64,000 nt of DNA from an uncultured Spirochaetales bacterium (GTDB lineage Bacteria > Spirochaetota > Spirochaetia > Sphaerochaetales > Sphaerochaetaceae), in assembly GCA_944390025.1 (NCBI GenBank), contig CALXOK010000002.1:1-64000 (forward strand), written 5' to 3'. The translations under genes were made by a program, and so were the position numbers. Under the pieces are notes generated by a model that saw only the letters and a program-made list of their open reading frames with translations, was not told where the DNA came from and searched no databases. How positions within the stretch are numbered: the stretch's first letter is position 1; the number at the start of each line of letters is the position of its first letter. Below, in pieces: positions 1 to 64,000 of this stretch.

Positions 1-509
1 GTTTTATCCTCATTTTCCACAAGTATGCTGACATAATAGGAACCGTCAGTTTCCTTTGTCAGAGTGACAGTTTTGATTTTCCCTTCAAATCTTCTGTGAA
101 AAACAGTTTTCATCCATCCTCTTTTGGGGAAATATGTCATTTGATTTTGGAAATCGACTTTCACATTCTGTGGGAACTGAAGAGACTGTTTTCCTTTTCT
201 GCTCTTGAAGCGGGGATAATGAAAATGCTCCGGATCACGGAAGAAGTTCCTGAATGCAGTGTCAAGATTCATCAAGGCAGCATGAAAACATTGACTGTAT
301 GTTTCCTTCAGCCATGATTTGTTCGCTTTCAGTGTATTCAGGAGCCTGCGAGTGTCATGGAAGTTCTTTGATTCACCACGCCTTCTATATGCCTTGCTTC
401 TGAATTCGAGGGCTTTGTTCGAGACAAAACGTACGGAGCCGAAATCCTGTTCAAGCTCATGTATTTGGTTTTTATCCGGATATACTCTGTATCTGTATGT
501 CTCTAACAT
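1..509 (-). CDS. tnpB: TnpB (IS200/IS605 OrfB family), N-terminal part, runs off left edge
   Basis: An open frame starts at the ATG at 509 and stays open for 169 codons to the window edge, so only the N-terminal part is visible. It begins MLETYRYRVYPDKNQIHELE, typical of the TnpB helix-turn-helix start, and continues with WLKETYSQCFHAAL and the FEGKIKTVTLTKETDGSYYV strand region. TnpB proteins are RuvC-like RNA-guided DNA nucleases carried by IS200/IS605 elements. The RuvC and zinc-finger parts and the overlapping guide RNA at the 3' end would lie outside the window. No tnpA is seen upstream, so the copy is tnpB-only at this end. The two short rightward open frames over this stretch are shadows. 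Confidence 0.85.
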   Translation of the reverse strand, partial: MLETYRYRVYPDKNQIHELEQDFGSVRFVSNKALEFRSKAYRRRGESKNFHDTRRLLNTLKANKSWLKETYSQCFHAALMNLDTAFRNFFRDPEHFHYPRFKSRKGKQSLQFPQNVKVDFQNQMTYFPKRGWMKTVFHRRFEGKIKTVTLTKETDGSYYVSILVENEDK

Positions 510-590
510 GGTAATATTATATTACAAAAAGAAATAAATTACAACATTCTGCTTTCATCTCACGCCTGAAGACGGGAGAATTCCCGCAGA
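1..590 (-). mobile_element. IS200/IS605-type element, left end
   Basis: The partial tnpB is preceded on its 5' side by two overlapping imperfect palindromes at 559-578 (CTCACGCC-TGAA-GACGGGAG) and 573-586 (CGGGA-GAAT-TCCCG). These look like the subterminal hairpins at the ends of IS200/IS605 elements. The outer boundary must lie between about 587 and 596, because the T-tract of the neighbouring ygeY terminator begins there. The other end is outside the window, so element length and target motif cannot be read. Confidence 0.6.
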
Positions 591-595
591 ATATT

Positions 596-629
596 TTAAA
601 AAGCTGCCCGGAGAAAAACACCGGACAGC
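596..629 (-). terminator. Rho-independent terminator after ygeY
   Basis: On the minus strand GCTGTCCGG and CCGGGCAGC form a nine-pair stem with one G-T pair and a nine-base loop, followed by TTTTT and an AT-rich stretch. It lies 26 bases after the ygeY stop and closes the ygfK-ssnA-ygeY operon. Confidence 0.85.
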
Positions 630-654
630 CCTGTAACTGATGAAATTCTTACCT

Positions 655-1875
655 TCAGTTCTTTCCTTCAAGAACATAAGGAAGCATTGCATAGAACTTT
701 GAGCAGATGACAAGGTCTTCAACTCTGTTGATTTCATTCGGAGCATGGGCCTGAGCCTCATCACCCGGTCCGAATCCGATTGCAGGGATCTTATGGCGTC
801 CTGTGGTTGCAACGAGATTTGTGCTGAATGTCCACTTGTCGACAACAGGCTCCTTCTCAAAGAGTGTCTCATAGTCCTTGACTGCAGCCTCGACAAGAGG
901 ATGATCAGGATTGAGCTTCCATGTCGGGAAGTAAAGCTCCTGCGAATACTCCTTGTTTGTCCAGCCTGTCTTCTCATAGTTGGGCATCTCAACGATGATT
1001 GAATCAGGATCATCGCCTGTAGCCTTGGACACATACTCCCTGACCTGACTGATTGCGAGGTCAGCATCCTCTCCCCATGTTAGACGTCTGTCACAGTAAA
1101 TCATCGCATAGTCTGCAACTGCACACTGGCTCGGCCCCTTGACATCCATCTGGCTGACTGTGATTGTTCCCTTGCCCAGGAAGTTGTCTTCATCAGGCTG
1201 GAGATCCTTGTTGAGCTGCTCAATGGCAAGAGCCGCACGTGCAGCCTTGTAGGCAGCGCTGACACCGCGCTCTGGAGCAGAACCGTGGCAGGAGATTCCG
1301 CGAAGGATGATCCTGATTTCCATTCTTCCTCTGTGTCCGCGGTAGATGCGGCAGCTTGTAGGCTCAGTTGAGACAATCAGATCCGGCTTGAACTTCTCTT
1401 CCTCAATCAGGTACTTCCAGCACATGCCGTCACAGTCCTCTTCCATGACTGTGAATGTGAAGTAAACAGTATATTTTCCGCCATAGCCGAGTTCCTTAAG
1501 GATGCGGCCTGCGGTAATCATGCTGGCAGCACCGCCCTTCTGGTCACTGGCTCCGCGTCCCCAGACCTTGCCATCCTTGATTTCTCCGCTGAAAGGATCA
1601 AAGGTCCAGTTCTTGATATTACCCACTTCAACTGTATCGATATGAGCATCGAAAGCAAGTTTTTCTGGTCCGTTTCCGACTCTTCCGATAACACTTCCAA
1701 GGCCATCAATCCTCACCTCGTCAAAACCGGCTTCCTTGCAAAGCTCAACGATAAGGCGGCATACATCCTCTTCCCTTGAGGAATAGCTCTTGGTCCTGAC
1801 AAGCTTGCTCAGGTTGGTGGCAGTATAGTCCCTGTACTTCTCTGCCAGCTGAATAATCTGTTCGTGAACACTCAT
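655..1875 (-). CDS. ygeY: YgeY-type M20 hydrolase of the purine/selenium-linked cluster
   Basis: 406-residue M20-family metallohydrolase, close to the YgeY/SelM-linked hydrolase group. Metal-site motifs are visible: AFDAHIDTVEVG near residue 75, GRGASDQKGG near 110, EEDCDG near 145, and a final AHAPNEINRVED near the C-terminus. In E. coli and gut anaerobes ygeY sits with ygfK, ssnA, ygeW and ygeX in a cluster linked to anaerobic purine/urate breakdown; the exact substrate is not settled. I chose the ATG at 1875 because GGAGAG lies about nine bases upstream. A start at 1896 would overlap the ssnA stop by four bases and is also possible. Last gene of the operon. Confidence 0.85.
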   Translation of the reverse strand: MSVHEQIIQLAEKYRDYTATNLSKLVRTKSYSSREEDVCRLIVELCKEAGFDEVRIDGLGSVIGRVGNGPEKLAFDAHIDTVEVGNIKNWTFDPFSGEIKDGKVWGRGASDQKGGAASMITAGRILKELGYGGKYTVYFTFTVMEEDCDGMCWKYLIEEEKFKPDLIVSTEPTSCRIYRGHRGRMEIRIILRGISCHGSAPERGVSAAYKAARAALAIEQLNKDLQPDEDNFLGKGTITVSQMDVKGPSQCAVADYAMIYCDRRLTWGEDADLAISQVREYVSKATGDDPDSIIVEMPNYEKTGWTNKEYSQELYFPTWKLNPDHPLVEAAVKDYETLFEKEPVVDKWTFSTNLVATTGRHKIPAIGFGPGDEAQAHAPNEINRVEDLVICSKFYAMLPYVLEGKN

Positions 1876-1892
1876 TTTCTTCTCTCCACTTT

Positions 1893-3236
1893 TCATGACT
1901 TTATTTTATCGACAGTCTTCCAGACCCTTCTGGCAACGGAAGCTGCTTCTTTATAAACACGCTCGGCATCTATATTCCTGAACTGATGGTCTTCAAGGAC
2001 AACCCTGCCATCCACGAGAACTGTATGAACCGCATTCGAGCTGATGCCCCATACGAAGTGTGTTGCAGCGTTTTCAGAAACAAACGGTGTCGGATTCTGG
2101 TAATCAAGGAGCACCAGATCTGCTGTATATCCAGGCTCAATGCGTCCCCATTTCCTTCCGTCATTGAAAATCCTCTCAACCAGTGTGTTGCCTCTTGCAA
2201 GAGCCCTGACGAAGTCTGCCGGCCACCATGGACCGCCTTCATCCTTGTGTTTGAAGAAGCCTATCTTTATTTCCTCAAACATGTTGCCGCCACAGCCGTC
2301 AGTTCCCAGAACGAGGTTCTTCACATCAGTGATGTTCTTCAGATAGCCGACATGGTTGTTCATGTTGCTTCTGGGGTTATGGGCAAGGAATGCATCATGG
2401 CTGTTGATGGTGGCAATCTCATCCCTGCTGAGATGAAGGGCATGGACAAGAAGAGTCCTGTCCGTGATAAGGCCATGCTCCTCAAGGCGCGCGACAATAT
2501 CCTTGTTGTAGATGTGATGTGAATGAATGACATCATATTTGTCTTCAGCCACATGCAGATGCATGCCGCGGCCTGTCCTGTCGCAGGCTTCTTTCATCAT
2601 CTCAAGTGCTTTATCAGGGAGAGTGAACGGAGCATGACCTCCAATCATGGCCTCTACAAGGTTGATTCCTTTCTTCTTTCCTTCTTCACACTCAAGGGCG
2701 AATCGGACATTTTCCTCCACTCCCTCCTCTACTTCCTTCATTCCGCCATTGCGGTCAGTGACCTCGTAGCAGGTTGCACCCCTGATTCCGATATCCTTCA
2801 TTCCCTTTGCGATGGTTGACAGGCTTCCCCCGATATATGAAGGAGAGGCATGATGGTCAATCGCACAGGTGGTGCCGCTTGCAATCGCATCAAGCGAGCA
2901 GATGAGAGATGAATAATAGCAGGCCTCTTCATCAAGACCTCTGTCAAGGCGCCACCACCATTCCTTCAGCACCTGGATGAAATCCGTCTGAGGTCCTGCT
3001 GAAATAAGCATGCCCCGGCTCAGACCTGAATAATAATGATGATGAGAGCATACATTTCCGGGGATGAGCGTCTTTCCTCTGCCGTCTATGACGGTGTCTG
3101 CGCTCACTCCGTAAGCGGCTCCTGAACCTACAGCCTTTATCACGGAATCCTGAATGACGACATCTGCATCCTCAATGATCTGGACAGGATCCATTGTCTG
3201 AAAGATGCGCACTCCCTTGATAACTGTCACTGCCAC
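1893..3236 (-). CDS. ssnA: SsnA-type aminohydrolase
   Basis: 447-residue amidohydrolase-superfamily enzyme. Metal ligands are seen in SHHHYYSGLSRGM (about residue 62), in HLHVAED and LVHALHL, and in GTDGCGGNMFEE (about residue 311). SsnA is a guanine-deaminase-like protein found beside ygfK and selenium-dependent molybdenum hydroxylase genes, where it acts in purine catabolism; the substrate is inferred. I start it at the GTG at 3236 because AGGAGG lies nine bases upstream, overlapping the ygfK stop. A longer frame reaches an ATG at 3263, inside ygfK. Tight spacing shows translational coupling with both neighbours. Confidence 0.85.
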   Translation of the reverse strand: MAVTVIKGVRIFQTMDPVQIIEDADVVIQDSVIKAVGSGAAYGVSADTVIDGRGKTLIPGNVCSHHHYYSGLSRGMLISAGPQTDFIQVLKEWWWRLDRGLDEEACYYSSLICSLDAIASGTTCAIDHHASPSYIGGSLSTIAKGMKDIGIRGATCYEVTDRNGGMKEVEEGVEENVRFALECEEGKKKGINLVEAMIGGHAPFTLPDKALEMMKEACDRTGRGMHLHVAEDKYDVIHSHHIYNKDIVARLEEHGLITDRTLLVHALHLSRDEIATINSHDAFLAHNPRSNMNNHVGYLKNITDVKNLVLGTDGCGGNMFEEIKIGFFKHKDEGGPWWPADFVRALARGNTLVERIFNDGRKWGRIEPGYTADLVLLDYQNPTPFVSENAATHFVWGISSNAVHTVLVDGRVVLEDHQFRNIDAERVYKEAASVARRVWKTVDKIKS

Positions 3237-3249
3237 TGTAATATCCCTC

Positions 3250-6200
3250 CTAGTCTGCATCAACCCTGTTTAGCAGGTACGGATAAGAGATGAAGATCTC
3301 GCTGATGAGGCAGAGAATGTCCTCGTCAATGTCTATCTCCAGCTCACGCTCACTGTTTATCACTCCCTTCTTCACTTCTCCTCCAAGACGGACCGTGACG
3401 GTGTCACCTTCAGTGAAGAAACCGTCATTCGTGCTGTCAAGGAAGTCCTTTTCGCTGGAGAAAAGCGTGAACTTCTTCTTGTACGGACCGCCGCTGTACG
3501 GGCAGAATGTCTCACAGTTGCCGCATTCATTGCAGTATGCATCAAGGTGGACAATCTGGAATGGATCATCAAACCTCTCGTAGGAACGCATGTCAATGGC
3601 AACGTTGGCACGGTTAGGACAGACATCGACACACTTGTTGCAAAGATACGAACACTCAAGGCAGCGTCCGGCTTCTCTTCTCAGGAAATCTTCTTCGCTC
3701 CTGACTTCATTCTCCAGTGCGACATGCGTCTTCTTCATGACAAGCTGGGCAAAGTACTCATTCTCCTTCTGGGTGTACTCCTCGCCTGTCATCTCGTCAT
3801 CATCATCTTCTTCCTCTTCATCATGGCAGTGGCATTCCTCGCCATCTTCATGATGATGATCATGACAATGACACTCGTCTCCATGCTCGTGATCATGACA
3901 GCAGCAGTCTTCATCTTCTTCCTCGTCTTCCTGACCGAGTTCTTCAAGAGTGAGGTCGATACACTGATCCACTGCATGCCGGCTTGAAGCCATGGCGCGC
4001 ACAACTGTTGAAGGTCCGCTTACGCTGTCTCCTACAACGAAGACATGGTCTCCTGCCAGATAGTCGCCCATTTTCTCAAGCTCAAGACCTTCGAGAAGCG
4101 GACTTGAGACCTTCTCACCGATTGCACTGATCAGAAGATCACATTCGAGAGTTATTCTCTCTCCTGTGTCCACAGGACGGGCACGTCCGGACTCATCCCT
4201 GTCGCCGAGTTTCATGACAGCCAGAGTGAGAACTCCGTCGTTGAAGCTGACTGGGTTGCACAGCAGATGGAAGCTGACTCCGTCCTTCTGGGCTTCAATG
4301 AACTCCTCTGCATCACATGGCATCTCATCCCTGCTTCTTCTGTAGACAAGGGTGACACTGCTTCCGGCCCTGACTGCGGCACGGCTTGCATCCATTGCAG
4401 TGTTTCCACCGCCCATGACAACAACCTTGCCGGACTTCATCACAGGCTTTCCTTCCTTGAATGCCTTGAGGTAGCTGACAGCATCAATGATCTTTCCGTT
4501 TCCGCTGACACGGCTGTCATTGGGTTTTTCAGCGCCGAGCGCATAGAAAATCCAGTTGTATCCTTCTGCCTTCAGACTTTCAGAAGTAAGGGAATCAGGA
4601 TCAGCACCGAAAACCATCTTCACGCCATTTGAAGCGATGAAGTCCACATCCTTCTGGACAATATCCTCAGGAATACGGAATTCAGGAATGACATTGCGTA
4701 CCACACCGCCAGCCTTATTCTCTCTCTCAAGAAGCGTGACGTCAAACCCGGCACGGGCAAGGAAAAGTGCCGCACTGAGTCCGGCGGGTCCTGCTCCGAC
4801 AACAGCCGCCCTGACATCGGCAGGCTCTTCAGGAGACGACCAGATTTCATCAAGGTACTCCTGCTGTCCCTTCTGGGCTGCAAGCTGCTTGATTTTCCTT
4901 ATTGCGATTGCTCCTTCATAATCCATTCTTGAGCAATGCCTCTGGCACTGATGGTCACATATCCATCCGGTGATATTCGGTAAAGCATTCTTATCGAGGA
5001 TGACAGCGAGTGCCTCTGCATAGCGCCCTTCTCCCATAAGGTAGACGTACTCAGGAATATCCTGATGGATCGGACATGCGGCGACACATGGAGCCACATA
5101 GCAGTCAAGAAGAGGGAGCGGCTGGCCAATTTTTACACTGTCAGTTCCTCTGAAGCCCTTATCCGTGAGATTTCCAGGAGTGAGAGCTGCAGAGTTCACT
5201 TTTCTCAGGCGTTCTACATCGATTGACTCCATCGAGGCGCCTTCACTGTCTTTCACAATATTGGCAAGCTGACTCATTTTCATGTAACCGCCCGGGCGGA
5301 GCATGTCTGTGGCGACTGTCACAGGATGAATTCCAGTCTCATAAAGATCTTTCACATTAAAGGCATTGACTCCGCCTGAATAGGAGACTGGCAGCTTACC
5401 CTCAAACTCCTCACTGAGTTTCAAAGCGACTGATGTTGAAATCGGGAAGAGAGCACGGCCGGACATGTACATCTCATCTCCAGGGAGCACGTTCTGGTTG
5501 TTCACGTTTCCAAGGGTGTTTGTAAGCTTCACGCCAAAGCCCCTGTTCTCTTTCTGAGCAAGAGAGACAAGACGGTGAAGCATCTTCACTGCATCAGGGT
5601 ACTGAAGATCGTGCTCGAAGCTTTCTTTCTTGAGCGTCACATAATCGTATCCGAGGGTATCGAGAATGTGTCTGACCTCATCATAGCCAAGGAGAGTCGG
5701 ATTGAGTTTGACAAAGGTGTCAAGCTTCTTCTCAGTGAGCATGTATGTGCAGATTGCCTCTATTTCTGCAGGCGGGCAACCATGCATGGTTGACAGCGTC
5801 ACTGATGGAGAAATCCTGCGGCTGATGAGTCCGAGTTTAGCGATGACCTTATCCTGCTTGCCATCCCATGGAGTATCCTTGAGCAGGCCTTCAGAGAGTG
5901 CTCTCTTAAGCTCTTCGATATACTGTGAGAACTTTCCATCGATATCAGCATCTTCCATCGATGCAATGAAATGCTGCATCTTCTCACTCTTTATTCCTTC
6001 AAGATTGTAACCGACCGACATATTGAAAATGAAGGACGGCTCACTCCAGTCATCAGCCATCAGCATGTCAAGCAGATGAACTGCGATCCAGGCTTTCAGA
6101 TACTCATCAAAAGCCTTTGGAAGCGTGTATTCCGTTGACCATTCAACGTTATAGCCCTCATCACGGGCATCGATGCATGGTTTTGCAATCTCAAGCGTGT

Positions 6201-6465
6201 CCATAATCTGGACTGTCTTGAGTTCTATGAACCTTGCTCCTGTGAGGAATGAGGTGACAATGTTCTGGGCAAGCTGAGTGTGAGGTCCTGCTGCAGGGCC
6301 AAGTGGCGTTGTCATCTTCTGGCCGAAGACCTTTATCACAGTCTTCCTGTCATCTTTATAGAAGCTGTCATAGGGAATTGAAAAAATCGAATTCTGGCCT
6401 CTGAGTTCAGAGAAAATCCTCTCCAGCAGACTATCAAATGGAACACTTCGCATTCTGTCAGACAT
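3250..6465 (-). CDS. ygfK: YgfK-type multidomain flavin/Fe-S oxidoreductase with a His/Cys/acid-rich insert
   Basis: 1071 residues; E. coli YgfK is about 1030. Order: a dihydropyrimidine-dehydrogenase-like FMN barrel (TTPLGPAAGPHTQLAQN near residue 50), a GltD-like cysteine domain (CVAACPIHQDIPEY near 455, then CDHQCQRHC), FAD site VVGAGPAGLSAALF near 555, NADPH site GGGNTAMDASRA near 685, and C-terminal ferredoxin clusters CLECSYLCNKCVDVCP (about 935) and CNECGNCETFCPY (about 980). The family is required in bacterial urate and xanthine use and was first called a selenate reductase subunit; its true reaction is not fixed. Between the NADPH domain and the ferredoxin, residues about 840-894 are an unusual His/Cys/Asp/Glu-rich stretch. 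Start at 6465: AGGAG lies eight bases upstream. First gene of the operon. Confidence 0.9.
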   Translation of the reverse strand: MSDRMRSVPFDSLLERIFSELRGQNSIFSIPYDSFYKDDRKTVIKVFGQKMTTPLGPAAGPHTQLAQNIVTSFLTGARFIELKTVQIMDTLEIAKPCIDARDEGYNVEWSTEYTLPKAFDEYLKAWIAVHLLDMLMADDWSEPSFIFNMSVGYNLEGIKSEKMQHFIASMEDADIDGKFSQYIEELKRALSEGLLKDTPWDGKQDKVIAKLGLISRRISPSVTLSTMHGCPPAEIEAICTYMLTEKKLDTFVKLNPTLLGYDEVRHILDTLGYDYVTLKKESFEHDLQYPDAVKMLHRLVSLAQKENRGFGVKLTNTLGNVNNQNVLPGDEMYMSGRALFPISTSVALKLSEEFEGKLPVSYSGGVNAFNVKDLYETGIHPVTVATDMLRPGGYMKMSQLANIVKDSEGASMESIDVERLRKVNSAALTPGNLTDKGFRGTDSVKIGQPLPLLDCYVAPCVAACPIHQDIPEYVYLMGEGRYAEALAVILDKNALPNITGWICDHQCQRHCSRMDYEGAIAIRKIKQLAAQKGQQEYLDEIWSSPEEPADVRAAVVGAGPAGLSAALFLARAGFDVTLLERENKAGGVVRNVIPEFRIPEDIVQKDVDFIASNGVKMVFGADPDSLTSESLKAEGYNWIFYALGAEKPNDSRVSGNGKIIDAVSYLKAFKEGKPVMKSGKVVVMGGGNTAMDASRAAVRAGSSVTLVYRRSRDEMPCDAEEFIEAQKDGVSFHLLCNPVSFNDGVLTLAVMKLGDRDESGRARPVDTGERITLECDLLISAIGEKVSSPLLEGLELEKMGDYLAGDHVFVVGDSVSGPSTVVRAMASSRHAVDQCIDLTLEELGQEDEEEDEDCCCHDHEHGDECHCHDHHHEDGEECHCHDEEEEDDDDEMTGEEYTQKENEYFAQLVMKKTHVALENEVRSEEDFLRREAGRCLECSYLCNKCVDVCPNRANVAIDMRSYERFDDPFQIVHLDAYCNECGNCETFCPYSGGPYKKKFTLFSSEKDFLDSTNDGFFTEGDTVTVRLGGEVKKGVINSERELEIDIDEDILCLISEIFISYPYLLNRVDAD

Positions 6466-6617
6466 CGCATTCTCCTGAATAAAAAGTCTCTTCAGGTAAA
6501 TTGTACCCCAGAACCATGAGAAGTCAACAGAAACTGCAACAAGTTGCAACAATAAAAAATGTTATTGGAGTGTAAATCTCTGCGTTAAAGAGTCACATCA
6601 TCCTGCATCATATCCAG
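6466..6617 (-). promoter_or_regulatory. Upstream region of the ygfK operon
   Basis: About 150 bases between the broken pglZ-like fragment and ygfK. It holds the ygfK ribosome site (CAGGAGA at its left end) and must hold the operon promoter. I see no riboswitch or clear operator. Confidence 0.35.
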
Positions 6618-6710
6618 CTAATCCAAAAACTCTGAAGCTGGCTCATACCAGAAGACGACCCTGTAAGATTCAAATTGCTTTAACAGATTGCGTAGCAGTG
6701 AATCATTCAT
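6618..6710 (-). pseudogene. N-terminal fragment of BREX PglZ (30 codons)
   Basis: An ATG at 6710 overlaps the stop of the preceding ATP-binding gene (AATGAATGA), the usual operon junction. It is followed by 30 codons: MNDSLLRNLLKQFESYRVVF then WYEPASEFLD and TAG. The VVFWYEP...EF pattern near the start is that of PglZ, the alkaline-phosphatase-fold protein of BREX defence loci, which is normally many hundreds of residues long. Everything after residue 30 is missing and the sequence passes into the ygfK promoter. I read it as the stub left by a deletion. The assignment rests on a short match recalled from the family. Confidence 0.5.
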
Positions 6711-8163
6711 TTTTCCCTAGCTCCTTAAGAATCAGCCATCTACCGGATTTGTCCGAGCCACTTCTGATGATATATCCATTCTTTCTCAGCCAAGAAATAT
6801 CTCTCTCGATAGTAGCATCAGAACATGAGAGGACTTTGCTAAGCGTGGAAGCGGTTATGTTGTCAGTCTCCTTGATTAATTGAAGGATTGATTTTCTGCG
6901 GATCAAAAGTCGACTTAGTTTGCTTTCAGTTTCAGGACATACTCCATCATCTTCGCGATTTACTCCCTCATCTTCGCGATTTACTCCCTCATTTTCAGGA
7001 TTTACACCGTCATTATTGGCTTCTTTCTTATGACCCAAAGCAAGTTCAATATTCTCTGGTCTAGATTTCATGATGAGAGTAATCATATCCGGCTGAATCA
7101 GATATTGAGGTCTTGGATTTCCGTTCTCTTTGCAGAAATCAACGATTTTCTGGATGCCTGAACCAAAACGTTCAACTAAACCAGCTCTGAAGAAGCCAAC
7201 TGCGATATTTGGATTGAGCTGCCTCGACTCATGGACTGAAAACAGAGTCTCCTCAGTCCACCCTGAAGGAAACACACATCTGTTGGAGATGCGCATCTCA
7301 TAAGGAGAGACACGTATCGCTATAGGCTGATTAGACATGAAGTTATTGTGCATTAAAGCGTTAAGAATACCTTCCCTCACTGCTTCTCTCGGGTATGGGA
7401 GCGTTTCAACTCTCACAAGGCCGTCATAATCAATAGTTGCATAGAAATACTTCAACACAAGTATCTCTTCTGCCTTCTTCGCAAGAGTCAGGAGTGATCC
7501 GTAAAGTTCATCCTGATAGCGGAGCTGGTTCTTCTCATTGAAGTATCCAAGCTTTATGTGAGCACCTCCGAAGAAGTACTCAGGATGTGGGTGAAACAGA
7601 AGGATTGCAGCCCGTGTCAGTTTGCCGTTCTTGAGCAGTGACATCTTCTCCAGAAGCTCTTTTCTTGAAAGATTCCTGTCATACTCTGTAAGTCTCTTGT
7701 TTCTGATGCCGTCATCAAGAAGTATTCTGAAACTGTTCTCATCAAGATCATCAATGCTCACATTCGGCTCAACGACAGCATCCCATGTGGCAGTGCTTTT
7801 TCTGAGAATGAATTCAATAAGATTGTTTCCCTCAACCAGCTGATTGGTAGAACCGACTCTGATATATACTTTTCCGTCAAAGAAAACAGGCTGCTCCATT
7901 TTAGGAACTATGATTTCAAGGTAATCCTTTCCGTTCTCATTTCTTGCTATAAGAGAAACAAGCAATCCCAGCTTGTTACGGATTGTATTTGGAATATCTT
8001 CAATTCTGGCCTTGGCGTTCTGAATGCCGACAATATTTCCATTGTAATCGATTCCCACATAGAGTCTGCCTCCATCTGTATTTGCAAAAGCACAGATTGA
8101 TTTCAGGTTCAAATCACTCCAGGACTGTTTGAATTCTATATTCTGGTCTTCCCTCATAATCAT
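6703..8163 (-). CDS. AlbA-type (Schlafen-like) ATP-binding transcription regulator
   Basis: 486 residues. The N-terminus (NIEFKQSWSDLNLKSICAFA, NTDGGRLYVGIDYNGNIVG) is an AlbA_2 nucleic-acid-binding domain; the middle has the ATP-binding-like region of COG2865 proteins (REGILNALMHNNF, GFFRAGLVERFGSGIQKI), and the C-terminus a winged helix (ITASTLSKVLSCSDATIERD). Between ATPase-like region and winged helix lie short tandem repeats (EGVNRED, about residues 395-420). Such genes are common in defence islands, including between pglX and pglZ of some BREX loci. Start at 8163: GAGG six bases upstream; the longer frame would use GTG at 8175. Its stop overlaps the pglZ-like stub. Confidence 0.75.
   Translation of the reverse strand: MIMREDQNIEFKQSWSDLNLKSICAFANTDGGRLYVGIDYNGNIVGIQNAKARIEDIPNTIRNKLGLLVSLIARNENGKDYLEIIVPKMEQPVFFDGKVYIRVGSTNQLVEGNNLIEFILRKSTATWDAVVEPNVSIDDLDENSFRILLDDGIRNKRLTEYDRNLSRKELLEKMSLLKNGKLTRAAILLFHPHPEYFFGGAHIKLGYFNEKNQLRYQDELYGSLLTLAKKAEEILVLKYFYATIDYDGLVRVETLPYPREAVREGILNALMHNNFMSNQPIAIRVSPYEMRISNRCVFPSGWTEETLFSVHESRQLNPNIAVGFFRAGLVERFGSGIQKIVDFCKENGNPRPQYLIQPDMITLIMKSRPENIELALGHKKEANNDGVNPENEGVNREDEGVNREDDGVCPETESKLSRLLIRRKSILQLIKETDNITASTLSKVLSCSDATIERDISWLRKNGYIIRSGSDKSGRWLILKELGKNE
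6935..7005. repeat. 21-base tandem repeat inside the ATP-binding regulator gene
   Basis: About three copies of a 21-base unit (TCTTCGCGATTTACTCCCTCA on the plus strand when joined across units), the outer copies diverged. It encodes the repeated heptapeptide EGVNRED in the linker before the C-terminal winged helix. Likely a slippage-prone linker of variable length. Confidence 0.7.
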
Positions 8164-8171
8164 TTTACGCC

Positions 8172-8297
8172 TCACTTGATTGATTTCAGAGCCTTGACAA
8201 GCTTCTGATAGTTCACTTTCACTCCATCATCAAGATTGAACGTCAGATGCTGGATTGATTGCCAGTCCGGATATGGTTGGCAATGAGAGTCTATCAT
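8172..8297 (-). pseudogene. C-terminal fragment of a BREX PglX-like DNA methyltransferase
   Basis: A 41-codon frame begins at an ATG overlapping the stop of the upstream small HTH gene (TGAATG) and ends in LTFNLDDGVKVNYQKLVKAL followed by KSIK. The sequence DLDDGVKVNY near the end is the hallmark C-terminus of PglX-type adenine methyltransferases of BREX loci. The catalytic part is absent. With the PglZ-like stub on the other side of the ATP-binding gene it fits a collapsed BREX operon in the usual pglX then pglZ order. Short match; moderate trust. Confidence 0.5.
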
Positions 8298-8501
8298 TCA
8301 TTCATCAGTCCTCTGTTTCTTGAAAGCCTTCAATCTTCTGTCTTCAGGCTTTTCTGTCTTTGTCGGGATGAGCCAGAGATTGCCTTTCTTGACAGCATCC
8401 GGAATCAGATTCCGGTCGCAATAGTGGATGACCATCCTGACGGTAACCCCCCATCGTTCCGCCATTTCCTTGGCTGTTGAATAATCGTCAATCGAAAACA
8501 T
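8298..8501 (-). CDS. Small helix-turn-helix protein
   Basis: 67 residues: YSTAKEMAERWGVTVRMVIH then YCDRNLIPDAVKKGNLWLIP. This is a MerR/excisionase-like HTH followed by the wing with the LWLIP ending, a very common small family in gut bacteria, often beside restriction or BREX genes. It probably binds DNA and regulates the adjacent locus. The C-terminal tail (TEKPEDRRLKAFKKQRTDE) is charged. No clear Shine-Dalgarno is seen before the ATG at 8501. The stop overlaps the next fragment. Confidence 0.6.
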   Translation of the reverse strand: MFSIDDYSTAKEMAERWGVTVRMVIHYCDRNLIPDAVKKGNLWLIPTKTEKPEDRRLKAFKKQRTDE

Positions 8502-8704
8502 GTTAATAGTGTATTTCTTGTTCAGGAAACTTACAATCTTAAAGATGAACGATGAAAACTAAAATCTTGATCAGCCAATTGACAAGAATTGTACATTCAG
8601 ATTATTTCCGGCATAAGAATTACCGATACCAAAACTATGCTAATTCTAATTGACTACAAATTTTCAAACGCGTCTGCGGAATTTTATCTTCAATTCAAGC
8701 TGCT
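8502..8704. other. AT-rich gap, nothing recognised
   Basis: Both strands carry only short frames with no family resemblance. No toxin gene is found downstream of the antitoxin-like gene, where a RelE-type partner would be expected. Confidence 0.4.
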
Positions 8705-8881
8705 TCACCCTTGTTTCTTAGTGTCTTTAAGATATTCCCTGACTTTACAGAATACCTCCTCATGGGAATAGCGTACTGACGTGGAATTTGCAACTTCTTC
8801 CGCCTTTAAAAGCTTTTCATCAATCATGGATACCATTCTTGATTGTTTGTCAGTACTGAGATTCAAAACATCTGTATTCAT
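8705..8881 (-). CDS. Small RelB/DinJ-like antitoxin-type protein
   Basis: 58 residues from an ATG at 8881, with GGAG seven bases before an in-frame GTG directly upstream. Sequence parts: MNTDVLNLSTDKQSRMVSMI at the start and TSVRYSHEEVFCKVREYLKD near the end. The YSHEEVF...REYL ending resembles the C-termini of RelB/DinJ and YefM-like antitoxins, which bind a toxin. The N-terminus lacks a clear ribbon-helix-helix, so the family is uncertain. No toxin gene follows, so it may be an orphan left by decay of the island. Confidence 0.4.
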   Translation of the reverse strand: MNTDVLNLSTDKQSRMVSMIDEKLLKAEEVANSTSVRYSHEEVFCKVREYLKDTKKQG

Positions 8882-9124
8882 CACGACACTCCTTGATAAT
8901 ATATTTCACATTTTTCATAAAACTGAATTTAACATTACTGAATACTTTCACCAGCTTATCATGTTTAGAATCCAGAAAACAGAATGATGATATGCCAGAG
9001 ATATGAAAAAGCTAGGAAAGAAGGGATTGAAGAGAAAAGGATGAGAAGAATCTCTGATATGAACATTATTGTATGGTATCTAACAGGAGCTGATGAGAAA
9101 TCTGCAGCAAAGTTGCAGGAATAA

Positions 9125-10450
9125 TCAAATGAACATCACATCGTACACAGGAAGATAAAGAACTCCACCCTTTCTTCTGACTTCAGGAGAGTTGGAAAGG
9201 ACAATCCCTTTTCTGATGCCATATGCGTCATCTTTCAACATATTGGAAATCGATGAATGAATCTGATAATCACGTCCGCTTTTCACTTCAACAGGGAGGA
9301 CGGACAGACTATCATAATCGTTCACAAGAAAATCAACCTCCCCTTTCGACCTGTTGTCATAGTAGAAAAGTGGATGCTTATGAGCGGACAGCTCCATTGC
9401 GACAAAGGTTTCATACAAAGCACCCAGATTAATTGATTTTATATCTCCTGACACCGCATTGACATTTAATCCGAAAAGTATTGCTGACAGAAGACCGACA
9501 TCATTGAGATATAGTTTGATCAGGTTCTTCGAAGTGCTTTCCAGTAGAGGAAACACCGGATTTGTCACAGCCTGGACAGCCAGAGCGACACCGGCTGAGG
9601 TCAGATAGTCAAACTCTTCCATGTATTTGTCAGAGCGGGCACTTCTCGGGTTAATCTCCTTATATACAACCCTTTTCTTCTTCTGTTCCATGAAAGAAGG
9701 CAACAGATTGTAGACTCTCATTATCTGAAGACGATGGTTACTGTCGTACTTCGCGCAGTCTGAAGCATAAAAACTTCTGATTTCTGACTGAAGGGAGCGG
9801 ATTTCAGCGACAGTGTGACCTTCGACATGAAGACGGACAGCTTCGGGGAGACCTCCTGTAATAAGATATGACCTCAAGTACCGCATCATGACTTCATGTA
9901 CATTCTCCTCCGGACTTTCCTCTTTTTCATGACACTTCCTGATATGAGAGATGATGTCCTCGCTCACTCCTTCCGCCCAGAGAAATTCCTCAAAATCAAG
10001 AGGATAAAGACGTTCAATCATTATTGAGCCCATCGGTATGGAACTTGTTTTCGATAACTCGACTCCGAGGGCAGAACCAGAGCCGATATATCTGTATTTA
10101 CCCTTCATGTTGATGAATTTCAGAAGAGGCAGCAATTCCGGATACTCCTGAATCTCGTCGAGGAAGACGATTGTGTTTTCCCGGGTGGCATTGTCGAGCT
10201 TTCCTGCGAAAAGACTTACTGCCATGTCAAATTTATCGACAGTATCAGCACCTGCAAAGATTCCCGCTCCATGCCTGTCTTCAAACAGGTTGATTTCAAT
10301 ATAGTTGAGAAAATATCTTCTTGCAGTCTCCCGGATGATAAAAGACTTGCCAGTCTGTCTGGCACCGTCTATCAGCAGAATCTTTTCTGGGTCTTTTGTA
10401 TAGTAATTCTCAAGAACCGTTTCAATCTTTCTTTTCAGTCTGACACTCAT
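9125..10450 (-). CDS. AAA ATPase with DUF4143 domain
   Basis: 441 residues (448 if started at 10471). Walker A is LLIDGARQTGKSFII, Walker B IVFLDEIQEYPELL, sensor region YIGSGSALGVELS. The C-terminal DUF4143 part ends with a PD-(D/E)XK-like pattern (GEVDFLVNDYDSLSVLPVEV, then K). This large family of chromosomal ATPases has no agreed function; it is frequent in accessory regions and often thought to be defence- or mobility-related. Neither start has a clear Shine-Dalgarno; I prefer the one at 10450 because family members begin shortly before the LKRKIE motif. The upstream region carries repeated palindromes. Confidence 0.75.
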   Translation of the reverse strand: MSVRLKRKIETVLENYYTKDPEKILLIDGARQTGKSFIIRETARRYFLNYIEINLFEDRHGAGIFAGADTVDKFDMAVSLFAGKLDNATRENTIVFLDEIQEYPELLPLLKFINMKGKYRYIGSGSALGVELSKTSSIPMGSIMIERLYPLDFEEFLWAEGVSEDIISHIRKCHEKEESPEENVHEVMMRYLRSYLITGGLPEAVRLHVEGHTVAEIRSLQSEIRSFYASDCAKYDSNHRLQIMRVYNLLPSFMEQKKKRVVYKEINPRSARSDKYMEEFDYLTSAGVALAVQAVTNPVFPLLESTSKNLIKLYLNDVGLLSAILFGLNVNAVSGDIKSINLGALYETFVAMELSAHKHPLFYYDNRSKGEVDFLVNDYDSLSVLPVEVKSGRDYQIHSSISNMLKDDAYGIRKGIVLSNSPEVRRKGGVLYLPVYDVMFI

Positions 10451-10474
10451 GATTTTATGATAATTTATCATTTT

Positions 10475-10548
10475 AATATTGAAAAGTGTATTATTCTAAC
10501 ATTTTTCAATATTGAAAACTGTTGTTTCCTGACACTTTTCAATATATT
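10475..10548. promoter_or_regulatory. Three copies of a TTTTCAATATT element, one a full palindrome
   Basis: AATATTGAAAAGTGT at 10475-10489, the palindrome TTTTTCAATATTGAAAA at about 10502-10518, and ACACTTTTCAATAT at 10532-10545. The outer two copies point in opposite directions around the central palindrome. They lie directly upstream of the DUF4143 ATPase gene, where its promoter must be, and look like a cluster of operator sites. The regulator is unknown. Confidence 0.5.
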
Positions 10549-10554
10549 TCTGTT

Positions 10555-11364
10555 TCAGATGATATGTCCTTTCCGGAAATCTCTTGGGGAGATGCCTGCG
10601 ACAGACTTGAACTGATGCGAGAATGTGTAAAGATCAGGATAGCCGAGCATGTCTGATACTTCAGAACACAGATAGCCCATGCTTAAAAGCTGACGGGCCT
10701 TCTCGACCTTGCATTTGAGCCTGTATTGCTGGGGCGAGATGCCATATGCCTGAACAAAGTTCTTCCTGAGAGTGTTGTAGCTCATTGATGAGTCGTCAGC
10801 AATCTCCTCCAGGGATGATGCATAATCCATTTCCAGACGGGCCTTCACTCTTCTCAGCTTTGCCGCTTTTCCTTCAACAAGATATGAAGAAAGGACATGA
10901 AGCATATAGCGCTCGACAACAGGAAGAAGGGAAAAAAAGTTCTCGCCTGTGCTTGAATGGATGCTGTCATAAACAAGCAGGAAGTCATCAAACAGACGCC
11001 TTACGTCATCAACATGGAAAACAGGAGGGATGTTTGTAAGATCAGGATGGACCTCATTCATGAGTGTGAAGACTTCAGGAGGCATCACCAGATAGCAGCG
11101 CCTGTGGAAAGTCTGGCCGAAAAGCTCAAGTTCATAATCAAGTTTCGGATGCCGGAAGAGGACACTGTCCGGCTCGATATCCCACGTTCTTCCTCCAGTC
11201 CTGATGCGTCCCCTTCCCGAAACGACAAGGGTCAGCACCATTGCGGCCTCTGTACGGCTGGTACGGCTTATATGCTCTGTATTGCAGCTGACGCCTGTAA
11301 AGATTTTTCCGTTGAGGGCCTGTGCGAATTTGTTGCGGTGCTCATCTATCCATGTCATGTCCAT
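10555..11364 (-). CDS. AraC-family transcription regulator
   Basis: 269 residues. The N-terminal half is a cupin-type sensing domain (SGRGRIRTGGRTWDIEPDSV, then LFRHPKLDYEL). The C-terminal quarter has the two AraC helix-turn-helix motifs: SLEEIADDSSMSYNTLRKNF and SEVSDMLGYPDLYTFSHQFK, ending with the signature GISPRDFRK. It is divergent from the FAD enzyme and sugar ABC genes, 103 bases apart, and most likely activates them in response to their substrate. Confidence 0.85.
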   Translation of the reverse strand: MDMTWIDEHRNKFAQALNGKIFTGVSCNTEHISRTSRTEAAMVLTLVVSGRGRIRTGGRTWDIEPDSVLFRHPKLDYELELFGQTFHRRCYLVMPPEVFTLMNEVHPDLTNIPPVFHVDDVRRLFDDFLLVYDSIHSSTGENFFSLLPVVERYMLHVLSSYLVEGKAAKLRRVKARLEMDYASSLEEIADDSSMSYNTLRKNFVQAYGISPQQYRLKCKVEKARQLLSMGYLCSEVSDMLGYPDLYTFSHQFKSVAGISPRDFRKGHII

Positions 11365-11467
11365 GACCTAATGATAGCATTGATATCATTTTTGACAACT
11401 TTGATGTTGATAGAAACATCCTCAGCAAGAATTTTTCAGAAGAAGAATGAACTTGAGGAGAACGGAT

Positions 11468-13243
11468 ATGAAGAGCAAGCCACATACTCTAGACCACTCA
11501 CTGATACTCTCATGTGCAGCTTTCGAGGAAGCCGGAGGCTGGATCCGTGACAGCGAGTTTATCCTTGAGATGGGAGGCGTCTACCTCCTTGCCCATGGCC
11601 TTGGCAAGCCGGTTGCCGATGCACTGACAACAATTGAATGTCTCAGAGAAGGAGACTACAATTTCTACGCTTTTACGTACAACTGGGTCGCTCCATGGCA
11701 TGAAGACATGCATCCTGGTGAATACGAGATTCATGTGAATGGACACAGAAGCAGGACACTGGGAATCAGATGCAATCACTGGGACTGGGAAGAAGCCGGC
11801 TGCCTTCATCTGGAAAAGGGAGAGAACAGGATTTCAATCCATGATCTCACCGGCTTTGAAGGAAGGATTGCCTACATATTCATATCTGACGTTCCTGTCA
11901 GTCTTCCATCCGATGGGAAGAAAGTTCTGAATCTTTATATCGACAATGTCATAAAAGACAAGAAAGAAGCATCTTACGATCTGGTTTGCATCGGTGGCGG
12001 TTTTGCAGGAATGTGCGCATCCGTCGCTGCATCACGCGGAGGTGTGAAGACAGCACTTGTCCAGGACCGTCCGGTTGTCGGCGGCAACAACAGTTCTGAA
12101 ATCAGGGTCTGGCTGGGAGGAGGAACGAACTATGAGCCTTTCGGCGGACTTGGAAACATTGTAGGAGAGTTCGAGCAGAAGGAAATCGGGCATTACGGAC
12201 CCGTGAACAAGGCTCATCTGTATGAAGATGAAAGAAAGATGGCCATCATGAGAAGCCAGGAGAACCTGAGTCTTTATATGGAGCACTGCCTCATCGGCTG
12301 CAGTATGAATGAGGACGGAACGATAAAGTCCGTGACACTTCTTGATTACAGGAATGAAACTCTTGTTGAGCTAACAGCTCCCCTGTTCGCTGACACCAGC
12401 GGAGACGGAAACCTCGGGGCAATGGCCGGAGCTGATTACGAAGTCACCACGAACGGACACATGGGGCTGTCAAATCTCTGGCATATAGAGAAATCCGACA
12501 ACCCCCAGCCTTTCCCCCGCTGTCCTTGGGCTGTGGACCTCTCATCATCAACCTTCCCCGGACGCAAAGACCATGTGGACTTTTACGGACACAGGGGAAT
12601 CGAGTCACTCGGATGCTGGTTCTGGGAAAGCGGCATGACTGAGGATCCTATTGCAAAGGCGGAATACGCACGTGACCTGAATTTCCGTGCAATGTATGGA
12701 GCATGGGACACCATACGCAATGTTGACCACGACTTTCAGGATTACGAACTGACATTCGCTGCCGCCATAGCAGGGAAAAGAGAATCCAGAAGACTTTTCG
12801 GCGACATCGTCCTTACCAAGACGGATTTCAAGTACAGCTTCCCTGATGCCTGTGCGGCAACAACCTGGAACTTCGATGTCCATTACCCGAACAAGGACTA
12901 TTATGCGGCCTTCCATGAAGGAGATGCGTTCATAACCATGGACTGCAGGGAACCGGTTGACTGGCCCTACTTCCTGCCATACCGCATCCTCTATTCAAGG
13001 AATGTGACAAACATGTTCATGGCAGGACGGAATGTCAGTGTCTCACATGATGCGGCGGGAACCGCGCGTGTCATGCGCACCTGCGGAATCATGGGAGAAG
13101 TCGTCGGCTATGCCGCGCGCCTGTGCAAGAAATACGGATGCAGACCACGGCAGATTTACACTGACCATCTCGACGAGTTCATCACTTTCCTGAAGTCGAT
13201 TGAGAAGAAAGAGGTATTCAAGGCCGGAAGCACTGTTGTGTGA
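11468..13243 (+). CDS. FAD-dependent oxidoreductase with N-terminal sugar-binding-like domain
   Basis: 591 residues. Residues about 1-155 are a beta-rich region (GDYNFYAFTYNWVAPWHED, GEYEIHVNGHRSRTLGIRCN) resembling carbohydrate-binding modules. From about residue 170 there is an FAD Rossmann motif (DLVCIGGGFAGMCASVAAS) and then a FAD_oxidored-family body (FADTSGDGNLGAMAGADYEV, MFMAGRNVSVSHDAAGTARV, MRTCGIMGE). Enzymes of this family sit in polysaccharide or sugar-acid loci; the substrate here is unknown. Start at 11468 because GAGGAG lies seven bases upstream; a longer frame starts at 11447. First gene before the sugar importer. Confidence 0.75.
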   Translation: MKSKPHTLDHSLILSCAAFEEAGGWIRDSEFILEMGGVYLLAHGLGKPVADALTTIECLREGDYNFYAFTYNWVAPWHEDMHPGEYEIHVNGHRSRTLGIRCNHWDWEEAGCLHLEKGENRISIHDLTGFEGRIAYIFISDVPVSLPSDGKKVLNLYIDNVIKDKKEASYDLVCIGGGFAGMCASVAASRGGVKTALVQDRPVVGGNNSSEIRVWLGGGTNYEPFGGLGNIVGEFEQKEIGHYGPVNKAHLYEDERKMAIMRSQENLSLYMEHCLIGCSMNEDGTIKSVTLLDYRNETLVELTAPLFADTSGDGNLGAMAGADYEVTTNGHMGLSNLWHIEKSDNPQPFPRCPWAVDLSSSTFPGRKDHVDFYGHRGIESLGCWFWESGMTEDPIAKAEYARDLNFRAMYGAWDTIRNVDHDFQDYELTFAAAIAGKRESRRLFGDIVLTKTDFKYSFPDACAATTWNFDVHYPNKDYYAAFHEGDAFITMDCREPVDWPYFLPYRILYSRNVTNMFMAGRNVSVSHDAAGTARVMRTCGIMGEVVGYAARLCKKYGCRPRQIYTDHLDEFITFLKSIEKKEVFKAGSTVV

Positions 13244-13286
13244 CGGCCAGATAATAGCAGAAAATGAATTCCAAGGAGGTAAATTC

Positions 13287-14555
13287 ATGAAAAAGCTTAT
13301 TTCGGTTATCCTGGCACTCCTCGTGCTCGCTCCAATGGTTTTCGCTGGTGGAAGCAGCGAGACTGCAGCACCTGCAGACGGTCCAGTATCAATTGTATGG
13401 GCCGGCTGGTCCGGTGAAGAAGAAGCCACAAGAGACATCTTCACCAAGATGAGGACAACATGGGAAGAGGAAAGTGGAAACAGCGTGCAGTGGGTCGGCT
13501 GGACATGGGCTGACACAGCACAGCAGCTTCTTATCCGTCTTCAGGGCGGCGAACAGCTTGATATCGCACAGGCTGATATCGGTATTTTCAATACAATCGC
13601 CCAGACAGGAACACTTGCTGACCTCAATGAAATCTTCGGTGAAGAATGGCTGAATGAGACATTCGAGCAGTCAACTCTTGCTGTCGGACAGATTGACGGC
13701 AAGCAGCTCGGTCTTCCATGGTCAATGGCTGCCATCACAATGGTATACAATCCTGAGATTCTCAGCAGAGCAGGATGGGATACAGTCCCGACAACAGTCG
13801 AGGAATTCGAGCAGTGCCTTGCTGATGTGGCAGCTCTTGGAGAAGGCATCATTCCTTACGGAGTATCAACAAAGGACGATACAGCTGCCGGTGACCTGAT
13901 GCCATGGCTGTGGACATTCGGAACAACAATCTTCAACGAGGACGGTTCTGTCAATCTCGGACCTGAGGCTGTCGAGACAATCCAGTGGTACAAGGACATG
14001 CTTGCCAAGGGATACATCCAGATGGATATCGGACGTGGAGATGCACGTCAGCTCTTCGCCCAGGGCAAGATGGCATTCTACGATGACGCTGTCGTAGCAA
14101 AAGGCCAGGCAGTCAGCGCAGGCGTTGATCCGGCAGAAGTCGTCAATGTATGCAGCGCAATGCCACGTCCTGTCCTTAACGAAGGCGATGAGAGCCAGAG
14201 CACAATGTGGGGTCACATGCTCATGATCTTCGATGCTTCCCAGTACAAGGAAGCTGCAGCCGAGTTCGCAAAGCATCTTGTCAGCGATGAAGTCGCGCTC
14301 GAGTACTTCGAAAAGAACGGAATGCCGCCTGTGACAAAGTCTGCATCCGCTACTGAAGAAGTCCAGAATGATGCATATCTCAAGGGCTTCATCGAATCCA
14401 CAGCGACAGCAAGACTTGACGAGACAGCAAGAATGACCAATGCAAGCGAGATCAAGACAATCATCGTCGAAGAGCTCCAGAGAACACTGCTTGGCCAGAC
14501 AAGTGCTGAAGAGTGTGTTGAGAACATGAGAACAAGACTGAACGCAGCCATCTGA
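13287..14555 (+). CDS. Sugar ABC transporter substrate-binding protein
   Basis: 422 residues, family 1 extracellular solute-binding protein. Signal peptide MKKLISVILALLVLAPMVFA is followed by GGSSETAAP without a lipobox cysteine, a pattern common in spirochaetes. Body motifs such as LLIRLQGGEQLDIAQADIGI and GKQLGLPWSM fit the sugar-binding fold. The perfect AAGGAGGT at 13274-13280 fixes the ATG at 13287. It delivers an unidentified sugar to the two permeases that follow. Confidence 0.9.
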   Translation: MKKLISVILALLVLAPMVFAGGSSETAAPADGPVSIVWAGWSGEEEATRDIFTKMRTTWEEESGNSVQWVGWTWADTAQQLLIRLQGGEQLDIAQADIGIFNTIAQTGTLADLNEIFGEEWLNETFEQSTLAVGQIDGKQLGLPWSMAAITMVYNPEILSRAGWDTVPTTVEEFEQCLADVAALGEGIIPYGVSTKDDTAAGDLMPWLWTFGTTIFNEDGSVNLGPEAVETIQWYKDMLAKGYIQMDIGRGDARQLFAQGKMAFYDDAVVAKGQAVSAGVDPAEVVNVCSAMPRPVLNEGDESQSTMWGHMLMIFDASQYKEAAAEFAKHLVSDEVALEYFEKNGMPPVTKSASATEEVQNDAYLKGFIESTATARLDETARMTNASEIKTIIVEELQRTLLGQTSAEECVENMRTRLNAAI

Positions 14556-14593
14556 GGCTGTACAGCCGGAAAACTTAATCAGGAGGCAGAGGT

Positions 14594-15484
14594 ATGACAG
14601 GTTTCAGAAATGGTGGAAGATTGACGGACAGACAGGTTGGAGTCCTGCTGGTATTGCCAGGAGTCGCGGTCTTCATCGCTGTCATCCTCTACCCCTTTAT
14701 CAGCGCGATTGCCATGTCTTTCACAGACAGGTCGCTGCTGAACCCGAATTATGACGTGGTGGGTTTCGAGAACTACATGAAGGTGTTCTCGGACCCCTAC
14801 TTCCTGCAGACGGTATGGACGACTATCGTGTTTGTCGTATTCTCCACGCTGGTGCCTTTCACACTCGGTCTGATCTGGGCAATTGTGCTCAATCAGGGAT
14901 TCAGAGGCAGTGAGTTCTTGCGCGGAGTCACTCTTGTCAACTGGATTATTCCCGGTACGGCAATCGGATTTCTCTGGTCCTGGATTTTCAACGGCCAGTA
15001 CGGAATCCTGAACGCCTTGCTGATGAAACTCGGTCTTATAGACCAGAATCTCAGTTTCCTTGGAGACACGACCAGCGCCCTCGTCTGCGTAATCATCGCA
15101 CGCAGCTGGCAGATGCTTCCATGGTACATGGCCTTCCTTCTCGGAGGACTTCAGGGTGTTCCTCTTGAGCGCATCGAAGCTGCGAGAATAGACGGTGCGA
15201 ACAACCTTCAGGTATTCCGCTACATCGTCATACCGGGCATGAGGCAGATCTTCTTCCTCGTCCTCATCCTCGGCGCAATCGGCAACCTGCAGCATTTCGA
15301 CATCCCATGGACAATGACACAGGGAGGTCCTGCAAGAGCAACGACAACGCTCTCAATTGAAGTGTACAGGACGGCCTTCAAGAACTGGAAACTCGGACAG
15401 GCGGCAACAGTCGGCACAATCTGGGCAATACTGCTGCTTGTATTCTCGATAGTCTACCTCAAGCAGGTAAAGGAATCAGACTGA
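14594..15484 (+). CDS. Sugar ABC transporter permease (MalF/UgpA type)
   Basis: 296 residues, six predicted membrane segments starting with VGVLLVLPGVAVFIAVILY. The EAA loop that contacts the ATPase is EAARIDGANNLQVFRYIVIP. A Shine-Dalgarno (AGGAGG) precedes the ATG. Second gene of the importer. Cytoplasmic membrane. Confidence 0.9.
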   Translation: MTGFRNGGRLTDRQVGVLLVLPGVAVFIAVILYPFISAIAMSFTDRSLLNPNYDVVGFENYMKVFSDPYFLQTVWTTIVFVVFSTLVPFTLGLIWAIVLNQGFRGSEFLRGVTLVNWIIPGTAIGFLWSWIFNGQYGILNALLMKLGLIDQNLSFLGDTTSALVCVIIARSWQMLPWYMAFLLGGLQGVPLERIEAARIDGANNLQVFRYIVIPGMRQIFFLVLILGAIGNLQHFDIPWTMTQGGPARATTTLSIEVYRTAFKNWKLGQAATVGTIWAILLLVFSIVYLKQVKESD

Positions 15485-15500
15485 TAAGGAGGTTGGAAAA

Positions 15501-16331
15501 ATGTTTCAGAAAACACTTGCATTCAAAATATTCTTCACAGTTTCCCTTATCCTGATCGGCTGTTTCGTCTTCCTGCCCCTGCTGTGGATGATTAACACGG
15601 CACTCAAGCCATCGGACCAGACATTCTCGCTTTACTTTTTCACAGGTCCGCTGACACTCGACAACATCATCGGCATCCTTACAGACAAGACAATCATGAA
15701 CTACCTCAAGAATTCACTGATTGTCTCCTTCCTCTCAAGCTTCATGGCGACTCTGGTCTCTTCGTTCGCAGCCTACAGTTTCTCCAAATTCCGCTACCGC
15801 GGACGCAAGATTGTAATGGGAGCCTTCATGATGAGCCAGGCCTTTCCTCAGGCCATCCTGCTTCTGTCAATCTATCTGATGATGCAGCGTTTCGGCCTGC
15901 TGGGGTCTTACTGGTCCCTGCTGATAAGCTATGTCGTTTTCACCCTTCCCGTCGGCACATGGACACTCAAGGGTTATTTCGACGGCATTCCTGACTCTCT
16001 TATCGAAAGCGCGAAGATAGACGGAGCCGGAAATCTGAGAATCATGACCCGCATTGTGTTCCCGATGGCAGTGCCAGGCATGGTTTCAATCGCAATCTAC
16101 GGTTTTGTATGGTCATGGAACGACCTGCTGTACGCGATGACACTTGTCACGGACCCCGCAAGGCGCACGCTTGCACCAGGACTTGTCATGACATACCTTG
16201 GAGAGGCAAGCACCAACTGGGCAGCCATGATGAGTGCATCAATAGTCGCGGCAATTCCAGTGACACTGATCTTCATCTTCCTCCAGCGTTACTTCATCGC
16301 AGGACTCACAAGCGGTGCTGTCAAGGAATGA
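15501..16331 (+). CDS. Sugar ABC transporter permease (MalG/UgpE type)
   Basis: 276 residues with six membrane segments. EAA loop: ESAKIDGAGNLRIMTRIVFP. The ATG follows AAGGAGG by ten bases. No ATP-binding subunit follows; as in many Gram-positive and spirochaete sugar importers a shared MsmX/UgpC-type ATPase encoded elsewhere is probably used. The 100 bases after the stop hold a weak hairpin before TTTTATTTTT at about 16377-16386, possibly the operon's end. Confidence 0.9.
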   Translation: MFQKTLAFKIFFTVSLILIGCFVFLPLLWMINTALKPSDQTFSLYFFTGPLTLDNIIGILTDKTIMNYLKNSLIVSFLSSFMATLVSSFAAYSFSKFRYRGRKIVMGAFMMSQAFPQAILLLSIYLMMQRFGLLGSYWSLLISYVVFTLPVGTWTLKGYFDGIPDSLIESAKIDGAGNLRIMTRIVFPMAVPGMVSIAIYGFVWSWNDLLYAMTLVTDPARRTLAPGLVMTYLGEASTNWAAMMSASIVAAIPVTLIFIFLQRYFIAGLTSGAVKE

Positions 16332-16432
16332 TTGACAGGACAACCAGAACTGAGCCTGAGCGTGCATGGGCAGGTTTTATTTTTCCCCTCTTCCTGCAGC
16401 TCGCCAGCTTGTGGCTTAAATGATTGCAACAG

Positions 16433-16463
16433 AAAAATTAAAGCCCTCTGGATTGGAGGGCTT
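16433..16463 (-). terminator. Terminator after glyA
   Basis: AAGCCCTC and GAGGGCTT form an eight-pair stem with a seven-base loop. Read on the minus strand it is followed by TAATTTTT, so it serves glyA. Confidence 0.85.
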
Positions 16464-16468
16464 ATGTA

Positions 16469-17989
16469 TCATTCCTCAGCAATCAGGAATTCTTCCTGAA
16501 GGAAATCAAGGTCGAGCTCGGGATACAGAGGGAAGGCATCAAGAAGGCTCCTGACTCTGGAACGTGCCTCCTCAAGCACAGCAGGCGGGACTTTTGCCTT
16601 GTTCTTGCTTGGCTTTCCAGCGTTCTCTCCCTTCGTGAGGATTACAGGTTTCGCATTTCTGAGAACAGTCGCAATGATTGAAGCAATCTCCTTCATCTGC
16701 TCTTCCCCCATATTGAGAGTTGTAAGGGCAGGAGTTCCAAGACGCAGGCCTGAAGTGTACCATGGACCATTTTTGTCAAAAGGAAGGGCATTCCTGTTCA
16801 GTGTGATTCCACAATCCCTCAGCAGGCTTTCCGCCTGACGTCCGTTAAGGCCGAAACCAGAAACATCAACAAGCATCAGATGATTGTCCGTTCCGCCTGT
16901 GAGCACAGGACAGCCCTCCTCTTTAAGAGCAAGAGCCAGATCCTGGGCATTCTCAACTATTCTTCTTGCGTACTTCTTGTATTCAGGGCTTAGCGCTTCA
17001 ATGAAGCACAGGGCCTTTGCCGCCATGACATGTCCCAGCGGGCCGCCTATGACCAGAGGACAACCCTTGTCGACACTTTCCCTGAATTCCTCTTTACACA
17101 GGATGAGACCTCCACGCGGACCGCGCAGTGTCTTATGAGTCGTGCTTGTGACAACATCTGCCCATGGAACCGGGTTGTATTCATCTGTGAAAACACCTCC
17201 TGCGACAAGACCGGAGAAATGGGCCATGTCGACCATGAAGACGGCACCGTTGGCATGCGCGATCTCGCTCATTCGTCTGAAATCTATCTTGCGCGGATAA
17301 GCAGAGTACCCGGCAAGGAGAATTAGAGGCTTTATTTCCTTCACCTTGCGCTCGATATCATCATAGTCGAGGAGTTTTGTCTTCTCATCCACAGTATAGG
17401 AATAAGCGTCAAAAAGCTGGGCTGAGATATTCTGCCTGTATCCGTGTGTGAGGTGTCCGCCAGAATAGTAATCAAGACCCAGGAGCCGCTGGTTATGGCA
17501 GGCCTCGCGGATCTTCTGCCAGTCGCTCCGGCTCATTGAGCTGACATTAGTCACTCCCATTTCCTCCAGAGACGGAATCTGGACTCTTGTATTCAGGATT
17601 GCCCAGTAGGCACACAGGTTCGCGTCAGCACCGCTGTGAGGCTGGACATAGGCATGATCCGCACCGAAAAGCTCCTTTGCCTTCTCTACCGCAAGGGCTT
17701 CAATTGCATCAATATTGTCACAGCCTGCATAGAATCTGTGGTATGGATAGCCTTCCGCATATTTGTCCGTCAGCAGGTTGGCCATTGCCGCCTGCACGCT
17801 GAGAGATGAGAAATTCTCACTTGCGATGAGTTTGAGGTAATTGCATCTCTGATCAGTCAGCTCCTTTACTATGTGGCTGGCTGTCTCAGGGCTGACCCTT
17901 CTGACAAGTTCAAGAGAAGAGATATAGTTGACGGACTCAACCGTCGCCTTGTCTCCTGCTTTTTTCAGATATCGTGACAATGCATCCAT
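16469..17989 (-). CDS. glyA: Serine hydroxymethyltransferase (long spirochaete form)
   Basis: 506 residues; most bacterial GlyA are about 415-430, but treponemes have a form of about 510. It interconverts serine and glycine with tetrahydrofolate and PLP, feeding one-carbon units. Seen: LIASENFSSLSVQAAMANLL, YAEGYPYHRFYAGCDNID, HSGADAN, the metal-independent core DMAHFSGLVAGG, and the PLP lysine region VTSTTHKTLRGPRGG. Extra length lies at the N-terminus and in a loop around residues 150-190. Start at ATG 17989: GGAGG lies eight bases upstream; an in-frame GTG at 17998 overlaps that site. Confidence 0.95.
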   Translation of the reverse strand: MDALSRYLKKAGDKATVESVNYISSLELVRRVSPETASHIVKELTDQRCNYLKLIASENFSSLSVQAAMANLLTDKYAEGYPYHRFYAGCDNIDAIEALAVEKAKELFGADHAYVQPHSGADANLCAYWAILNTRVQIPSLEEMGVTNVSSMSRSDWQKIREACHNQRLLGLDYYSGGHLTHGYRQNISAQLFDAYSYTVDEKTKLLDYDDIERKVKEIKPLILLAGYSAYPRKIDFRRMSEIAHANGAVFMVDMAHFSGLVAGGVFTDEYNPVPWADVVTSTTHKTLRGPRGGLILCKEEFRESVDKGCPLVIGGPLGHVMAAKALCFIEALSPEYKKYARRIVENAQDLALALKEEGCPVLTGGTDNHLMLVDVSGFGLNGRQAESLLRDCGITLNRNALPFDKNGPWYTSGLRLGTPALTTLNMGEEQMKEIASIIATVLRNAKPVILTKGENAGKPSKNKAKVPPAVLEEARSRVRSLLDAFPLYPELDLDFLQEEFLIAEE

Positions 17990-18065
17990 TGGTGGCACCT
18001 CCGCTGTTGAAGGAAATTATGACAACTTAAGAAGGAGGTATCAATAGAGCTGAAAGAAAGTTTAT

Positions 18066-18109
18066 GAAAAAGCAAGAGAAAGGCAGAGGAAATACCATCT
18101 GCCTTTCTG
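18066..18109 (-). terminator. Terminator closing the peptide-export/partner-switch operon
   Basis: AGAAAGGCAGA and TCTGCCTTTCT form an eleven-pair stem; on the minus strand it is followed by CTTGCTTTTT. It lies just after the stop of the SpoIIE-type phosphatase gene, the last gene of the operon. Confidence 0.75.
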
Positions 18110-18125
18110 TGAATGTTTCAATGAT

Positions 18126-20237
18126 TCAGTGAGTCGCCTTCGGCGTGAAACGCTTCTCAAGCGTGAGCACGTTGAAGCCGTCTGAATACTCGTACCTGAC
18201 ATCATCCATCATGCGGCGCACGATGTGGATGCCAAGACCGCCAATTGGACGCTCATCAGCATCAAGCGTGACATCAGCTTCAGCCTTCTTTGTCGGATCA
18301 TACTGCACGCCGTTATCCTTAAAGGAAATGAAAACTCTGTCCTTTTCTGTCGTGCATGTAACCTCGACGATATCCGCTCCGCTGTAAAAGACTATGTTGG
18401 AGAAAATCTCGTCGCAGGCTACTGTGCAGTGGTTGACCGACTTGTCATCGCAGCTGACTTTAGCCAGACATGATTCAACGAAGGAGAAGAGTGTCTCCAG
18501 ATTATCAAGATTGGGTTTGACTCTGATTGTGTCCATAAACTGTGCCTGTACCTTTTTGAATTCATCGATACGCAATGCAAGCATTGTGATGTCATCAAAC
18601 TGCTCCGCCTCACCCTTGAAGGAATCAAGACTTGCCTTCATATGGTCTATAAGGGACTGGCAGCTCTTATCATCGATTTCATTGAGAATCCTGATCATCC
18701 GCTCTTCACCGAAGGCCTCAAGGCTCTCATTTGTCGCTTCAGGGATTCCATCTGTGTAAAGGAAAAGCCTGTCTCCTTTCTCAAGCTTGAGAGAGTGTTC
18801 CTGATACTTCATTCCCGGCATGCCGGCAAGAACGAAATTGGCCTTTTCCTTAACAAGGGAGAAAGGCTGCCCGTTGCGGGACACTGCCGGATGCTCATGA
18901 CCGGCATTGGCATAATCCAGCTGGCCTGTCACAAGGTTGTACAGACCGAGCCAGACTGTGACGAACATGCCCTCCTCATTGTTCTCGCACAGCTGGTCAT
19001 TCACTTTCATCAGAACCTCCGCAGGGCTTTCTCCGAGCTGGCAGCGGTTCTTGATGAGGGTTTTTGCAATCACCATGAAGAGTGCTGCAGGCACACCCTT
19101 GCCGGAGACATCAGCCATGACAAGAGCAAGATGAGTGTCATCGACAAGGAAGAAGTCATAGAAGTCTCCACCGACTTCCTTTGCAGGAGTCATTGATGCA
19201 TGAAGATCGAACTCCTTGAGTTCAGGGAATGCTGGGAAGATGCCTGGAAGCATGCTGCCCTGGATATGGCGTGCGACATCAAGCTCGGCACCGATTCTCT
19301 CCTTTTCCCTTGTGATGGATGTGATATTGTCAATGTACTCGACAATGTCGTTCTCCATCTTGAGAAGGCTCTGGGCCAGAGTCTCAATTTCATCATTTGT
19401 CTTTATCATGGCAAGCTCCTTTGACGGGACACGGTCCTCCTTCACGAAGGCAAGTGCTTCCTGACTGACTTTGTTGATAGGTCTGATTGTCTTTCTTGTC
19501 AGGTAGATTGTGTAGATAATCGTAAGAAGCACACAAAGGAGCACTGCAATGAGTACGGCGAAGATGACATACTGTCTCAGGGCCTGCTGTATTGTCGTCA
19601 TCGGAGTCTCGACACCGATAAGGGCATATGTCTCGCCAGTGCTGTCCTGAAGTGCGACAAAGGCAGATGTGTTGTAACCGTACGCACTGTGAGAAATATA
19701 GTAGAAGTCCTCAGTCCTCTCGCCGGTCTCCCACATCCTGTCAACGTATTCGATGAAATCCGGATTCATCGGGCCGGTGTCGCCAAGCACATAGCTGAGT
19801 GATTCATCCGCATAACAGTCGAAGATATAGTAAAGAGGATTCCAGTCCTCCATACCATCCTGATAGCTGTTCATCAGCGGTATGTTGATATAGATGATGT
19901 AGATATCATTGACACCCATGCCTTCACGGAGGTCAAAAAGCAGGTTTCTTGTCTCCTGGTATTTAAGCGAGTGGATGATTGAGTCCCTCTCATTCTCGCT
20001 GAGATTTCCCTTGACGTAATCCCTTGTGGCAATCGAGTAGACCTGCAGGGCTTCCTCATCAAGATAGTTCGCCGCTACATTCGCAATCTCCCAGGCTGTC
20101 TGGTTGTACTGCTTCTGGATTGAGTTCCTTGTCTGGATATAACCGACAAGAGAACAGAAGAAACAGATGACTGCGGCAAAGAGCACGGCAGAGACATTCA
20201 GCTTGACTGAAAGCGAGATTCTCCTTTTCTTTTTCAT
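18126..20237 (-). CDS. Membrane SpoIIE-type phosphatase fused to an RsbW-like kinase domain
   Basis: 703 residues. TM1 about 12-32, an extracytoplasmic sensor region to about 220, TM2 about 222-245, a HAMP linker, a PP2C/SpoIIE phosphatase domain about 330-545 (KEVGGDFYDFFLVDDTHLAL, MADVSGKGVPAALFM, DRLFLYTDGIPEATN), then a HATPase domain about 570-700 with an intact N-box (ACDEIFSNIVFY), G1 (FKDNGVQYDP) and G2 (GGLGIHIVRRMM). The phosphatase should dephosphorylate a STAS antagonist and the kinase domain could rephosphorylate it; the STAS protein four genes upstream is the obvious partner. Start overlaps the previous stop by four bases. Last gene of the operon. Confidence 0.85.
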   Translation of the reverse strand: MKKKRRISLSVKLNVSAVLFAAVICFFCSLVGYIQTRNSIQKQYNQTAWEIANVAANYLDEEALQVYSIATRDYVKGNLSENERDSIIHSLKYQETRNLLFDLREGMGVNDIYIIYINIPLMNSYQDGMEDWNPLYYIFDCYADESLSYVLGDTGPMNPDFIEYVDRMWETGERTEDFYYISHSAYGYNTSAFVALQDSTGETYALIGVETPMTTIQQALRQYVIFAVLIAVLLCVLLTIIYTIYLTRKTIRPINKVSQEALAFVKEDRVPSKELAMIKTNDEIETLAQSLLKMENDIVEYIDNITSITREKERIGAELDVARHIQGSMLPGIFPAFPELKEFDLHASMTPAKEVGGDFYDFFLVDDTHLALVMADVSGKGVPAALFMVIAKTLIKNRCQLGESPAEVLMKVNDQLCENNEEGMFVTVWLGLYNLVTGQLDYANAGHEHPAVSRNGQPFSLVKEKANFVLAGMPGMKYQEHSLKLEKGDRLFLYTDGIPEATNESLEAFGEERMIRILNEIDDKSCQSLIDHMKASLDSFKGEAEQFDDITMLALRIDEFKKVQAQFMDTIRVKPNLDNLETLFSFVESCLAKVSCDDKSVNHCTVACDEIFSNIVFYSGADIVEVTCTTEKDRVFISFKDNGVQYDPTKKAEADVTLDADERPIGGLGIHIVRRMMDDVRYEYSDGFNVLTLEKRFTPKATH

Positions 20238-21913
20238 GCGTCCTCCTCTTTCCTGATTTTGACAGTGAAACTGTTCATGCCCAGAGTACTCTGATAGTCA
20301 ACATCACTTGCAAGCGCCTTGATCATCCTTATACCGAGGTAAGCATCGCTGTCCTCGTCCAGAGCTTCCAGGACATTGTAGTATTTTCCCCCTGTCCTGA
20401 GGGTGAGAATCGTTTCTTTTTCATAGATTGCCAGACGGATGAAAATTCCCTCATCCGCAGCCAGTGAGCGCTCCCTCATGAGCGTCATGATCTCTTCAAG
20501 AGCGAGGGAGATGACCATTGAGGTATGAGGAGACAGGCCATTGTCACCAGCCCAGGAGGAAAGCTCCTCTGAAGCGGCACAGATTTCATCTTCATTCGCC
20601 CTGATTGCTCTCTGAAGCACTTTCTCATTCTCATCCGCATTATCCTTTTTTCTGAGCATGATGAATGCGATGACAGCTGTTGCGATTTCCCCGCATGGCA
20701 GATAGAGCCATGGCATGATGCCCGCCTGGCGGAAAATGAACAGAAAGACGACAGGCATCAGCAGAAGGCGGGAGAAGACACAGAAGGAGGCCTCCCCTGT
20801 CCTTCCTTCCGCTGTCAGCCAGGATGAGACGACCATCGTGAAAGACGAGAAAATAAGAGAAAGAGCCAGCATCCTCATAGCCTGAGTGCTGTCAGTGCTT
20901 ATTCCAAAGAGAGGTGAGATGAATGGAGATACAAAGAAAAGGACAACTGCGATGATTGCAGAAAGCAGCAGCGCCGTCCTCATCTCAAGGGTGAGAACCC
21001 TCTTTGATGACTGTCTGTCCTTCTCTCCTGCCAGAAGGCCGAGAAGCGGGGAGCCTGTCTGCTCAACACCCTTATTGGGCATGCACCAGACAAAGTCGGA
21101 CACTGAGTTCACGAGAGCGACTGTGACAAGGTCGCTGCCTGCAAGCAGGGCGTTTACGAATATGATCCTCAGAGAAAGGAAAAGGTTGTCGCTTGCGCTC
21201 GGAAAACCATAACGGAAGCTGTCAAGCAGTGTCTTGAAATCTGCTTTTGCCAGGAAGAACTTCCTCTTCCTCCTTGTCCAGGCAAGGAAGATAAAACCGA
21301 CCAGGGTCGCAACTGTGGATGCGGCGACAAGAGCCAGAGCCGCACCGGTGACTCCCAGGCCGAAGACATAGACAAAGATATATGTGCCTGCAATATTCGT
21401 GATTCCCATAAGGACGACAGCCGCCGCAGAAATCCTGACCTTGCCTTCCAGCCGGAGAAAGTGGAATGGGACATAGGCCATGATAATCATAACGGAACCA
21501 AGGAAGACTGTCCGGATATAGGAAAGAGCCATGTCATAAAGGGGACCTGCTGCAAGCAGGGATGCAATAGCAGGTGAAAGGATATAGCCAAGGACCGTCA
21601 CAATCAGGGACAGCAGGAGACTCACCTCAACGCTGAGGCTGAAAAGAGATTCTGCCTTCCTGTTCTCCGCCCTTCCGTAAGCCAGGGATGCAAGATAGAA
21701 GAAACCGCATGACAGGCCGGATGCGAGCGTGCAGACCAGAAGATATACAGGCAGTGCGCTGTTGAGGGCGGCAAGCGCCTGATCTCCGAGCAGACGTCCT
21801 GTCAGTACGTTTGATATCGAGGTGTCGAGTACGGAGAAAAGCGCCGAGAAAAGATTCGGCACCAGGAATGAATAGAATTTTCCGGTTGTGTAGTTCTGTA
21901 TCTCACGTCCCAT
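20234..21913 (-). CDS. MATE-family exporter fused to a degenerate RsbW-like domain
   Basis: 559 residues. Residues 1-435 form a MATE transporter with about twelve membrane segments (LFSALFSVLDTSISNVLTGR, YRGF-like loops, WCMPNKGVEQTGSPLLGLLA). Residues about 440-559 are a HATPase_c_2-type domain: SMVISLALEEIMTLMRERSL in the N-box position and YLGIRMIKALASDVDYQSTL in the G2 position. The N-box asparagine and the G1 aspartate (TLRTGGKYYN) are replaced, so kinase activity is doubtful and the domain may only bind a STAS protein. The fusion suggests that export by MATE is controlled by partner switching. Overlaps its neighbours by one and four bases. Confidence 0.8.
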   Translation of the reverse strand: MGREIQNYTTGKFYSFLVPNLFSALFSVLDTSISNVLTGRLLGDQALAALNSALPVYLLVCTLASGLSCGFFYLASLAYGRAENRKAESLFSLSVEVSLLLSLIVTVLGYILSPAIASLLAAGPLYDMALSYIRTVFLGSVMIIMAYVPFHFLRLEGKVRISAAAVVLMGITNIAGTYIFVYVFGLGVTGAALALVAASTVATLVGFIFLAWTRRKRKFFLAKADFKTLLDSFRYGFPSASDNLFLSLRIIFVNALLAGSDLVTVALVNSVSDFVWCMPNKGVEQTGSPLLGLLAGEKDRQSSKRVLTLEMRTALLLSAIIAVVLFFVSPFISPLFGISTDSTQAMRMLALSLIFSSFTMVVSSWLTAEGRTGEASFCVFSRLLLMPVVFLFIFRQAGIMPWLYLPCGEIATAVIAFIMLRKKDNADENEKVLQRAIRANEDEICAASEELSSWAGDNGLSPHTSMVISLALEEIMTLMRERSLAADEGIFIRLAIYEKETILTLRTGGKYYNVLEALDEDSDAYLGIRMIKALASDVDYQSTLGMNSFTVKIRKEEDA

Positions 21914-23472
21914 CAGGAATTCTCCTTAGCTGCAAGATATTCCGCTTCATCCTGTCTGAGGATAAAAGAAGCCTTATTGTGGCCGCCTTTGAATAGCGAT
22001 GTGCGCATCGCTCTCAGTGTTCCTTCCTCAAGCAGGCAAAAGCGTGGAGGAGCAAGCAATGAAAAGCGGCATACATCCTCGTATTCACTGTCAAGTTCCT
22101 GCAGGATTGAATGAAGCGATGAAGAAAGCTTCTGTATTTCTTTCTGTCCCGGGGCCTCAACATAGACACGGTAGCATGCAGGGGTGGATGAAAAGTCAAA
22201 GGCAAGCGCGTAATCGGTGAAAATGACCCCTGTTCTCTCAGAAAGGATGCCCATCGCATCCTGAAAGACGCTTGCGCCAAGCTTCTCCCCTGCAAGGTTT
22301 ATGATATCGTCAACACGCCCTTCCACCGTGAACAGAGGACTCTGGTTATGAAAGCCTGTGATTTTAAGCTCATCATTCACAACATAGCGGTACAGACCGC
22401 TGAACGTGGTCACCACAGGAGAGACTGACATACCCTCTCTGAGATCCTCCATTGGAATGATCCGGTTTTCTTTCAGGTCTGCAAACTCATAGAACGCTGT
22501 GTCTGCAAGCAGTATGTACTCACTCCTGTCAAACGATATGGGAACACCCATCTTGCACTCGCTGGATGCGTATGTGTAGTAATAAACCGGAGTGTCGTGG
22601 AGTATTCTCCTCAGACTCTGTGTATGACGCCTGTAGACGCTTCCTCCGATTCCGGAGACAAAGCCAAGAGACGGGAATACTGTCCTTATGTCCTTATCTT
22701 CAAAGAAGACATCCCTGAATGCCATAAGTCTTTTCTCATCAGGATGAGGAAGAGATTCCACAGCCTTTCGCATGTGTTCAGACACAGGGACAGAGAAGTC
22801 TCTCTTTCTTATGTCATCACACAACATGTCGAAATTATCACGGATATATGCGAAGAAGACTGTAAGATCATAAAGATAATTCGAGATGATTGCACTCAGA
22901 TCCTCACAGGACAGAAAAAGCCGGGCCTTGAGATAAAGCATGGACTCAAGTCCGTCAACAAACATGAAAGGATAACCGCCGGCGATGTTCTCTTCCCTCA
23001 AGGTTCCATTGTTCTTCAGATTCCAGTAAAAAGCGGCAGAGAGAATTGTATCGTTATGCACACCCTCGCCCTTTCTGTAGGCGCCGACATGGAACTCCTT
23101 GCGCTCTCTCTGTTTCTGAAGCCTGAAGGGAACTTCATACCAGTAAGATGAATAACGCCTCAAGGCTTCATCCGTAAGCAGGAAGCGCTTGCGGCTTCCG
23201 CTGCTGCCGGATGAAAGCAGATTGCAGTTCACTGTATAAGCTGTAAGAGCCGTCTCATCCCCTGAGAGGTATTTTTCAATATATGGAGCATGGCTGCCGT
23301 AACAGCCGGCATCTACAGCACTGATGTAATCCTGAGGTGAGTGCACAGAGTCAAAACCGTGGTCGCGGCCGAATGCACTCAGGCTGCAATCGCTCACTAT
23401 CCTTTTCAGGTTGTCCTTATTGATCTCAAGGGCGGATTTGCTCGTTTTCTCGATATGATCAAGCAAATCCAT
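21913..23472 (-). CDS. GH3-like acyl-adenylating ligase
   Basis: 519 residues resembling the GH3 auxin-responsive/acyl-acid amido synthetase family of the ANL adenylate-forming superfamily. The ATP loop is LLSSGSSGSRKRFLLTDEAL (about residues 86-105); VVTTFSGLYRYVVNDELKIT and FTVEGRVDDIINLAGEKLGA carry the later adenylation motifs. Plant GH3 enzymes join amino acids to carboxylic acids through an acyl-AMP; bacterial members are mostly uncharacterised. It sits between the STAS and MATE genes in the export operon, so its product may be linked to the exported peptide or to a small molecule moved by the MATE protein. Both ideas are inference. Confidence 0.75.
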   Translation of the reverse strand: MDLLDHIEKTSKSALEINKDNLKRIVSDCSLSAFGRDHGFDSVHSPQDYISAVDAGCYGSHAPYIEKYLSGDETALTAYTVNCNLLSSGSSGSRKRFLLTDEALRRYSSYWYEVPFRLQKQRERKEFHVGAYRKGEGVHNDTILSAAFYWNLKNNGTLREENIAGGYPFMFVDGLESMLYLKARLFLSCEDLSAIISNYLYDLTVFFAYIRDNFDMLCDDIRKRDFSVPVSEHMRKAVESLPHPDEKRLMAFRDVFFEDKDIRTVFPSLGFVSGIGGSVYRRHTQSLRRILHDTPVYYYTYASSECKMGVPISFDRSEYILLADTAFYEFADLKENRIIPMEDLREGMSVSPVVTTFSGLYRYVVNDELKITGFHNQSPLFTVEGRVDDIINLAGEKLGASVFQDAMGILSERTGVIFTDYALAFDFSSTPACYRVYVEAPGQKEIQKLSSSLHSILQELDSEYEDVCRFSLLAPPRFCLLEEGTLRAMRTSLFKGGHNKASFILRQDEAEYLAAKENS

Positions 23473-23476
23473 GACT

Positions 23477-23773
23477 TTATTCGATGGTGAGAATATCTGA
23501 AAAACCTGTCACTGTGAAAACATCCATCACAGTGTCGTTCACATTCCTCACAATCATTTTCCCCTGTCTGGACATGACTTTCTGTGCAGACAGAAGAACC
23601 CTGAGTCCGGCTGATGAGATGTATTCAAGATCTGAGAAATCGAAAACAAGCATCTTCGCATCTGCAAGCTCGCTCTTGAGGACCTTCTCGACTTCAGGAG
23701 AAGTCATTGTGTCCATTCTTCCTGACACCTTCAGTGTGAATTCCTCTCCTTCCCGTTTCTTGTCAATTGTCAT
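23477..23773 (-). CDS. STAS-domain anti-sigma-factor antagonist (SpoIIAA/RsbV type)
   Basis: 98 residues, a single STAS domain: VSGRMDTMTSPEVEKVL, LVFDFSDLEYISSAGLRVLL, then FSDILTIE at the C-terminus. The serine pair at 53-54 before AGLR is at the phosphorylation site of RsbV/SpoIIAA. In partner switching the unphosphorylated form binds a HATPase kinase and frees its other target. Start at 23773 because AGGAGG lies nine bases upstream; a longer frame begins at 23806. It lies 85 bases after the second ABC gene and four bases before the GH3-like gene. Confidence 0.9.
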   Translation of the reverse strand: MTIDKKREGEEFTLKVSGRMDTMTSPEVEKVLKSELADAKMLVFDFSDLEYISSAGLRVLLSAQKVMSRQGKMIVRNVNDTVMDVFTVTGFSDILTIE

Positions 23774-23858
23774 ACTTTTCTCCTCCTGAATGATATCTGA
23801 TTGCAAAAATCATGATATCTATTATCCAACGTTTCAAGCCTTGCGGCATGAAAAGAAA

Positions 23859-26030
23859 TCAAATCCTCTGTCTTTCGACAAGGCTTCTGAAGAATTCATT
23901 ATCCTTCAGAAGTTCATCATATGTGCCGTCAGCGATGATCTTACCGTCATCCAGAACAATGATTCTGCTGCAGTTCCTGATTGTTGACAGCCTGTGTGCA
24001 ATGACAATCCTTGTGCACTTGAGGCTGTCCAGAGACTGGGAGACAATCTTCTGAGAGACATTGTCCAGTGCGCTTGTCGCCTCATCAAAGAAGAGAATCC
24101 TTGGCTTCGATGCGATTGCACGTGCAATCATGATGCGCTGTCTCTGTCCGCCGGAGATTCCGCCATTGCCCTCAGAGATGATGGTGAACATGCCCATCGG
24201 CATGCTGCGGATGTCATCCGCCATTCCTGCAAGCTCAGCTGCCTGCCATGCGTCATCCACGCTCAGCCACGGTGCTGATACAGTGATATTTGAGTAAATG
24301 TCTCCCTGGAAGAGCTTGCCGTTCTGCATGACAACACCGATTTTCTTTCTCAGCGACCTCAGGTCAATTGAAGACAAATCCCTTCCATCATAGTAGATAG
24401 CACCTTTCTGAGGTTCTTCAAAACCGAGAAGCAGACGCATCAGGGTTGACTTTCCACAACCTGTCCTTCCGACGATTCCCACATATTCACCCGGCCTGAT
24501 TTTCAGCGATATGTTGTTCAGTATATCAGGTCCTGTCGGTGTATAACGGAAGCTGACGTTGTTCAGCTCAATCGAACCGGTCACACGCTCGAGGACTGTT
24601 TTCTGAACTGACACTTCAGGAACACACTGGAGTATTGGCCTTATATTCGTGAGCAGAGGCTGAATGTTCGCCGCCATCAGTATGATTCCGGTCATCGCGG
24701 TTACCGCTGCGATAATCATGCTGTAGGCAGAGTTGAACACATAGTAATCCGCCACGGAGATTGAATAATGGACAGCAAGGAAATAATAGGCAATGGTTCC
24801 TGCAAGCGGGATTACCGTGGTGAGTGTTGTCCTGAGAATGTTAGGCGGGCTGTATGAGACCGCGCTTGTGGCAGAGTAGTATTCTGCCCACTTGGCGAAG
24901 GCCCTCTTCTCAGCACCTGCAAGCTTGATTTTCTGGACACCGGAGATGAGCGAATAGGCAACTCCGCTTTCCCTGGAGCCAGCTTCCAGTTCCTTGACAT
25001 TTCCGGCTATCTTCTTCTTCATCGTGACTATGGAGACACCTATCATAGCCGCAATCACTACGATTACAGGAAACACCAGAGATGGCGTGTAACTGGCAAT
25101 CTGGCTCAGATACGCCAGAGAGAAAATTGATGTAAGTCCTGTCGATACCAGCGAGTTGACCAGTATGTCGCAGAATGTGCTGAAGTTCTGGACACGCTGC
25201 GAGAGGTCACCAGGACCATACTTCTTGAAGAAGCTGGTCGGGAGGGAGAGAACCCTCATCATGGTCGCAGCCTGGACATTCGCGTTCATCCTGAGGCTTA
25301 TGCGGGATATCATAAGTGTCTTTATCAGGTCGAAAAGCTTCATGCTTACCGTGACACAGAGCATGAACACCGCTGTCGACAGCAGAAGGCTGATGCTTTT
25401 TGAGTCCACTACCTGTGTCAGGAAGATGCTGTTAAGGCGTGGAACCAGGAGTCCTATCAGAGTCGAAACCAGAGCTGCAAAGGCAAGATACACCAGATCT
25501 CCCTTAGTCAGAGTGGAATAGATATACTTTGTCAGGTCGGTTATTCCAATCTGCTTTAAAGGCATCGGACGGTAGAATGCTATCGCATCCTTCGAAAAAA
25601 GCTTCTCGTTATCCTTTGTGACTCTCACATCCTTATTTGTGGAGGAATCGTAGAAATAATAATCCTGAAAGCCTCTGGGAATGAGCGCGACAATCTCATC
25701 ACTGTCTTTTCTTCTGGCTAGCATGGCGCCCATCGCATCCTTTCTCCAGCCGTCTGAAAGCCTGACCTGACGGCGCATGATGCCGTATGGACGCATAAGG
25801 TATTCAAGCTTCTCGTTGAGGTCCTTGACAGCAGAGGGCACTTCAGACATCCTGGCTCCGAAGAAATTCATGATGTCACGGATTGCACCTTCACCTTTCT
25901 GTCCCTGCTGGGAAAGATAGATGTAGCTTTTGTCGCTGGTTACACTTGAGGCTATATGAGCGAATGATGTGCTGAAATCATCATCATCGTTTTTCATTCT
26001 CTGTCTGATTTGTTCGTCAAACCAACCCAT
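23859..26030 (-). CDS. NHLP-type peptide export ABC transporter, permease/ATPase subunit
   Basis: 723 residues. A soluble N-terminal region of about 180 residues precedes a six-segment ABC membrane domain and a C-terminal ATPase with Walker A GIVGRTGCGKSTLMRLLLG (about 517-535), signature SGGQRQRIMIARAIA and Walker B RILFFDEATSALD. No peptidase domain is present. This is the architecture of the second ABC protein of NHLM/NHLP-type peptide export systems, which pairs with a C39-containing ABC protein. It starts nine bases after its partner's stop. Confidence 0.85.
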   Translation of the reverse strand: MGWFDEQIRQRMKNDDDDFSTSFAHIASSVTSDKSYIYLSQQGQKGEGAIRDIMNFFGARMSEVPSAVKDLNEKLEYLMRPYGIMRRQVRLSDGWRKDAMGAMLARRKDSDEIVALIPRGFQDYYFYDSSTNKDVRVTKDNEKLFSKDAIAFYRPMPLKQIGITDLTKYIYSTLTKGDLVYLAFAALVSTLIGLLVPRLNSIFLTQVVDSKSISLLLSTAVFMLCVTVSMKLFDLIKTLMISRISLRMNANVQAATMMRVLSLPTSFFKKYGPGDLSQRVQNFSTFCDILVNSLVSTGLTSIFSLAYLSQIASYTPSLVFPVIVVIAAMIGVSIVTMKKKIAGNVKELEAGSRESGVAYSLISGVQKIKLAGAEKRAFAKWAEYYSATSAVSYSPPNILRTTLTTVIPLAGTIAYYFLAVHYSISVADYYVFNSAYSMIIAAVTAMTGIILMAANIQPLLTNIRPILQCVPEVSVQKTVLERVTGSIELNNVSFRYTPTGPDILNNISLKIRPGEYVGIVGRTGCGKSTLMRLLLGFEEPQKGAIYYDGRDLSSIDLRSLRKKIGVVMQNGKLFQGDIYSNITVSAPWLSVDDAWQAAELAGMADDIRSMPMGMFTIISEGNGGISGGQRQRIMIARAIASKPRILFFDEATSALDNVSQKIVSQSLDSLKCTRIVIAHRLSTIRNCSRIIVLDDGKIIADGTYDELLKDNEFFRSLVERQRI

Positions 26031-26039
26031 ATCCGCCTC

Positions 26040-28196
26040 CTACTCGCTCATGACAAGCTGGCTGTAAAGCCCTTCATGAGACATGAGCTCATCATGTGTG
26101 CCTCTGTCCACGATTTCGCCATGATCGAGAACGATTATCTCATCACAGTCCCTGATGGTTGAAAGCCTGTGAGCAATGACTATGCATGTGACACCACGGG
26201 CCTGAATCGACTGCACGACGTCGTACTCCGTCCTCGCATCAAGAGCACTTGTAGCCTCATCGAGGATGACGATTGTCGGGTCCTGTGCGAGCACACGCGC
26301 GATTTCAAGACGCTGACGCTCACCTCCGGAGAAGTCACTTCCGCCTTCTGTGAGCCTGTACTGGTAACCGCCCTCTCTCATCATGATGTTCTCATGAATG
26401 TGCGCATCCCTTGCCGCAAGAATCATCTCGTAATCAGCAATCGACTTGTCCCACATCTTTATGTTGTTCGCAATCGTGTCTTCATACAGGATGATATCCT
26501 GGTCAACAACTGCGAGGGACCCGGTGAAGACACTGTGGTCAATCTGGTCAACGGTCTTGCCGTCAAATGTTATTGTGCCCTCCCAGGGTCTGTAGAGCCC
26601 TGAGATGAGCTTCGACATCGTTGACTTGCCACAGCCCGAGAAGCCGACAATGGCGACCTTGCTTCCCCGCTTGACGCTCAAGGAAAAGTTCTTCACGACG
26701 GGTTCACTGAGGCGGGAATAGCCGAAGGTGACATTGTTTATCTCAATGTTTCCGGATAGCTTGTCGTATTCGACATCCTCATCTTTAAGCGAAGAGTCAC
26801 AGGTCTGATCAGTCTTGTACTTGAGCACATCCTCCACCCTTTCCATGTCGCTTCTCATTTCCTGGATTGTCTGACTTGCAGAAACAAGTGTTCCGGCAGG
26901 AGCGGCAAATGAGGAAAGAAAGCCCTGGAAGGCAAGAAGCATACCGGTCGTGAACTCACCCTGCATGACAAGATAGATGCCGCATGTCAGGACAATAACG
27001 TCCGTCAGAGCGGATACAAGAGTGGGAATCGCGCCGTAATATGTGTTCAGCTTCGAATACTTTATGTCCTGAGTGTTGACATTCGCCTGATAGCCTGCCC
27101 AGTGTTCGAAATATCCATTCTCAGCACCGCTTGCCTTGATGGTCTCAATCATGTCGATACCATTGACAGTAGAGCTTGCGAGCTTGCCGGAGTCTCTCAT
27201 CATGACTCTTGTGATATTCACTTTCTTTTTTGCGATATACCGGGACAGGGCGAAATTCACAAGAACAGAGAAGATTCCAAGAATCGACAGGAACACGCTG
27301 TAGCGGAGCATGACCACAAGAAAAAGAATCATGGTGCAGGTATTCAGAACCAGGGGGGCCAGTGTGTTCACAAGAATCTGGGCGATGGAAGCATTCGTCT
27401 GCTGCCGCTGCAGGATATCTCCAGTGAAGCGCTGCGAGAAGAATGTCATCGGAAGCCTTAGCACGTGCCACATGAAGCGTGCGTTGCCTATTGCCGCCAG
27501 CTTGCCGTTCAGGCGCTGGGAAAACACCTGCCTTACAATCTCGACAACGGCCGTAACAATCGCAAAAAGGCCGAGTATGAACGTGAACGGGTATATCCAC
27601 TTCTCCCCATTGCCGCCAAGCACGCTGTCAAGGAAGAATCGTGAGAATGCCGGATTGACAATGGCGAAGACTGATGTGATCAGTGTCGTTATCGTGATGA
27701 ATGTGAAAGCGAATGAACTTCCTTCCAGCTTCTCCTTCACGAAGCCCATGATGCTCTTCGGCTTGCCTTCCTTCTTGAAATCCTTGCCGGGTCTGAACTG
27801 GAGGCAGATTCCAGTATATGACTCGTCGAATTCCTCCTCGCTGACAGAATATACCCCGCGGGCAGGATCGTTGATTATGGCTTTTCCATTCCTGAAACCG
27901 TCGAGAACAACGAAGTGATTGAACTCCCAGTGGAGAATGCATGGAAATGACACTTCCTCCTTCAGCTCATCCACATCATAGCGGTAGCCCTTGGCCTCCA
28001 GACCGTAATTCCGGGCCGCAAGAAGAATGTTTTTCGCCTTTGAACCGTCTCTTGAGACACCGCAGTCATAACGCACCTGTTCCAGAGGCAGCCATTTCTT
28101 GTAATAGGCCAGAATCATGGCAAGGCAGGCGGCACCACATTCCAGCGCCTCCAGCTGCATGATTACCGGTACTTTCGCGACTTTTGACTTCAACAC
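26040..28196 (-). CDS. C39-peptidase ABC exporter (NHLP type)
   Basis: 718 residues. The N-terminal C39 peptidase cuts leaders after GG: Gln14 and Cys20 in MQLEALECGAACLAMILAYY, His in HFVVLDGF, Asp in IINDPARGVYSV. Membrane domain about 165-440, then the ATPase with Walker A GFSGCGKSTMSKLISG, signature SGGERQRLEIARVLA and Walker B TIVILDEATSALD. It should cleave the Nif11-type precursor after its GG and export the core. Ten bases after the HlyD-like gene. Confidence 0.9.
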   Translation of the reverse strand: MLKSKVAKVPVIMQLEALECGAACLAMILAYYKKWLPLEQVRYDCGVSRDGSKAKNILLAARNYGLEAKGYRYDVDELKEEVSFPCILHWEFNHFVVLDGFRNGKAIINDPARGVYSVSEEEFDESYTGICLQFRPGKDFKKEGKPKSIMGFVKEKLEGSSFAFTFITITTLITSVFAIVNPAFSRFFLDSVLGGNGEKWIYPFTFILGLFAIVTAVVEIVRQVFSQRLNGKLAAIGNARFMWHVLRLPMTFFSQRFTGDILQRQQTNASIAQILVNTLAPLVLNTCTMILFLVVMLRYSVFLSILGIFSVLVNFALSRYIAKKKVNITRVMMRDSGKLASSTVNGIDMIETIKASGAENGYFEHWAGYQANVNTQDIKYSKLNTYYGAIPTLVSALTDVIVLTCGIYLVMQGEFTTGMLLAFQGFLSSFAAPAGTLVSASQTIQEMRSDMERVEDVLKYKTDQTCDSSLKDEDVEYDKLSGNIEINNVTFGYSRLSEPVVKNFSLSVKRGSKVAIVGFSGCGKSTMSKLISGLYRPWEGTITFDGKTVDQIDHSVFTGSLAVVDQDIILYEDTIANNIKMWDKSIADYEMILAARDAHIHENIMMREGGYQYRLTEGGSDFSGGERQRLEIARVLAQDPTIVILDEATSALDARTEYDVVQSIQARGVTCIVIAHRLSTIRDCDEIIVLDHGEIVDRGTHDELMSHEGLYSQLVMSE

Positions 28197-28206
28197 GGCT
28201 TTCTCC

Positions 28207-28671
28207 TCAGTTGAAAAGGAAGGAAATAGGTGAAATCTTCCCTGTCACAATGCTTGTACTGTAGTAGCCGTCCTCCAGCGGGGTGCTGGCCTTCACTTCT
28301 CTTATAAGCTCAGATGCCGGATACTGGCTTGCCAGATAGACATCTTCAATCTCGCTTATAGGCATAAGGCTTTCAGAAATGCTTGTCAGAGGATATCCCG
28401 TTCCATTCACCAGCAGGACATCGTCAGAGGAAAGGCCTTCTGACTCTGTGCCGATGACATAGCATGTGAGTGTGCCGTTTTCCTGAATACCTGTAACATC
28501 GATACGGTCTTCAAGGTTGGCAAGTCCTGCCCAGATAAAAAACCCCACAAGGAAAACAAGAACAGCAATAAGGATAATCCAGATGGAAGGTGTGTTGATT
28601 TTTATATACTCATCCATCTTGTCTGGAGAGGAAATCCTGATAAGACTCTTTTTTCTGAATAACTCGCTCAT
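28207..28671 (-). CDS. Minimal HlyD-like adaptor of the peptide exporter
   Basis: 154 residues. The start LFRKKSLIRISSPDKMDEYI and one membrane segment (WIILIAVLVFLVGFFIWAGL) match the NHLM-type secretion (HlyD) proteins, as does the last strand DGYYSTSIVTGKISPISFLF. Family members are usually well over 200 residues; the alpha-helical hairpin and lipoyl parts seem to be missing, though the reading frame is intact. It would bridge the inner-membrane ABC proteins to the periplasm. Starts 15 bases after the precursor stop. Confidence 0.8.
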   Translation of the reverse strand: MSELFRKKSLIRISSPDKMDEYIKINTPSIWIILIAVLVFLVGFFIWAGLANLEDRIDVTGIQENGTLTCYVIGTESEGLSSDDVLLVNGTGYPLTSISESLMPISEIEDVYLASQYPASELIREVKASTPLEDGYYSTSIVTGKISPISFLFN

Positions 28672-28686
28672 CTCATTGCCTCTCCA

Positions 28687-28965
28687 TCAAAAAAGTATCC
28701 TTGGGAACAGCCCCGGGAAGCGGACAACATTAGATCCACCGCTGACTGAATCAAGGTCGTCATCATCGAGCTCTCCTCTTTTGCTGAAATATGAAGTGAA
28801 ATCCTCAGCGGTTATGGAGAAACCTGCATCCTCTGCAAATGGAACAAGGACATCAGAGATGAACTCAGCGCGGGTTCCTGAAAAATCATCCCTTTTCTTC
28901 TCAAGCTTCTCCATAAGAGATGTATCTTTCTCAAGCAAATCAAAAAAATGTCTGATCTGTTCCAT
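28687..28965 (-). CDS. Nif11-type leader peptide precursor (RiPP-like) with 15-residue core
   Basis: 92 residues. The leader (MEQIRHFFDLLEKDTSLMEK at the start, AEDAGFSITAEDFTSYF in the middle, DDDDLDSVSGG at residues 67-77) has the Nif11-like pattern and the GG site used by C39 peptidases. The predicted core is SNVVRFPGLFPRILF (residues 78-92): hydrophobic, no Cys or Thr, one Ser, and the near-mirror stretch RFPGLFPR. No lanthionine or thiazole chemistry is possible beyond one Ser. Start at 28965: GGAGGG six bases upstream; a longer frame begins at 29022. First gene of the operon. Confidence 0.85.
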   Translation of the reverse strand: MEQIRHFFDLLEKDTSLMEKLEKKRDDFSGTRAEFISDVLVPFAEDAGFSITAEDFTSYFSKRGELDDDDLDSVSGGSNVVRFPGLFPRILF

Positions 28966-29374
28966 ATTTCCCTCCTTTATCATGTCAAAGAAAAACAACT
29001 TGAATAACAGAACATGAAACAAGTTAATTAATTAGCGTTTCCTTTTTTCGACAGTAACATTTAATCATCAAAAAGCTGGTTATGCCAATAAAATTGCAAT
29101 GGCAAACCCTATATTTACAAAAAAAAAGAAAAACACATTATTCACTGTTTGTTCAGCACTTATCAGAAATTCAGAACCTCAGATGATTTCCTTAAGAACA
29201 TCCTTCAGTCTGCTCGCTGACAATGAGCAAGTACCGGATATATCGCTGTATACATCCATTCTCTTTGAATTTATCTTCATAAATGAGTTCAGTCGAGGTC
29301 AGCAGGTGAAGTACAGTTACAACAAGCAGAGAGCCAGTCAGATCACACAGTCATCACGCTATGACGGCAGAACC
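28966..29374. promoter_or_regulatory. Divergent control region between the peptide operon and its XRE regulator
   Basis: About 400 AT-rich bases. At 28997-29002 and 29020-29025 lie AACTTG and CAAGTT, a perfect inverted repeat with 17 bases between, just upstream of the precursor gene; it may be an operator. An open frame runs rightward from 29099 into the regulator, but its first part is low-complexity and I do not think it is coding. Confidence 0.4.
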
Positions 29375-29647
29375 ATGCTTGCCCGCAATCTCAAAAGATA
29401 CAGGGAGGCAAAGGGTCTCACCCAGCGTGAGCTGAGCCAGATGTCCCGTCTCTCTCCGGCAACAATCGGTGAAGTTGAAAGAGGCAGGCAGAATGTGACA
29501 ATCGACCTGATCAGCACTATCTGCATGGTTCTCGAGGTTCCAATCAGGGACATGTTCTCGATGCCTGGCGACATTGAGTCAGAAGTGAGCGGAGACAAGG
29601 ATGCCCTCTTCAGAATCCGCAGGATACTTGACGAGTTAAACGTATAG
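29375..29647 (+). CDS. Cro/C1-type (XRE) transcription regulator
   Basis: 90 residues from the ATG at 29375. MLARNLKRYREAKGLTQREL and SQMSRLSPATIGEVERGRQN form the XRE helix-turn-helix, followed by DLISTICMVLEVPIRDMFSM. The frame is open back to 29099, and GTG at 29307 is another candidate start; no start has a strong Shine-Dalgarno. It is divergent from the Nif11-type precursor operon and is the nearest candidate regulator. Confidence 0.75.
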   Translation: MLARNLKRYREAKGLTQRELSQMSRLSPATIGEVERGRQNVTIDLISTICMVLEVPIRDMFSMPGDIESEVSGDKDALFRIRRILDELNV

Positions 29648-29739
29648 CAACTCTTTTTATTTCAAAGAATTAAACCATTATTGACCATATCCTGTTACTG
29701 AAATATACTTTATGAAGTTTTAAACCTGACGGAGGAAAC

Positions 29740-29958
29740 GTGGCTAAAGAAGAAGCAATTGAAGTGGAAGGAGTCGTCAAAGAAGCGCTTCCTAACACAA
29801 GATTCAGAGTCGAACTTCAGAACAAGCTGGTCATATTGGCTCATCTTTCCGGAAAAATGAGAAAGCACTACATCAGAATCGTTCCGGGAGACATCGTCAA
29901 AGTGGAGCTTTCTCCATATGACCTGACAAAGGGAAGAATCGTTTACAGGGAGCGCTGA
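29740..29958 (+). CDS. infA: Translation initiation factor IF-1
   Basis: 72 residues, the usual IF-1 length and fold: [20 protein letters not shown], then [20 protein letters not shown], ending KGRIVYRER. It binds the 30S A site during initiation. GTG start at 29740 fixed by GGAGG at 29731-29735. Single gene closed by a terminator that overlaps its end. Confidence 0.97.
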
Positions 29959-29980
29959 TTACACACTCCCTTTTATTTTT
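29948..29980 (+). terminator. Terminator of infA
   Basis: GGGAG (29948-29952) pairs with CTCCC (29966-29970), followed by TTTTATTTTT. The stem begins inside the infA coding end. Confidence 0.65.
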
Positions 29981-31322
29981 CCTTTTTGAGAATGACCCAG
30001 GTAACGCCGCTTCCGCCAAAACCGGGCTTCGCAAATCCGGCCTCCCTGCAGCATCCGCTTTTTTCCAGCACCTGCATCGTCACGTCCTTGAGAATTCCGA
30101 CACCATCTTCAGAATGAAGGCCCTTTCCGTGTATCACCGCAATTTTCTCAAGCTTCGATTCAACAGCATCCCTGATAAACCCGGACAGTGCACCTTCCGC
30201 CTCTTCCTGCGTCATCCCGTGTAAATCGAGCGTCGCCTGAGGCAGCATCATCCTCAGCTCATTGATGGTTTTCTCCTTATGCGGAGTAACTGTATCACCT
30301 TTCTGTTTTAAAAGCTCTTCAAAGCTTTCCTCACTTCCGGCTTTCTCAACCTCTCTGATGAAGATCTGTGACCTGACTGGTTTGCAGTGCTTTCTATGAG
30401 GAGCTGCAGACTGAGACGGCTGCTCCATTTTTGAAGTCTTCAAGTCAGCGTGTTCTTCCCTCACGATGTCCCGCGCTCCGGTGAAGACAGACCATGAGAC
30501 GTTGTCAGGAATCTCATCATCCTCTTCCCTTTGTCTGAAAAGCGATGATGTCATGTCTTCTTCAGAAGAGGTTACTTCCTTCTTACTCACAGGCTTGGTA
30601 AGTACAGGCTTTTTTTCCATCCTTGTCTCGTATTCATCAAGAATTGAGGCAAAATCCCGGCTTGCCTTATATGAAGGAGTCTTTCTTTTCTCCGGCATAG
30701 GGGCAGAGACTTCATTCTGCGCCTCTGCAGCCGGTTCTTCAGGCCTTTTCACATCACAAGATCCGGTGAAGACTGACCATGAGACGTTGTCTGGAATCTC
30801 ATCGTCTTCTTCCATCTCTTTGAAGAAAGTGGTCTGAGTTGCAGGCTGTCCTCCTTTTTTCTGAGACACGGTTGATGTCTTTGCCTTCCTTTCTTCCGTT
30901 TTTTCCTCACCGCCTTCAAAAGCTGAGAGGATGTCTGCAAAGGACTGGCTTGGCTTGTATGGGGCACTTGCCCTTCTGTATCCTTCCTTCTCTGACTTTT
31001 TCCTGTCCTTGCCTTCCCACTGTGCGAGGATATCGGCAAAGGATGTTTTCTTTTCCTCTATATCCTTGATGCGCTTCTTTTCCGGCAGAGCATAAGGATT
31101 GCCGGTATGTTCCCAGTTATAGAGGATGTCAGCGAAATCTGCAGAAGGATTGTAGCCCTGTATGATTTCAGAACTTTTGCGGGGTTTCAGTACTGTTTTT
31201 TCTGCCGGCTTCTCTTTTTTCTCTTTCAGCACGATTGACGCAAACGGGGAGGACTGAATATCCTCCCGTTCCGTTTTCGCCGGCATTGCGCGGTTATGTT
31301 TTTTACGGTTGCTGCGTGCCAC
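29973..31322 (-). CDS. Smr-domain protein with repeated FADIL and EIPDNVSWSVF motifs
   Basis: 449 residues. Residues about 365-449 are a Smr domain (ATLDLHGMTQEEAEGALSGF, AVIHGKGLHSEDG), a fold found in MutS2 and stand-alone proteins with nucleic-acid or nuclease roles. The rest is charged and probably disordered, with four short motifs of type (S/D)FA(D/S)IL...(W/F/Y)E at about 62-71, 94-103, 128-136 and 223-232, and two copies of EEDDEIPDNVSWSVFTG at 171-187 and 266-282. The repeats look like docking sites for a partner. Starts two bases after the CBS-protein stop. Confidence 0.7.
   Translation of the reverse strand: MARSNRKKHNRAMPAKTEREDIQSSPFASIVLKEKKEKPAEKTVLKPRKSSEIIQGYNPSADFADILYNWEHTGNPYALPEKKRIKDIEEKKTSFADILAQWEGKDRKKSEKEGYRRASAPYKPSQSFADILSAFEGGEEKTEERKAKTSTVSQKKGGQPATQTTFFKEMEEDDEIPDNVSWSVFTGSCDVKRPEEPAAEAQNEVSAPMPEKRKTPSYKASRDFASILDEYETRMEKKPVLTKPVSKKEVTSSEEDMTSSLFRQREEDDEIPDNVSWSVFTGARDIVREEHADLKTSKMEQPSQSAAPHRKHCKPVRSQIFIREVEKAGSEESFEELLKQKGDTVTPHKEKTINELRMMLPQATLDLHGMTQEEAEGALSGFIRDAVESKLEKIAVIHGKGLHSEDGVGILKDVTMQVLEKSGCCREAGFAKPGFGGSGVTWVILKKEK
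30479..30815. repeat. Two 52-base direct repeats in the Smr-protein gene
   Basis: 30479-30530 and 30764-30815 are nearly identical over about 50 bases (both contain GACCATGAGACGTTGTC). They encode the two EEDDEIPDNVSWSVFTG copies. The high DNA identity suggests a recent duplication or gene conversion. Confidence 0.75.
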
Positions 31323-31324
31323 CC

Positions 31325-31969
31325 TCAGGCTTCCCTGACATCAAGAATTTCTTTGACCATCGGCCTGAGAAGCTGGACAAGGTCATTCTGGCTGCAACCT
31401 TCAACCTTGATTGTGCAGATTGCATTTGACGGGTCCGTTCCCATGAATGTACCGAAAGAGATGATATCCCATCCGGCTTCGGCAACAGCCTTGGAGATGC
31501 TGGCAATGGTTCCAGGCTTGTCATCAACAAGGAAGGAAAGTCTCACTCCGAAATGACGTGCACCGAAAAGCTCAAGAAGAATCTTGAACATGTCGCTCTT
31601 GGAGACGATGCCGACAAGTCTGTCGCCTTCGACAACAGGGAGACAGGACAAATCCTGATCAACCATCAGGCGTGCTGCCTCCTCAACTGTTGTATCCTTT
31701 GTTATTGTCACAGGATCCTTGCTCATCAGCTTTCTCACTGTAAGCTTGCTCAGAAGATAGGCCATTTCATGGATGGACAGAGAGGAAGCCGGAGACGGAG
31801 TTGCATAGAGAATGTCCTTTTCAGAGATGACACCGACAAGCTTCTTGTCCTTGTCAAGGACAGGAAGACGGTGAACCTTCTCCTTCTTCATCAGTTCGGA
31901 AGCCTCAACGACATTGGCATCCGGTCCTATAGTAACAGGATTCTTTGTCATTCTCCTTTCAATAATCAT
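31325..31969 (-). CDS. Two-CBS-domain protein with C-terminal ACT domain (AcuB-like)
   Basis: 214 residues. CBS 1 (MTKNPVTIGPDANVVEASEL, VISEKDILYATPS), CBS 2 (MSKDPVTITKDTTVEEAARL, IVSKSDMFKILLE), then an ACT domain (FLVDDKPGTIASISKAVAEA, MGTDPSNAICTIKVEG). CBS pairs bind adenosyl nucleotides and ACT domains bind amino acids, so this is likely a cytosolic sensor. Its place after the branched-chain amino acid importer suggests a role in amino acid sensing, but this is inference. Confidence 0.8.
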   Translation of the reverse strand: MIIERRMTKNPVTIGPDANVVEASELMKKEKVHRLPVLDKDKKLVGVISEKDILYATPSPASSLSIHEMAYLLSKLTVRKLMSKDPVTITKDTTVEEAARLMVDQDLSCLPVVEGDRLVGIVSKSDMFKILLELFGARHFGVRLSFLVDDKPGTIASISKAVAEAGWDIISFGTFMGTDPSNAICTIKVEGCSQNDLVQLLRPMVKEILDVREA

Positions 31970-32042
31970 ATTCTTTCCTCCTCTTCTTCTCTAAGGAACC
32001 TTGAGTGAATTCTAACAGTGATTGCGATTATTTGCACTATTT

Positions 32043-32780
32043 TTATTCACCAAGGTATGCTGCTCTGACCTTGTCATTTCTCAAAAGCGCGTCTGATGAA
32101 TCAGCAAGCACGATGTTTCCGTTCTCCAGGCAGTAGCCCTTGTTGCTGGCTTTAAGAGCCATTCTGGCATTCTGCTCGACAAGGAAGACAGTGACCTTGT
32201 CCTGCTGGTTGATCAGATGGATTTTATTGAAAATATCCTGGACAACAAGCGGTGCCAGCCCAAGTCCAGGCTCATCCAGAAGTATGAGATGAGGGCTGCT
32301 CATGAGGGCACGTGCGATGGCCATCATCTGCTGCTCTCCTCCAGACAGGGAACGTGTCTTCTGCTTTCTTCTGGCGCCGAGAATCGGGAAAAAGTCGTAC
32401 ATCTCCTCTTTCTTCTTCGCAACGGCGACAGGATCCTTTACCAGGAATGCGCCCATGTCCAGATTCTCCTCGACAGTCATGTCGGCAAAGACATGACGGC
32501 CTTCCGGAACAAGCGCGATACCCCTCTGGCTGAGCAGGTGGGTCGGAACGCTTTTCTTGTGCTTTTCCGCCGTGCTGACAACCTCTCCCTTGAAGCTGAT
32601 TGAGCCTTCCTGAAGAGACACCTGATTGACAATTGCCTTCAAAAGCGTGCTCTTGCCGGCGCCATTGGCACCGATGAGCGCGACAACATCGCCCTCATCC
32701 ACGCTCATCGAGACATTATGGAGGGCTTCAATCGCACCATATCGCACTGTGATTCCGTTTATTTCAAGCATAGCTGCCAT
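32043..32780 (-). CDS. livF: Branched-chain amino acid ABC transporter ATPase LivF
   Basis: 245 residues. Walker A ALIGANGAGKSTLLKAI, signature SLSGGEQQMMAIARALM, Walker B LILLDEPGLGLAP, as in LivF. Last gene of a five-gene liv set, three bases after livG. Confidence 0.92.
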   Translation of the reverse strand: MAAMLEINGITVRYGAIEALHNVSMSVDEGDVVALIGANGAGKSTLLKAIVNQVSLQEGSISFKGEVVSTAEKHKKSVPTHLLSQRGIALVPEGRHVFADMTVEENLDMGAFLVKDPVAVAKKKEEMYDFFPILGARRKQKTRSLSGGEQQMMAIARALMSSPHLILLDEPGLGLAPLVVQDIFNKIHLINQQDKVTVFLVEQNARMALKASNKGYCLENGNIVLADSSDALLRNDKVRAAYLGE

Positions 32781-32783
32781 GAT

Positions 32784-33563
32784 TCATTCCTCCTCGCGGC
32801 CCAGATAGGCTTCAATGACCAGCGGGTCCGACTTGATCTCATCAGGGGTGCCTTCGGCAATCTTCTGGCCGAAACTGAGAACCGTGATGTTGTCACACAC
32901 ATTCATGACAAGCTTCATGTCATGCTCGATAAGGACAACAGTGACACCAAGCTCTCTTATTCTGCTGATGATGTACATCAGATGTGCGGTCTCAGAAGGA
33001 TTCATACCTGCTGCCGGCTCATCAAGGAAGAGAACCTTTGGCTCACTTGCCATTGCGCGTGCAATCTCAAGCTCTCTCTGGTTGCCGTAAGGAAGGTTGC
33101 GTGCGAACTCGTCCTTGAGGGGTGCGAGTTCAAAGAACTCCAGCCACTCAAGGGCTTTGCTGTAAAGCTCCCTGTTCTCCTTGCCTGCATTGAAATAGCT
33201 TTTCACAGCCTGGACAAAACGACCCTTGAAGGGATCTGATCCCACCTTGAAGTGAAGCCCCATCATCACATTCTCGATGACAGTCAAATCGTTATACAGC
33301 CTGATGTTCTGGAAAGTCCTTGCAATACCCAGACGGCTAATTTTCCACGCAGGAAGACGTGTGATGTCCTTTCCATCAAAGATAATCCTGCCGCTGGTCG
33401 GATGATCCATGCCTGTAATCTGGTTGAAAAGAGTTGTCTTGCCGGCTCCGTTCGGCCCGATGAGTCCGTTGACAAGGCCCTGCTCGACATGAAAATCAAC
33501 CTTGTTGACGGCAACGACACCGCCGAAAACCCTGCTGACGGATTCTGTTTCAAGTATTCTCAT
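32784..33563 (-). CDS. livG: Branched-chain amino acid ABC transporter ATPase LivG
   Basis: 259 residues. Walker A LIGPNGAGKTTLFNQITG, a long insert FKGRFVQAVKSYFNAGKENR typical of LivG, signature NLPYGNQRELEIARAMA and Walker B KVLFLDEPAAGMNP. It starts one base after livM. Confidence 0.92.
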   Translation of the reverse strand: MRILETESVSRVFGGVVAVNKVDFHVEQGLVNGLIGPNGAGKTTLFNQITGMDHPTSGRIIFDGKDITRLPAWKISRLGIARTFQNIRLYNDLTVIENVMMGLHFKVGSDPFKGRFVQAVKSYFNAGKENRELYSKALEWLEFFELAPLKDEFARNLPYGNQRELEIARAMASEPKVLFLDEPAAGMNPSETAHLMYIISRIRELGVTVVLIEHDMKLVMNVCDNITVLSFGQKIAEGTPDEIKSDPLVIEAYLGREEE

Positions 33564-33564
33564 T

Positions 33565-34479
33565 TCAGGCCTCCTTCTTCACCGCAGCACTTCTGCGGGT
33601 CTTCCTGCCATCGCCGTAGCGGTATCTGTCGCGGCCGAGGATACCCTGCGGGCGGCAGATCATCATGATGACAAGCACAAGGCCGTAAATAATCTGGCTG
33701 GCCTGTGCCGGAATGACGGAGGACAGTCCGACAAGCTGCGGGAAATATGAGATGAACTCGATGATGAAGGCACCGAGAATGACACCTGCAAGGTTTCCCA
33801 TTCCGCCGAGGACAACCATACAAAGAACCATGACTGAAACCATGAACGTATAGGATCCCGGCTGAACTGTGAGCGTGTATGCAGTTGCGAAACAGCCGGC
33901 TGTTCCACCGACGGCAGCGCCGAGAATGAAAGCTCCGATCTTGTACTTCGTGACGTTGATTCCGTTTGCCTGAGCAGCGACTTCATCCTCCCTGACAGCC
34001 GTCATTGCCCTGCCTAGTCTGGAATGAGCCAGCTGGCGGAAGAGCAAGTAAGCGATAAGCACGAAGAACCATACGAGCAGGATGAATGTGAATTTGTTCC
34101 TGGATGAGAACTGATAACCGAAAAGCTCGGCACGCGGTACAGCCATCATACCGACAGGATTCACGTTTGTCGCAATATTCTTGATAATCTCACCAAGACC
34201 CAGAGTTGCGATACACAGATAATCACCCTTGAGCCTCAGTGTCGGCACACCAATGAGGAAGCCGACGAAACCGGAGACAATTGCGGCGACAGGAAGTGAG
34301 AACCAGAACGGAAGCCCGACAACCTTGCAGATGATTGCAGTAGAGTAACTGCCGATACAGAAGAATCCTGCATGGCACAGAGAAAGCATTCCCGTGTTGC
34401 CGGTGATGCAGTTCTGACCGATTGCCATCAGGGCATAGATTCCGGCATAGATTATTATCAGCTGAAAGAAATTTAACAT
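33565..34479 (-). CDS. livM: Branched-chain amino acid ABC transporter permease LivM
   Basis: 304 residues, about eight or nine membrane segments. The motif GNTGMLSLCHAGFFCIGSYS and the loop TAVREDEVAAQANGINVTKY are typical of LivM. ATG overlaps the livH stop by one base. Confidence 0.92.
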   Translation of the reverse strand: MLNFFQLIIIYAGIYALMAIGQNCITGNTGMLSLCHAGFFCIGSYSTAIICKVVGLPFWFSLPVAAIVSGFVGFLIGVPTLRLKGDYLCIATLGLGEIIKNIATNVNPVGMMAVPRAELFGYQFSSRNKFTFILLVWFFVLIAYLLFRQLAHSRLGRAMTAVREDEVAAQANGINVTKYKIGAFILGAAVGGTAGCFATAYTLTVQPGSYTFMVSVMVLCMVVLGGMGNLAGVILGAFIIEFISYFPQLVGLSSVIPAQASQIIYGLVLVIMMICRPQGILGRDRYRYGDGRKTRRSAAVKKEA

Positions 34480-35399
34480 TATACCTTCTCCCTTTCGTTC
34501 TTGCCGAGAATTCCGTCCGGTTTGACCAGCAGGATGATAATCAGGGCGGCAAATGCGATTGTGTCCCTCAGTGCACTCGGAATACCGAGCAGAGGAGCAC
34601 CGATTGATTCAAGCACACCGAGGATGAGTCCTCCGAGCATGGCTCCCTGGATGTTTCCGATTCCGCCGATAACGGCTGCGACGAAGGCCTTGAGGCCGGT
34701 CATCGTACCCATTGATGCGTAAACGCGGAAATCGAAAGAAGAGAGAATGCCGCCGACTGCGGCAAGTGCGCTTCCGATGGCGAATGTCATCGAGATGATT
34801 TTATTGACATCGATTCCCATCAGCTCGCTTGTTGCCTGATCAATGCTTGTAGCCCTCATGGCCTTTCCCATTCTCGACTTGTTAACAAAGAGAGTGAGGA
34901 CGACCATCATGATGACAGATACAGTGACTGTCAGAATCTGATGGGGTGTTATGGACAGTCCCGCAATTACAATCGGGGTATTGTCAAAGGGATATGGGAA
35001 CCTTCTGCTCTGTGCGCCGAAAATCCAGGCGGCTCCGTTGCTGAGAATGAAAGAGACACCGATGGCAGAAAGCAGAGGTGCAAGACGGCTGGCGTTTCTA
35101 AGCGGTTTGTAGGCAACACGCTCGATGAACATTCCAAGAGCCGCACAGAAAGCCATGCTGACGAGCATTGCGATGAAAAACGCGGTGAGCATCCAGACAG
35201 GATTCGTGCTCTCCCCCAGCAGGGCTGTGTAAGTGAGAAGTCCGGTATAGGCGCCAACCATGAGGATGTCACCATGAGCGAAGTTGATGAACTTCAGGAT
35301 ACCGTAAACCATTGTGTAACCCAGTGCGATAAGTGCATAAATCGAGCCCAGGGTTATGCCGTTCACAAGGTATTGAAGATATTGAATGAGGGTAGTCAA
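34479..35399 (-). CDS. livH: Branched-chain amino acid ABC transporter permease LivH
   Basis: 306 residues. YLVNGITLGSIYALIALGYT and YGILKFINFAHGDILMVGAY are hallmark LivH segments, and RATSIDQATSELMGIDVNKI is its ATPase-contact loop. I start it at the TTG at 35399, seven bases after GGAGG; the frame is open further to 35456 but that part lies over a hairpin and is not membrane-like. Confidence 0.92.
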   Translation of the reverse strand: MTTLIQYLQYLVNGITLGSIYALIALGYTMVYGILKFINFAHGDILMVGAYTGLLTYTALLGESTNPVWMLTAFFIAMLVSMAFCAALGMFIERVAYKPLRNASRLAPLLSAIGVSFILSNGAAWIFGAQSRRFPYPFDNTPIVIAGLSITPHQILTVTVSVIMMVVLTLFVNKSRMGKAMRATSIDQATSELMGIDVNKIISMTFAIGSALAAVGGILSSFDFRVYASMGTMTGLKAFVAAVIGGIGNIQGAMLGGLILGVLESIGAPLLGIPSALRDTIAFAALIIILLVKPDGILGKNEREKV

Positions 35400-35443
35400 A
35401 ACACTTCCTCCAGAAAAATTGTTTCTATTCCAGTAAAAGACAT

Positions 35444-35468
35444 GGCTGTCCCGCACTGCAGGACAGCC
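35444..35468 (-). terminator. Hairpin between livJ and livH (attenuator or stability stem)
   Basis: GGCTGTCC and GGACAGCC form an eight-pair stem between the binding-protein gene and livH. On the minus strand only a short TTTT follows, so it is probably a leaky terminator or an mRNA-stability hairpin that lowers permease relative to binding-protein expression. Confidence 0.55.
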
Positions 35469-35487
35469 TCTGCGTCAGCACAAAGCG

Positions 35488-36660
35488 TCAGTCAACCTGA
35501 ACGATGTGTCCGTCAACGACCTGGAAGGAACCGACGTAAACCGGTGTTGTTCCTTCAACTTTGTAAACACCCTGGCTGGCGACCATGTCACCGTTAGGTG
35601 CGAAGTTGATGATGCCGTTTGCACCGGAGAAATCATCTGTTGCCTTGACTTCTGCGTTGATGGCTTCTCTGTCAGCGCTTCCTGCCCTGTCGATTGCGGC
35701 TGCAAGGATGTACATTGCATCGTAAGAGTTGGTTGCGAAGCTGTCAGGAAGATCTCCGTTGTAAGCAGCGCTGTAAGCAGCTGTGAAGTCCTCAAGGATT
35801 GTTGAGGCCTCAGCCTGTGCAGGACCGACATAGATGACACCGTCTGTATAATCCGGTGCGAGGTTGTAAATCTCAGGATCACTGAAACCGTCAGATGAGA
35901 GGAACGGGAGGTTCATGCCAAGCTGAGCGGCCTGCTCGAGAATCTGTGCATCCTCAACTGTATAGTTAGGAATGTAGATTGCCTCAGCATCTGTGTTCCT
36001 GATTGCACCGAGCTGTGTTCTGAAGTCCTTGTCGCCGACAAGACATGTCTCCATTGCGCTGACTGTTCCGCCGAGCTGTGTGAAGACATCCTCGACACCT
36101 GTTGCAAGACCCTGGCTGTAGTCGTTCATGGCATACAGACATGCGATGTTCCTGTAACCGAGGACTTCATAGAAATAGTGGGCTGCGACCTCTGACTGCA
36201 GTGAGTCGGAAGGAACTGTTCTGTAAACATAATCACCGACGGATGTGACATCCTTATGTGTGGCACTCGGGGAAATCATGACAATTCCGTCCTCATAGCA
36301 GCGCTGTGCGACAGCAAGAGCCGGTGATGTGAAAACAGGTCCGATAATGGCGCATACGCCATCAGAATAGACGAGCTTCTCATAAGCTGCGATTGCGCCA
36401 TCAACAGTTCCCAGACTGTTCTCGGCAATGAGCTCGAATGTCTTTCCGTCAACTCCGCCTGCTGCATTAAGCTCCTCGATTGCAAGGCGTGTGGCGTTGG
36501 AGCATCTGATACCGTAGTTGGCATTGTCTCCTGTAAGAGGTCCGATGAACCCGATTTTATAAGTGTCAGACGATGCTGCTGTGCTCTCTGCTCCGCCATT
36601 GGCAAAAACGCCTGTGACAGCTGCGAGGAAAACCAGAAGCATTACAACAATTCTCTTCAT
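35488..36660 (-). CDS. livJ: Branched-chain amino acid ABC transporter binding protein LivJ
   Basis: 390 residues. Signal peptide MKRIVVMLLVFLAAVTGVFA, mature start NGGAESTAASSD without lipobox, then KIGFIGPLTGDNANYG and VCAIIGPVFTSPALAVAQ of the leucine/isoleucine/valine-binding family. ATG at 36660 is nine bases after AAGGAGGA; a GTG at 36669 would lie on top of that site. Heads the liv operon. Confidence 0.92.
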   Translation of the reverse strand: MKRIVVMLLVFLAAVTGVFANGGAESTAASSDTYKIGFIGPLTGDNANYGIRCSNATRLAIEELNAAGGVDGKTFELIAENSLGTVDGAIAAYEKLVYSDGVCAIIGPVFTSPALAVAQRCYEDGIVMISPSATHKDVTSVGDYVYRTVPSDSLQSEVAAHYFYEVLGYRNIACLYAMNDYSQGLATGVEDVFTQLGGTVSAMETCLVGDKDFRTQLGAIRNTDAEAIYIPNYTVEDAQILEQAAQLGMNLPFLSSDGFSDPEIYNLAPDYTDGVIYVGPAQAEASTILEDFTAAYSAAYNGDLPDSFATNSYDAMYILAAAIDRAGSADREAINAEVKATDDFSGANGIINFAPNGDMVASQGVYKVEGTTPVYVGSFQVVDGHIVQVD

Positions 36661-36918
36661 TTGTTTCACTCCTCCTTAAGAATTTCTGATTGCTAATGAC
36701 TTATACAACGTTTTGCATATTAATGCAAGTAATATACCTAAGAAGAATTAACCATTAAACAGAATTTTTTGTTTACACTATTTTGTTCTCAAGCAACCAG
36801 TTAGAAATTCTTTGTTAGAAAACCCGGCTTTTCTTTCACATTATATGCGCACGCGCTTACAAATGTTCTTCTCCAAAGGCCGCTAATCTGCTATTCTGCT
36901 GTTTACGGAGTGAAAGAA

Positions 36919-37716
36919 ATGACTGTTTCCATTATAGGTTGCGGCAACATGGGCGGGGCAATCGCCGGCGCCCTCAGGGAAAAGGAAGAATTCACACTTA
37001 CAGGTTATGACATTGACTTGACAAAGGTCGAAAGGCTTTCCATCGCCTGTGCATCCTCTGCAGAAGATGCGATAAAAGCCTCTGAGATTATAGTCCTCGC
37101 GGTCAAGCCGCAGATCATCCCCCAGCTTTACGATATCATCAGCGAATATAACGAGAAGAGTTACATCTCAATACTTGCCGGAGTTCCTCTGGAAGTGCTT
37201 GAGTACAGGCTTGATGCGGACAACATCGCACGTTTCATGCCGAATCTCGCAGCAGGAGCCAGAAAGGCGGTGACGGCAATCGCCTACAGCCAGAGTGCCA
37301 GTGAGGCTTTCCGCAAGGCAGCTTTTGACATCGCATCCGCATTTGGAAGCGCATTCATCCTTCCTGAGAAGATGTTCCCGGCATTCATCGGACTGTCAGG
37401 ATCAGGTATCGCCTATGTCTTCCAGTTCGTGCACGCCCTTGCAATGGGTGCAGTTGAAGAAGGTATCCCCTACACCAGAGCTGTCGAGATTGCCGGCGAC
37501 ACGCTTGAAAGCGCATTCACCCTTCTCAGGGACAGCAGGAAGAATCCTGTAGAGCTTGCATCAATGGTATGTTCTGCAGGAGGAACGACAATAAGAGGAA
37601 TGAACATTCTCAGTGAGCAGGGCTTTGACAATGCCGTCATAAAGGCTGTCAGAGGAGCCACTGAAAGAAGCATAGAACTTGAGAAATCAGCATTGGAGAG
37701 TAAGGAAAATGATTGA
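36919..37716 (+). CDS. proC: Pyrroline-5-carboxylate reductase
   Basis: 265 residues, last step of proline synthesis. NAD(P)H motif VSIIGCGNMGGAIAGALRE at the start; the family signature with GLSGSGIAYVFQFVHALAMG and MVCSAGGTTIRGMNILSEQG. GGAG lies nine bases before the ATG at 36919; a GTG at 36910 is also in frame. proA and proB lie 6 kb downstream on the other strand, so the whole proline pathway is in the window. Overlaps serS by eight bases. Confidence 0.93.
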   Translation: MTVSIIGCGNMGGAIAGALREKEEFTLTGYDIDLTKVERLSIACASSAEDAIKASEIIVLAVKPQIIPQLYDIISEYNEKSYISILAGVPLEVLEYRLDADNIARFMPNLAAGARKAVTAIAYSQSASEAFRKAAFDIASAFGSAFILPEKMFPAFIGLSGSGIAYVFQFVHALAMGAVEEGIPYTRAVEIAGDTLESAFTLLRDSRKNPVELASMVCSAGGTTIRGMNILSEQGFDNAVIKAVRGATERSIELEKSALESKEND

Positions 37717-38989
37717 CATAAAGGAACTCAAGACCCGTTACGAGGAAATAAAGAAGAATATCAGCGACCGCTACATGAATGTCGACCTCGACAAGATCAT
37801 CGCTGATCAGGACAAGAGGAACGCTCTTCTTCTTGAGGTTGAGAACCTCAGGGCAAAGAGAAATGAGAATGCCTCGAAGATGAAGGGGAAGCTCGACAAC
37901 GAGACCCGTCAGGCTCTTATTGCCGAGGGCAAGGCTCTCAAGGAAGAGCTTGCATCTCTTGAAGCACGTTTCAATGAGGCAGATGCACTCTTCCAGGCTG
38001 AAGCGAGGACTATTCCGAACTACGCGCATCCGGATGCTCCTGTCGGCAAGGAGGACAAGGACAGCCTCGCCATCAGGTTCCATCTTGAGCCCAAGCACTT
38101 CCCTTTCAAGGCAAAAGATCATGTCCAGCTGGGAGAGGAACTCGACATCCTTGATTTCGACAGCGGTGCGAAGGTCGCAGGCCAGAAGTTCTATTACATA
38201 AAGAACCAGGGAGTCATCCTCCAGATGGCACTCGAGCGTTATGCGATGGATATTGTCCTGAAGCATGGTTTCACACCGTTCATCACGCCTGACATTGCAA
38301 AGGAGGAAATACTTCAGGGTATCGGCTTCAATCCCCGCGGAGAGGAGTCCAATATCTACACCCTTGAAGGCACCGGCACCTGCCTTGTCGGCACTGCCGA
38401 GATTACACTTGGCGGTTATTATCAGAACACGATTCTCGACAAGAGCCAGCTGCCAATCAGGATGACTGGTCTTTCCCACTGCTTCAGAAGGGAAGCCGGC
38501 GGTGCCGGACAGTACTCCAAGGGCCTTTACAGAGTCCACCAGTTCAGCAAACTGGAGATGTTCATCTACTGCCTGCCTGAAGAAAGCGAGCGCTTCCATC
38601 AGGAGATTCTCTCCATTGAAGAGGAGATTTTCTCAGGTCTCGGTCTGGCATACCGCGTTGTCGACACTGCAACAGGAGACCTCGGTGCCCCTGCATACAG
38701 GAAGTTCGACATCGAAGCCTGGATGCCGGGAAGAGGTGAAGACGGAGAATATGGAGAGGTCACGAGCACAAGCAACTGCACGGACTATCAGGCCCGCTCC
38801 CTCAACATCCGCTACCGCGATGATGACGGCAAAATCAAATTTGTCCACATGCTCAACGGTACGGCTGTCGCCCTCTCAAGAGCGATTGTCGCGATTATGG
38901 AAAACTACCAGAATGAAGACGGGACCATCACGGTTCCTGAGGCACTGAGACCTTATACAGGTTTCGACATTATTGAGAAAAGGAAGTAA
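37709..38989 (+). CDS. serS: Seryl-tRNA synthetase
   Basis: 426 residues. N-terminal coiled-coil arm (ENLRAKRNENASKMKGKLDN), then class II motifs: GTAEITLGGYYQN, motif 2 LSHCFRREAGGAGQYSKGLY, motif 3 LNGTAVALSRAIVAIMENYQ. TAAGGAAA precedes the ATG at 37709, which overlaps the proC end. No T-box leader is seen. Confidence 0.97.
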   Translation: MIDIKELKTRYEEIKKNISDRYMNVDLDKIIADQDKRNALLLEVENLRAKRNENASKMKGKLDNETRQALIAEGKALKEELASLEARFNEADALFQAEARTIPNYAHPDAPVGKEDKDSLAIRFHLEPKHFPFKAKDHVQLGEELDILDFDSGAKVAGQKFYYIKNQGVILQMALERYAMDIVLKHGFTPFITPDIAKEEILQGIGFNPRGEESNIYTLEGTGTCLVGTAEITLGGYYQNTILDKSQLPIRMTGLSHCFRREAGGAGQYSKGLYRVHQFSKLEMFIYCLPEESERFHQEILSIEEEIFSGLGLAYRVVDTATGDLGAPAYRKFDIEAWMPGRGEDGEYGEVTSTSNCTDYQARSLNIRYRDDDGKIKFVHMLNGTAVALSRAIVAIMENYQNEDGTITVPEALRPYTGFDIIEKRK

Positions 38990-38995
38990 AAAACA

Positions 38996-40432
38996 ATGAC
39001 ATCAGCCCTTGTCACAGACTTTTATGAACTCACTATGATGCAGGGGTACTTTCTCAAGCACCACAACCCGAGAGTCGTCTTTGACGTGTTCTACAGGAAC
39101 AATCCGTTCAATGGAGGCTACACTGTTTTCACAGGAATCGAGGAAGTCATTTCGAAACTTGAGGAGTTCCGCTTCTCAGCTGAAGATATCGCCTACCTTG
39201 AAAGCCTGAACATGTTTGACAGGGAGTTTCTGGACTACCTTGCGGGGTACCGTTTCTCAGGCAATGTCTATGCCTTTGATGAAGGCACTCCCGCCTTTCC
39301 CGGCGAGCCTCTTGTAAGAGTCGAGTCTACGCTGATGGACTGCCAGCTTGTCGAGGCATTCATCCTCAACACGCTGAATTTCCAGACCCTCATAGCGACC
39401 AAGGCCAACAGAATGGTCTACGCGACCCGCGGACATGGTGCGATAATGGAATTCGGTCTCAGGCGTGCTCAGGGCGAGAACGGTGCCCATGCGGCCAGCA
39501 GGGCAGCCTTCATCGGCGGAACAAAGGTCACAAGCAACACCTATGCCGGCAAGAAATACGGAATTCCTGTATCTGGAACAATGGCGCATTCCTGGATCAT
39601 GAGCTTTGAAAACGAGGAAGAGGCATTCAGACAGTTCGCTTCAATCTATCCTGACAATGCCGTCCTGCTCATCGACACATATGACACACTCGGAAGCGGT
39701 ATTGAGGCGGCAATAAAGATAGGTCTTGAGCAGAAGGCAAAAGGAAAGAAAATCGGAGTGAGGATTGACTCCGGAGATTTAAACTATCTGCCCCGCGTCA
39801 TCCGTGACAGGCTCGACAAGGCCGGGCTGGAAGATGCCACAATCTGTGTCTCGAATGACCTGACTGAGGAAATCATCCAGACGCTTGTCTCAGACGGCGT
39901 ACCAATCGACAGCTGGGGCATTGGAACCCACCTTGTCACAGGAGGCACCCAGAGTTCTCTCAACGGTGTATACAAGCTTGCAGCAAAGGAGGAAAACGGT
40001 GTTTTTGAACCGACACTGAAGGTCTCCAACAGTTTCGAGAAAACCACAAATCCCGGTATCAAGCAGGTCTACCGTTTCTATGATGAACATGACAATGCCC
40101 TTGCGGATCTGATTACCCTTGACGATGAGAAAGTCGAGTGCGGCATCAATCATACATTCTTCCACCCCTTCTCCATGGGAGACTTCTTCGTGATGAAGAA
40201 AGAAGCATACAAATATGCAAGGCCGCTTCTTTCACAGAAGATGAAGGACGGGTGCAGAGTCAGCCCTCAGCGCTCCCTCGTTGAGATACAGTCCTATGCC
40301 GCTGACAGCCTTTCACACCTTCACAAGAGCTACAAGCGTCAGATCAACCCGCATATCTACAAAGTCTCCCTTTCAAGGAAACTGAGGGATTTGAAAATGA
40401 ATCTGATTCTGAAGGTCCGCGGAGCTGAATGA
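38996..40432 (+). CDS. pncB: Nicotinate phosphoribosyltransferase
   Basis: 478 residues. Converts nicotinate and PRPP to NaMN in NAD salvage. Seen: TDFYELTMMQGYFLKH, FVYRNNPFNGGY-type region (VFYRNNPFNGGYTVFTGIEE), EFGLRRAQGENGAHAASRAA with the active-site His region (GTMAHSWIMSF), and IGVRIDSGDLNYLPRVIRD. Starts six bases after serS and ends before a strong terminator. Confidence 0.95.
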   Translation: MTSALVTDFYELTMMQGYFLKHHNPRVVFDVFYRNNPFNGGYTVFTGIEEVISKLEEFRFSAEDIAYLESLNMFDREFLDYLAGYRFSGNVYAFDEGTPAFPGEPLVRVESTLMDCQLVEAFILNTLNFQTLIATKANRMVYATRGHGAIMEFGLRRAQGENGAHAASRAAFIGGTKVTSNTYAGKKYGIPVSGTMAHSWIMSFENEEEAFRQFASIYPDNAVLLIDTYDTLGSGIEAAIKIGLEQKAKGKKIGVRIDSGDLNYLPRVIRDRLDKAGLEDATICVSNDLTEEIIQTLVSDGVPIDSWGIGTHLVTGGTQSSLNGVYKLAAKEENGVFEPTLKVSNSFEKTTNPGIKQVYRFYDEHDNALADLITLDDEKVECGINHTFFHPFSMGDFFVMKKEAYKYARPLLSQKMKDGCRVSPQRSLVEIQSYAADSLSHLHKSYKRQINPHIYKVSLSRKLRDLKMNLILKVRGAE

Positions 40433-40437
40433 ACGAA

Positions 40438-40463
40438 ATGCCAGGAGTTTTCCTGGCATTTTT
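40438..40463 (+). terminator. Terminator after pncB
   Basis: ATGCCAGG and CCTGGCAT form an eight-pair stem with a six-base loop, followed by TTTTT. It ends the proC-serS-pncB operon and abuts the convergent amidase gene. Confidence 0.9.
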
Positions 40464-41170
40464 CATAAATCAAGAACCGCATCTGCAATCACATCGCAAA
40501 GCTTTTGCTGAAACTGGGTTCCTGCCATCCTCTCCTCTTCTTCAGGATTGGATATGAAGCCTGCTTCAACAAGCACAGAAGGCATCCATGTCGCATTGAG
40601 CACCCACAGTCCGCTTTCCTTCACGCCTCTCATCGGTACTGAGGGAAAGGCATTCTCAAATCCTTCGCAGATATTTCCGGCAAGCTCACGGCTCACAATG
40701 TCCTTGTAATCATTCAGCTGCGAGTTTGTATAGCTTGAATATTTGAGAATCAGCTCATTGCTGGAATTCTCATCAATCATGGCGACATCACGTTCAGGCT
40801 TGACAAAGACCTCAAAGCCCTCCGCGGCAGGATTCTCTGCAGAATTGATATGAATAGAAATGAACACAGGATAGCCAGAAAGGCTGAATGATGTGCCGTT
40901 TGCGATATCACATCTTGTCTGAAGAGAGAGAGTGCTGTCATCATCACGGGTAAGCATGACAGGAACACCTCTGTCCTCCAGCTCTCTGGCAAGAGCAAGG
41001 GAAATGGAAAGAGTCAGATCCTTTTCCTGGACCGTGGCGCCAAGCGCTCCCGGATCACTTCCGCCATGGCCGGCATCAATAATCACCATAGCCACCGGTC
41101 CGCTATATGGATTGGCAAAAACCGAAAGAGGACAAAACAAGGCAAGAAAGAAGGCCAGAAGGAAGCTCAA
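40463..41170 (-). CDS. N-acetylmuramoyl-L-alanine amidase (Amidase_3)
   Basis: 235 residues. Signal peptide (SFLLAFFLALFCPLSVFA), then the zinc amidase domain: VIIDAGHGGSDPGALG, a second His in FISIHINSAEN and the Glu in MPSVLVEAGFISNPEEE. It cuts the bond between muramic acid and the peptide stem in the periplasm. I use the TTG at 41170, which overlaps the previous stop (TTGA). Confidence 0.9.
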   Translation of the reverse strand: MSFLLAFFLALFCPLSVFANPYSGPVAMVIIDAGHGGSDPGALGATVQEKDLTLSISLALARELEDRGVPVMLTRDDDSTLSLQTRCDIANGTSFSLSGYPVFISIHINSAENPAAEGFEVFVKPERDVAMIDENSSNELILKYSSYTNSQLNDYKDIVSRELAGNICEGFENAFPSVPMRGVKESGLWVLNATWMPSVLVEAGFISNPEEEERMAGTQFQQKLCDVIADAVLDL

Positions 41171-42099
41171 GCGTCAGCCTCCTCCGGATTTTTCCATTCT
41201 TTTGCCAGGGTGAAGAAATCTGTCTTCTGCAAAATTACCTGCTTGGTCTTGACCTCTGTCTTCAGAAGCTGCTTGTCAACATAAGGCTTCCATTTCTCTA
41301 TGACATTCTTTCCTGCGATTCTGTGAACGGAAAGCGCCTTTGTGTAGGCTCTGTCCATTCCCTCGCAGGGACTCCTGTCCTCTACGATTGAATGCTTGCC
41401 GATGAAACGGATTGCGAAATCGCTGGAAGTGAAAACAGGAAAGCCATAAAGATGGCAGCGGGTGCCGAAATCGAAAAGCTGGTAGAACTCTCCAGTAATC
41501 TGCTCATCAAAGCCTCTGAGGCGCTGGAACAATGCCCTGTCGTAGAATCCGAGTGCCATGACAGGATACAGGTTTGCCGTCAGCTTGCCGCTTTCAACAG
41601 GCGGCATGAAAGAAAGCGGATCTATTTCCTTTCCCTTGAGAAATGGTGCCCTTATGGTCGGCATGACTTCCATATCCTGGTTGAGCATCACAGGCGTAAT
41701 CATGGCAGGATGGCTTCTGTCACTCATCAAATGAATCATGCGGGAACCGTCAAACCCCAGTATCTGGATATCACTGCGGACAACAAGGAAGTATGTCGCA
41801 TAGCACTCTGAAGCAAAGGCATTCACCTGCTCTCCTGTCGTGACAAGACTGTTGAAGCAGATGAACGTCACATCGGGATAAAGCGTTCCGAGGTCTTCCT
41901 TGTCAAATGTTTCCTCAAGAGTTATGACATGCAATGTGCAGTTCATGTTTCCGATGAACCAGTCGAGCGTAGTCTTCAGAACCTGGACAGTCGAGACATC
42001 CAGAATTCCGATTGACAGCTGCTGCTGCCTGTAGAGAGATGAGATGCGCATGCCGACATCCTGCCTGCGCTGTACTGTCTTATAATGTGCTATCATCAC
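41167..42099 (-). CDS. Glycosyltransferase-like (GT-A/family 2 type) protein, unassigned
   Basis: 310 residues, no signal peptide. The pattern of a central acceptor stretch (ATYFLVVRSDIQILG) and a later GFYDRALFQRLRGFDEQITG resembles family 2 glycosyltransferases (the FDE part is typical). A clean DxD is not seen, and the N-terminus has only a weak SIGILDVS strand. It may be a divergent or inactive transferase. It lies between proB and the amidase, and overlaps both. Confidence 0.45.
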   Translation of the reverse strand: MMIAHYKTVQRRQDVGMRISSLYRQQQLSIGILDVSTVQVLKTTLDWFIGNMNCTLHVITLEETFDKEDLGTLYPDVTFICFNSLVTTGEQVNAFASECYATYFLVVRSDIQILGFDGSRMIHLMSDRSHPAMITPVMLNQDMEVMPTIRAPFLKGKEIDPLSFMPPVESGKLTANLYPVMALGFYDRALFQRLRGFDEQITGEFYQLFDFGTRCHLYGFPVFTSSDFAIRFIGKHSIVEDRSPCEGMDRAYTKALSVHRIAGKNVIEKWKPYVDKQLLKTEVKTKQVILQKTDFFTLAKEWKNPEEADA

Positions 42100-43204
42100 T
42101 CACCACCAGATCTTCCGGGCGGAAAACGCAGTCCTTGTGATCCGCACCGAGTATTCCATCCAGTTCATCATTCCTCTTACCCATCATAACAGCAATGGTG
42201 GTGCTGTCAAAGCCTGTAACAGCCTTACCGAACAGCTGTCCGTCCTCGCCAAGCACCTGCACGACATCACCGCTTTCAAAAACTCCGGATACCCCGACTA
42301 TTCCTGAAGGCAGCAGCGAGCGGTGCCGCCTGAGCGCATCAATGGCCCCGCTGTCTATGATGATGGCCCCGCGATGGGTGTTGTTTATTATCCAGCGCTG
42401 ACGCTGACTGAGCCGGGTTCCCGGATGAATATAAGTGCCGGTCTTCTCTCCCTTAAGAATGGAGACAAGGGTATTTTCCTTGTATCCTGAGGCGATGACA
42501 GTGGCACAGTCGGCCATTGCGGCAATCTTCGCAGCCATGAGCTTGGTCTTCATTCCGCCTGTGGAGAAAGGCGAACCGGCTCCTTTTGCAAAAGAGAATA
42601 TCTCATCCGTTATACCATCAACCTCATCAATCATCACGGCATCGCTGTCTGTCTTTGGATTGCCAGTGTAAAGCCCGTCGATATCAGTCAGGAGAACCAG
42701 TAGCTGTGCATCAATCTTGGACGCGACAATCGCACTCATCCTGTCATTGTCTCCGAAAGCCGTACCGACTTCATCGATGGATACGACGTCGTTCTCGTTG
42801 AATATCGGGACGACTCCCATGGAAAGCAGAGTGGAGACGGATGAGCGCAGGTTGTTATAAGTCTTCCTGTTGTTGACATCATTGCGGGTCAGAAGGACCT
42901 GTGAGACGATGATGGAATGCTTGCGGAAAGTCTCACGGTAGTGGTACATCAGAATAGGCTGTCCGATTGATGCACAGGCCTGACGCATAGGAATATGGAC
43001 AACCTTGTTTTTGTGTCCCAGCTCACGCGCACCAAGCCCCACTGCTCCGCTTGAGACCAGCAGCACCTGGTAACCCATGTTTTTCAGTTCTGCCACCTGA
43101 CGGCAGATATCATTTATTCTCTCATCATCAATTCCGTTCTCGTTGACAATAAGATTGGTTCCGACCTTTATCACAATGCGGCGCACAGCCGAGAAATCTC
43201 TCAT
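42080..43204 (-). CDS. proB: Glutamate 5-kinase
   Basis: 374 residues. Phosphorylates glutamate, first step of proline synthesis. Kinase domain: IVIKVGTNLIVNENGIDDER, LLVSSGAVGLGARELGH, IPIFNENDVV-type stretch (VVPIFNENDVVSIDEVGTAF), GTGMKTK-like GAGSPFSTGGMKTKLMAAKI. C-terminal PUA domain (RGAIIIDSGAIDALRRHRSL). Start overlaps the proA stop by four bases. Confidence 0.95.
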   Translation of the reverse strand: MRDFSAVRRIVIKVGTNLIVNENGIDDERINDICRQVAELKNMGYQVLLVSSGAVGLGARELGHKNKVVHIPMRQACASIGQPILMYHYRETFRKHSIIVSQVLLTRNDVNNRKTYNNLRSSVSTLLSMGVVPIFNENDVVSIDEVGTAFGDNDRMSAIVASKIDAQLLVLLTDIDGLYTGNPKTDSDAVMIDEVDGITDEIFSFAKGAGSPFSTGGMKTKLMAAKIAAMADCATVIASGYKENTLVSILKGEKTGTYIHPGTRLSQRQRWIINNTHRGAIIIDSGAIDALRRHRSLLPSGIVGVSGVFESGDVVQVLGEDGQLFGKAVTGFDSTTIAVMMGKRNDELDGILGADHKDCVFRPEDLVVSDDSTL

Positions 43205-44496
43205 AGTGGCAAATCCTCATGTATGAAATGTCTTGCATCAGGTCCGCTGTAGTCTGAAACGCGCTGTCCATTCCCGTCAAGAAGCCATTTTGTAGTTGTC
43301 AGGCCATCCAGTCCGACAGGCCCTCTTGCATGCAGTTTTGAAGTTGAGATTCCGACCTCAGCTCCCAGACCGAAACGGAAGCCGTCTGCAAAACGGGTGG
43401 AACAGTTTGCAAATACGTCAGCAGAATCGACACTGTTGAAGAAGACAGCCTTGCTGCGCTCATCTTGTGTGATTATCGCATCAGTATGATGAGATGAGTG
43501 AGCGGCAATATGCCTTATGGCCTCATCAAGAGATGAGACAATTTTTATCGCAAGCTGCATAGACAGGTACTCAGTATGGAAGTCTTCCTCTGTAGCCTTC
43601 ACTACATTATTGCCAAGGGGAATGTATTCAAGCGTCCTCTCATCAGCATGGATGAGGACTGAGTACTCGTCGAGAGCTTTTTTGAAACGGGGAAGGAATG
43701 CTGATGCGGCTTTTTCATGGACAAGGACAGTCTCCACTGCATTGCATGCAGCAGGATACTGCACCTTGCTGTCTGTAGCGACTCTGACCGCAGTCTCAAT
43801 ATCAGCACTCTCATCAACATAGACACAGCAGATACCATCAGCGTGCCCCATCACAGGGATATGTGTGTGTTCCATGCAGTAGCGGACAAAGGAATTCGAG
43901 CCCCGCGGTATGATCAGGTCGACATCCCCTTCCATTGAAAGCATGGTATCGACATCCCTGTGACTTGAAAGCAGCATCATGAAAGGTGCCCCACCAAGGG
44001 TCTGTCTTATGATATCCACAAGGGTCTCATTGGTTCTGCTCGCCTCGCTGCCACCTTTCAGGACTATTCCGTTGGCACTCTTGATTGCAAGCGAGACAAT
44101 CTGGATCAGTGCATCAGGACGTGCTTCAAAGACCATCCCGATAACGCCGATTGGATATGTCCTCTTCTCAAGGACAAGACCTTCATCAAGAAGCCTTTTC
44201 TCGACCACGCGGCCAACAGGACATGGCAGTTTTGCAACAGCCCTGACAGAATCAAGAGCACCTGAAAGCTTGCTCTCGTTGAGCACCAGTCGGTGCATAA
44301 GCGCATCAGAAAGACCCTTCTTCTCAGCTTCTGCGATATCGGCACGGTTAGCCTCAAAAATCCTCTCTCTGGCGGCATCAAGACCGTCAGCCATTCTCAT
44401 AAGCATGGAGGAGCGTTCATCATCACCCATCAAAGACAGATTCAGGGCCGCTTTTCTGAGAGCCTTGAAATCATGTCCGTTAGTTGTTTCACTCAT
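43201..44496 (-). CDS. proA: Glutamate-5-semialdehyde dehydrogenase
   Basis: 431 residues. Reduces glutamyl phosphate. Cofactor region IGVIGMVFEARPDALIQIVS, GNGIVLKGGSEA-like ANGIVLKGGSEASRTN, and the catalytic Cys in KVQYPAACNAVETVLVHEKA. The ending FGLGAEVGISTSKLHARGPV with GLDGLTT is typical. The start is uncertain: MSETTNG at 44496 is preferred, but frames open from 44532 with no good Shine-Dalgarno in front of either. Confidence 0.93.
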   Translation of the reverse strand: MSETTNGHDFKALRKAALNLSLMGDDERSSMLMRMADGLDAARERIFEANRADIAEAEKKGLSDALMHRLVLNESKLSGALDSVRAVAKLPCPVGRVVEKRLLDEGLVLEKRTYPIGVIGMVFEARPDALIQIVSLAIKSANGIVLKGGSEASRTNETLVDIIRQTLGGAPFMMLLSSHRDVDTMLSMEGDVDLIIPRGSNSFVRYCMEHTHIPVMGHADGICCVYVDESADIETAVRVATDSKVQYPAACNAVETVLVHEKAASAFLPRFKKALDEYSVLIHADERTLEYIPLGNNVVKATEEDFHTEYLSMQLAIKIVSSLDEAIRHIAAHSSHHTDAIITQDERSKAVFFNSVDSADVFANCSTRFADGFRFGLGAEVGISTSKLHARGPVGLDGLTTTKWLLDGNGQRVSDYSGPDARHFIHEDLPL

Positions 44497-44540
44497 ACCT
44501 GCTAGCATAATAGGTTTACGGGTAATTCTCAATCAGGCGG

Positions 44541-44570
44541 AAAAAATAAAAGCCAGGAACACATCCTGGC
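44541..44570 (-). terminator. Terminator after tRNA-Asn
   Basis: GCCAGG and CCTGGC form a stem of six with a seven-base loop. On the minus strand TTTATTTTTT follows. Confidence 0.85.
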
Positions 44571-44580
44571 CTTCTGGTAG

Positions 44581-44653
44581 CTCCCCCTGCAAGATTTGAA
44601 CTTGCGACAGGCGGATTAACAGTCCGCTGCTCTACCGGCTGAGCTAAAGGGGA
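44581..44653 (-). tRNA. tRNA-Asn (GTT)
   Basis: 73-base cloverleaf on the minus strand: acceptor TCCCCTT pairs with AGGGGGA, D-arm GCTC...GAGC, anticodon loop CTGTTAA with anticodon GTT, TTCAAAT T-loop. No encoded CCA. A terminator follows. Confidence 0.95.
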
Positions 44654-44723
44654 ATGCTTTATCAAGCAACTTTCATGAGTATATTCACAGGCTCATGCAG
44701 TGTCAATACAGTCAGAAAGAAAA

Positions 44724-44763
44724 ATGAAAAAATATCTCCCGCCCTCCTTATGGAGAACGGGAG
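44724..44763 (-). terminator. Terminator after the 5'-nucleotidase gene
   Basis: CTCCCGTTCTCC and GGAGGGCGGGAG form a twelve-base stem with mismatches and a four-base loop; on the minus strand it is followed by ATATTTTTTC. Confidence 0.85.
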
Positions 44764-44786
44764 ACGGTTAATGCTCAACTAGTGAA

Positions 44787-46841
44787 TCAGTTGGCTGGAT
44801 AAATCTTCTCGAGGTAGTCAGCGAACACTTCGTTCAGAAGCGGTCCTTCCTGAACAACTCTGCCGAACATCGTGTATCCATCGCCACCGGCTGCCATGAA
44901 GTCGTTCGTGGCAACAGTGTATGATGCATTTCTGTCAAGCGGAGTTCCGTCCGGAAGCAGGACACGGCGGATTCTGGAACCGGCATCGGCGAATCTGCTG
45001 TAGACGACCTTGAGATCTGACTGGCTGAATGCAGCATTGGATTCAGGAGCCATTGAATAGCCGTACTCGAGAGCTTCGTAGACCTGCTCGCCAGTGATTT
45101 CACAAACGGCGACAGTATTCGTGAACGGGAGAACGTTGTTGATATCACCGAGAGTGACCTCTCCTGCACTGATGGATGCCCTGATTCCTCCACCGTTGAT
45201 GATTGTGAAATCAGCACCTGTACTGTCAGTGATTGCCTGGCAGATGAGGCGTGAGAGGTTTGTGACTCTTGTTCTCACATGCTCTCTTTCACCATCAAGA
45301 TCCACAGGAACGTTTGCCACAACCTGGCTGAATCTCTTATCAAGGTCAGAATTGAGGTCCTCAACGTATGATGTGATTGCAGAATCGTCAGCAACGCTTG
45401 TGATTCCGAGGCTCTTTGCAAGAGCGCTTGTTGAAGGATCAATCACTTCAGAAGCAGGAATAAGCATTGCACTCTCGCCTTCAGCAACTCCGTCAACAAC
45501 TGATACATCGACAAGACCGATGTTGTTAAGATAGTTGCCCGTTGAGACGATGAGTGTGTCATTGACTCTCAGTCCGTTCTCGAGAACTGTGTGGCTGTGG
45601 CCGTCAACAAACAGATCGATTCCATCAAGATTTGAACAGATTATGTCTGAAGTGAGGCCGCTGCCGTCAGCATCAAGACCGATGTGACCGAGGACGATGA
45701 CGTAATCACCGATTTCATTGGCAAGGTCGATTGCCTCTTGAGCATACTGGATATAGCTGTCATCCCAGAATGTCAGGCCTTCTGTGTTCTTTGGATGTGA
45801 CTTTGTTTTTGTGTCAGGTGTGGAAAGACCAATCACGACAACCTTGAAACCGTTGAAATCATAGACCTGATAAGGCTGGAAGACGAGGTTTCCTGACTCA
45901 TCAACGATATTTGCGGCAAGCACCTTCGGGCCTCCGATTGACTGGCTCATGTCAGCCAGCTCGATGAGGCGGTCAGCACCATAGTTGAAGTCATGGTTGC
46001 CTGGAGCAACTGCATCATAACCGAGCATTGCGAGAAGGACGCCTACAGATTCGCCTTCAAAGACATTGGCAAGGTTTGTTCCATGAAGGACATCACCTGC
46101 ATCCAGAACGAGAATGTTGTCAGTGACTGAACGCCCCATCTTCAGGAGTGTTGAGAGCTTTGCATAGCCAAGAGAGCCATCTGTACCCTCCTCAATTCTT
46201 CCGTGGACATCATTTGTGTGGACGACATAGAGATCGAATGTGTCGTCGCCATCGGCCTTGATGATTTCAGTGACGCCATACGGATAGACATTCTGTGAGG
46301 TCACAGGCATCTTGCTGACAACTGGAGCGTCTTTTGCAACGGTCACATCCTGAATCTCAATTCCGAGGTAATCTGAAATGAACTGTGAAAGGTCACCGGC
46401 AAGCAGATCGATGACTGCTGTGGCATCTGCGACTGTCACGCTCTCAGGGAATGTGACGAAAAGCTTTCCAGGTGCTGTGATTTCATAATATACACCTGAG
46501 AGAATGTCAGCATGCTGTGAGAAAGAATAGGCGAAGAAAGCGTTGACTTCCTCATCTGTGATGAAGTCAGGATAGCTCACCTGTGCTTCGCCAGGGACTG
46601 CTGAATATGTCAGGGTGTAGCCATAGAAGGAAAGAGTACCGGTCTGCTTGAGTACAACTTCAGACGGGGCCTCATCCTCGACAACCGGCGCAGGAGCCGG
46701 AGCGGCAACGACAGGAGCCGGAGCAGGAACGACAATCTCAGGAACAGAACCGACAGGTTCCGTGCTGGAACATCCAGCCAGGACCAGAGAAAGGATCACT
46801 GCGAAAATAACGGCAGAAAGTGTTTTAGGAAAACGCTTCAC
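44787..46841 (-). CDS. 5'-nucleotidase/UshA-family lipoprotein with extra N-terminal domain
   Basis: 684 residues. Lipobox VLAGCSST at the end of a signal peptide makes it a lipoprotein. A Pro/Ala-rich stretch follows, then a domain of about 120 residues (TLSFYGYTLTYSAVPGEAQV) I do not recognise. From about residue 200 the metallophosphatase: VVHTNDVHGRIEE, VLDAGDVLHG, APGNHDFNYG, LFVDGHSHTV, and the C-terminal substrate domain TIINGGGIRASISAGEVTLG. The family removes phosphate from extracellular nucleotides. Monocistronic. Confidence 0.9.
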   Translation of the reverse strand: MKRFPKTLSAVIFAVILSLVLAGCSSTEPVGSVPEIVVPAPAPVVAAPAPAPVVEDEAPSEVVLKQTGTLSFYGYTLTYSAVPGEAQVSYPDFITDEEVNAFFAYSFSQHADILSGVYYEITAPGKLFVTFPESVTVADATAVIDLLAGDLSQFISDYLGIEIQDVTVAKDAPVVSKMPVTSQNVYPYGVTEIIKADGDDTFDLYVVHTNDVHGRIEEGTDGSLGYAKLSTLLKMGRSVTDNILVLDAGDVLHGTNLANVFEGESVGVLLAMLGYDAVAPGNHDFNYGADRLIELADMSQSIGGPKVLAANIVDESGNLVFQPYQVYDFNGFKVVVIGLSTPDTKTKSHPKNTEGLTFWDDSYIQYAQEAIDLANEIGDYVIVLGHIGLDADGSGLTSDIICSNLDGIDLFVDGHSHTVLENGLRVNDTLIVSTGNYLNNIGLVDVSVVDGVAEGESAMLIPASEVIDPSTSALAKSLGITSVADDSAITSYVEDLNSDLDKRFSQVVANVPVDLDGEREHVRTRVTNLSRLICQAITDSTGADFTIINGGGIRASISAGEVTLGDINNVLPFTNTVAVCEITGEQVYEALEYGYSMAPESNAAFSQSDLKVVYSRFADAGSRIRRVLLPDGTPLDRNASYTVATNDFMAAGGDGYTMFGRVVQEGPLLNEVFADYLEKIYPAN

Positions 46842-46986
46842 TTAAATCCTCCTTAATTTTGTTTGTGCAGCCGATGGCTTCTGCCATGCTGACAAAATTT
46901 CTATTGAAAGAATAACACGGGTAATATAAGAAGGTAACAAAAAAAGAAGCGTGTAAAATGAAATTTTAGAGAAATTTTCAGCTAAT

Positions 46987-47013
46987 GAAAAAAGGCGCAC
47001 CCTCAAGTGCACC
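46987..47013 (-). terminator. Terminator after the 56-residue protein gene
   Basis: GGTGCAC and GTGCGCC form a seven-pair stem with one G-T pair and a six-base loop, followed on the minus strand by TTTTTTC. Confidence 0.75.
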
Positions 47014-47040
47014 CTTTATGAAAAACCGTTATCAGCAAGA

Positions 47041-47211
47041 TTACATAAGATCCTTTGCCTTGCGAGCTGTGTTTCCACTCTTCTCACAGACAGCATAGTG
47101 GCGGAGCTTGCCATTCTCGAAGACACTCTTCATCTTGATGACACCACCCCATCTGCTCATAAGGACCTTAGCACCTTCACGGTGAGCGTTCTTTGAAACA
47201 TTACCTGCCAT
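47041..47211 (-). CDS. Small basic protein, family not recognised
   Basis: 56 residues: MAGNVSKNAHREGAKVLMSR, then WGGVIKMKSVFENGKLRHYA and VCEKSGNTARKAKDLM. It is basic and compact, with a CxxSGNTARK stretch that recalls a ribosomal zinc-ribbon protein having lost cysteines; I cannot place it. The good Shine-Dalgarno (GGAGG nine bases before the ATG) and its own terminator say it is a real, well-expressed gene. Upstream of the start the frame extends only 11 codons. It lies just downstream of tRNA-Thr. Confidence 0.65.
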   Translation of the reverse strand: MAGNVSKNAHREGAKVLMSRWGGVIKMKSVFENGKLRHYAVCEKSGNTARKAKDLM

Positions 47212-47274
47212 ATCTCTATTCCTCCGGAAATATATTAATGACAAGCAGTTGCACTTGTCAACGCTGCCTGAGTC

Positions 47275-47306
47275 AAAAAAAGGATTGCAACACTAAGAAG
47301 CAACCC
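47275..47306 (-). terminator. Terminator after tRNA-Thr
   Basis: GGGTTGC and GCAATCC form a seven-pair stem with one G-T pair; on the minus strand TTTTTTT follows. Confidence 0.85.
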
Positions 47307-47318
47307 TTTTTCCAGTTG

Positions 47319-47391
47319 AGCCGACTGTCGGATTTGAACCAACGACCGGCTGATTACAAATCAGCTGCTCTGCCAGCTGAGCTAAGTCGGC
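47319..47391 (-). tRNA. tRNA-Thr (TGT)
   Basis: 73-base cloverleaf on the minus strand: acceptor GCCGACT pairs with AGTCGGC, D-arm GCTC...GAGC, anticodon loop TTTGTAA with anticodon TGT, T-loop TTCAAAT. No encoded CCA. Confidence 0.95.
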
Positions 47392-47478
47392 ACTGTTTGT
47401 CTCAGCAACGTTGGCTAACTTACACAATTTTCAAAGTCTTTGCAAGTACCTGGAATCAAAATTATGAAAAAAAGATTC

Positions 47479-47847
47479 TCATTCTGCTCTGAGGTCAGGT
47501 CTGAGCACCGCCGCCCGTCTCAGATAGACCATCTTCGCTTTTTCAGTCTCAGGCCTTCCGACAACAACCATGAGACGGATAACATGAGGCAGCATTCCCG
47601 TGATCTCAGCTTCCTGAACACAGAAGAGCGGAATGTTGTCACACCTGCCTGTTTTTCTCAGACTTGTAGCAGCATTCTTTGTCTTCAGGTCTCCGGTCTG
47701 AGATAGAAATATGTATGCAATATCCTCACAATCCAGATTATTGCGCTTCAGTATTTCCTCAAACAGCTCGCCGACTGCCTCGTCCATCTCTGCCGGACTG
47801 TCCATCTCAACCGTTGTCGCGCCGCGTATTGCAAAGCAGTTTCTCAT
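47479..47847 (-). CDS. aroH: Chorismate mutase, AroH type
   Basis: 122 residues, the length of monofunctional AroH-type chorismate mutases. Seen: AIRGATTVEMDSPAEMDEAV at the N-terminus, the LFCVQEAEITGMLPHVIRLM stretch (conserved E of the active site), and VYLRRAAVLRPDL at the end. Turns chorismate into prephenate. Overlaps the stop of the preceding small membrane protein gene by four bases. Confidence 0.93.
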   Translation of the reverse strand: MRNCFAIRGATTVEMDSPAEMDEAVGELFEEILKRNNLDCEDIAYIFLSQTGDLKTKNAATSLRKTGRCDNIPLFCVQEAEITGMLPHVIRLMVVVGRPETEKAKMVYLRRAAVLRPDLRAE

Positions 47848-48182
47848 ATCGTAACCCCCCTTGTGATCATGAGCTGGAGCGCATCAGTCACCGTCGATAC
47901 AGCAAGAACAACCACTCCCCTGACTAAGGTCAGCACTACAGGAGAGAAGAATGCGACTTTCGTGTAGAACATCTGATAGACGCATGCCAGAATAATCCAC
48001 ACGCCCTCGAAGATGACAAGCCAGGAAAGCACATTGGCACAGAATGTCACCAGTGCGAGCATCCCGTCAGCCACATCCGTGAAAAACGACAGCATAATCA
48101 GAGATGCAAAGAAGAGATACAGCACCATGAGGTAGGTGTGTATTCTGGATGAGAATGCGAGTGTCCTGCGAAACTCCAGCAT
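47844..48182 (-). CDS. Small membrane protein, unknown
   Basis: 112 residues with three or four hydrophobic segments (TYLMVLYLFFASLIMLSFFT, ALVTFCANVLSWLVIFEGVW, FFSPVVLTLVRGVVVLAVST). No family recognised. It lies nine bases after thiamine pyrophosphokinase and overlaps aroH, so the three appear co-transcribed. Confidence 0.6.
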   Translation of the reverse strand: MLEFRRTLAFSSRIHTYLMVLYLFFASLIMLSFFTDVADGMLALVTFCANVLSWLVIFEGVWIILACVYQMFYTKVAFFSPVVLTLVRGVVVLAVSTVTDALQLMITRGVTI

Positions 48183-48191
48183 GCCCCAATA

Positions 48192-48821
48192 TTAACAGTT
48201 TTCTTCCCTGTTGGCAAAGAAATGCCCTGCAAGAACGGCATCCAGCCGGATAAAGAGCTGTCCCTTGCTGGAAAAGCTGACTTCACAGACAGCATTCCTG
48301 TTGGACAGGCTCATCGTCCTGCTGTCCAGAAGGAAATCATCAAGCGGCCAGACAAGATCCTTGCAGCTGACACGTGCCTGATGCGTGAGAGAAAACAGGC
48401 TTATGTTGGTTCCCGGGGGAAGAGTGAGCGACAGTTCCCCATCCAGAGAGATAAGAAAGTCATTACGGGTGAACCAGTAACGGGGAAAGGAGAAGCGCTC
48501 GAAAGACAGCAACAGGTTCATCAGATGATCCATCCTTCCCCCGCCTCCCCCGGCAAGATCATAGCACTCATGATTGGTAAGCATCTTCAAGGCGAGCTCC
48601 GTGTCGCTCCAGTCTTTGTCATGAGGACAGGGGGTGAAACCGCTGTCAATAAGCTCCTGACGTCTGGATGTTGAGTCGAAATCTCCTGTCACGTAATCCG
48701 GATGCATGCCCCACTCCACAGCCGTATCATAACCGCTGTCACATGCGATGATTCTGTCATAGGACATACTGTAAAGCCGTTCAGGAGCCTCTCCCCCTGT
48801 GATAATCAGAGTGTTACCCAT
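48192..48821 (-). CDS. Thiamine pyrophosphokinase
   Basis: 209 residues. NTLIITGGEAPERLYSMSYD, CDSGYDTAVEWGMHPDYVTG with DFDS, and the DKDWSDTELALKMLTNHECY stretch are the catalytic signature; the C-terminal part is the thiamin-binding beta domain. Makes thiamine diphosphate. Start at 48821: an AGAGGA lies upstream; the frame opens back to 48911 over the divergent gene's promoter. Confidence 0.88.
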   Translation of the reverse strand: MGNTLIITGGEAPERLYSMSYDRIIACDSGYDTAVEWGMHPDYVTGDFDSTSRRQELIDSGFTPCPHDKDWSDTELALKMLTNHECYDLAGGGGGRMDHLMNLLLSFERFSFPRYWFTRNDFLISLDGELSLTLPPGTNISLFSLTHQARVSCKDLVWPLDDFLLDSRTMSLSNRNAVCEVSFSSKGQLFIRLDAVLAGHFFANREENC

Positions 48822-48931
48822 GAGCAGAATAATCCTCTGTGCCGTAATTTTGTTCAAGATACATTTTCCTTGTCCGGCAAAGCATGCTGGCTTAGAATTC
48901 TCATAGAACAACTTATTAAGGCGGTTTTCTC

Positions 48932-50245
48932 ATGACAAAAGAACAGAAAGACAGACTTGCATACCTCGGAATCCGGGAAAGCGACATCCTGCTCCCCTCT
49001 GACAGCGTAGATGCATCCAGATGGGCTGTTGTCGCCTGTGACCAGTTCTCCAGCCAGAAGGATTACTGGCATCAGGTTGAGGCAATAACAGCAGACTGCT
49101 GGTCAACATACAACCTCATTTTCCCCGAGTGCTATCTGGAAGATGAAGACAGAGAGGAAAGAATCCGCAAAATCAATGCAAACATGAATGAATACCTTGC
49201 AAGCGGCATCTTTGTAACATATAAAGACTGTTTCATTCTTGTAGAGAGAATGACAGAAAGCGGCACACGCTACGGGCTGATGGCTTCACTCGACCTTGAG
49301 AACTACTCCTATGCTCCGGACAGCAGGACTCTTGTCAGGGCGACTGAGGGAACAATACTGTCACGCATTCCGCCTCGCAAGGAAATCAGGAAGAATGCCC
49401 CTCTTGAGCTGCCGCATATCATGGTGCTGCTTAACGACCGCAAACGCCAGATTATCGAGCCTCTTGTTGCAAGGAGGCCGGCATTGAAGTGCATTTACGA
49501 CACTGACCTCATGCTCTCAGGGGGACACCTCAGAGGATATCTCATCGACAGTGAAGATGATATTGAAATTATCATCAAGGGGATGGAGGACCTGTACCGC
49601 AGCCTCGACATGAACAACCCAATTCTCTATGCGATGGGAGACGGAAACCACTCGCTGGCGACAGCAAAAAGCCTTTATGAGGATCAGAAAAAAGAAAACA
49701 GGCAGAAGGCTTTAGCCAGCCCCTCGCGCTATGCGCTTGTCGAGCTTGAAAACATTTATGACCCTGCCCTCTGCTTTGAAGCCATTCACCGTGTTTTCTT
49801 CAACACATCGCTTGATGACTTTGTCTCAGAGCTCAAGAAGCACTGCACAATCGTAAGCGCAGATGAGACAGAGGCGGATGAACAGGACTGGCAGCAGAAG
49901 CTGGAAGGAGATGACGGATACATACGCTTTGCTGTCGTATGCGGAAAAGACAGCCGTGTATACAAAGTCACTTCAGACAGATATTCTCTTGCCGCAAGCA
50001 TTATCCAGCAAGTCATTGACAGCCTTCTGCAGCAGGGAAAGACAAGTGTGGACTACATCCATGGAATTCCTTCAACTCTGAGCTTCGCAAAGACAGGAGA
50101 GAATATCGCCGTGATTCTGCCAGACATCTCGAAAGAGTCATTCTTCGATGACATAAAGGCGGACGGAGCGTTCCCGAGAAAGACTTTCTCAATCGGGCAT
50201 GCCCAGGAAAAGCGCTATTACATGGAAGCCAGAAAAATCAAATAA
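48932..50245 (+). CDS. DUF1015-family protein
   Basis: 437 residues of the DUF1015 family: VDASRWAVVACDQFSSQKDY near the start, YAMGDGNHSLATAKSLYEDQ in the middle, DYIHGIPSTLSFAKTGENIA toward the end. Some relatives are annotated as HPr-binding-like, but no function is agreed. AAGG precedes the ATG at 48932. Its end overlaps the convergent Sua5-type gene by eight bases. Confidence 0.8.
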   Translation: MTKEQKDRLAYLGIRESDILLPSDSVDASRWAVVACDQFSSQKDYWHQVEAITADCWSTYNLIFPECYLEDEDREERIRKINANMNEYLASGIFVTYKDCFILVERMTESGTRYGLMASLDLENYSYAPDSRTLVRATEGTILSRIPPRKEIRKNAPLELPHIMVLLNDRKRQIIEPLVARRPALKCIYDTDLMLSGGHLRGYLIDSEDDIEIIIKGMEDLYRSLDMNNPILYAMGDGNHSLATAKSLYEDQKKENRQKALASPSRYALVELENIYDPALCFEAIHRVFFNTSLDDFVSELKKHCTIVSADETEADEQDWQQKLEGDDGYIRFAVVCGKDSRVYKVTSDRYSLAASIIQQVIDSLLQQGKTSVDYIHGIPSTLSFAKTGENIAVILPDISKESFFDDIKADGAFPRKTFSIGHAQEKRYYMEARKIK

Positions 50246-50792
50246 GCCGGCTAACGTCAAAGGCTCCGCTGCGGATTAAGCGGAAAGGCCTTTGCGTACA
50301 GTCAATCATCGTGGAAGGGAGCGCATGGACATCCTCATCTCTCTTCCTAACGATGAAATCGAATGAAGATGGAAAAACCGAGACAATCTCATCATAGGTC
50401 ATGAGTCCCGGCTGAGATGAGACATTGCAACTTGTGGACCACAGAGGACCTGTTTTCTCAATCAGTGCCTGAATGAATTCATCATCAGGGACCCTAACCG
50501 CATGTGTCTGCCCATCCTCTCCTGCAAGAATGGCAGTAAGCGGGCATGGCCAGACGGAATAAAGTTCCCGAGGAACGTGAAGATCTGACTTTCTGAGAAG
50601 TGAAATGCTTGTAAGCATGATAAAACTTTTTGACTTCGGACGCTGCTTGATCTCATATATCCTCTCAGCACTTTTCTCATCTGCCCTTGCAGAAATGCCA
50701 TAGACAGTATCCGCAGGAATCACACCGACGGCACCCTCATTCAGCATTCTGGCGATATCTTCAACAGAACCGGCATCGTTATAGTACATCAT
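50238..50792 (-). CDS. Sua5/YciO/YrdC-family threonylcarbamoyl-AMP synthase-like
   Basis: 184 residues. Seen: MLNEGAVGVIPADTVYGISA, IYEIKQRPKSKSFIML, WPCPLTAILAG, and SCNVSSQPGLMTYDEI. The family makes threonylcarbamoyl-AMP for tRNA t6A; this copy lacks the C-terminal Sua5 domain, as in YrdC/YciO. Start at 50792 because GGAGG lies six bases upstream; GTG at 50807 overlaps the previous gene's end by four. Confidence 0.88.
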   Translation of the reverse strand: MMYYNDAGSVEDIARMLNEGAVGVIPADTVYGISARADEKSAERIYEIKQRPKSKSFIMLTSISLLRKSDLHVPRELYSVWPCPLTAILAGEDGQTHAVRVPDDEFIQALIEKTGPLWSTSCNVSSQPGLMTYDEIVSVFPSSFDFIVRKRDEDVHALPSTMIDCTQRPFRLIRSGAFDVSRLI

Positions 50793-50803
50793 GAACATCC
50801 TCC

Positions 50804-51283
50804 TCACCAGCTGAGATTCTCATACTCATCCCTCTGTTTTTCCTTCAACTGTGAAGGATGATGACTACGGTTGGAAACAATGGCGACAAGCAATGACACA
50901 ACCACCGCTGCACCCAGTGCACAGAGCGCGAGAATCCAGGTATCTGTCCCTTCATAAACCGTTATCTTGACCTCTTCTTTTTCAGATGAAGGTGTCATCT
51001 CAATGACATCCGGCTCCTGGAAATAATAAACCACGTCTCCCTGCCTGTTATAGCCAAGAGAAAGGGCCACATCATCTGCATAGGACTGGCTTTCCAAGGC
51101 CTGCCTTCTCTGGCGCAGGGCTTCGACTTCCAGACGCTTCTCCTCCTCCTGGCGGACAAGTATCTCAAGAGAGGCTTCAAGAGAGCGGTTGACAAGCCAG
51201 CCGGATCTGCCGAAAACGGAGAAAAGAACGGTGAAAACCACCAGAAAGACGATTAAGAACAAAAACAGTTTTTTTATTGCCAT
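50804..51283 (-). CDS. Septum-formation-initiator-like (FtsB/DivIC) protein with a second membrane segment
   Basis: 159 residues. MAIKKLFLFLIVFLVVFTVL is the first membrane segment; a coiled coil follows (EASLEILVRQEEEKRLEVEA, LRQRRQALESQS) and then ALSLGYNRQGDVVYYFQEPD, the typical FtsB end. A C-terminal segment (TDTWILALCALGAAVVVSLL) is additional to the family. Start at 51283, no clear Shine-Dalgarno. Divergent from the repeat-rich membrane protein. Confidence 0.75.
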   Translation of the reverse strand: MAIKKLFLFLIVFLVVFTVLFSVFGRSGWLVNRSLEASLEILVRQEEEKRLEVEALRQRRQALESQSYADDVALSLGYNRQGDVVYYFQEPDVIEMTPSSEKEEVKITVYEGTDTWILALCALGAAVVVSLLVAIVSNRSHHPSQLKEKQRDEYENLSW

Positions 51284-51356
51284 AGCCAGACTTGACTTGT
51301 ATAATACCAATATGTGTGGCTTAATGTATATATGTTGAGCCGGAGGTGAAATTATT

Positions 51357-52475
51357 ATGCCAAAATCCAGAAGTACGGCAAAGCTTGTCATCACCAGTGT
51401 AGTCATCTCACTGGCTGTAATTGCGGTTTTTGCCCTTGTTTTCCTGAACTATCTTGTTCCCACATACCAGATAAGCGAAGACCAGATTTACTCAGTTCTC
51501 ATCAGGCTTTTCCCGATTCTCATTGGCCTCATCCTCGTTCAGGTTGGTGTCATGATTGCAAAGCGCCATGAAGACGAGTTCCGTGACCAAGTAGACAAGC
51601 TTCCTCCGAATGCTTATACAAAGACATTTGAAAGCGCACCTAAAGACGATCCATACAATATTTCCATCGATGCAACCAGAACACAGGAAGAAGTCGCCGC
51701 AAGAACAGCTTCTGCTTCTGAGCCGGCTGCTGTAAGGGAAATCATCAAGGAAGTCCCTGTCGAAAAAGTTGTTGTCAAGGAAGTCCCTGTTGAAGTCATC
51801 AGGGAGATTGAGAAAGAAGTTCCTGTAATCAAGGAAGTCATCAAAGAAGTTCAGGTCCCGTCAGAGACTCAGGTCATCGAGAAGGAAGTTCCAGTCGAAG
51901 TCATCAGGGAAGTTCCGGTTGAAGTCATAAAAGAAGTCATCAAGGAAGTACCGTCCGGCTCACAGCAGGAAGTTGTCAAGGAAGTTCCTGTAATCAAGGA
52001 AGTCGTCAGGGAAGTCCCGATTGAAATCGTCAAGGAAGTCCCTGTTGAGGTTCCTGTAACTGTTGAGGTCGAGAAGATAGTAGAGAAGCCGGTCGAAGTT
52101 GAGAAGGTCGTTGAGAAGCCTGTTGCTTCTGCAGCAGTTTCTGCTCAGAAGAGCAGGATGCTTGGCTTTGAGGATGTCCTCAGCGAGGAATGCAGCAGTG
52201 CAAGAGCTGACGGTTATGACATCACACTGGCTCTTGTCAGAAAGGCAGATACAGACGAAACAAGTCTGGAGAAAGCTTTCGGTTCAAGCGCATTCATCTT
52301 CGAGCGTGAAAACGACTATGCACTTATTTTCAGTTTTGCGAACGAGGCTGAGACAAAGTCCATCATCACAAGCAAGGAAGCTGAGCTTGGAAAGCCTGTT
52401 TACTCCATCGCAACCCTTTCAGGAACTGAGGCACAGCCGGACAGTCTGATCAGGCTGGCTGCAGCAGGCCTGTGA
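51357..52475 (+). CDS. Membrane protein with long EVPVEVI repeat region, spirochaete-type
   Basis: 372 residues. Two membrane segments lie at about 12-35 (VITSVVISLAVIAVFALVFL) and 45-68. Residues about 128-256 are a run of (K/R)EVPVEVI(K/R)E and VIKEVPV-type units, probably an extended or coiled stalk. The C-terminal part from about 262 (MLGFEDVLSEECSSARADGY, YDITLALVRKAD) resembles a degenerate GGDEF-like fold of unknown role. Clear terminator after the gene. No function assigned. Confidence 0.7.
   Translation: MPKSRSTAKLVITSVVISLAVIAVFALVFLNYLVPTYQISEDQIYSVLIRLFPILIGLILVQVGVMIAKRHEDEFRDQVDKLPPNAYTKTFESAPKDDPYNISIDATRTQEEVAARTASASEPAAVREIIKEVPVEKVVVKEVPVEVIREIEKEVPVIKEVIKEVQVPSETQVIEKEVPVEVIREVPVEVIKEVIKEVPSGSQQEVVKEVPVIKEVVREVPIEIVKEVPVEVPVTVEVEKIVEKPVEVEKVVEKPVASAAVSAQKSRMLGFEDVLSEECSSARADGYDITLALVRKADTDETSLEKAFGSSAFIFERENDYALIFSFANEAETKSIITSKEAELGKPVYSIATLSGTEAQPDSLIRLAAAGL
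51738..52125 (+). repeat. Repeat region encoding EVPVE units
   Basis: Imperfect repeats with the core GAAGT(C/T)CC(T/G)GT(T/C)GAA occur throughout. They encode alternating EVPVEVIREV and VIKEVPV units and vary by synonymous changes, so selection acts on the protein. Confidence 0.8.
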
Positions 52476-52496
52476 GCCTGGAAACATTAAGCTGAA

Positions 52497-52530
52497 AAGC
52501 CGTGGCAGAAATTGTCACGGCTTGTTTTTT
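52497..52530 (+). terminator. Terminator after the repeat-rich membrane protein gene
   Basis: AAGCCGTG and CACGGCTT form an eight-pair stem with an eleven-base loop, followed by GTTTTTT. Confidence 0.88.
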
Positions 52531-52553
52531 CTGCTATTATATCCATCTGAAAC

Positions 52554-52626
52554 GGGGCCGTAGCTCATCTGGTAGAGCGTCAGGTTCGCAATCTGAAAGT
52601 GGCGAGTTCGAGTCTCGTCGGCTCCA
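52554..52626 (+). tRNA. tRNA-Ala (CGC)
   Basis: 73 bases: acceptor GGGGCCG pairs with CGGCTCC (one G-T), D-arm GCTC...GAGC, anticodon loop TTCGCAA with anticodon CGC, T-loop TTCGAGT. No encoded CCA. A terminator follows. Confidence 0.92.
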
Positions 52627-52629
52627 TAG

Positions 52630-52664
52630 AACAGCATCTTCTTTGAAAGGTGCTGTTTTCTTTT
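52630..52664 (+). terminator. Terminator after tRNA-Ala
   Basis: AACAGCATC and GGTGCTGTT form a nine-pair stem with one G-T pair, followed by TTCTTTTC. It may extend into the end of the convergent outer-membrane protein gene. Confidence 0.75.
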
Positions 52665-53725
52665 CAGCTGTTGAATCTCATTGAAAGTGTGAAACTCACA
52701 GGTCTGGAGTCATCTCCTTCGTAGACTTCAAACGGGATTGAGAAATTCATTGCAAGCGCCCAGCGGCCGAATTCCACTTCCAGCTCGTATACGGAAAGGT
52801 TTCCTGTGCTTTTCATATAGTCAGCTCTGGCATCACGCCAGCTGACAAGCTTTGTCACAAAGGAAAGATTCACATCCGGAAGCAACTGGAAACACAGATC
52901 AAGGCCTGCCATCAGATAGCTTTCATGTGATGTGATGTTACCTGCCTGGAAGAACACAGCAGGTCTGAGCAGAATCAGCTCTCCCCTGCTGTTGAAACGT
53001 GGCATGTAAAAGCTGAGACCAAGGGACAGGCTGTCAGTCAGGTCATCAAGACTGAAATGAACAGTGCCGTCTCCTGTCGAGATGACTCTGCCAGTATAGA
53101 TTCCTGCAGTGAAGCATTCATCGTGCCACATAAGCCCCAGTCCAAGCTGGAAATACTCACTTCCCGGATTTTCAAAAAACTGTGAAAACAGCATGTTTGT
53201 GGCAAAGTCGATGACAGTCTCCACAGGTCTGTCATTTCTGACTAGAGAACTTCCCCCCTGCACCCTTCCCCCAAAGGAGAACGGGCCGAAGGCATAGGCC
53301 AGATCCAGCTGGAAGTGCATTTTGAAAAGCATGTCATAAGTCAGCTGTCCTCCTTCCTGCTGACGGTTCTCAAGATCATAGCCGATTGCTGCAGTGAACA
53401 TTGCATTCTGTCCGCCAAAAGAAAGAGTCAGGGAACTTTCACCTGTATTGAAAAAAGGAAGCTTCTCATCATTCTTGTAAAGCCTGCTGTCAATTGCATC
53501 ATTGTAGTTGACGCTCAGAAGAAAAGAGCCGTCATTTTCACTTGTGAAAGGAAGAGCTGCCGGATTCGCAAAACTGTTGACATAGCGTCCTGCCTGAGCG
53601 ACAGACTGAAGGCTGTCCCTGAAAGTGCCCCCGATATAGTTGACGCTGTCCGGCATGATGACAGAAGCAGACAGGCTCACAATCGCCATCAGGAAGACAA
53701 TCAATGAGAGAAGAAGCTTTTTCAT
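52664..53725 (-). CDS. Outer-membrane beta-barrel-like protein
   Basis: 353 residues. Signal peptide (MKKLLLSLIVFLMAIVSLSA), then alternating hydrophobic strands (SLTLSFGGQNAMFTAAIGYD, FQLDLAYAFGPFSFGGRVQG, RWALAMNFSIPFEVYEGDD) ending with the aromatic-rich strand SFTLSMRFNS. This is the pattern of an outer-membrane barrel. No specific family is recognised. Divergent from murE. Confidence 0.65.
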   Translation of the reverse strand: MKKLLLSLIVFLMAIVSLSASVIMPDSVNYIGGTFRDSLQSVAQAGRYVNSFANPAALPFTSENDGSFLLSVNYNDAIDSRLYKNDEKLPFFNTGESSLTLSFGGQNAMFTAAIGYDLENRQQEGGQLTYDMLFKMHFQLDLAYAFGPFSFGGRVQGGSSLVRNDRPVETVIDFATNMLFSQFFENPGSEYFQLGLGLMWHDECFTAGIYTGRVISTGDGTVHFSLDDLTDSLSLGLSFYMPRFNSRGELILLRPAVFFQAGNITSHESYLMAGLDLCFQLLPDVNLSFVTKLVSWRDARADYMKSTGNLSVYELEVEFGRWALAMNFSIPFEVYEGDDSRPVSFTLSMRFNS

Positions 53726-53799
53726 GCTATAGATATTAGCATGACAGGAAAACTAATGTGTAGCTGAAACAGCCACCTGAGTGCTAACATAGCCATATC

Positions 53800-55248
53800 A
53801 TGAGGATTTCCGATATCGCAAGACTGTGCGACTGCCAGCTGTTCCTTACAAAGGACACTGAACTTCATGCACTGTGCCATGATTCAAGGGCATGCACATC
53901 ATCAGATGCCTATTTCTCGTTTCCCGGCATTCATGCACACGGAGATGACTTCATCCCGGATGCGCTTGAAAGAGGAGCTGCGCTCATTGTCACATCGCGC
54001 CGTCATGAAGAACTGGAAGGAAAGGTTTCAGTCATTGTCACATCTGACAGCATAAGAAGGCTCTATGCCCTCTCCAGCTATGCCTTTTTCAATGCTTCAT
54101 CAAATCTGGAAATCATTGCTGTCACAGGTACTGACGGCAAGACAAGCACAGCCTATTTCATCTGGCAGCTTCTGAGCATGACAGGTAACAAATCAGGCCT
54201 TGTCTCGACTGTATATACAGACTGCGGGAAAGGACTTGAGGAAAACAAAGGTGGCATGACAACACCTGAAGCCTTCATAATCAGCCAGATGATGGCAGCA
54301 TCTGTGAATACCGGTGCAAGGTTCTTCGTTCTTGAGGCATCAAGCCACGCATTGAGTGAAGAATATGACAGACTTGCAGGCCTGACTTTCGTGGCATCAT
54401 GCTATACCAGGATTTCAAGCGAGCATCTGGACTTTCACAAGACCTATGACAGATACATAGACAGCAAGCTCAATCTTGCACGCCGCACATCAGGCCCCGT
54501 CTTCGCATATGCGGACAACAAAGAAATTGACAGGATTAAGAGCATTGCAGGAGAACACCTTGTGAAGCTCAGGCAGCCTCAGATTATCTGCCAGGCAGAA
54601 AGCGGAATTACGTTTCTATATGAAGGGAAAGAATACAGCTTCCCCTATCCCGAAGATTTCGCTCTTGAGAACGCATTTGAGGCGGCATGTCTGGTCAGTG
54701 CCATTACCCAAACCCCGCTTGACTGTCTTCTTTCCAGGCTTCAGGACCTCAGGAATCCTGACGGGCGCATGGAAACAGTGAAATCTGAGAAAACAGAGAG
54801 AATGCTTGTCATCGATTTCGCACATACTCCTGATGCATTTGACAGGCTCTTGTCATCTTTCAGAAAGCTGTACCCAGCCAGGCCCTTCACTGCCCTCTTC
54901 GGAGCTCCGGGAGGCCGTGACAGTTCTAAACGCCCGCATCTTGGACAGGTGGCAGGAACTTATTGCCATAGAGCAATCCTGAGTGAAGATGACTGGCATG
55001 GAGAGAATCCTGATGAGATCATGAAGCAGTGCGCATCTGGAATAGACAATGCAGAATGCGAAGTGATCATGATACAGGACAGGAGAGATGCAATCAGAAA
55101 GGCAATAGAGGAAAGCTCAGACGATGAAATCATTTTCTTCCTCGGCATCGGCCATCAGAAGACAATCAGCAGGGATTCATATTCTGTTGTCTGGAATGAG
55201 AAAACTGTTGCAGAAGATGAATTGAGGAGGTTTGAGAAAGATTTATGA
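53800..55248 (+). CDS. murE: UDP-MurNAc-tripeptide synthetase, MurE type
   Basis: 482 residues. P-loop IIAVTGTDGKTSTAYFIWQL, Mg and substrate regions (TPEAFIISQMMAASVNTGAR, ASSHALSEEYDRLAGLTFVA, HLDFHKTYDRYIDSKLNL with the carbamylated Lys), and the C-terminal MVIDFAHTPDAFDRLL. Adds the third amino acid to the peptidoglycan stem. The usual DNPR specificity motif is replaced by SEDDWHGENP, so the residue added (ornithine in treponemes) cannot be read. First gene of murE-ddl-dinB. Confidence 0.92.
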   Translation: MRISDIARLCDCQLFLTKDTELHALCHDSRACTSSDAYFSFPGIHAHGDDFIPDALERGAALIVTSRRHEELEGKVSVIVTSDSIRRLYALSSYAFFNASSNLEIIAVTGTDGKTSTAYFIWQLLSMTGNKSGLVSTVYTDCGKGLEENKGGMTTPEAFIISQMMAASVNTGARFFVLEASSHALSEEYDRLAGLTFVASCYTRISSEHLDFHKTYDRYIDSKLNLARRTSGPVFAYADNKEIDRIKSIAGEHLVKLRQPQIICQAESGITFLYEGKEYSFPYPEDFALENAFEAACLVSAITQTPLDCLLSRLQDLRNPDGRMETVKSEKTERMLVIDFAHTPDAFDRLLSSFRKLYPARPFTALFGAPGGRDSSKRPHLGQVAGTYCHRAILSEDDWHGENPDEIMKQCASGIDNAECEVIMIQDRRDAIRKAIEESSDDEIIFFLGIGHQKTISRDSYSVVWNEKTVAEDELRRFEKDL

Positions 55249-56189
55249 GAGTACTCCTTTTAAGCGGCGGAGCATCCCTTGAAAGAGATGTGAGCCTGCG
55301 CTCGGCGAAAGTAATCAGGGAAAGCCTGCTCCGGCTGGGCCACACTGTACATCACCTCCATCTTGAAGATGGCTGGAAAGCGGATGAGAACTTTCTCCAG
55401 TGTGACATCATATGGATTGCAATGCACGGTCATCAGGGTGAAGACGGTATCATCCAGGGTCTATGCGAGTGTTTTGACAGGCCCTATGTCAGCGAGGATG
55501 TCCTCACCAGCGCCATAGGAATGGATAAAAATATCCAGAGCGCTCTGTTTGCCCATGCAGGCATCAGCACAGTCCCGTCAATCATGGTGCATAAAGGACA
55601 GAAACTGCCTGACTCTCTTTTTGAGAGTGAACGGTATATTGTGAAAATGAACGCAGGAGGTTCATCAATTGCGATGAGCCTTACAGACAGAAGTGGACTT
55701 GAAGCGGCGCTGAATGAGGTCTTTATCTATGATGAGGCGGCTCTGATACAGAAAGAAATATGCCCTTTGAGAGAGCTTGAGTGTCTCGCCCTCTTCGATA
55801 ACAGAAACGATGAGCTCACTGTTCTTGGACCCATTGAAGTCAATGCGAAGCTTCCGTTCTATGTATACGAGAACAAGTATTCAGCCAACATTGAAGTAAT
55901 CAGGCCTGAAAACGTGAATATCAGCAAGGCAATGAAGGATGAGATACACAGACAGGCGGCAGTCGCGTTTAAAGCCGTACACGGTTCTCTTTATATGAGA
56001 ATCGACTTCTTTCTATCAGGTGACCATCTAATGATTAATGAGATCAACACTGTACCTGGCTCAAGTCCCACAAGTCACTTCAACATACTCGCAGAAGAAT
56101 ACGGCGGACTTGACAAGACAGTACAGATGCTCCTTGAAAGCGCTCTTAAGCGGTATAATAAACGCAAGGAGCTCAGAAGAAGTCTGTGA
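55245..56189 (+). CDS. ddl: D-alanine--D-alanine ligase
   Basis: 314 residues. LLLSGGASLERDVSLRSAKV at the N-terminus, WIAMHGHQGEDGIIQGLCEC, YIVKMNAGGSSIAMSLTDRS, and the metal-binding MINEINTVPGSSPTSHFN. Joins two D-Ala for the peptidoglycan stem. Overlaps murE by four bases, consistent with coupled translation. Confidence 0.95.
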   Translation: MRVLLLSGGASLERDVSLRSAKVIRESLLRLGHTVHHLHLEDGWKADENFLQCDIIWIAMHGHQGEDGIIQGLCECFDRPYVSEDVLTSAIGMDKNIQSALFAHAGISTVPSIMVHKGQKLPDSLFESERYIVKMNAGGSSIAMSLTDRSGLEAALNEVFIYDEAALIQKEICPLRELECLALFDNRNDELTVLGPIEVNAKLPFYVYENKYSANIEVIRPENVNISKAMKDEIHRQAAVAFKAVHGSLYMRIDFFLSGDHLMINEINTVPGSSPTSHFNILAEEYGGLDKTVQMLLESALKRYNKRKELRRSL

Positions 56190-57349
56190 AACCGCTTTTC
56201 TTCCATGTTGATCTTGATGCCTTCTTCGCGGCAGTTGAAGTGCTCGATCATCCAGAGTATAAGGGCAAGCCTCTGATTATAGGGCATCGCGGTCCGAGAA
56301 GCGTGGTTTCAACCTGTTCATATGAGGCAAGAAAGTACGGTGTACACTCCGCGATGCCGATGGAAACGGCACTCAGGCTCTGTCCTCACGCCATCACTGT
56401 GCCGGGAAACATGCGACGCTACAGCGAAAAGTCTAAAGAAGTGATGTCAATCATCAAAGATATCGCTCCTGAGTACATACAGGCATCAATCGATGAAGCC
56501 TATCTCGACATGACTGGAACGAACCTGATTTACTCAAGCCCAAGGGAAGCTGCCATTCTGCTGAAAGAGCGTGTCAGGAAGGAAACCGGACTGACGATTT
56601 CTGTTGGAGCCGCATCATCACGTTTCATCGCAAAGCTTGCATCAGACTACAGAAAGCCTGACGGACTCACAATCGTTCCTGAAGGACTTGAATGTGATTT
56701 TGTCGATACTGTCGGACTGAAGAAACTCTGGGGTGTCGGCAAGGCAACACTGGACCGGATGGAAAGATATAACATAAGGACGACACAGGATCTGAGGCAG
56801 TACTCTGAAGAGCGTCTGGGCCAGCTTTTCGGACAGGCTGCCGGAAGCTATCTATATAAGGTATGCCGCGGGCAGGATCCGGGGATATATTCAGGAGAGA
56901 ACAAGTCACATTCGATATCGGCTGAGAGAACTTTCTTCCCTGACCTCATCCAGAAAGAGGCGATTGAGCTTTATCTGCTTGAACTCAGTCAGGAGGTGAC
57001 CTTCCGCTCTCTCGACGAGCATTTCGTAGCCAGAACCATCGGCATCAAAATCAGATATCCGGATTTCACGACTGTTTCCATTCAGACCACGCCTCAGGAT
57101 GGCATCTATAACTCATCAGAAGTCTTTGAAAAAGCGAAAAACCTCTTCTGGCAGAAATATAAAGGCGGAGGAGTACGCCTTCTGGGTGTCGGGCTGTACC
57201 AGATGTACAGCGGAGATGACATTGAGCAGGAAGAGCTTTTCAAGGACGACGAGAAGAAAAAGCGCTCTCTGGAACGCGTAATCCTGGGCATCAACAAAAA
57301 AGGTGCCGGATTGAAAAGAGCAAGCAGTCTCTTAAAGGAAAAGGACTAG
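56186..57349 (+). CDS. dinB: DNA polymerase IV (Y family)
   Basis: 387 residues. Catalytic residues in FFHVDLDAFFAAVE (Asp9) and ASIDEAYLDMTG (Asp/Glu near 103-104); SVGAASSRFIAKLASDYRKP and GVGKATLDRM follow. Error-prone translesion polymerase. The GTG at 56186 overlaps the ddl stop (GTGA). Its end overlaps uppP. Confidence 0.95.
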   Translation: MKPLFFHVDLDAFFAAVEVLDHPEYKGKPLIIGHRGPRSVVSTCSYEARKYGVHSAMPMETALRLCPHAITVPGNMRRYSEKSKEVMSIIKDIAPEYIQASIDEAYLDMTGTNLIYSSPREAAILLKERVRKETGLTISVGAASSRFIAKLASDYRKPDGLTIVPEGLECDFVDTVGLKKLWGVGKATLDRMERYNIRTTQDLRQYSEERLGQLFGQAAGSYLYKVCRGQDPGIYSGENKSHSISAERTFFPDLIQKEAIELYLLELSQEVTFRSLDEHFVARTIGIKIRYPDFTTVSIQTTPQDGIYNSSEVFEKAKNLFWQKYKGGGVRLLGVGLYQMYSGDDIEQEELFKDDEKKKRSLERVILGINKKGAGLKRASSLLKEKD

Positions 57350-58149
57350 CGCAGGCTGAAATAGCAGACAACCACGATGGCAAGAATCACACGATAAACT
57401 CCGAAAACGGAGAAATCATGTGCCCTCACGTAGCTCATCAATGCTTTTATCACAAGCAGGGAGACGACAAAGGCGACAGCACTGCCAAGGGCGAGGTACC
57501 CCCACTGGCTGGCAGTGAAGGCAAAACCGCTTTTCACAAGTCTCAGGAGGCTTGCTCCCGCCATGACAGGAAGAGCCATGAAAAAACTGAACTCAGCTGC
57601 CACAGGCCGGCTTATTCCGCAAATCATTCCACCAAGTATTGTAGAACCGGAACGCGAGGTGCCCGGGATAAGCGCAAGCATCTGGAAGGCTCCCATCTTG
57701 AGTGCGTCTGTCACACTTATATCCTCAAGCGAATTGACTGTGGCCTTTATCCTGACCTTTTTTTCCAGAATGATGTAAAGCACTCCATAGGCAAAAAGAG
57801 CTGCGGCGATGACAGGCCATACAGAAAGCTTCTCATCAATGATGTCATCCAACAGGAGGCCTGCTACAGCCGCTGGAACAGTTGCAATGAGAACACGTCC
57901 CCACAGGCGGAGAGTCTTCATGCTTTCTTCCCTGGTCTTCTTCACAGGCCACAGCTTCGACCAGTAGAGAACCAGTACAGCAAGGATTGACCCCAGCTGG
58001 ATGACAACCATGAACACGGAGATGAACTCCGGGCTCTGCTCAAGAGGCATCAGCTCATCGAAAAGCAGCATGTGCCCAGTCGATGATACCGGAAGCCACT
58101 CCGTTATTCCCTGTATGATTCCAAGAATGATTACCTTTATGCTTTCCAC
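57346..58149 (-). CDS. uppP: Undecaprenyl-diphosphatase
   Basis: 267 residues. Signature motifs EWLPVSSTGHMLLFDELM and LIPGTSRSGSTILGGMICG, and about eight membrane segments. Recycles the lipid carrier of the cell wall. I start at the GTG at 58149 (VESIKVIILGIIQGITEWLP), the standard family start. The frame is open to 58284, but that would overlap the divergent trmL start and adds a non-homologous stretch; no Shine-Dalgarno is visible. Confidence 0.92.
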   Translation of the reverse strand: MESIKVIILGIIQGITEWLPVSSTGHMLLFDELMPLEQSPEFISVFMVVIQLGSILAVLVLYWSKLWPVKKTREESMKTLRLWGRVLIATVPAAVAGLLLDDIIDEKLSVWPVIAAALFAYGVLYIILEKKVRIKATVNSLEDISVTDALKMGAFQMLALIPGTSRSGSTILGGMICGISRPVAAEFSFFMALPVMAGASLLRLVKSGFAFTASQWGYLALGSAVAFVVSLLVIKALMSYVRAHDFSVFGVYRVILAIVVVCYFSLR

Positions 58150-58222
58150 ACAGGCAGTGTAATAGAAATAAAGCAGTTCTGGAAGCTGACAGAAAGCCAC
58201 AAGACAGGGTAATATCTGATTT

Positions 58223-58714
58223 ATGCTGCACATTGTCTTAATCGAGCCGGAAATTCCGCAGAACACAGGAAACATCGCACGCACCTGTGCCGCAACAGGC
58301 GTTCACCTTATTCTCGTCCATCCGCTTGGATTTTCTCTTGATGACAGATATCTGCGCCGCGCCGGTCTCGATTACTGGAAAGACCTTAATCTGAGTGAGG
58401 TCATGTCCGTACAGGATTTCTTCCAGGACTATGGCGAAAAGAATCTCATCTTTTTCTCAGCCCGGGCCAGAAAGAGTTTTTTCTCCCTCTCATTCTCTCC
58501 TGAACAAGACACTTATTTTGTTTTCGGAAAGGAGTCGAGTGGACTCGGAGCCAGTATTATTGAAGAATACAAAGACAGATGTTACCGTCTTCCTTTAAAG
58601 GAAGGAACGCGCAGCCTGAACCTTTCAAACACCGCTGCAGTCGCAGTTTACGAATATTTTAGACAGCTTGGCTTTCCAGGCCTTGCGCTGTCAGACGGAG
58701 GAATCATTTTATGA
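58223..58714 (+). CDS. trmL: tRNA (cytidine/uridine-34-2'-O)-methyltransferase
   Basis: 163 residues, SPOUT family. Seen: VLIEPEIPQNTGNIARTCAA at the start, VFGKESSGLGASII, and the knot end SLNLSNTAAVAVYEYFRQL. Modifies the wobble base of tRNA-Leu. Four-base overlap with the following gene. Confidence 0.93.
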   Translation: MLHIVLIEPEIPQNTGNIARTCAATGVHLILVHPLGFSLDDRYLRRAGLDYWKDLNLSEVMSVQDFFQDYGEKNLIFFSARARKSFFSLSFSPEQDTYFVFGKESSGLGASIIEEYKDRCYRLPLKEGTRSLNLSNTAAVAVYEYFRQLGFPGLALSDGGIIL

Positions 58715-59250
58715 AAGCGCTTATTGTCTCAGATATACATGGGAGCCTTGATGCAGCAAGGAAAATCGAGAAGCTTGCACCTTCTTACGACATCATCATC
58801 TGCCTTGGCGACATTCTCTATCATGGACCGAGGAACGACCTTCCGCAATCCTATAACCCGAAAGCCGTCATCCCAATCATGAACAGCCTTCAAGACAGAA
58901 TCATCGCCGTAAGAGGAAACTGTGAGGCAGAAGTCGATCAGATGGTCCTTTCCTTTCCCGTAATGAGCACGACAGCCATCGTATTCGCAGACTCTTTCAG
59001 TCTTACGCTCACTCACGGACATATTTATAATGAAGAAAATCCAGTTCCGGGCTCTTCTGTCATGCTTTATGGTCACACCCATATACCAGTCGCTCATGAG
59101 AAAGACGGAATCGTTTTCTTCAATCCAGGCTCAATGAGCATTCCTAAAGGCGGCTTCAAGGCGACATACGGTGAATACTGTGACGGCGTCCTGTCAGTCA
59201 GGGATCTTGAAGACAGCTCGATTGTCATGTCATACACTCTTCAAGACTGA
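58711..59250 (+). CDS. YfcE/MJ0936-type metallophosphoesterase
   Basis: 179 residues. Metal ligands: VSDIHGSLDAARK, CLGDILYHGPRND, VRGNCEAEVD, TLTHGHIYNEE, YGHTHIPVAHE. Small phosphodiesterases of this family act on artificial and possibly cyclic substrates; the natural one is unclear. Convergent with the histidine kinase gene. Confidence 0.9.
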   Translation: MKALIVSDIHGSLDAARKIEKLAPSYDIIICLGDILYHGPRNDLPQSYNPKAVIPIMNSLQDRIIAVRGNCEAEVDQMVLSFPVMSTTAIVFADSFSLTLTHGHIYNEENPVPGSSVMLYGHTHIPVAHEKDGIVFFNPGSMSIPKGGFKATYGEYCDGVLSVRDLEDSSIVMSYTLQD

Positions 59251-59258
59251 CAAGCTTT

Positions 59259-60707
59259 TCAGGAAGGAAAGACCAGAGACACTTCGACCCAGGCCCCGAC
59301 CTGTCTGATTGAGATGCCTCCTTGATGCAGTTTCATAATCTGACGGCAGATGGGAAGCCCGAGACCGCATCCGCCTTCATGCCTGCTGGCATCCCCTCTT
59401 GCCCATGGCTCGAAGAAATCCTGACCGTTTTCTGGCAACGTTGCCTCATTTCTCACAAGAATGTTGTTTTCATGTACAGAAATGCTGATTTCTCTTTCAG
59501 ATCCTGATGCGTTGAACGCATTGTCAAGAAGCTCCTTCATCAGACGCAGGAAAAGGTTTCTGTCAGTCATAAGCACAGCATTGTCTGCACAGTCTATGCT
59601 GATGCATCCACCTCTATAATCGGAACAGGCCTCGTCAATCAGAGACTTCACATGATATTCACTGATATCCGTTTTTATATACCCGGATAAGAGATCTGTA
59701 TAGAATTTAATCTCATCAAGTCTTGCAGTAAGGCAGCCTGTTTCCTCTTTCATTGCATCAAAATAGGCATTATCTGGATTATATATGCCATCTTCCAGGC
59801 CTTCAGTCAGCAGCCTGATTGAGGAAACCGGAGTATTGAGATCGTGAGCGATTGAACGCACCCATTCATCACGTGCCTTCCTGTTCTGCTCAAGCCGGGA
59901 AGCCACATTCTCGATATGCCTGCTTATTTCATCCAGTTCATATACATCCTGTTTCCCGATTGAGACATCGAAACGGCTTGATGCGATTTGCTCCAGTGCG
60001 GTTTTTATTTTCTCTATCGATTTGCTGGTCTGTCTGGAGAAGAACCAGGAAAAGACTGCTGATGCTGCAATTGAGAGCGGAAGTGCCCACACAAGTGTCA
60101 CAATCATGTTCTCAAGCATGAATCTGACAGGAGAAAGCGTGCTGATGTCGAAAACAAGAATATCTGCAGAAAGCAGCATCTGACTGCCGTTTGAGATAAC
60201 CACAGTCGCAGCAATATCATCAGGCTCCACAAAATCCGGAAGCAGACAGTAAATTATTGCATCATCTGCCCTGTATACAGATATTCCTCCGCTGTCACTT
60301 ATGTTTATCTCATATACTGTGGACTCAAGCGATACTTCATAGGACATTGCCCCGATTAAAGGCCGCTTTTCAGCTTCTGATGCGAAATCATTATCTTCCC
60401 CCGGGGCAAATCCATAAAGAAAAGTCTCATCACTTCCACTACGGACGATAAGCCCGGAGATCCTGTCATCAATGCACACAGTCATTGCATCCCAGATGTC
60501 ATCCTCATCAGGAATCTCATCCTTGGCTCTCAGCACTTGAACAAGTCTTGACACATACTCACCTGCCACGGCAGAAGGCCAGAATGAATTCATCCTCTTC
60601 ACAGAAAAGAGACTTATCACTCCCTGGACAAGTCCCATCAGAAGAACACAGACAAGCATTGATATGAAGATTCTGAAAAAGTATCTGCCAAGAATACGGT
60701 TTTTCAC
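59259..60707 (-). CDS. Sensor histidine kinase
   Basis: 482 residues. Two membrane segments (about 10-30 and 200-222) flank an extracytoplasmic sensor; a HAMP region follows. H-box RSIAHDLNTPVSSIRLLTEG, N-box RLMKELLDNAFNASGS, G-box GGCGLGLPICRQIMKL. GTG at 60707 has AAGGAG five bases upstream; an open frame to 60725 overlaps the response regulator. Pairs with the upstream regulator. Confidence 0.9.
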   Translation of the reverse strand: MKNRILGRYFFRIFISMLVCVLLMGLVQGVISLFSVKRMNSFWPSAVAGEYVSRLVQVLRAKDEIPDEDDIWDAMTVCIDDRISGLIVRSGSDETFLYGFAPGEDNDFASEAEKRPLIGAMSYEVSLESTVYEINISDSGGISVYRADDAIIYCLLPDFVEPDDIAATVVISNGSQMLLSADILVFDISTLSPVRFMLENMIVTLVWALPLSIAASAVFSWFFSRQTSKSIEKIKTALEQIASSRFDVSIGKQDVYELDEISRHIENVASRLEQNRKARDEWVRSIAHDLNTPVSSIRLLTEGLEDGIYNPDNAYFDAMKEETGCLTARLDEIKFYTDLLSGYIKTDISEYHVKSLIDEACSDYRGGCISIDCADNAVLMTDRNLFLRLMKELLDNAFNASGSEREISISVHENNILVRNEATLPENGQDFFEPWARGDASRHEGGCGLGLPICRQIMKLHQGGISIRQVGAWVEVSLVFPS

Positions 60708-61399
60708 ATCATCTCCTTGTCGCACGGATGAAAGCGGTAACCGTAGCCTCTGACTGTATCAATCCAGCTGCCAGGCCTGAGTTTTGCCCTGATATTCTTA
60801 ATATGGGTATCCACAACCCTGTCATAGCTGTCTTCAGAATAGTCAAAGCATTTCACCAGTATTTCAGAACGGGGAACAAGATCTCCGTTCCTGGCAGCAA
60901 GACAAGTCACGATTTTCCATTCTGCAGCAGTAAGGCTCACTTCCTCTCCATTCACTGTCAGCCGGTGCTCCTTTGAGTCTATTACAAGGGTGTTCCCACC
61001 ATCACAGAATCTCAGACAGTCACTTGTCTCATCTTTGTCTATGCGGCGGAAGAGAGCCGCCACACGCAGCACAAGTTCTTTCGGGCTGAAAGGTTTTGAA
61101 ATATAGTCATCAGCGCCGAGTTCAAAACCCTTTATCCTGTCTTCCTCATCACTTCTGGCAGTCATGAATATGACAGGGATACCGGATTTCCCTTCTCGCA
61201 GCTCTTTTACAAACTCAAAACCGTCACCGTCAGGAAGCATCACATCCTGAATAATCAAATCAGGCTTACTCTGAGCAATAGCTGCCCTTTCTTCAGCCAC
61301 TGTACCTAAGCCCCTTGCTTTATATCCGGACAGTTCCAGATAGCGGACGACACCATCCCTTATAGTCTCATGGTCCTCCACCACATAAATCTCTTTCAT
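60704..61399 (-). CDS. OmpR-family response regulator
   Basis: 231 residues. Receiver domain with EIYVVEDHETIRDGVVRYLE, phospho-Asp in IIQDVMLPDGDGFEF, Thr in VIFMTARSDEE and Lys in ISKPFSPKEL. The winged helix (VSLTAAEWKIVTCLA, YDRVVDTHIKNIRAKLR) binds DNA. Start at 61399 by homology; the frame is open to 61477. Overlaps the kinase start. The target genes are unknown. Confidence 0.92.
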   Translation of the reverse strand: MKEIYVVEDHETIRDGVVRYLELSGYKARGLGTVAEERAAIAQSKPDLIIQDVMLPDGDGFEFVKELREGKSGIPVIFMTARSDEEDRIKGFELGADDYISKPFSPKELVLRVAALFRRIDKDETSDCLRFCDGGNTLVIDSKEHRLTVNGEEVSLTAAEWKIVTCLAARNGDLVPRSEILVKCFDYSEDSYDRVVDTHIKNIRAKLRPGSWIDTVRGYGYRFHPCDKEMM

Positions 61400-61499
61400 G
61401 CATTCAATAATCATCTGTGTAGGTGTGATGAGGCAACAAGAAGAAGGAAAATTCACAGAAAAAACAGACATACACATCTTTCTCTGCTAAGATTGATTC

Positions 61500-62066
61500 A
61501 TGCTTGAAGCACTTGTTTACATCACTGTCATGGCAATTTCCCCAGGGCCGAATACGATTCTCAGCATGGTGAATGCCTCACGACATGGGCTTAAGAAAGG
61601 CATCTGGCTGAATCTTGGCATGCTTGCAGGCATCACTATTGTCACCATTCTGTCTTTCATCTTCTCTTCTTTTTTCTACCGGTATATACCGCAGGCTGAG
61701 CTGATAATGAAAGCTGTCTGCTTCATCTATCTCATTTTTCTTGCGCTGAAGATGCTTTTCATGAGTGTCTCCAGCGAGGCAAGTGCTTCAGAAGGCTTTG
61801 TACAGGGAATGATTCTCCAGCTGATTAACGTGAAAGTAATACTTCTTGCCCTCACGGCGGTTAGCACATACATCATTCCGATGACAGATTCCACTTCCAG
61901 ACAGTTTCTTCTGTCAATGCTCATTCCTCTGGACTGCTTCATCAGCGGACTTGTCTGGGCCATAGGAGGAAGTCTGCTTAAATCATTCTTTTCCAGACAT
62001 ACCAGACTAATGTCAGTATTGTTTTTTCTGGCACTGGTGTGGTGTGCGCTCAGGCTTTTCATTTGA
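61500..62066 (+). CDS. LysE-family transporter
   Basis: 188 residues with about six membrane segments. MAISPGPNTILSMVNASRHG is the family hallmark; LQLINVKVILLALTAV follows. Exports amino acids or similar compounds; substrate not readable. Divergent from the response regulator, with 100 bases between. Confidence 0.9.
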   Translation: MLEALVYITVMAISPGPNTILSMVNASRHGLKKGIWLNLGMLAGITIVTILSFIFSSFFYRYIPQAELIMKAVCFIYLIFLALKMLFMSVSSEASASEGFVQGMILQLINVKVILLALTAVSTYIIPMTDSTSRQFLLSMLIPLDCFISGLVWAIGGSLLKSFFSRHTRLMSVLFFLALVWCALRLFI

Positions 62067-62091
62067 CAGAAAAAGATGATAGCTTAATTGC

Positions 62092-62376
62092 ATGCTAGCA
62101 TTTCTGAGGAAGGTCTATCTTCTGCCTGTTTATGTCTACAAGTACTGCATATCCCCGATGCTCGGGCCAGCCAAGTGCCGCTATACACCTTCATGCTCCG
62201 CATACTTTGAACAGGCTGTGCTGAGATTCGGAATAATTAAAGGAAGCATACTCGGCTTTGCGCGCCTTTTCCGCTGCTCACGTTTTTTCTTAGGCGGCGT
62301 GGATGAGGTTCCTCAGACATTCTCTTTCAAGACCGTCAGGGATGGCTACATTATTTACAGGAAACATAAGTCTTGA
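62092..62376 (+). CDS. yidD: YidD-type membrane insertion efficiency factor
   Basis: 94 residues. LPVYVYKYCISPMLGPAKCR, then YTPSCSAYFEQAVLRFGIIK. Small membrane-associated protein that helps YidC-dependent insertion. Starts 25 bases after the LysE-type gene. Confidence 0.93.
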   Translation: MLAFLRKVYLLPVYVYKYCISPMLGPAKCRYTPSCSAYFEQAVLRFGIIKGSILGFARLFRCSRFFLGGVDEVPQTFSFKTVRDGYIIYRKHKS

Positions 62377-62411
62377 CATTATCAAAGCTTAATATTTAGT
62401 TAGCCGCCCTT

Positions 62412-63026
62412 TCAAAGTTTCCCGGCCAACACTTGCACATAGTTTATCAGGACATCGAGGGCATTCTGGTTATACCCTCCTTCAGGAATAATCAAATCAG
62501 CATATTCCTTGCATGGCTCAATAAAATTCATATGTCCGGGACGGACGACATTCACGTACTGCTCGACAACTGAATCAACAGTCCTTCCTCTCTCGCTTAT
62601 ATCTCTTTTAAGTCTTCTGACAAAGCGGATATCAGCAGGAGTGTCAACGTAGAGTTTCAGATCCAGCAGGTCCCTGATACGCTTGTCATACAGCACCATG
62701 AGTCCGTCAACGATTATGATTTTTTTAGGCTCGACATGGAGACGTTCCTCACGTCTTCTGTGATGGACAAAGTCATACTGAGGCATCTCGATTGCCTTGC
62801 CGTTTTTCAGGTCGGCAAGATTTTCCAGCATCAGGTCCATATCAAAAGCATCCGGATGGTCGAAATTATAATCCGTTATATTAGCATTGCTGATGAACTC
62901 AGCACTCTTGTAGTAGTTATCCTGCTCAATGCAGACAGAGTCCTCATGCGCCTCTGTAATCTTCCTGACAACGGTGCTCTTTCCAGAACCGGAACCACCT
63001 GTTATTCCAATGAGTTTGACATTCAT
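62412..63026 (-). CDS. udk: Uridine kinase
   Basis: 204 residues. P-loop LIGITGGSGSGKSTVVRKI, then NFDHPDAFDMDLMLENLADL, KKIIIVDGLMVLYDKRIRDL and RFVRRLKRDISERGRTVDSV. Phosphorylates uridine and cytidine in salvage. Overlaps the galM stop by four bases. Confidence 0.93.
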   Translation of the reverse strand: MNVKLIGITGGSGSGKSTVVRKITEAHEDSVCIEQDNYYKSAEFISNANITDYNFDHPDAFDMDLMLENLADLKNGKAIEMPQYDFVHHRRREERLHVEPKKIIIVDGLMVLYDKRIRDLLDLKLYVDTPADIRFVRRLKRDISERGRTVDSVVEQYVNVVRPGHMNFIEPCKEYADLIIPEGGYNQNALDVLINYVQVLAGKL

Positions 63027-64000
63027 CGCATCACTTCCACGGTATAGCTTGTACGGCTTTTGAATATTGCACCTGCATCAAGTACAGGAGACGGGAAATC
63101 TTTTCTGTTTACAGCATCAGGGTATTCGCTTGTCTCAAGCGCCAGGGCGCAGAAAGGACCGGTATGAGGCCAGTCAGAATCTGTCACAGGATTGAACTCA
63201 CCTGTATAAAGCTGTATTGCCGGGCGGTCAGTATTAACTGTGAGCCTCAAGCCATCACACTCAACGACAGCCTTTCTTTCAGCATTGAAGACATAACAGT
63301 GATCGTACTTTCCATCCCTTCTTTCTCCAATACTGTGAAATGAGGTGAAGTCAAAATCAGTACCGCATACAGGAACGACATCTGTAGGAATCAGGCTGTC
63401 GGAAACCATCACAGCTCTGTCAGCAGAAATCTGTACCCTGTGATCAAAAATACTGCTGCCGTCCCCTTTCAGGTTGAAATAAGAATGGTTCGTAGGGTTT
63501 ACGACACACTTCCTGTCACTCTGCATTGTATAAGAGATAGTCAGACGACCCTTCTCAAGAAGATAAGCCACAGTCACACCTATATTACCTGGAAAGCCGC
63601 CTTCCATATCCCTGTGCTCTGTATTGAGAACAACAGAATTCTCTGTCTGGAAGAGAATGTTCCAGATCTTCTGTCCCAGATTAGCAGATCCGCTATGGAG
63701 GTTGTTTTCTCCATTGTTCTTCTCCAGTGTGTACTCTTTCCCATCAAGAACAAATCTGCCAAATGCGATTCTGTTGGCATAGGGTGCAACACACTGTCCC
63801 TTATATGACGGATCGTCAATATAACCTTCCAGCGAGGGTGAAGAGAACACGATATTTCTTTTTTCTTCCCCGACAGGGACGATGAAACTCTGAATGACAG
63901 CACCTAAAGTGAGCACAGAAACAGAACATCCTGTTTCATCTGTGATTGTGATTTTCTTGACTTCCTCTTCATTAAGAGTGCCGAATGCGGATATCTGAAT
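63023..64000 (-). CDS. galM: Aldose 1-epimerase, 5' end beyond the right edge
   Basis: 326 residues visible and the frame is open to the last base (ISAFGTLNEEEVKKITITDE at the edge side), so the start is outside. Catalytic and substrate residues: PYANRIAFGRFVLDGKEYTL, GENNLHSGSANLGQKIW, NPTNHSYFNLKG, IQLYTGEFNPVTDS, and GPFCALALETSEYPDAVNR. Interconverts alpha and beta aldoses. The frame also contains a GTG at 63916 that is not the real start. Confidence 0.93.
   Translation of the reverse strand: MQISAFGTLNEEEVKKITITDETGCSVSVLTLGAVIQSFIVPVGEEKRNIVFSSPSLEGYIDDPSYKGQCVAPYANRIAFGRFVLDGKEYTLEKNNGENNLHSGSANLGQKIWNILFQTENSVVLNTEHRDMEGGFPGNIGVTVAYLLEKGRLTISYTMQSDRKCVVNPTNHSYFNLKGDGSSIFDHRVQISADRAVMVSDSLIPTDVVPVCGTDFDFTSFHSIGERRDGKYDHCYVFNAERKAVVECDGLRLTVNTDRPAIQLYTGEFNPVTDSDWPHTGPFCALALETSEYPDAVNRKDFPSPVLDAGAIFKSRTSYTVEVMR

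Follow-up and report, generated by a model that had tools for sequence, protein, structure and literature searches.

A Nif11-type precursor with a short, cysteine-free predicted core heads an exporter operon in an uncultured spirochaete

We find that an eight-gene operon on the minus strand of the window (the whole stretch of DNA analysed, 64,000 nucleotides) is headed by a gene which, judged by its sequence, encodes a Nif11-type double-glycine precursor, and that the same operon encodes a C39-peptidase exporter. Both proteins score over the cut-offs of their models (TIGR03798 and TIGR03796, respectively), and the leader of the precursor carries the residues that are recognised by the peptidase LahT150. 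The reading we favour, to which we give a probability of about 70%, is that the precursor is cut after Gly77 and that its core, SNVVRFPGLFPRILF, is exported as a linear, unmodified peptide. In this mechanism the exporter, whose gene is the second one downstream of the precursor gene, would hold the helical leader in its C39 peptidase, the docked precursor would be cut after Gly77, and the 15-residue core would leave the cytoplasm through the same exporter, remaining linear and unmodified; the operon's other ABC protein and its short HlyD-like protein may share in export. Cleavage, export and the plain state of the core are what we infer from these features. Counting against the reading as a whole are the lack of an orthologous core to show selection, the presence of a GH3 gene in the operon, the 86% completeness of a genome in which three families of modification enzyme were sought, and a relative of the same genus that keeps the exporter without a recognisable precursor.

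The precursor gene and its operon

The reading frame starts with ATG and translates as MEQIRHFFDLLEKDTSLMEKLEKKRDDFSGTRAEFISDVLVPFAEDAGFSITAEDFTSYFSKRGELDDDDLDSVSGG / SNVVRFPGLFPRILF, which confirms the original prediction of a Gly76-Gly77 pair followed by a 15-residue core without Cys or Thr. The NCBIfam model TIGR03798 matches the precursor with 36.5 bits (E 4e-9; curated cut-off 32.3 bits), and the match ends exactly at Gly77; the Pfam Nif11 model PF07862 gives 19.5 bits, under its cut-off of 23.8. The earlier description had not named the family, a Nif11 leader with an NHLP-type exporter. The codon score is 0.37 bits per codon in frame, on par with the neighbouring genes (0.36-0.47), and about -0.3 in both other sense frames, while the 15 codons of the core alone, too short to judge, score about 0. 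Since the TIGR03798 match is over the cut-off, AGGAGG stands 5 nt before the ATG and codon usage is coding-like, this is not a chance ORF.

Features of the precursor operon (positions in the window)
Feature	Position	Strand	Evidence
Ribosome-binding site AGGAGG, 5 nt 5' of ATG	28971..28976	minus	read by eye
Nif11-type double-glycine precursor, 92 aa	28687..28965	minus	TIGR03798, codon usage, ribosome-binding site
Leader, residues 1-77, ending in LDDDDLDSVSGG	28735..28965	minus	TIGR03798 match 1-77 reaches profile end 68/68
Predicted core SNVVRFPGLFPRILF, residues 78-92 after GG	28690..28734	minus	
Short HlyD-like membrane protein, 154 aa	28207..28671	minus	TIGR03794 E 7e-6, residues 12-63 only
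C39-peptidase ABC exporter (NHLP type, PCAT)	26040..28196	minus	TIGR03796
Second NHLP-type ABC exporter, without peptidase	23859..26030	minus	TIGR03797
STAS anti-sigma-antagonist-like protein	23477..23776	minus	TIGR00377, 76 bits, over cut-off
GH3-type acyl-acid amide synthetase	21913..23472	minus	PF03321, GH3_M, GH3_C; motifs by eye
MATE transporter, C-terminal HATPase-like domain	20234..21913	minus	PF01554; PF13581 weak, below cut-off
Membrane SpoIIE phosphatase with HATPase domain	18126..20237	minus	PF07228, PF13581

No gap between genes of the operon exceeds about 80 nt. The peptidase-exporter scores 926 bits against TIGR03796 (cut-off 853), and the second ABC protein matches TIGR03797 over nearly its full length with 700.3 bits (cut-off 709.4). 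The NHLP HlyD model TIGR03794 has 421 positions, of which only the N-terminal 52 match the 154-residue HlyD-like protein (25.1 bits, cut-off 156.2). Homologues of this protein, 76-186 aa long, adjoin the same exporter in relatives, and a fold search with it gave no significant match, only weak ones to EmrA, MexA and MacAB. A protein of 154 residues leaves no room for a coiled-coil hairpin reaching an outer-membrane channel.

Genes for an XRE-type regulator and an IF-1-like protein (by eye) lie 5' of the precursor in the opposite orientation. The XRE-type gene, considered as a possible dedicated regulator, has only partial matches of 32-39% identity in relatives and none in two genomes of the same genus (G005 and G007). 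A promoter scan did no better than shuffled sequences, and a compositional island was dismissed, the GC content of the operon resembling that of the rest of the window. The source genome (G000) comprises 1.83 Mb and is 86% complete; we infer a gut habitat for this spirochaete.

Predicted leader recognition and cleavage, and the core

LahT150 cuts Nif11 leaders after the GG pair; it requires no more of the leader than its last 13 residues, accepts diverse cores, and holds Val-4, Leu-7 and Leu-12 of the leader in its groove (PMC6363468). The C39 domain of the exporter is identical to LahT150 (PDB 6mpz) at 95 of 132 positions (72%) and retains its QxEALECG, NHF and NDP segments. In the precursor, leader positions -4, -7 and -12 are V74, L71 and L66, with G76 and G77 at the end. 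In an alignment of ten leaders, taken from the window, from elsewhere in its genome and from relatives, Leu-12, Leu-7, Gly-2 and Gly-1 are invariant. An AF2 model of the precursor, of modest confidence (mean pLDDT 72), is helical to residue 74 and disordered from residue 76. The predicted cut after Gly77, giving SNVVRFPGLFPRILF, is thus well supported by the 72% identity of the C39 domain to LahT150 and by Val-4, Leu-7 and Leu-12 in the leader. The earlier proposal of C39-type processing at this site therefore stands, and homologous leaders, which might have pointed to a cut elsewhere, all align on the same GG.

The predicted core has no Cys and no Thr, and its single Ser is the first residue. 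With a charge of about +1.5 and a GRAVY of 0.8 it is cationic and hydrophobic; its calculated average mass is 1762.1 and its monoisotopic mass 1761.01. The description of RFPGLFPR as mirror-like needs a small correction: between its two Arg residues FP occurs twice, four positions apart (FPGLFP). The core thus departs from the Cys-, Ser- and Thr-rich composition that is typical of the TIGR03798 family, though not strictly required.

A search for homologous precursors, as had been advised, yielded leaders that could be found and aligned, but no orthologue of the core in 101 relatives, plasmids or viral contigs. Weak precursor matches in relatives (for example at L011) were discarded, as they belong to a different conserved protein without GG. 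No orthologous frame runs past the stop codon, which says little given that no orthologue was found at all. Paralogues and relatives have entirely different cores, as is usual for antagonistic peptides and specific signals alike.

A different contig of the source genome encodes a second Nif11 precursor (L009:617-964, minus strand; G000:C25), with 25 bits against TIGR03798, below the cut-off; its Cys-free core, YGIFHPLRNPNYRMRKNATD, is cationic and hydrophilic. This gene is located at the end of its contig, close to a transposase-like fragment. In another genome of the same family, G176 (L156, G176:C30), two Nif11 precursors lie about 1.4 kb from each other, and their short cores, GWHGNPWFETS and IWVDSWGNVHTES, lack Cys; no LanC-like, YcaO or SPASM enzymes were found in G176, and no exporter was detected in this incomplete genome. 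The Nif11-like precursor of G005 (L138:1282-1764, minus strand; G005:C29 near 5170) has a long Cys/Gly-rich core and lies about 1 kb from a radical-SAM/SPASM gene, and is likely the precursor of a modified RiPP. A member of another family of the class, G070 (L084, L085, L127-L132), has 27 matches to the Nif11 model, with short cores of about 6-20 residues, often bearing Cys, and with radical-SAM genes interspersed. Both core styles, the presumably plain and the presumably modified, occur among these spirochaetes, since the cores in G000 and G176 are Cys-free while the precursors of G005 and G070 are near radical-SAM genes.

Role of the peptide and state of its core

A small cationic, hydrophobic antibacterial peptide resembling class II microcins is the role that we put first, though we hold it weakly; a secreted signal ranks next and is somewhat less likely. 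The bacteriocin role is weakened by the lack of a recognisable immunity gene by the precursor, there being no unassigned gene from the precursor to the SpoIIE gene. Sensing of the peptide by the products of its own operon is weakened by the conservation of the SpoIIE sensor, which is equal in a genome without the exporter.

G007 has genes for the short HlyD-like protein, both exporters, STAS, GH3, MATE and SpoIIE in the same order as G000; no precursor is recognisable in this 88% complete genome, even by a looser double-glycine DNA pattern. In G005, genes for STAS, MATE-HATPase (with an equally weak PF13581 match), a methyltransferase, an acetyltransferase and SpoIIE directly precede the exporter; the methyltransferase and acetyltransferase occupy the GH3 position, and no GH3 gene lies beside the exporter. 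In each of the three genomes of the genus, G000, G005 and G007, the NHLP exporter is thus joined by genes for STAS, MATE-HATPase and SpoIIE-HATPase, with either GH3 or the methyltransferase and acetyltransferase between them. A literature search found no paper describing such a cassette, and its recurrence raises the question of how export is regulated. A further locus, L125, has GH3, MATE and SpoIIE genes, and no C39 exporter was found there. Its genome, G518, appears to be the same as G012, in which the exporter search gave a match of identical place, E-value and score; no match in either covered the peptidase region.

The recurrent linkage could mean that the SpoIIE sensor phosphatase, STAS and HATPase domains read the peptide as a signal and would then set expression or transport. 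We consider this unlikely, because the SpoIIE sensor region is as well conserved in exporter-free G012 (53% identity) as in G007, which has the exporter (54%), and therefore does not track the peptide; the missing precursor in G007 also argues against it.

Returning to export of a plain peptide, we searched the source genome for three families of modification enzyme, namely LanC-like, YcaO and SPASM. LanC-like and YcaO proteins gave 0 matches each in this 86% complete genome, so that the earlier claim of no lanthionine or azole enzyme nearby is borne out and extends to the whole of G000. A single radical-SAM/SPASM protein was found; it was rejected as the maturase of the peptide, because it most resembles the models of anaerobic sulfatase maturases (with scores slightly below the cut-offs). 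G007 encodes a homologue of this type too. No cognate enzyme that would place the peptide among lanthipeptides, azole (TOMM) peptides or radical-SAM RiPPs was thus found in G000 at 86% completeness. The core probably remains linear and plain on secretion, because the usual enzymes would have nothing to cyclise in it and were not found.

The precursor might instead be modified by a distant, unrecognised enzyme, or by one that the incomplete assembly lacks. Modification is usual for Nif11 precursors elsewhere (PMC2887384; PMC4289311), and the second precursor of G000 is unlinked to the exporter in the assembly, so parts of the system can be dispersed. The absence of Cys and Thr from the core, together with the failure to find LanC-like, YcaO or RiPP-type SPASM proteins, nevertheless makes such an enzyme quite improbable.

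The operon itself offers another candidate, which the claim that no such enzyme lies nearby had overlooked, correct as it was for the lanthionine and azole types. GH3 enzymes use ATP to activate a carboxylate and then couple an amine to it, and the operon GH3 protein could tailor the core before export, for example at its C-terminal Phe. The suggestion that the peptide is exported unmodified or altered only at its ends is accordingly strengthened in its first part by the absence of LanC-like and YcaO enzymes, and in its second gains a named candidate. The GH3 gene lies 4 nt from the STAS stop codon and overlaps the MATE gene, the protein keeps the GH3 fold and adenylation motifs (plant GH3 structures match with E 1e-19), and exporter and GH3 are kept together in G007. 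However, L125 has GH3 with MATE and SpoIIE but without the C39 exporter, and GH3 must be useful there without the peptide; in G005 the exporter has the methyltransferase and acetyltransferase beside it instead; and the closest named bacterial GH3 model, a weak match, is a lyso-ornithine-lipid synthetase. Tailoring by GH3 is therefore quite improbable as well, and the enzyme probably has another purpose, since a relative has the GH3-MATE-SpoIIE genes without the exporter. If tailoring did occur, it would bring the GH3 family into RiPP chemistry. The most elaborate form, in which GH3 tailors a ribosomal peptide and both export and tailoring come under partner-switching control within one operon, is the least probable of all.

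Relation to known Nif11 and bacteriocin systems

A high content of Cys, Ser, Thr or Gly has been described for Nif11 cores (PMC2887384; PMC4289311), and a 2014 survey of anaerobes recorded such clusters in no spirochaete (PMC4289311). The precursor resembles the N11P family (TIGR03798; Haft et al. 2010) in its leader, which is of the same family, has a length near 70 and ends in an LDxxxLDxVxGG-type motif, and in the TIGR03796-type and TIGR03797-like exporters that adjoin it. Unlike that family, described as Cys/Ser/Thr or Cys/Gly/Ser rich, it has a core without Cys or Thr and a spirochaete as host, and no modification enzyme of a known type is linked to it.

With LahT/LahA of Lachnospiraceae C6A11 the system shares a 72% identical peptidase domain and the same leader recognition residues. 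The lah cluster has nine precursors, whereas here there is one linked precursor. In the present operon, partner-switching and GH3 genes follow the exporters.

A GG leader, a C39 exporter and a predicted linear core are also features of class II (unmodified, double-glycine) bacteriocins and microcins. Here, in contrast, the leader is of the long Nif11 type and no immunity gene is seen; class II bacteriocin cores are usually longer than this one.

Within the class, the radical-SAM-linked Nif11 arrays of G070 likewise combine Nif11 leaders, an NHLP exporter and short cores, but SPASM radical-SAM genes stand among the precursors there, as they do not here. A Nif11 leader is taken as the sign of a heavily modified peptide. 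The several Cys-free cores in one spirochaete family, in genomes (G000 and G176) where no LanC-like, YcaO or RiPP-type SPASM enzyme was found, suggest that plain linear peptides, too, make use of this leader and exporter; genome mining that starts from modification enzymes would miss such peptides.
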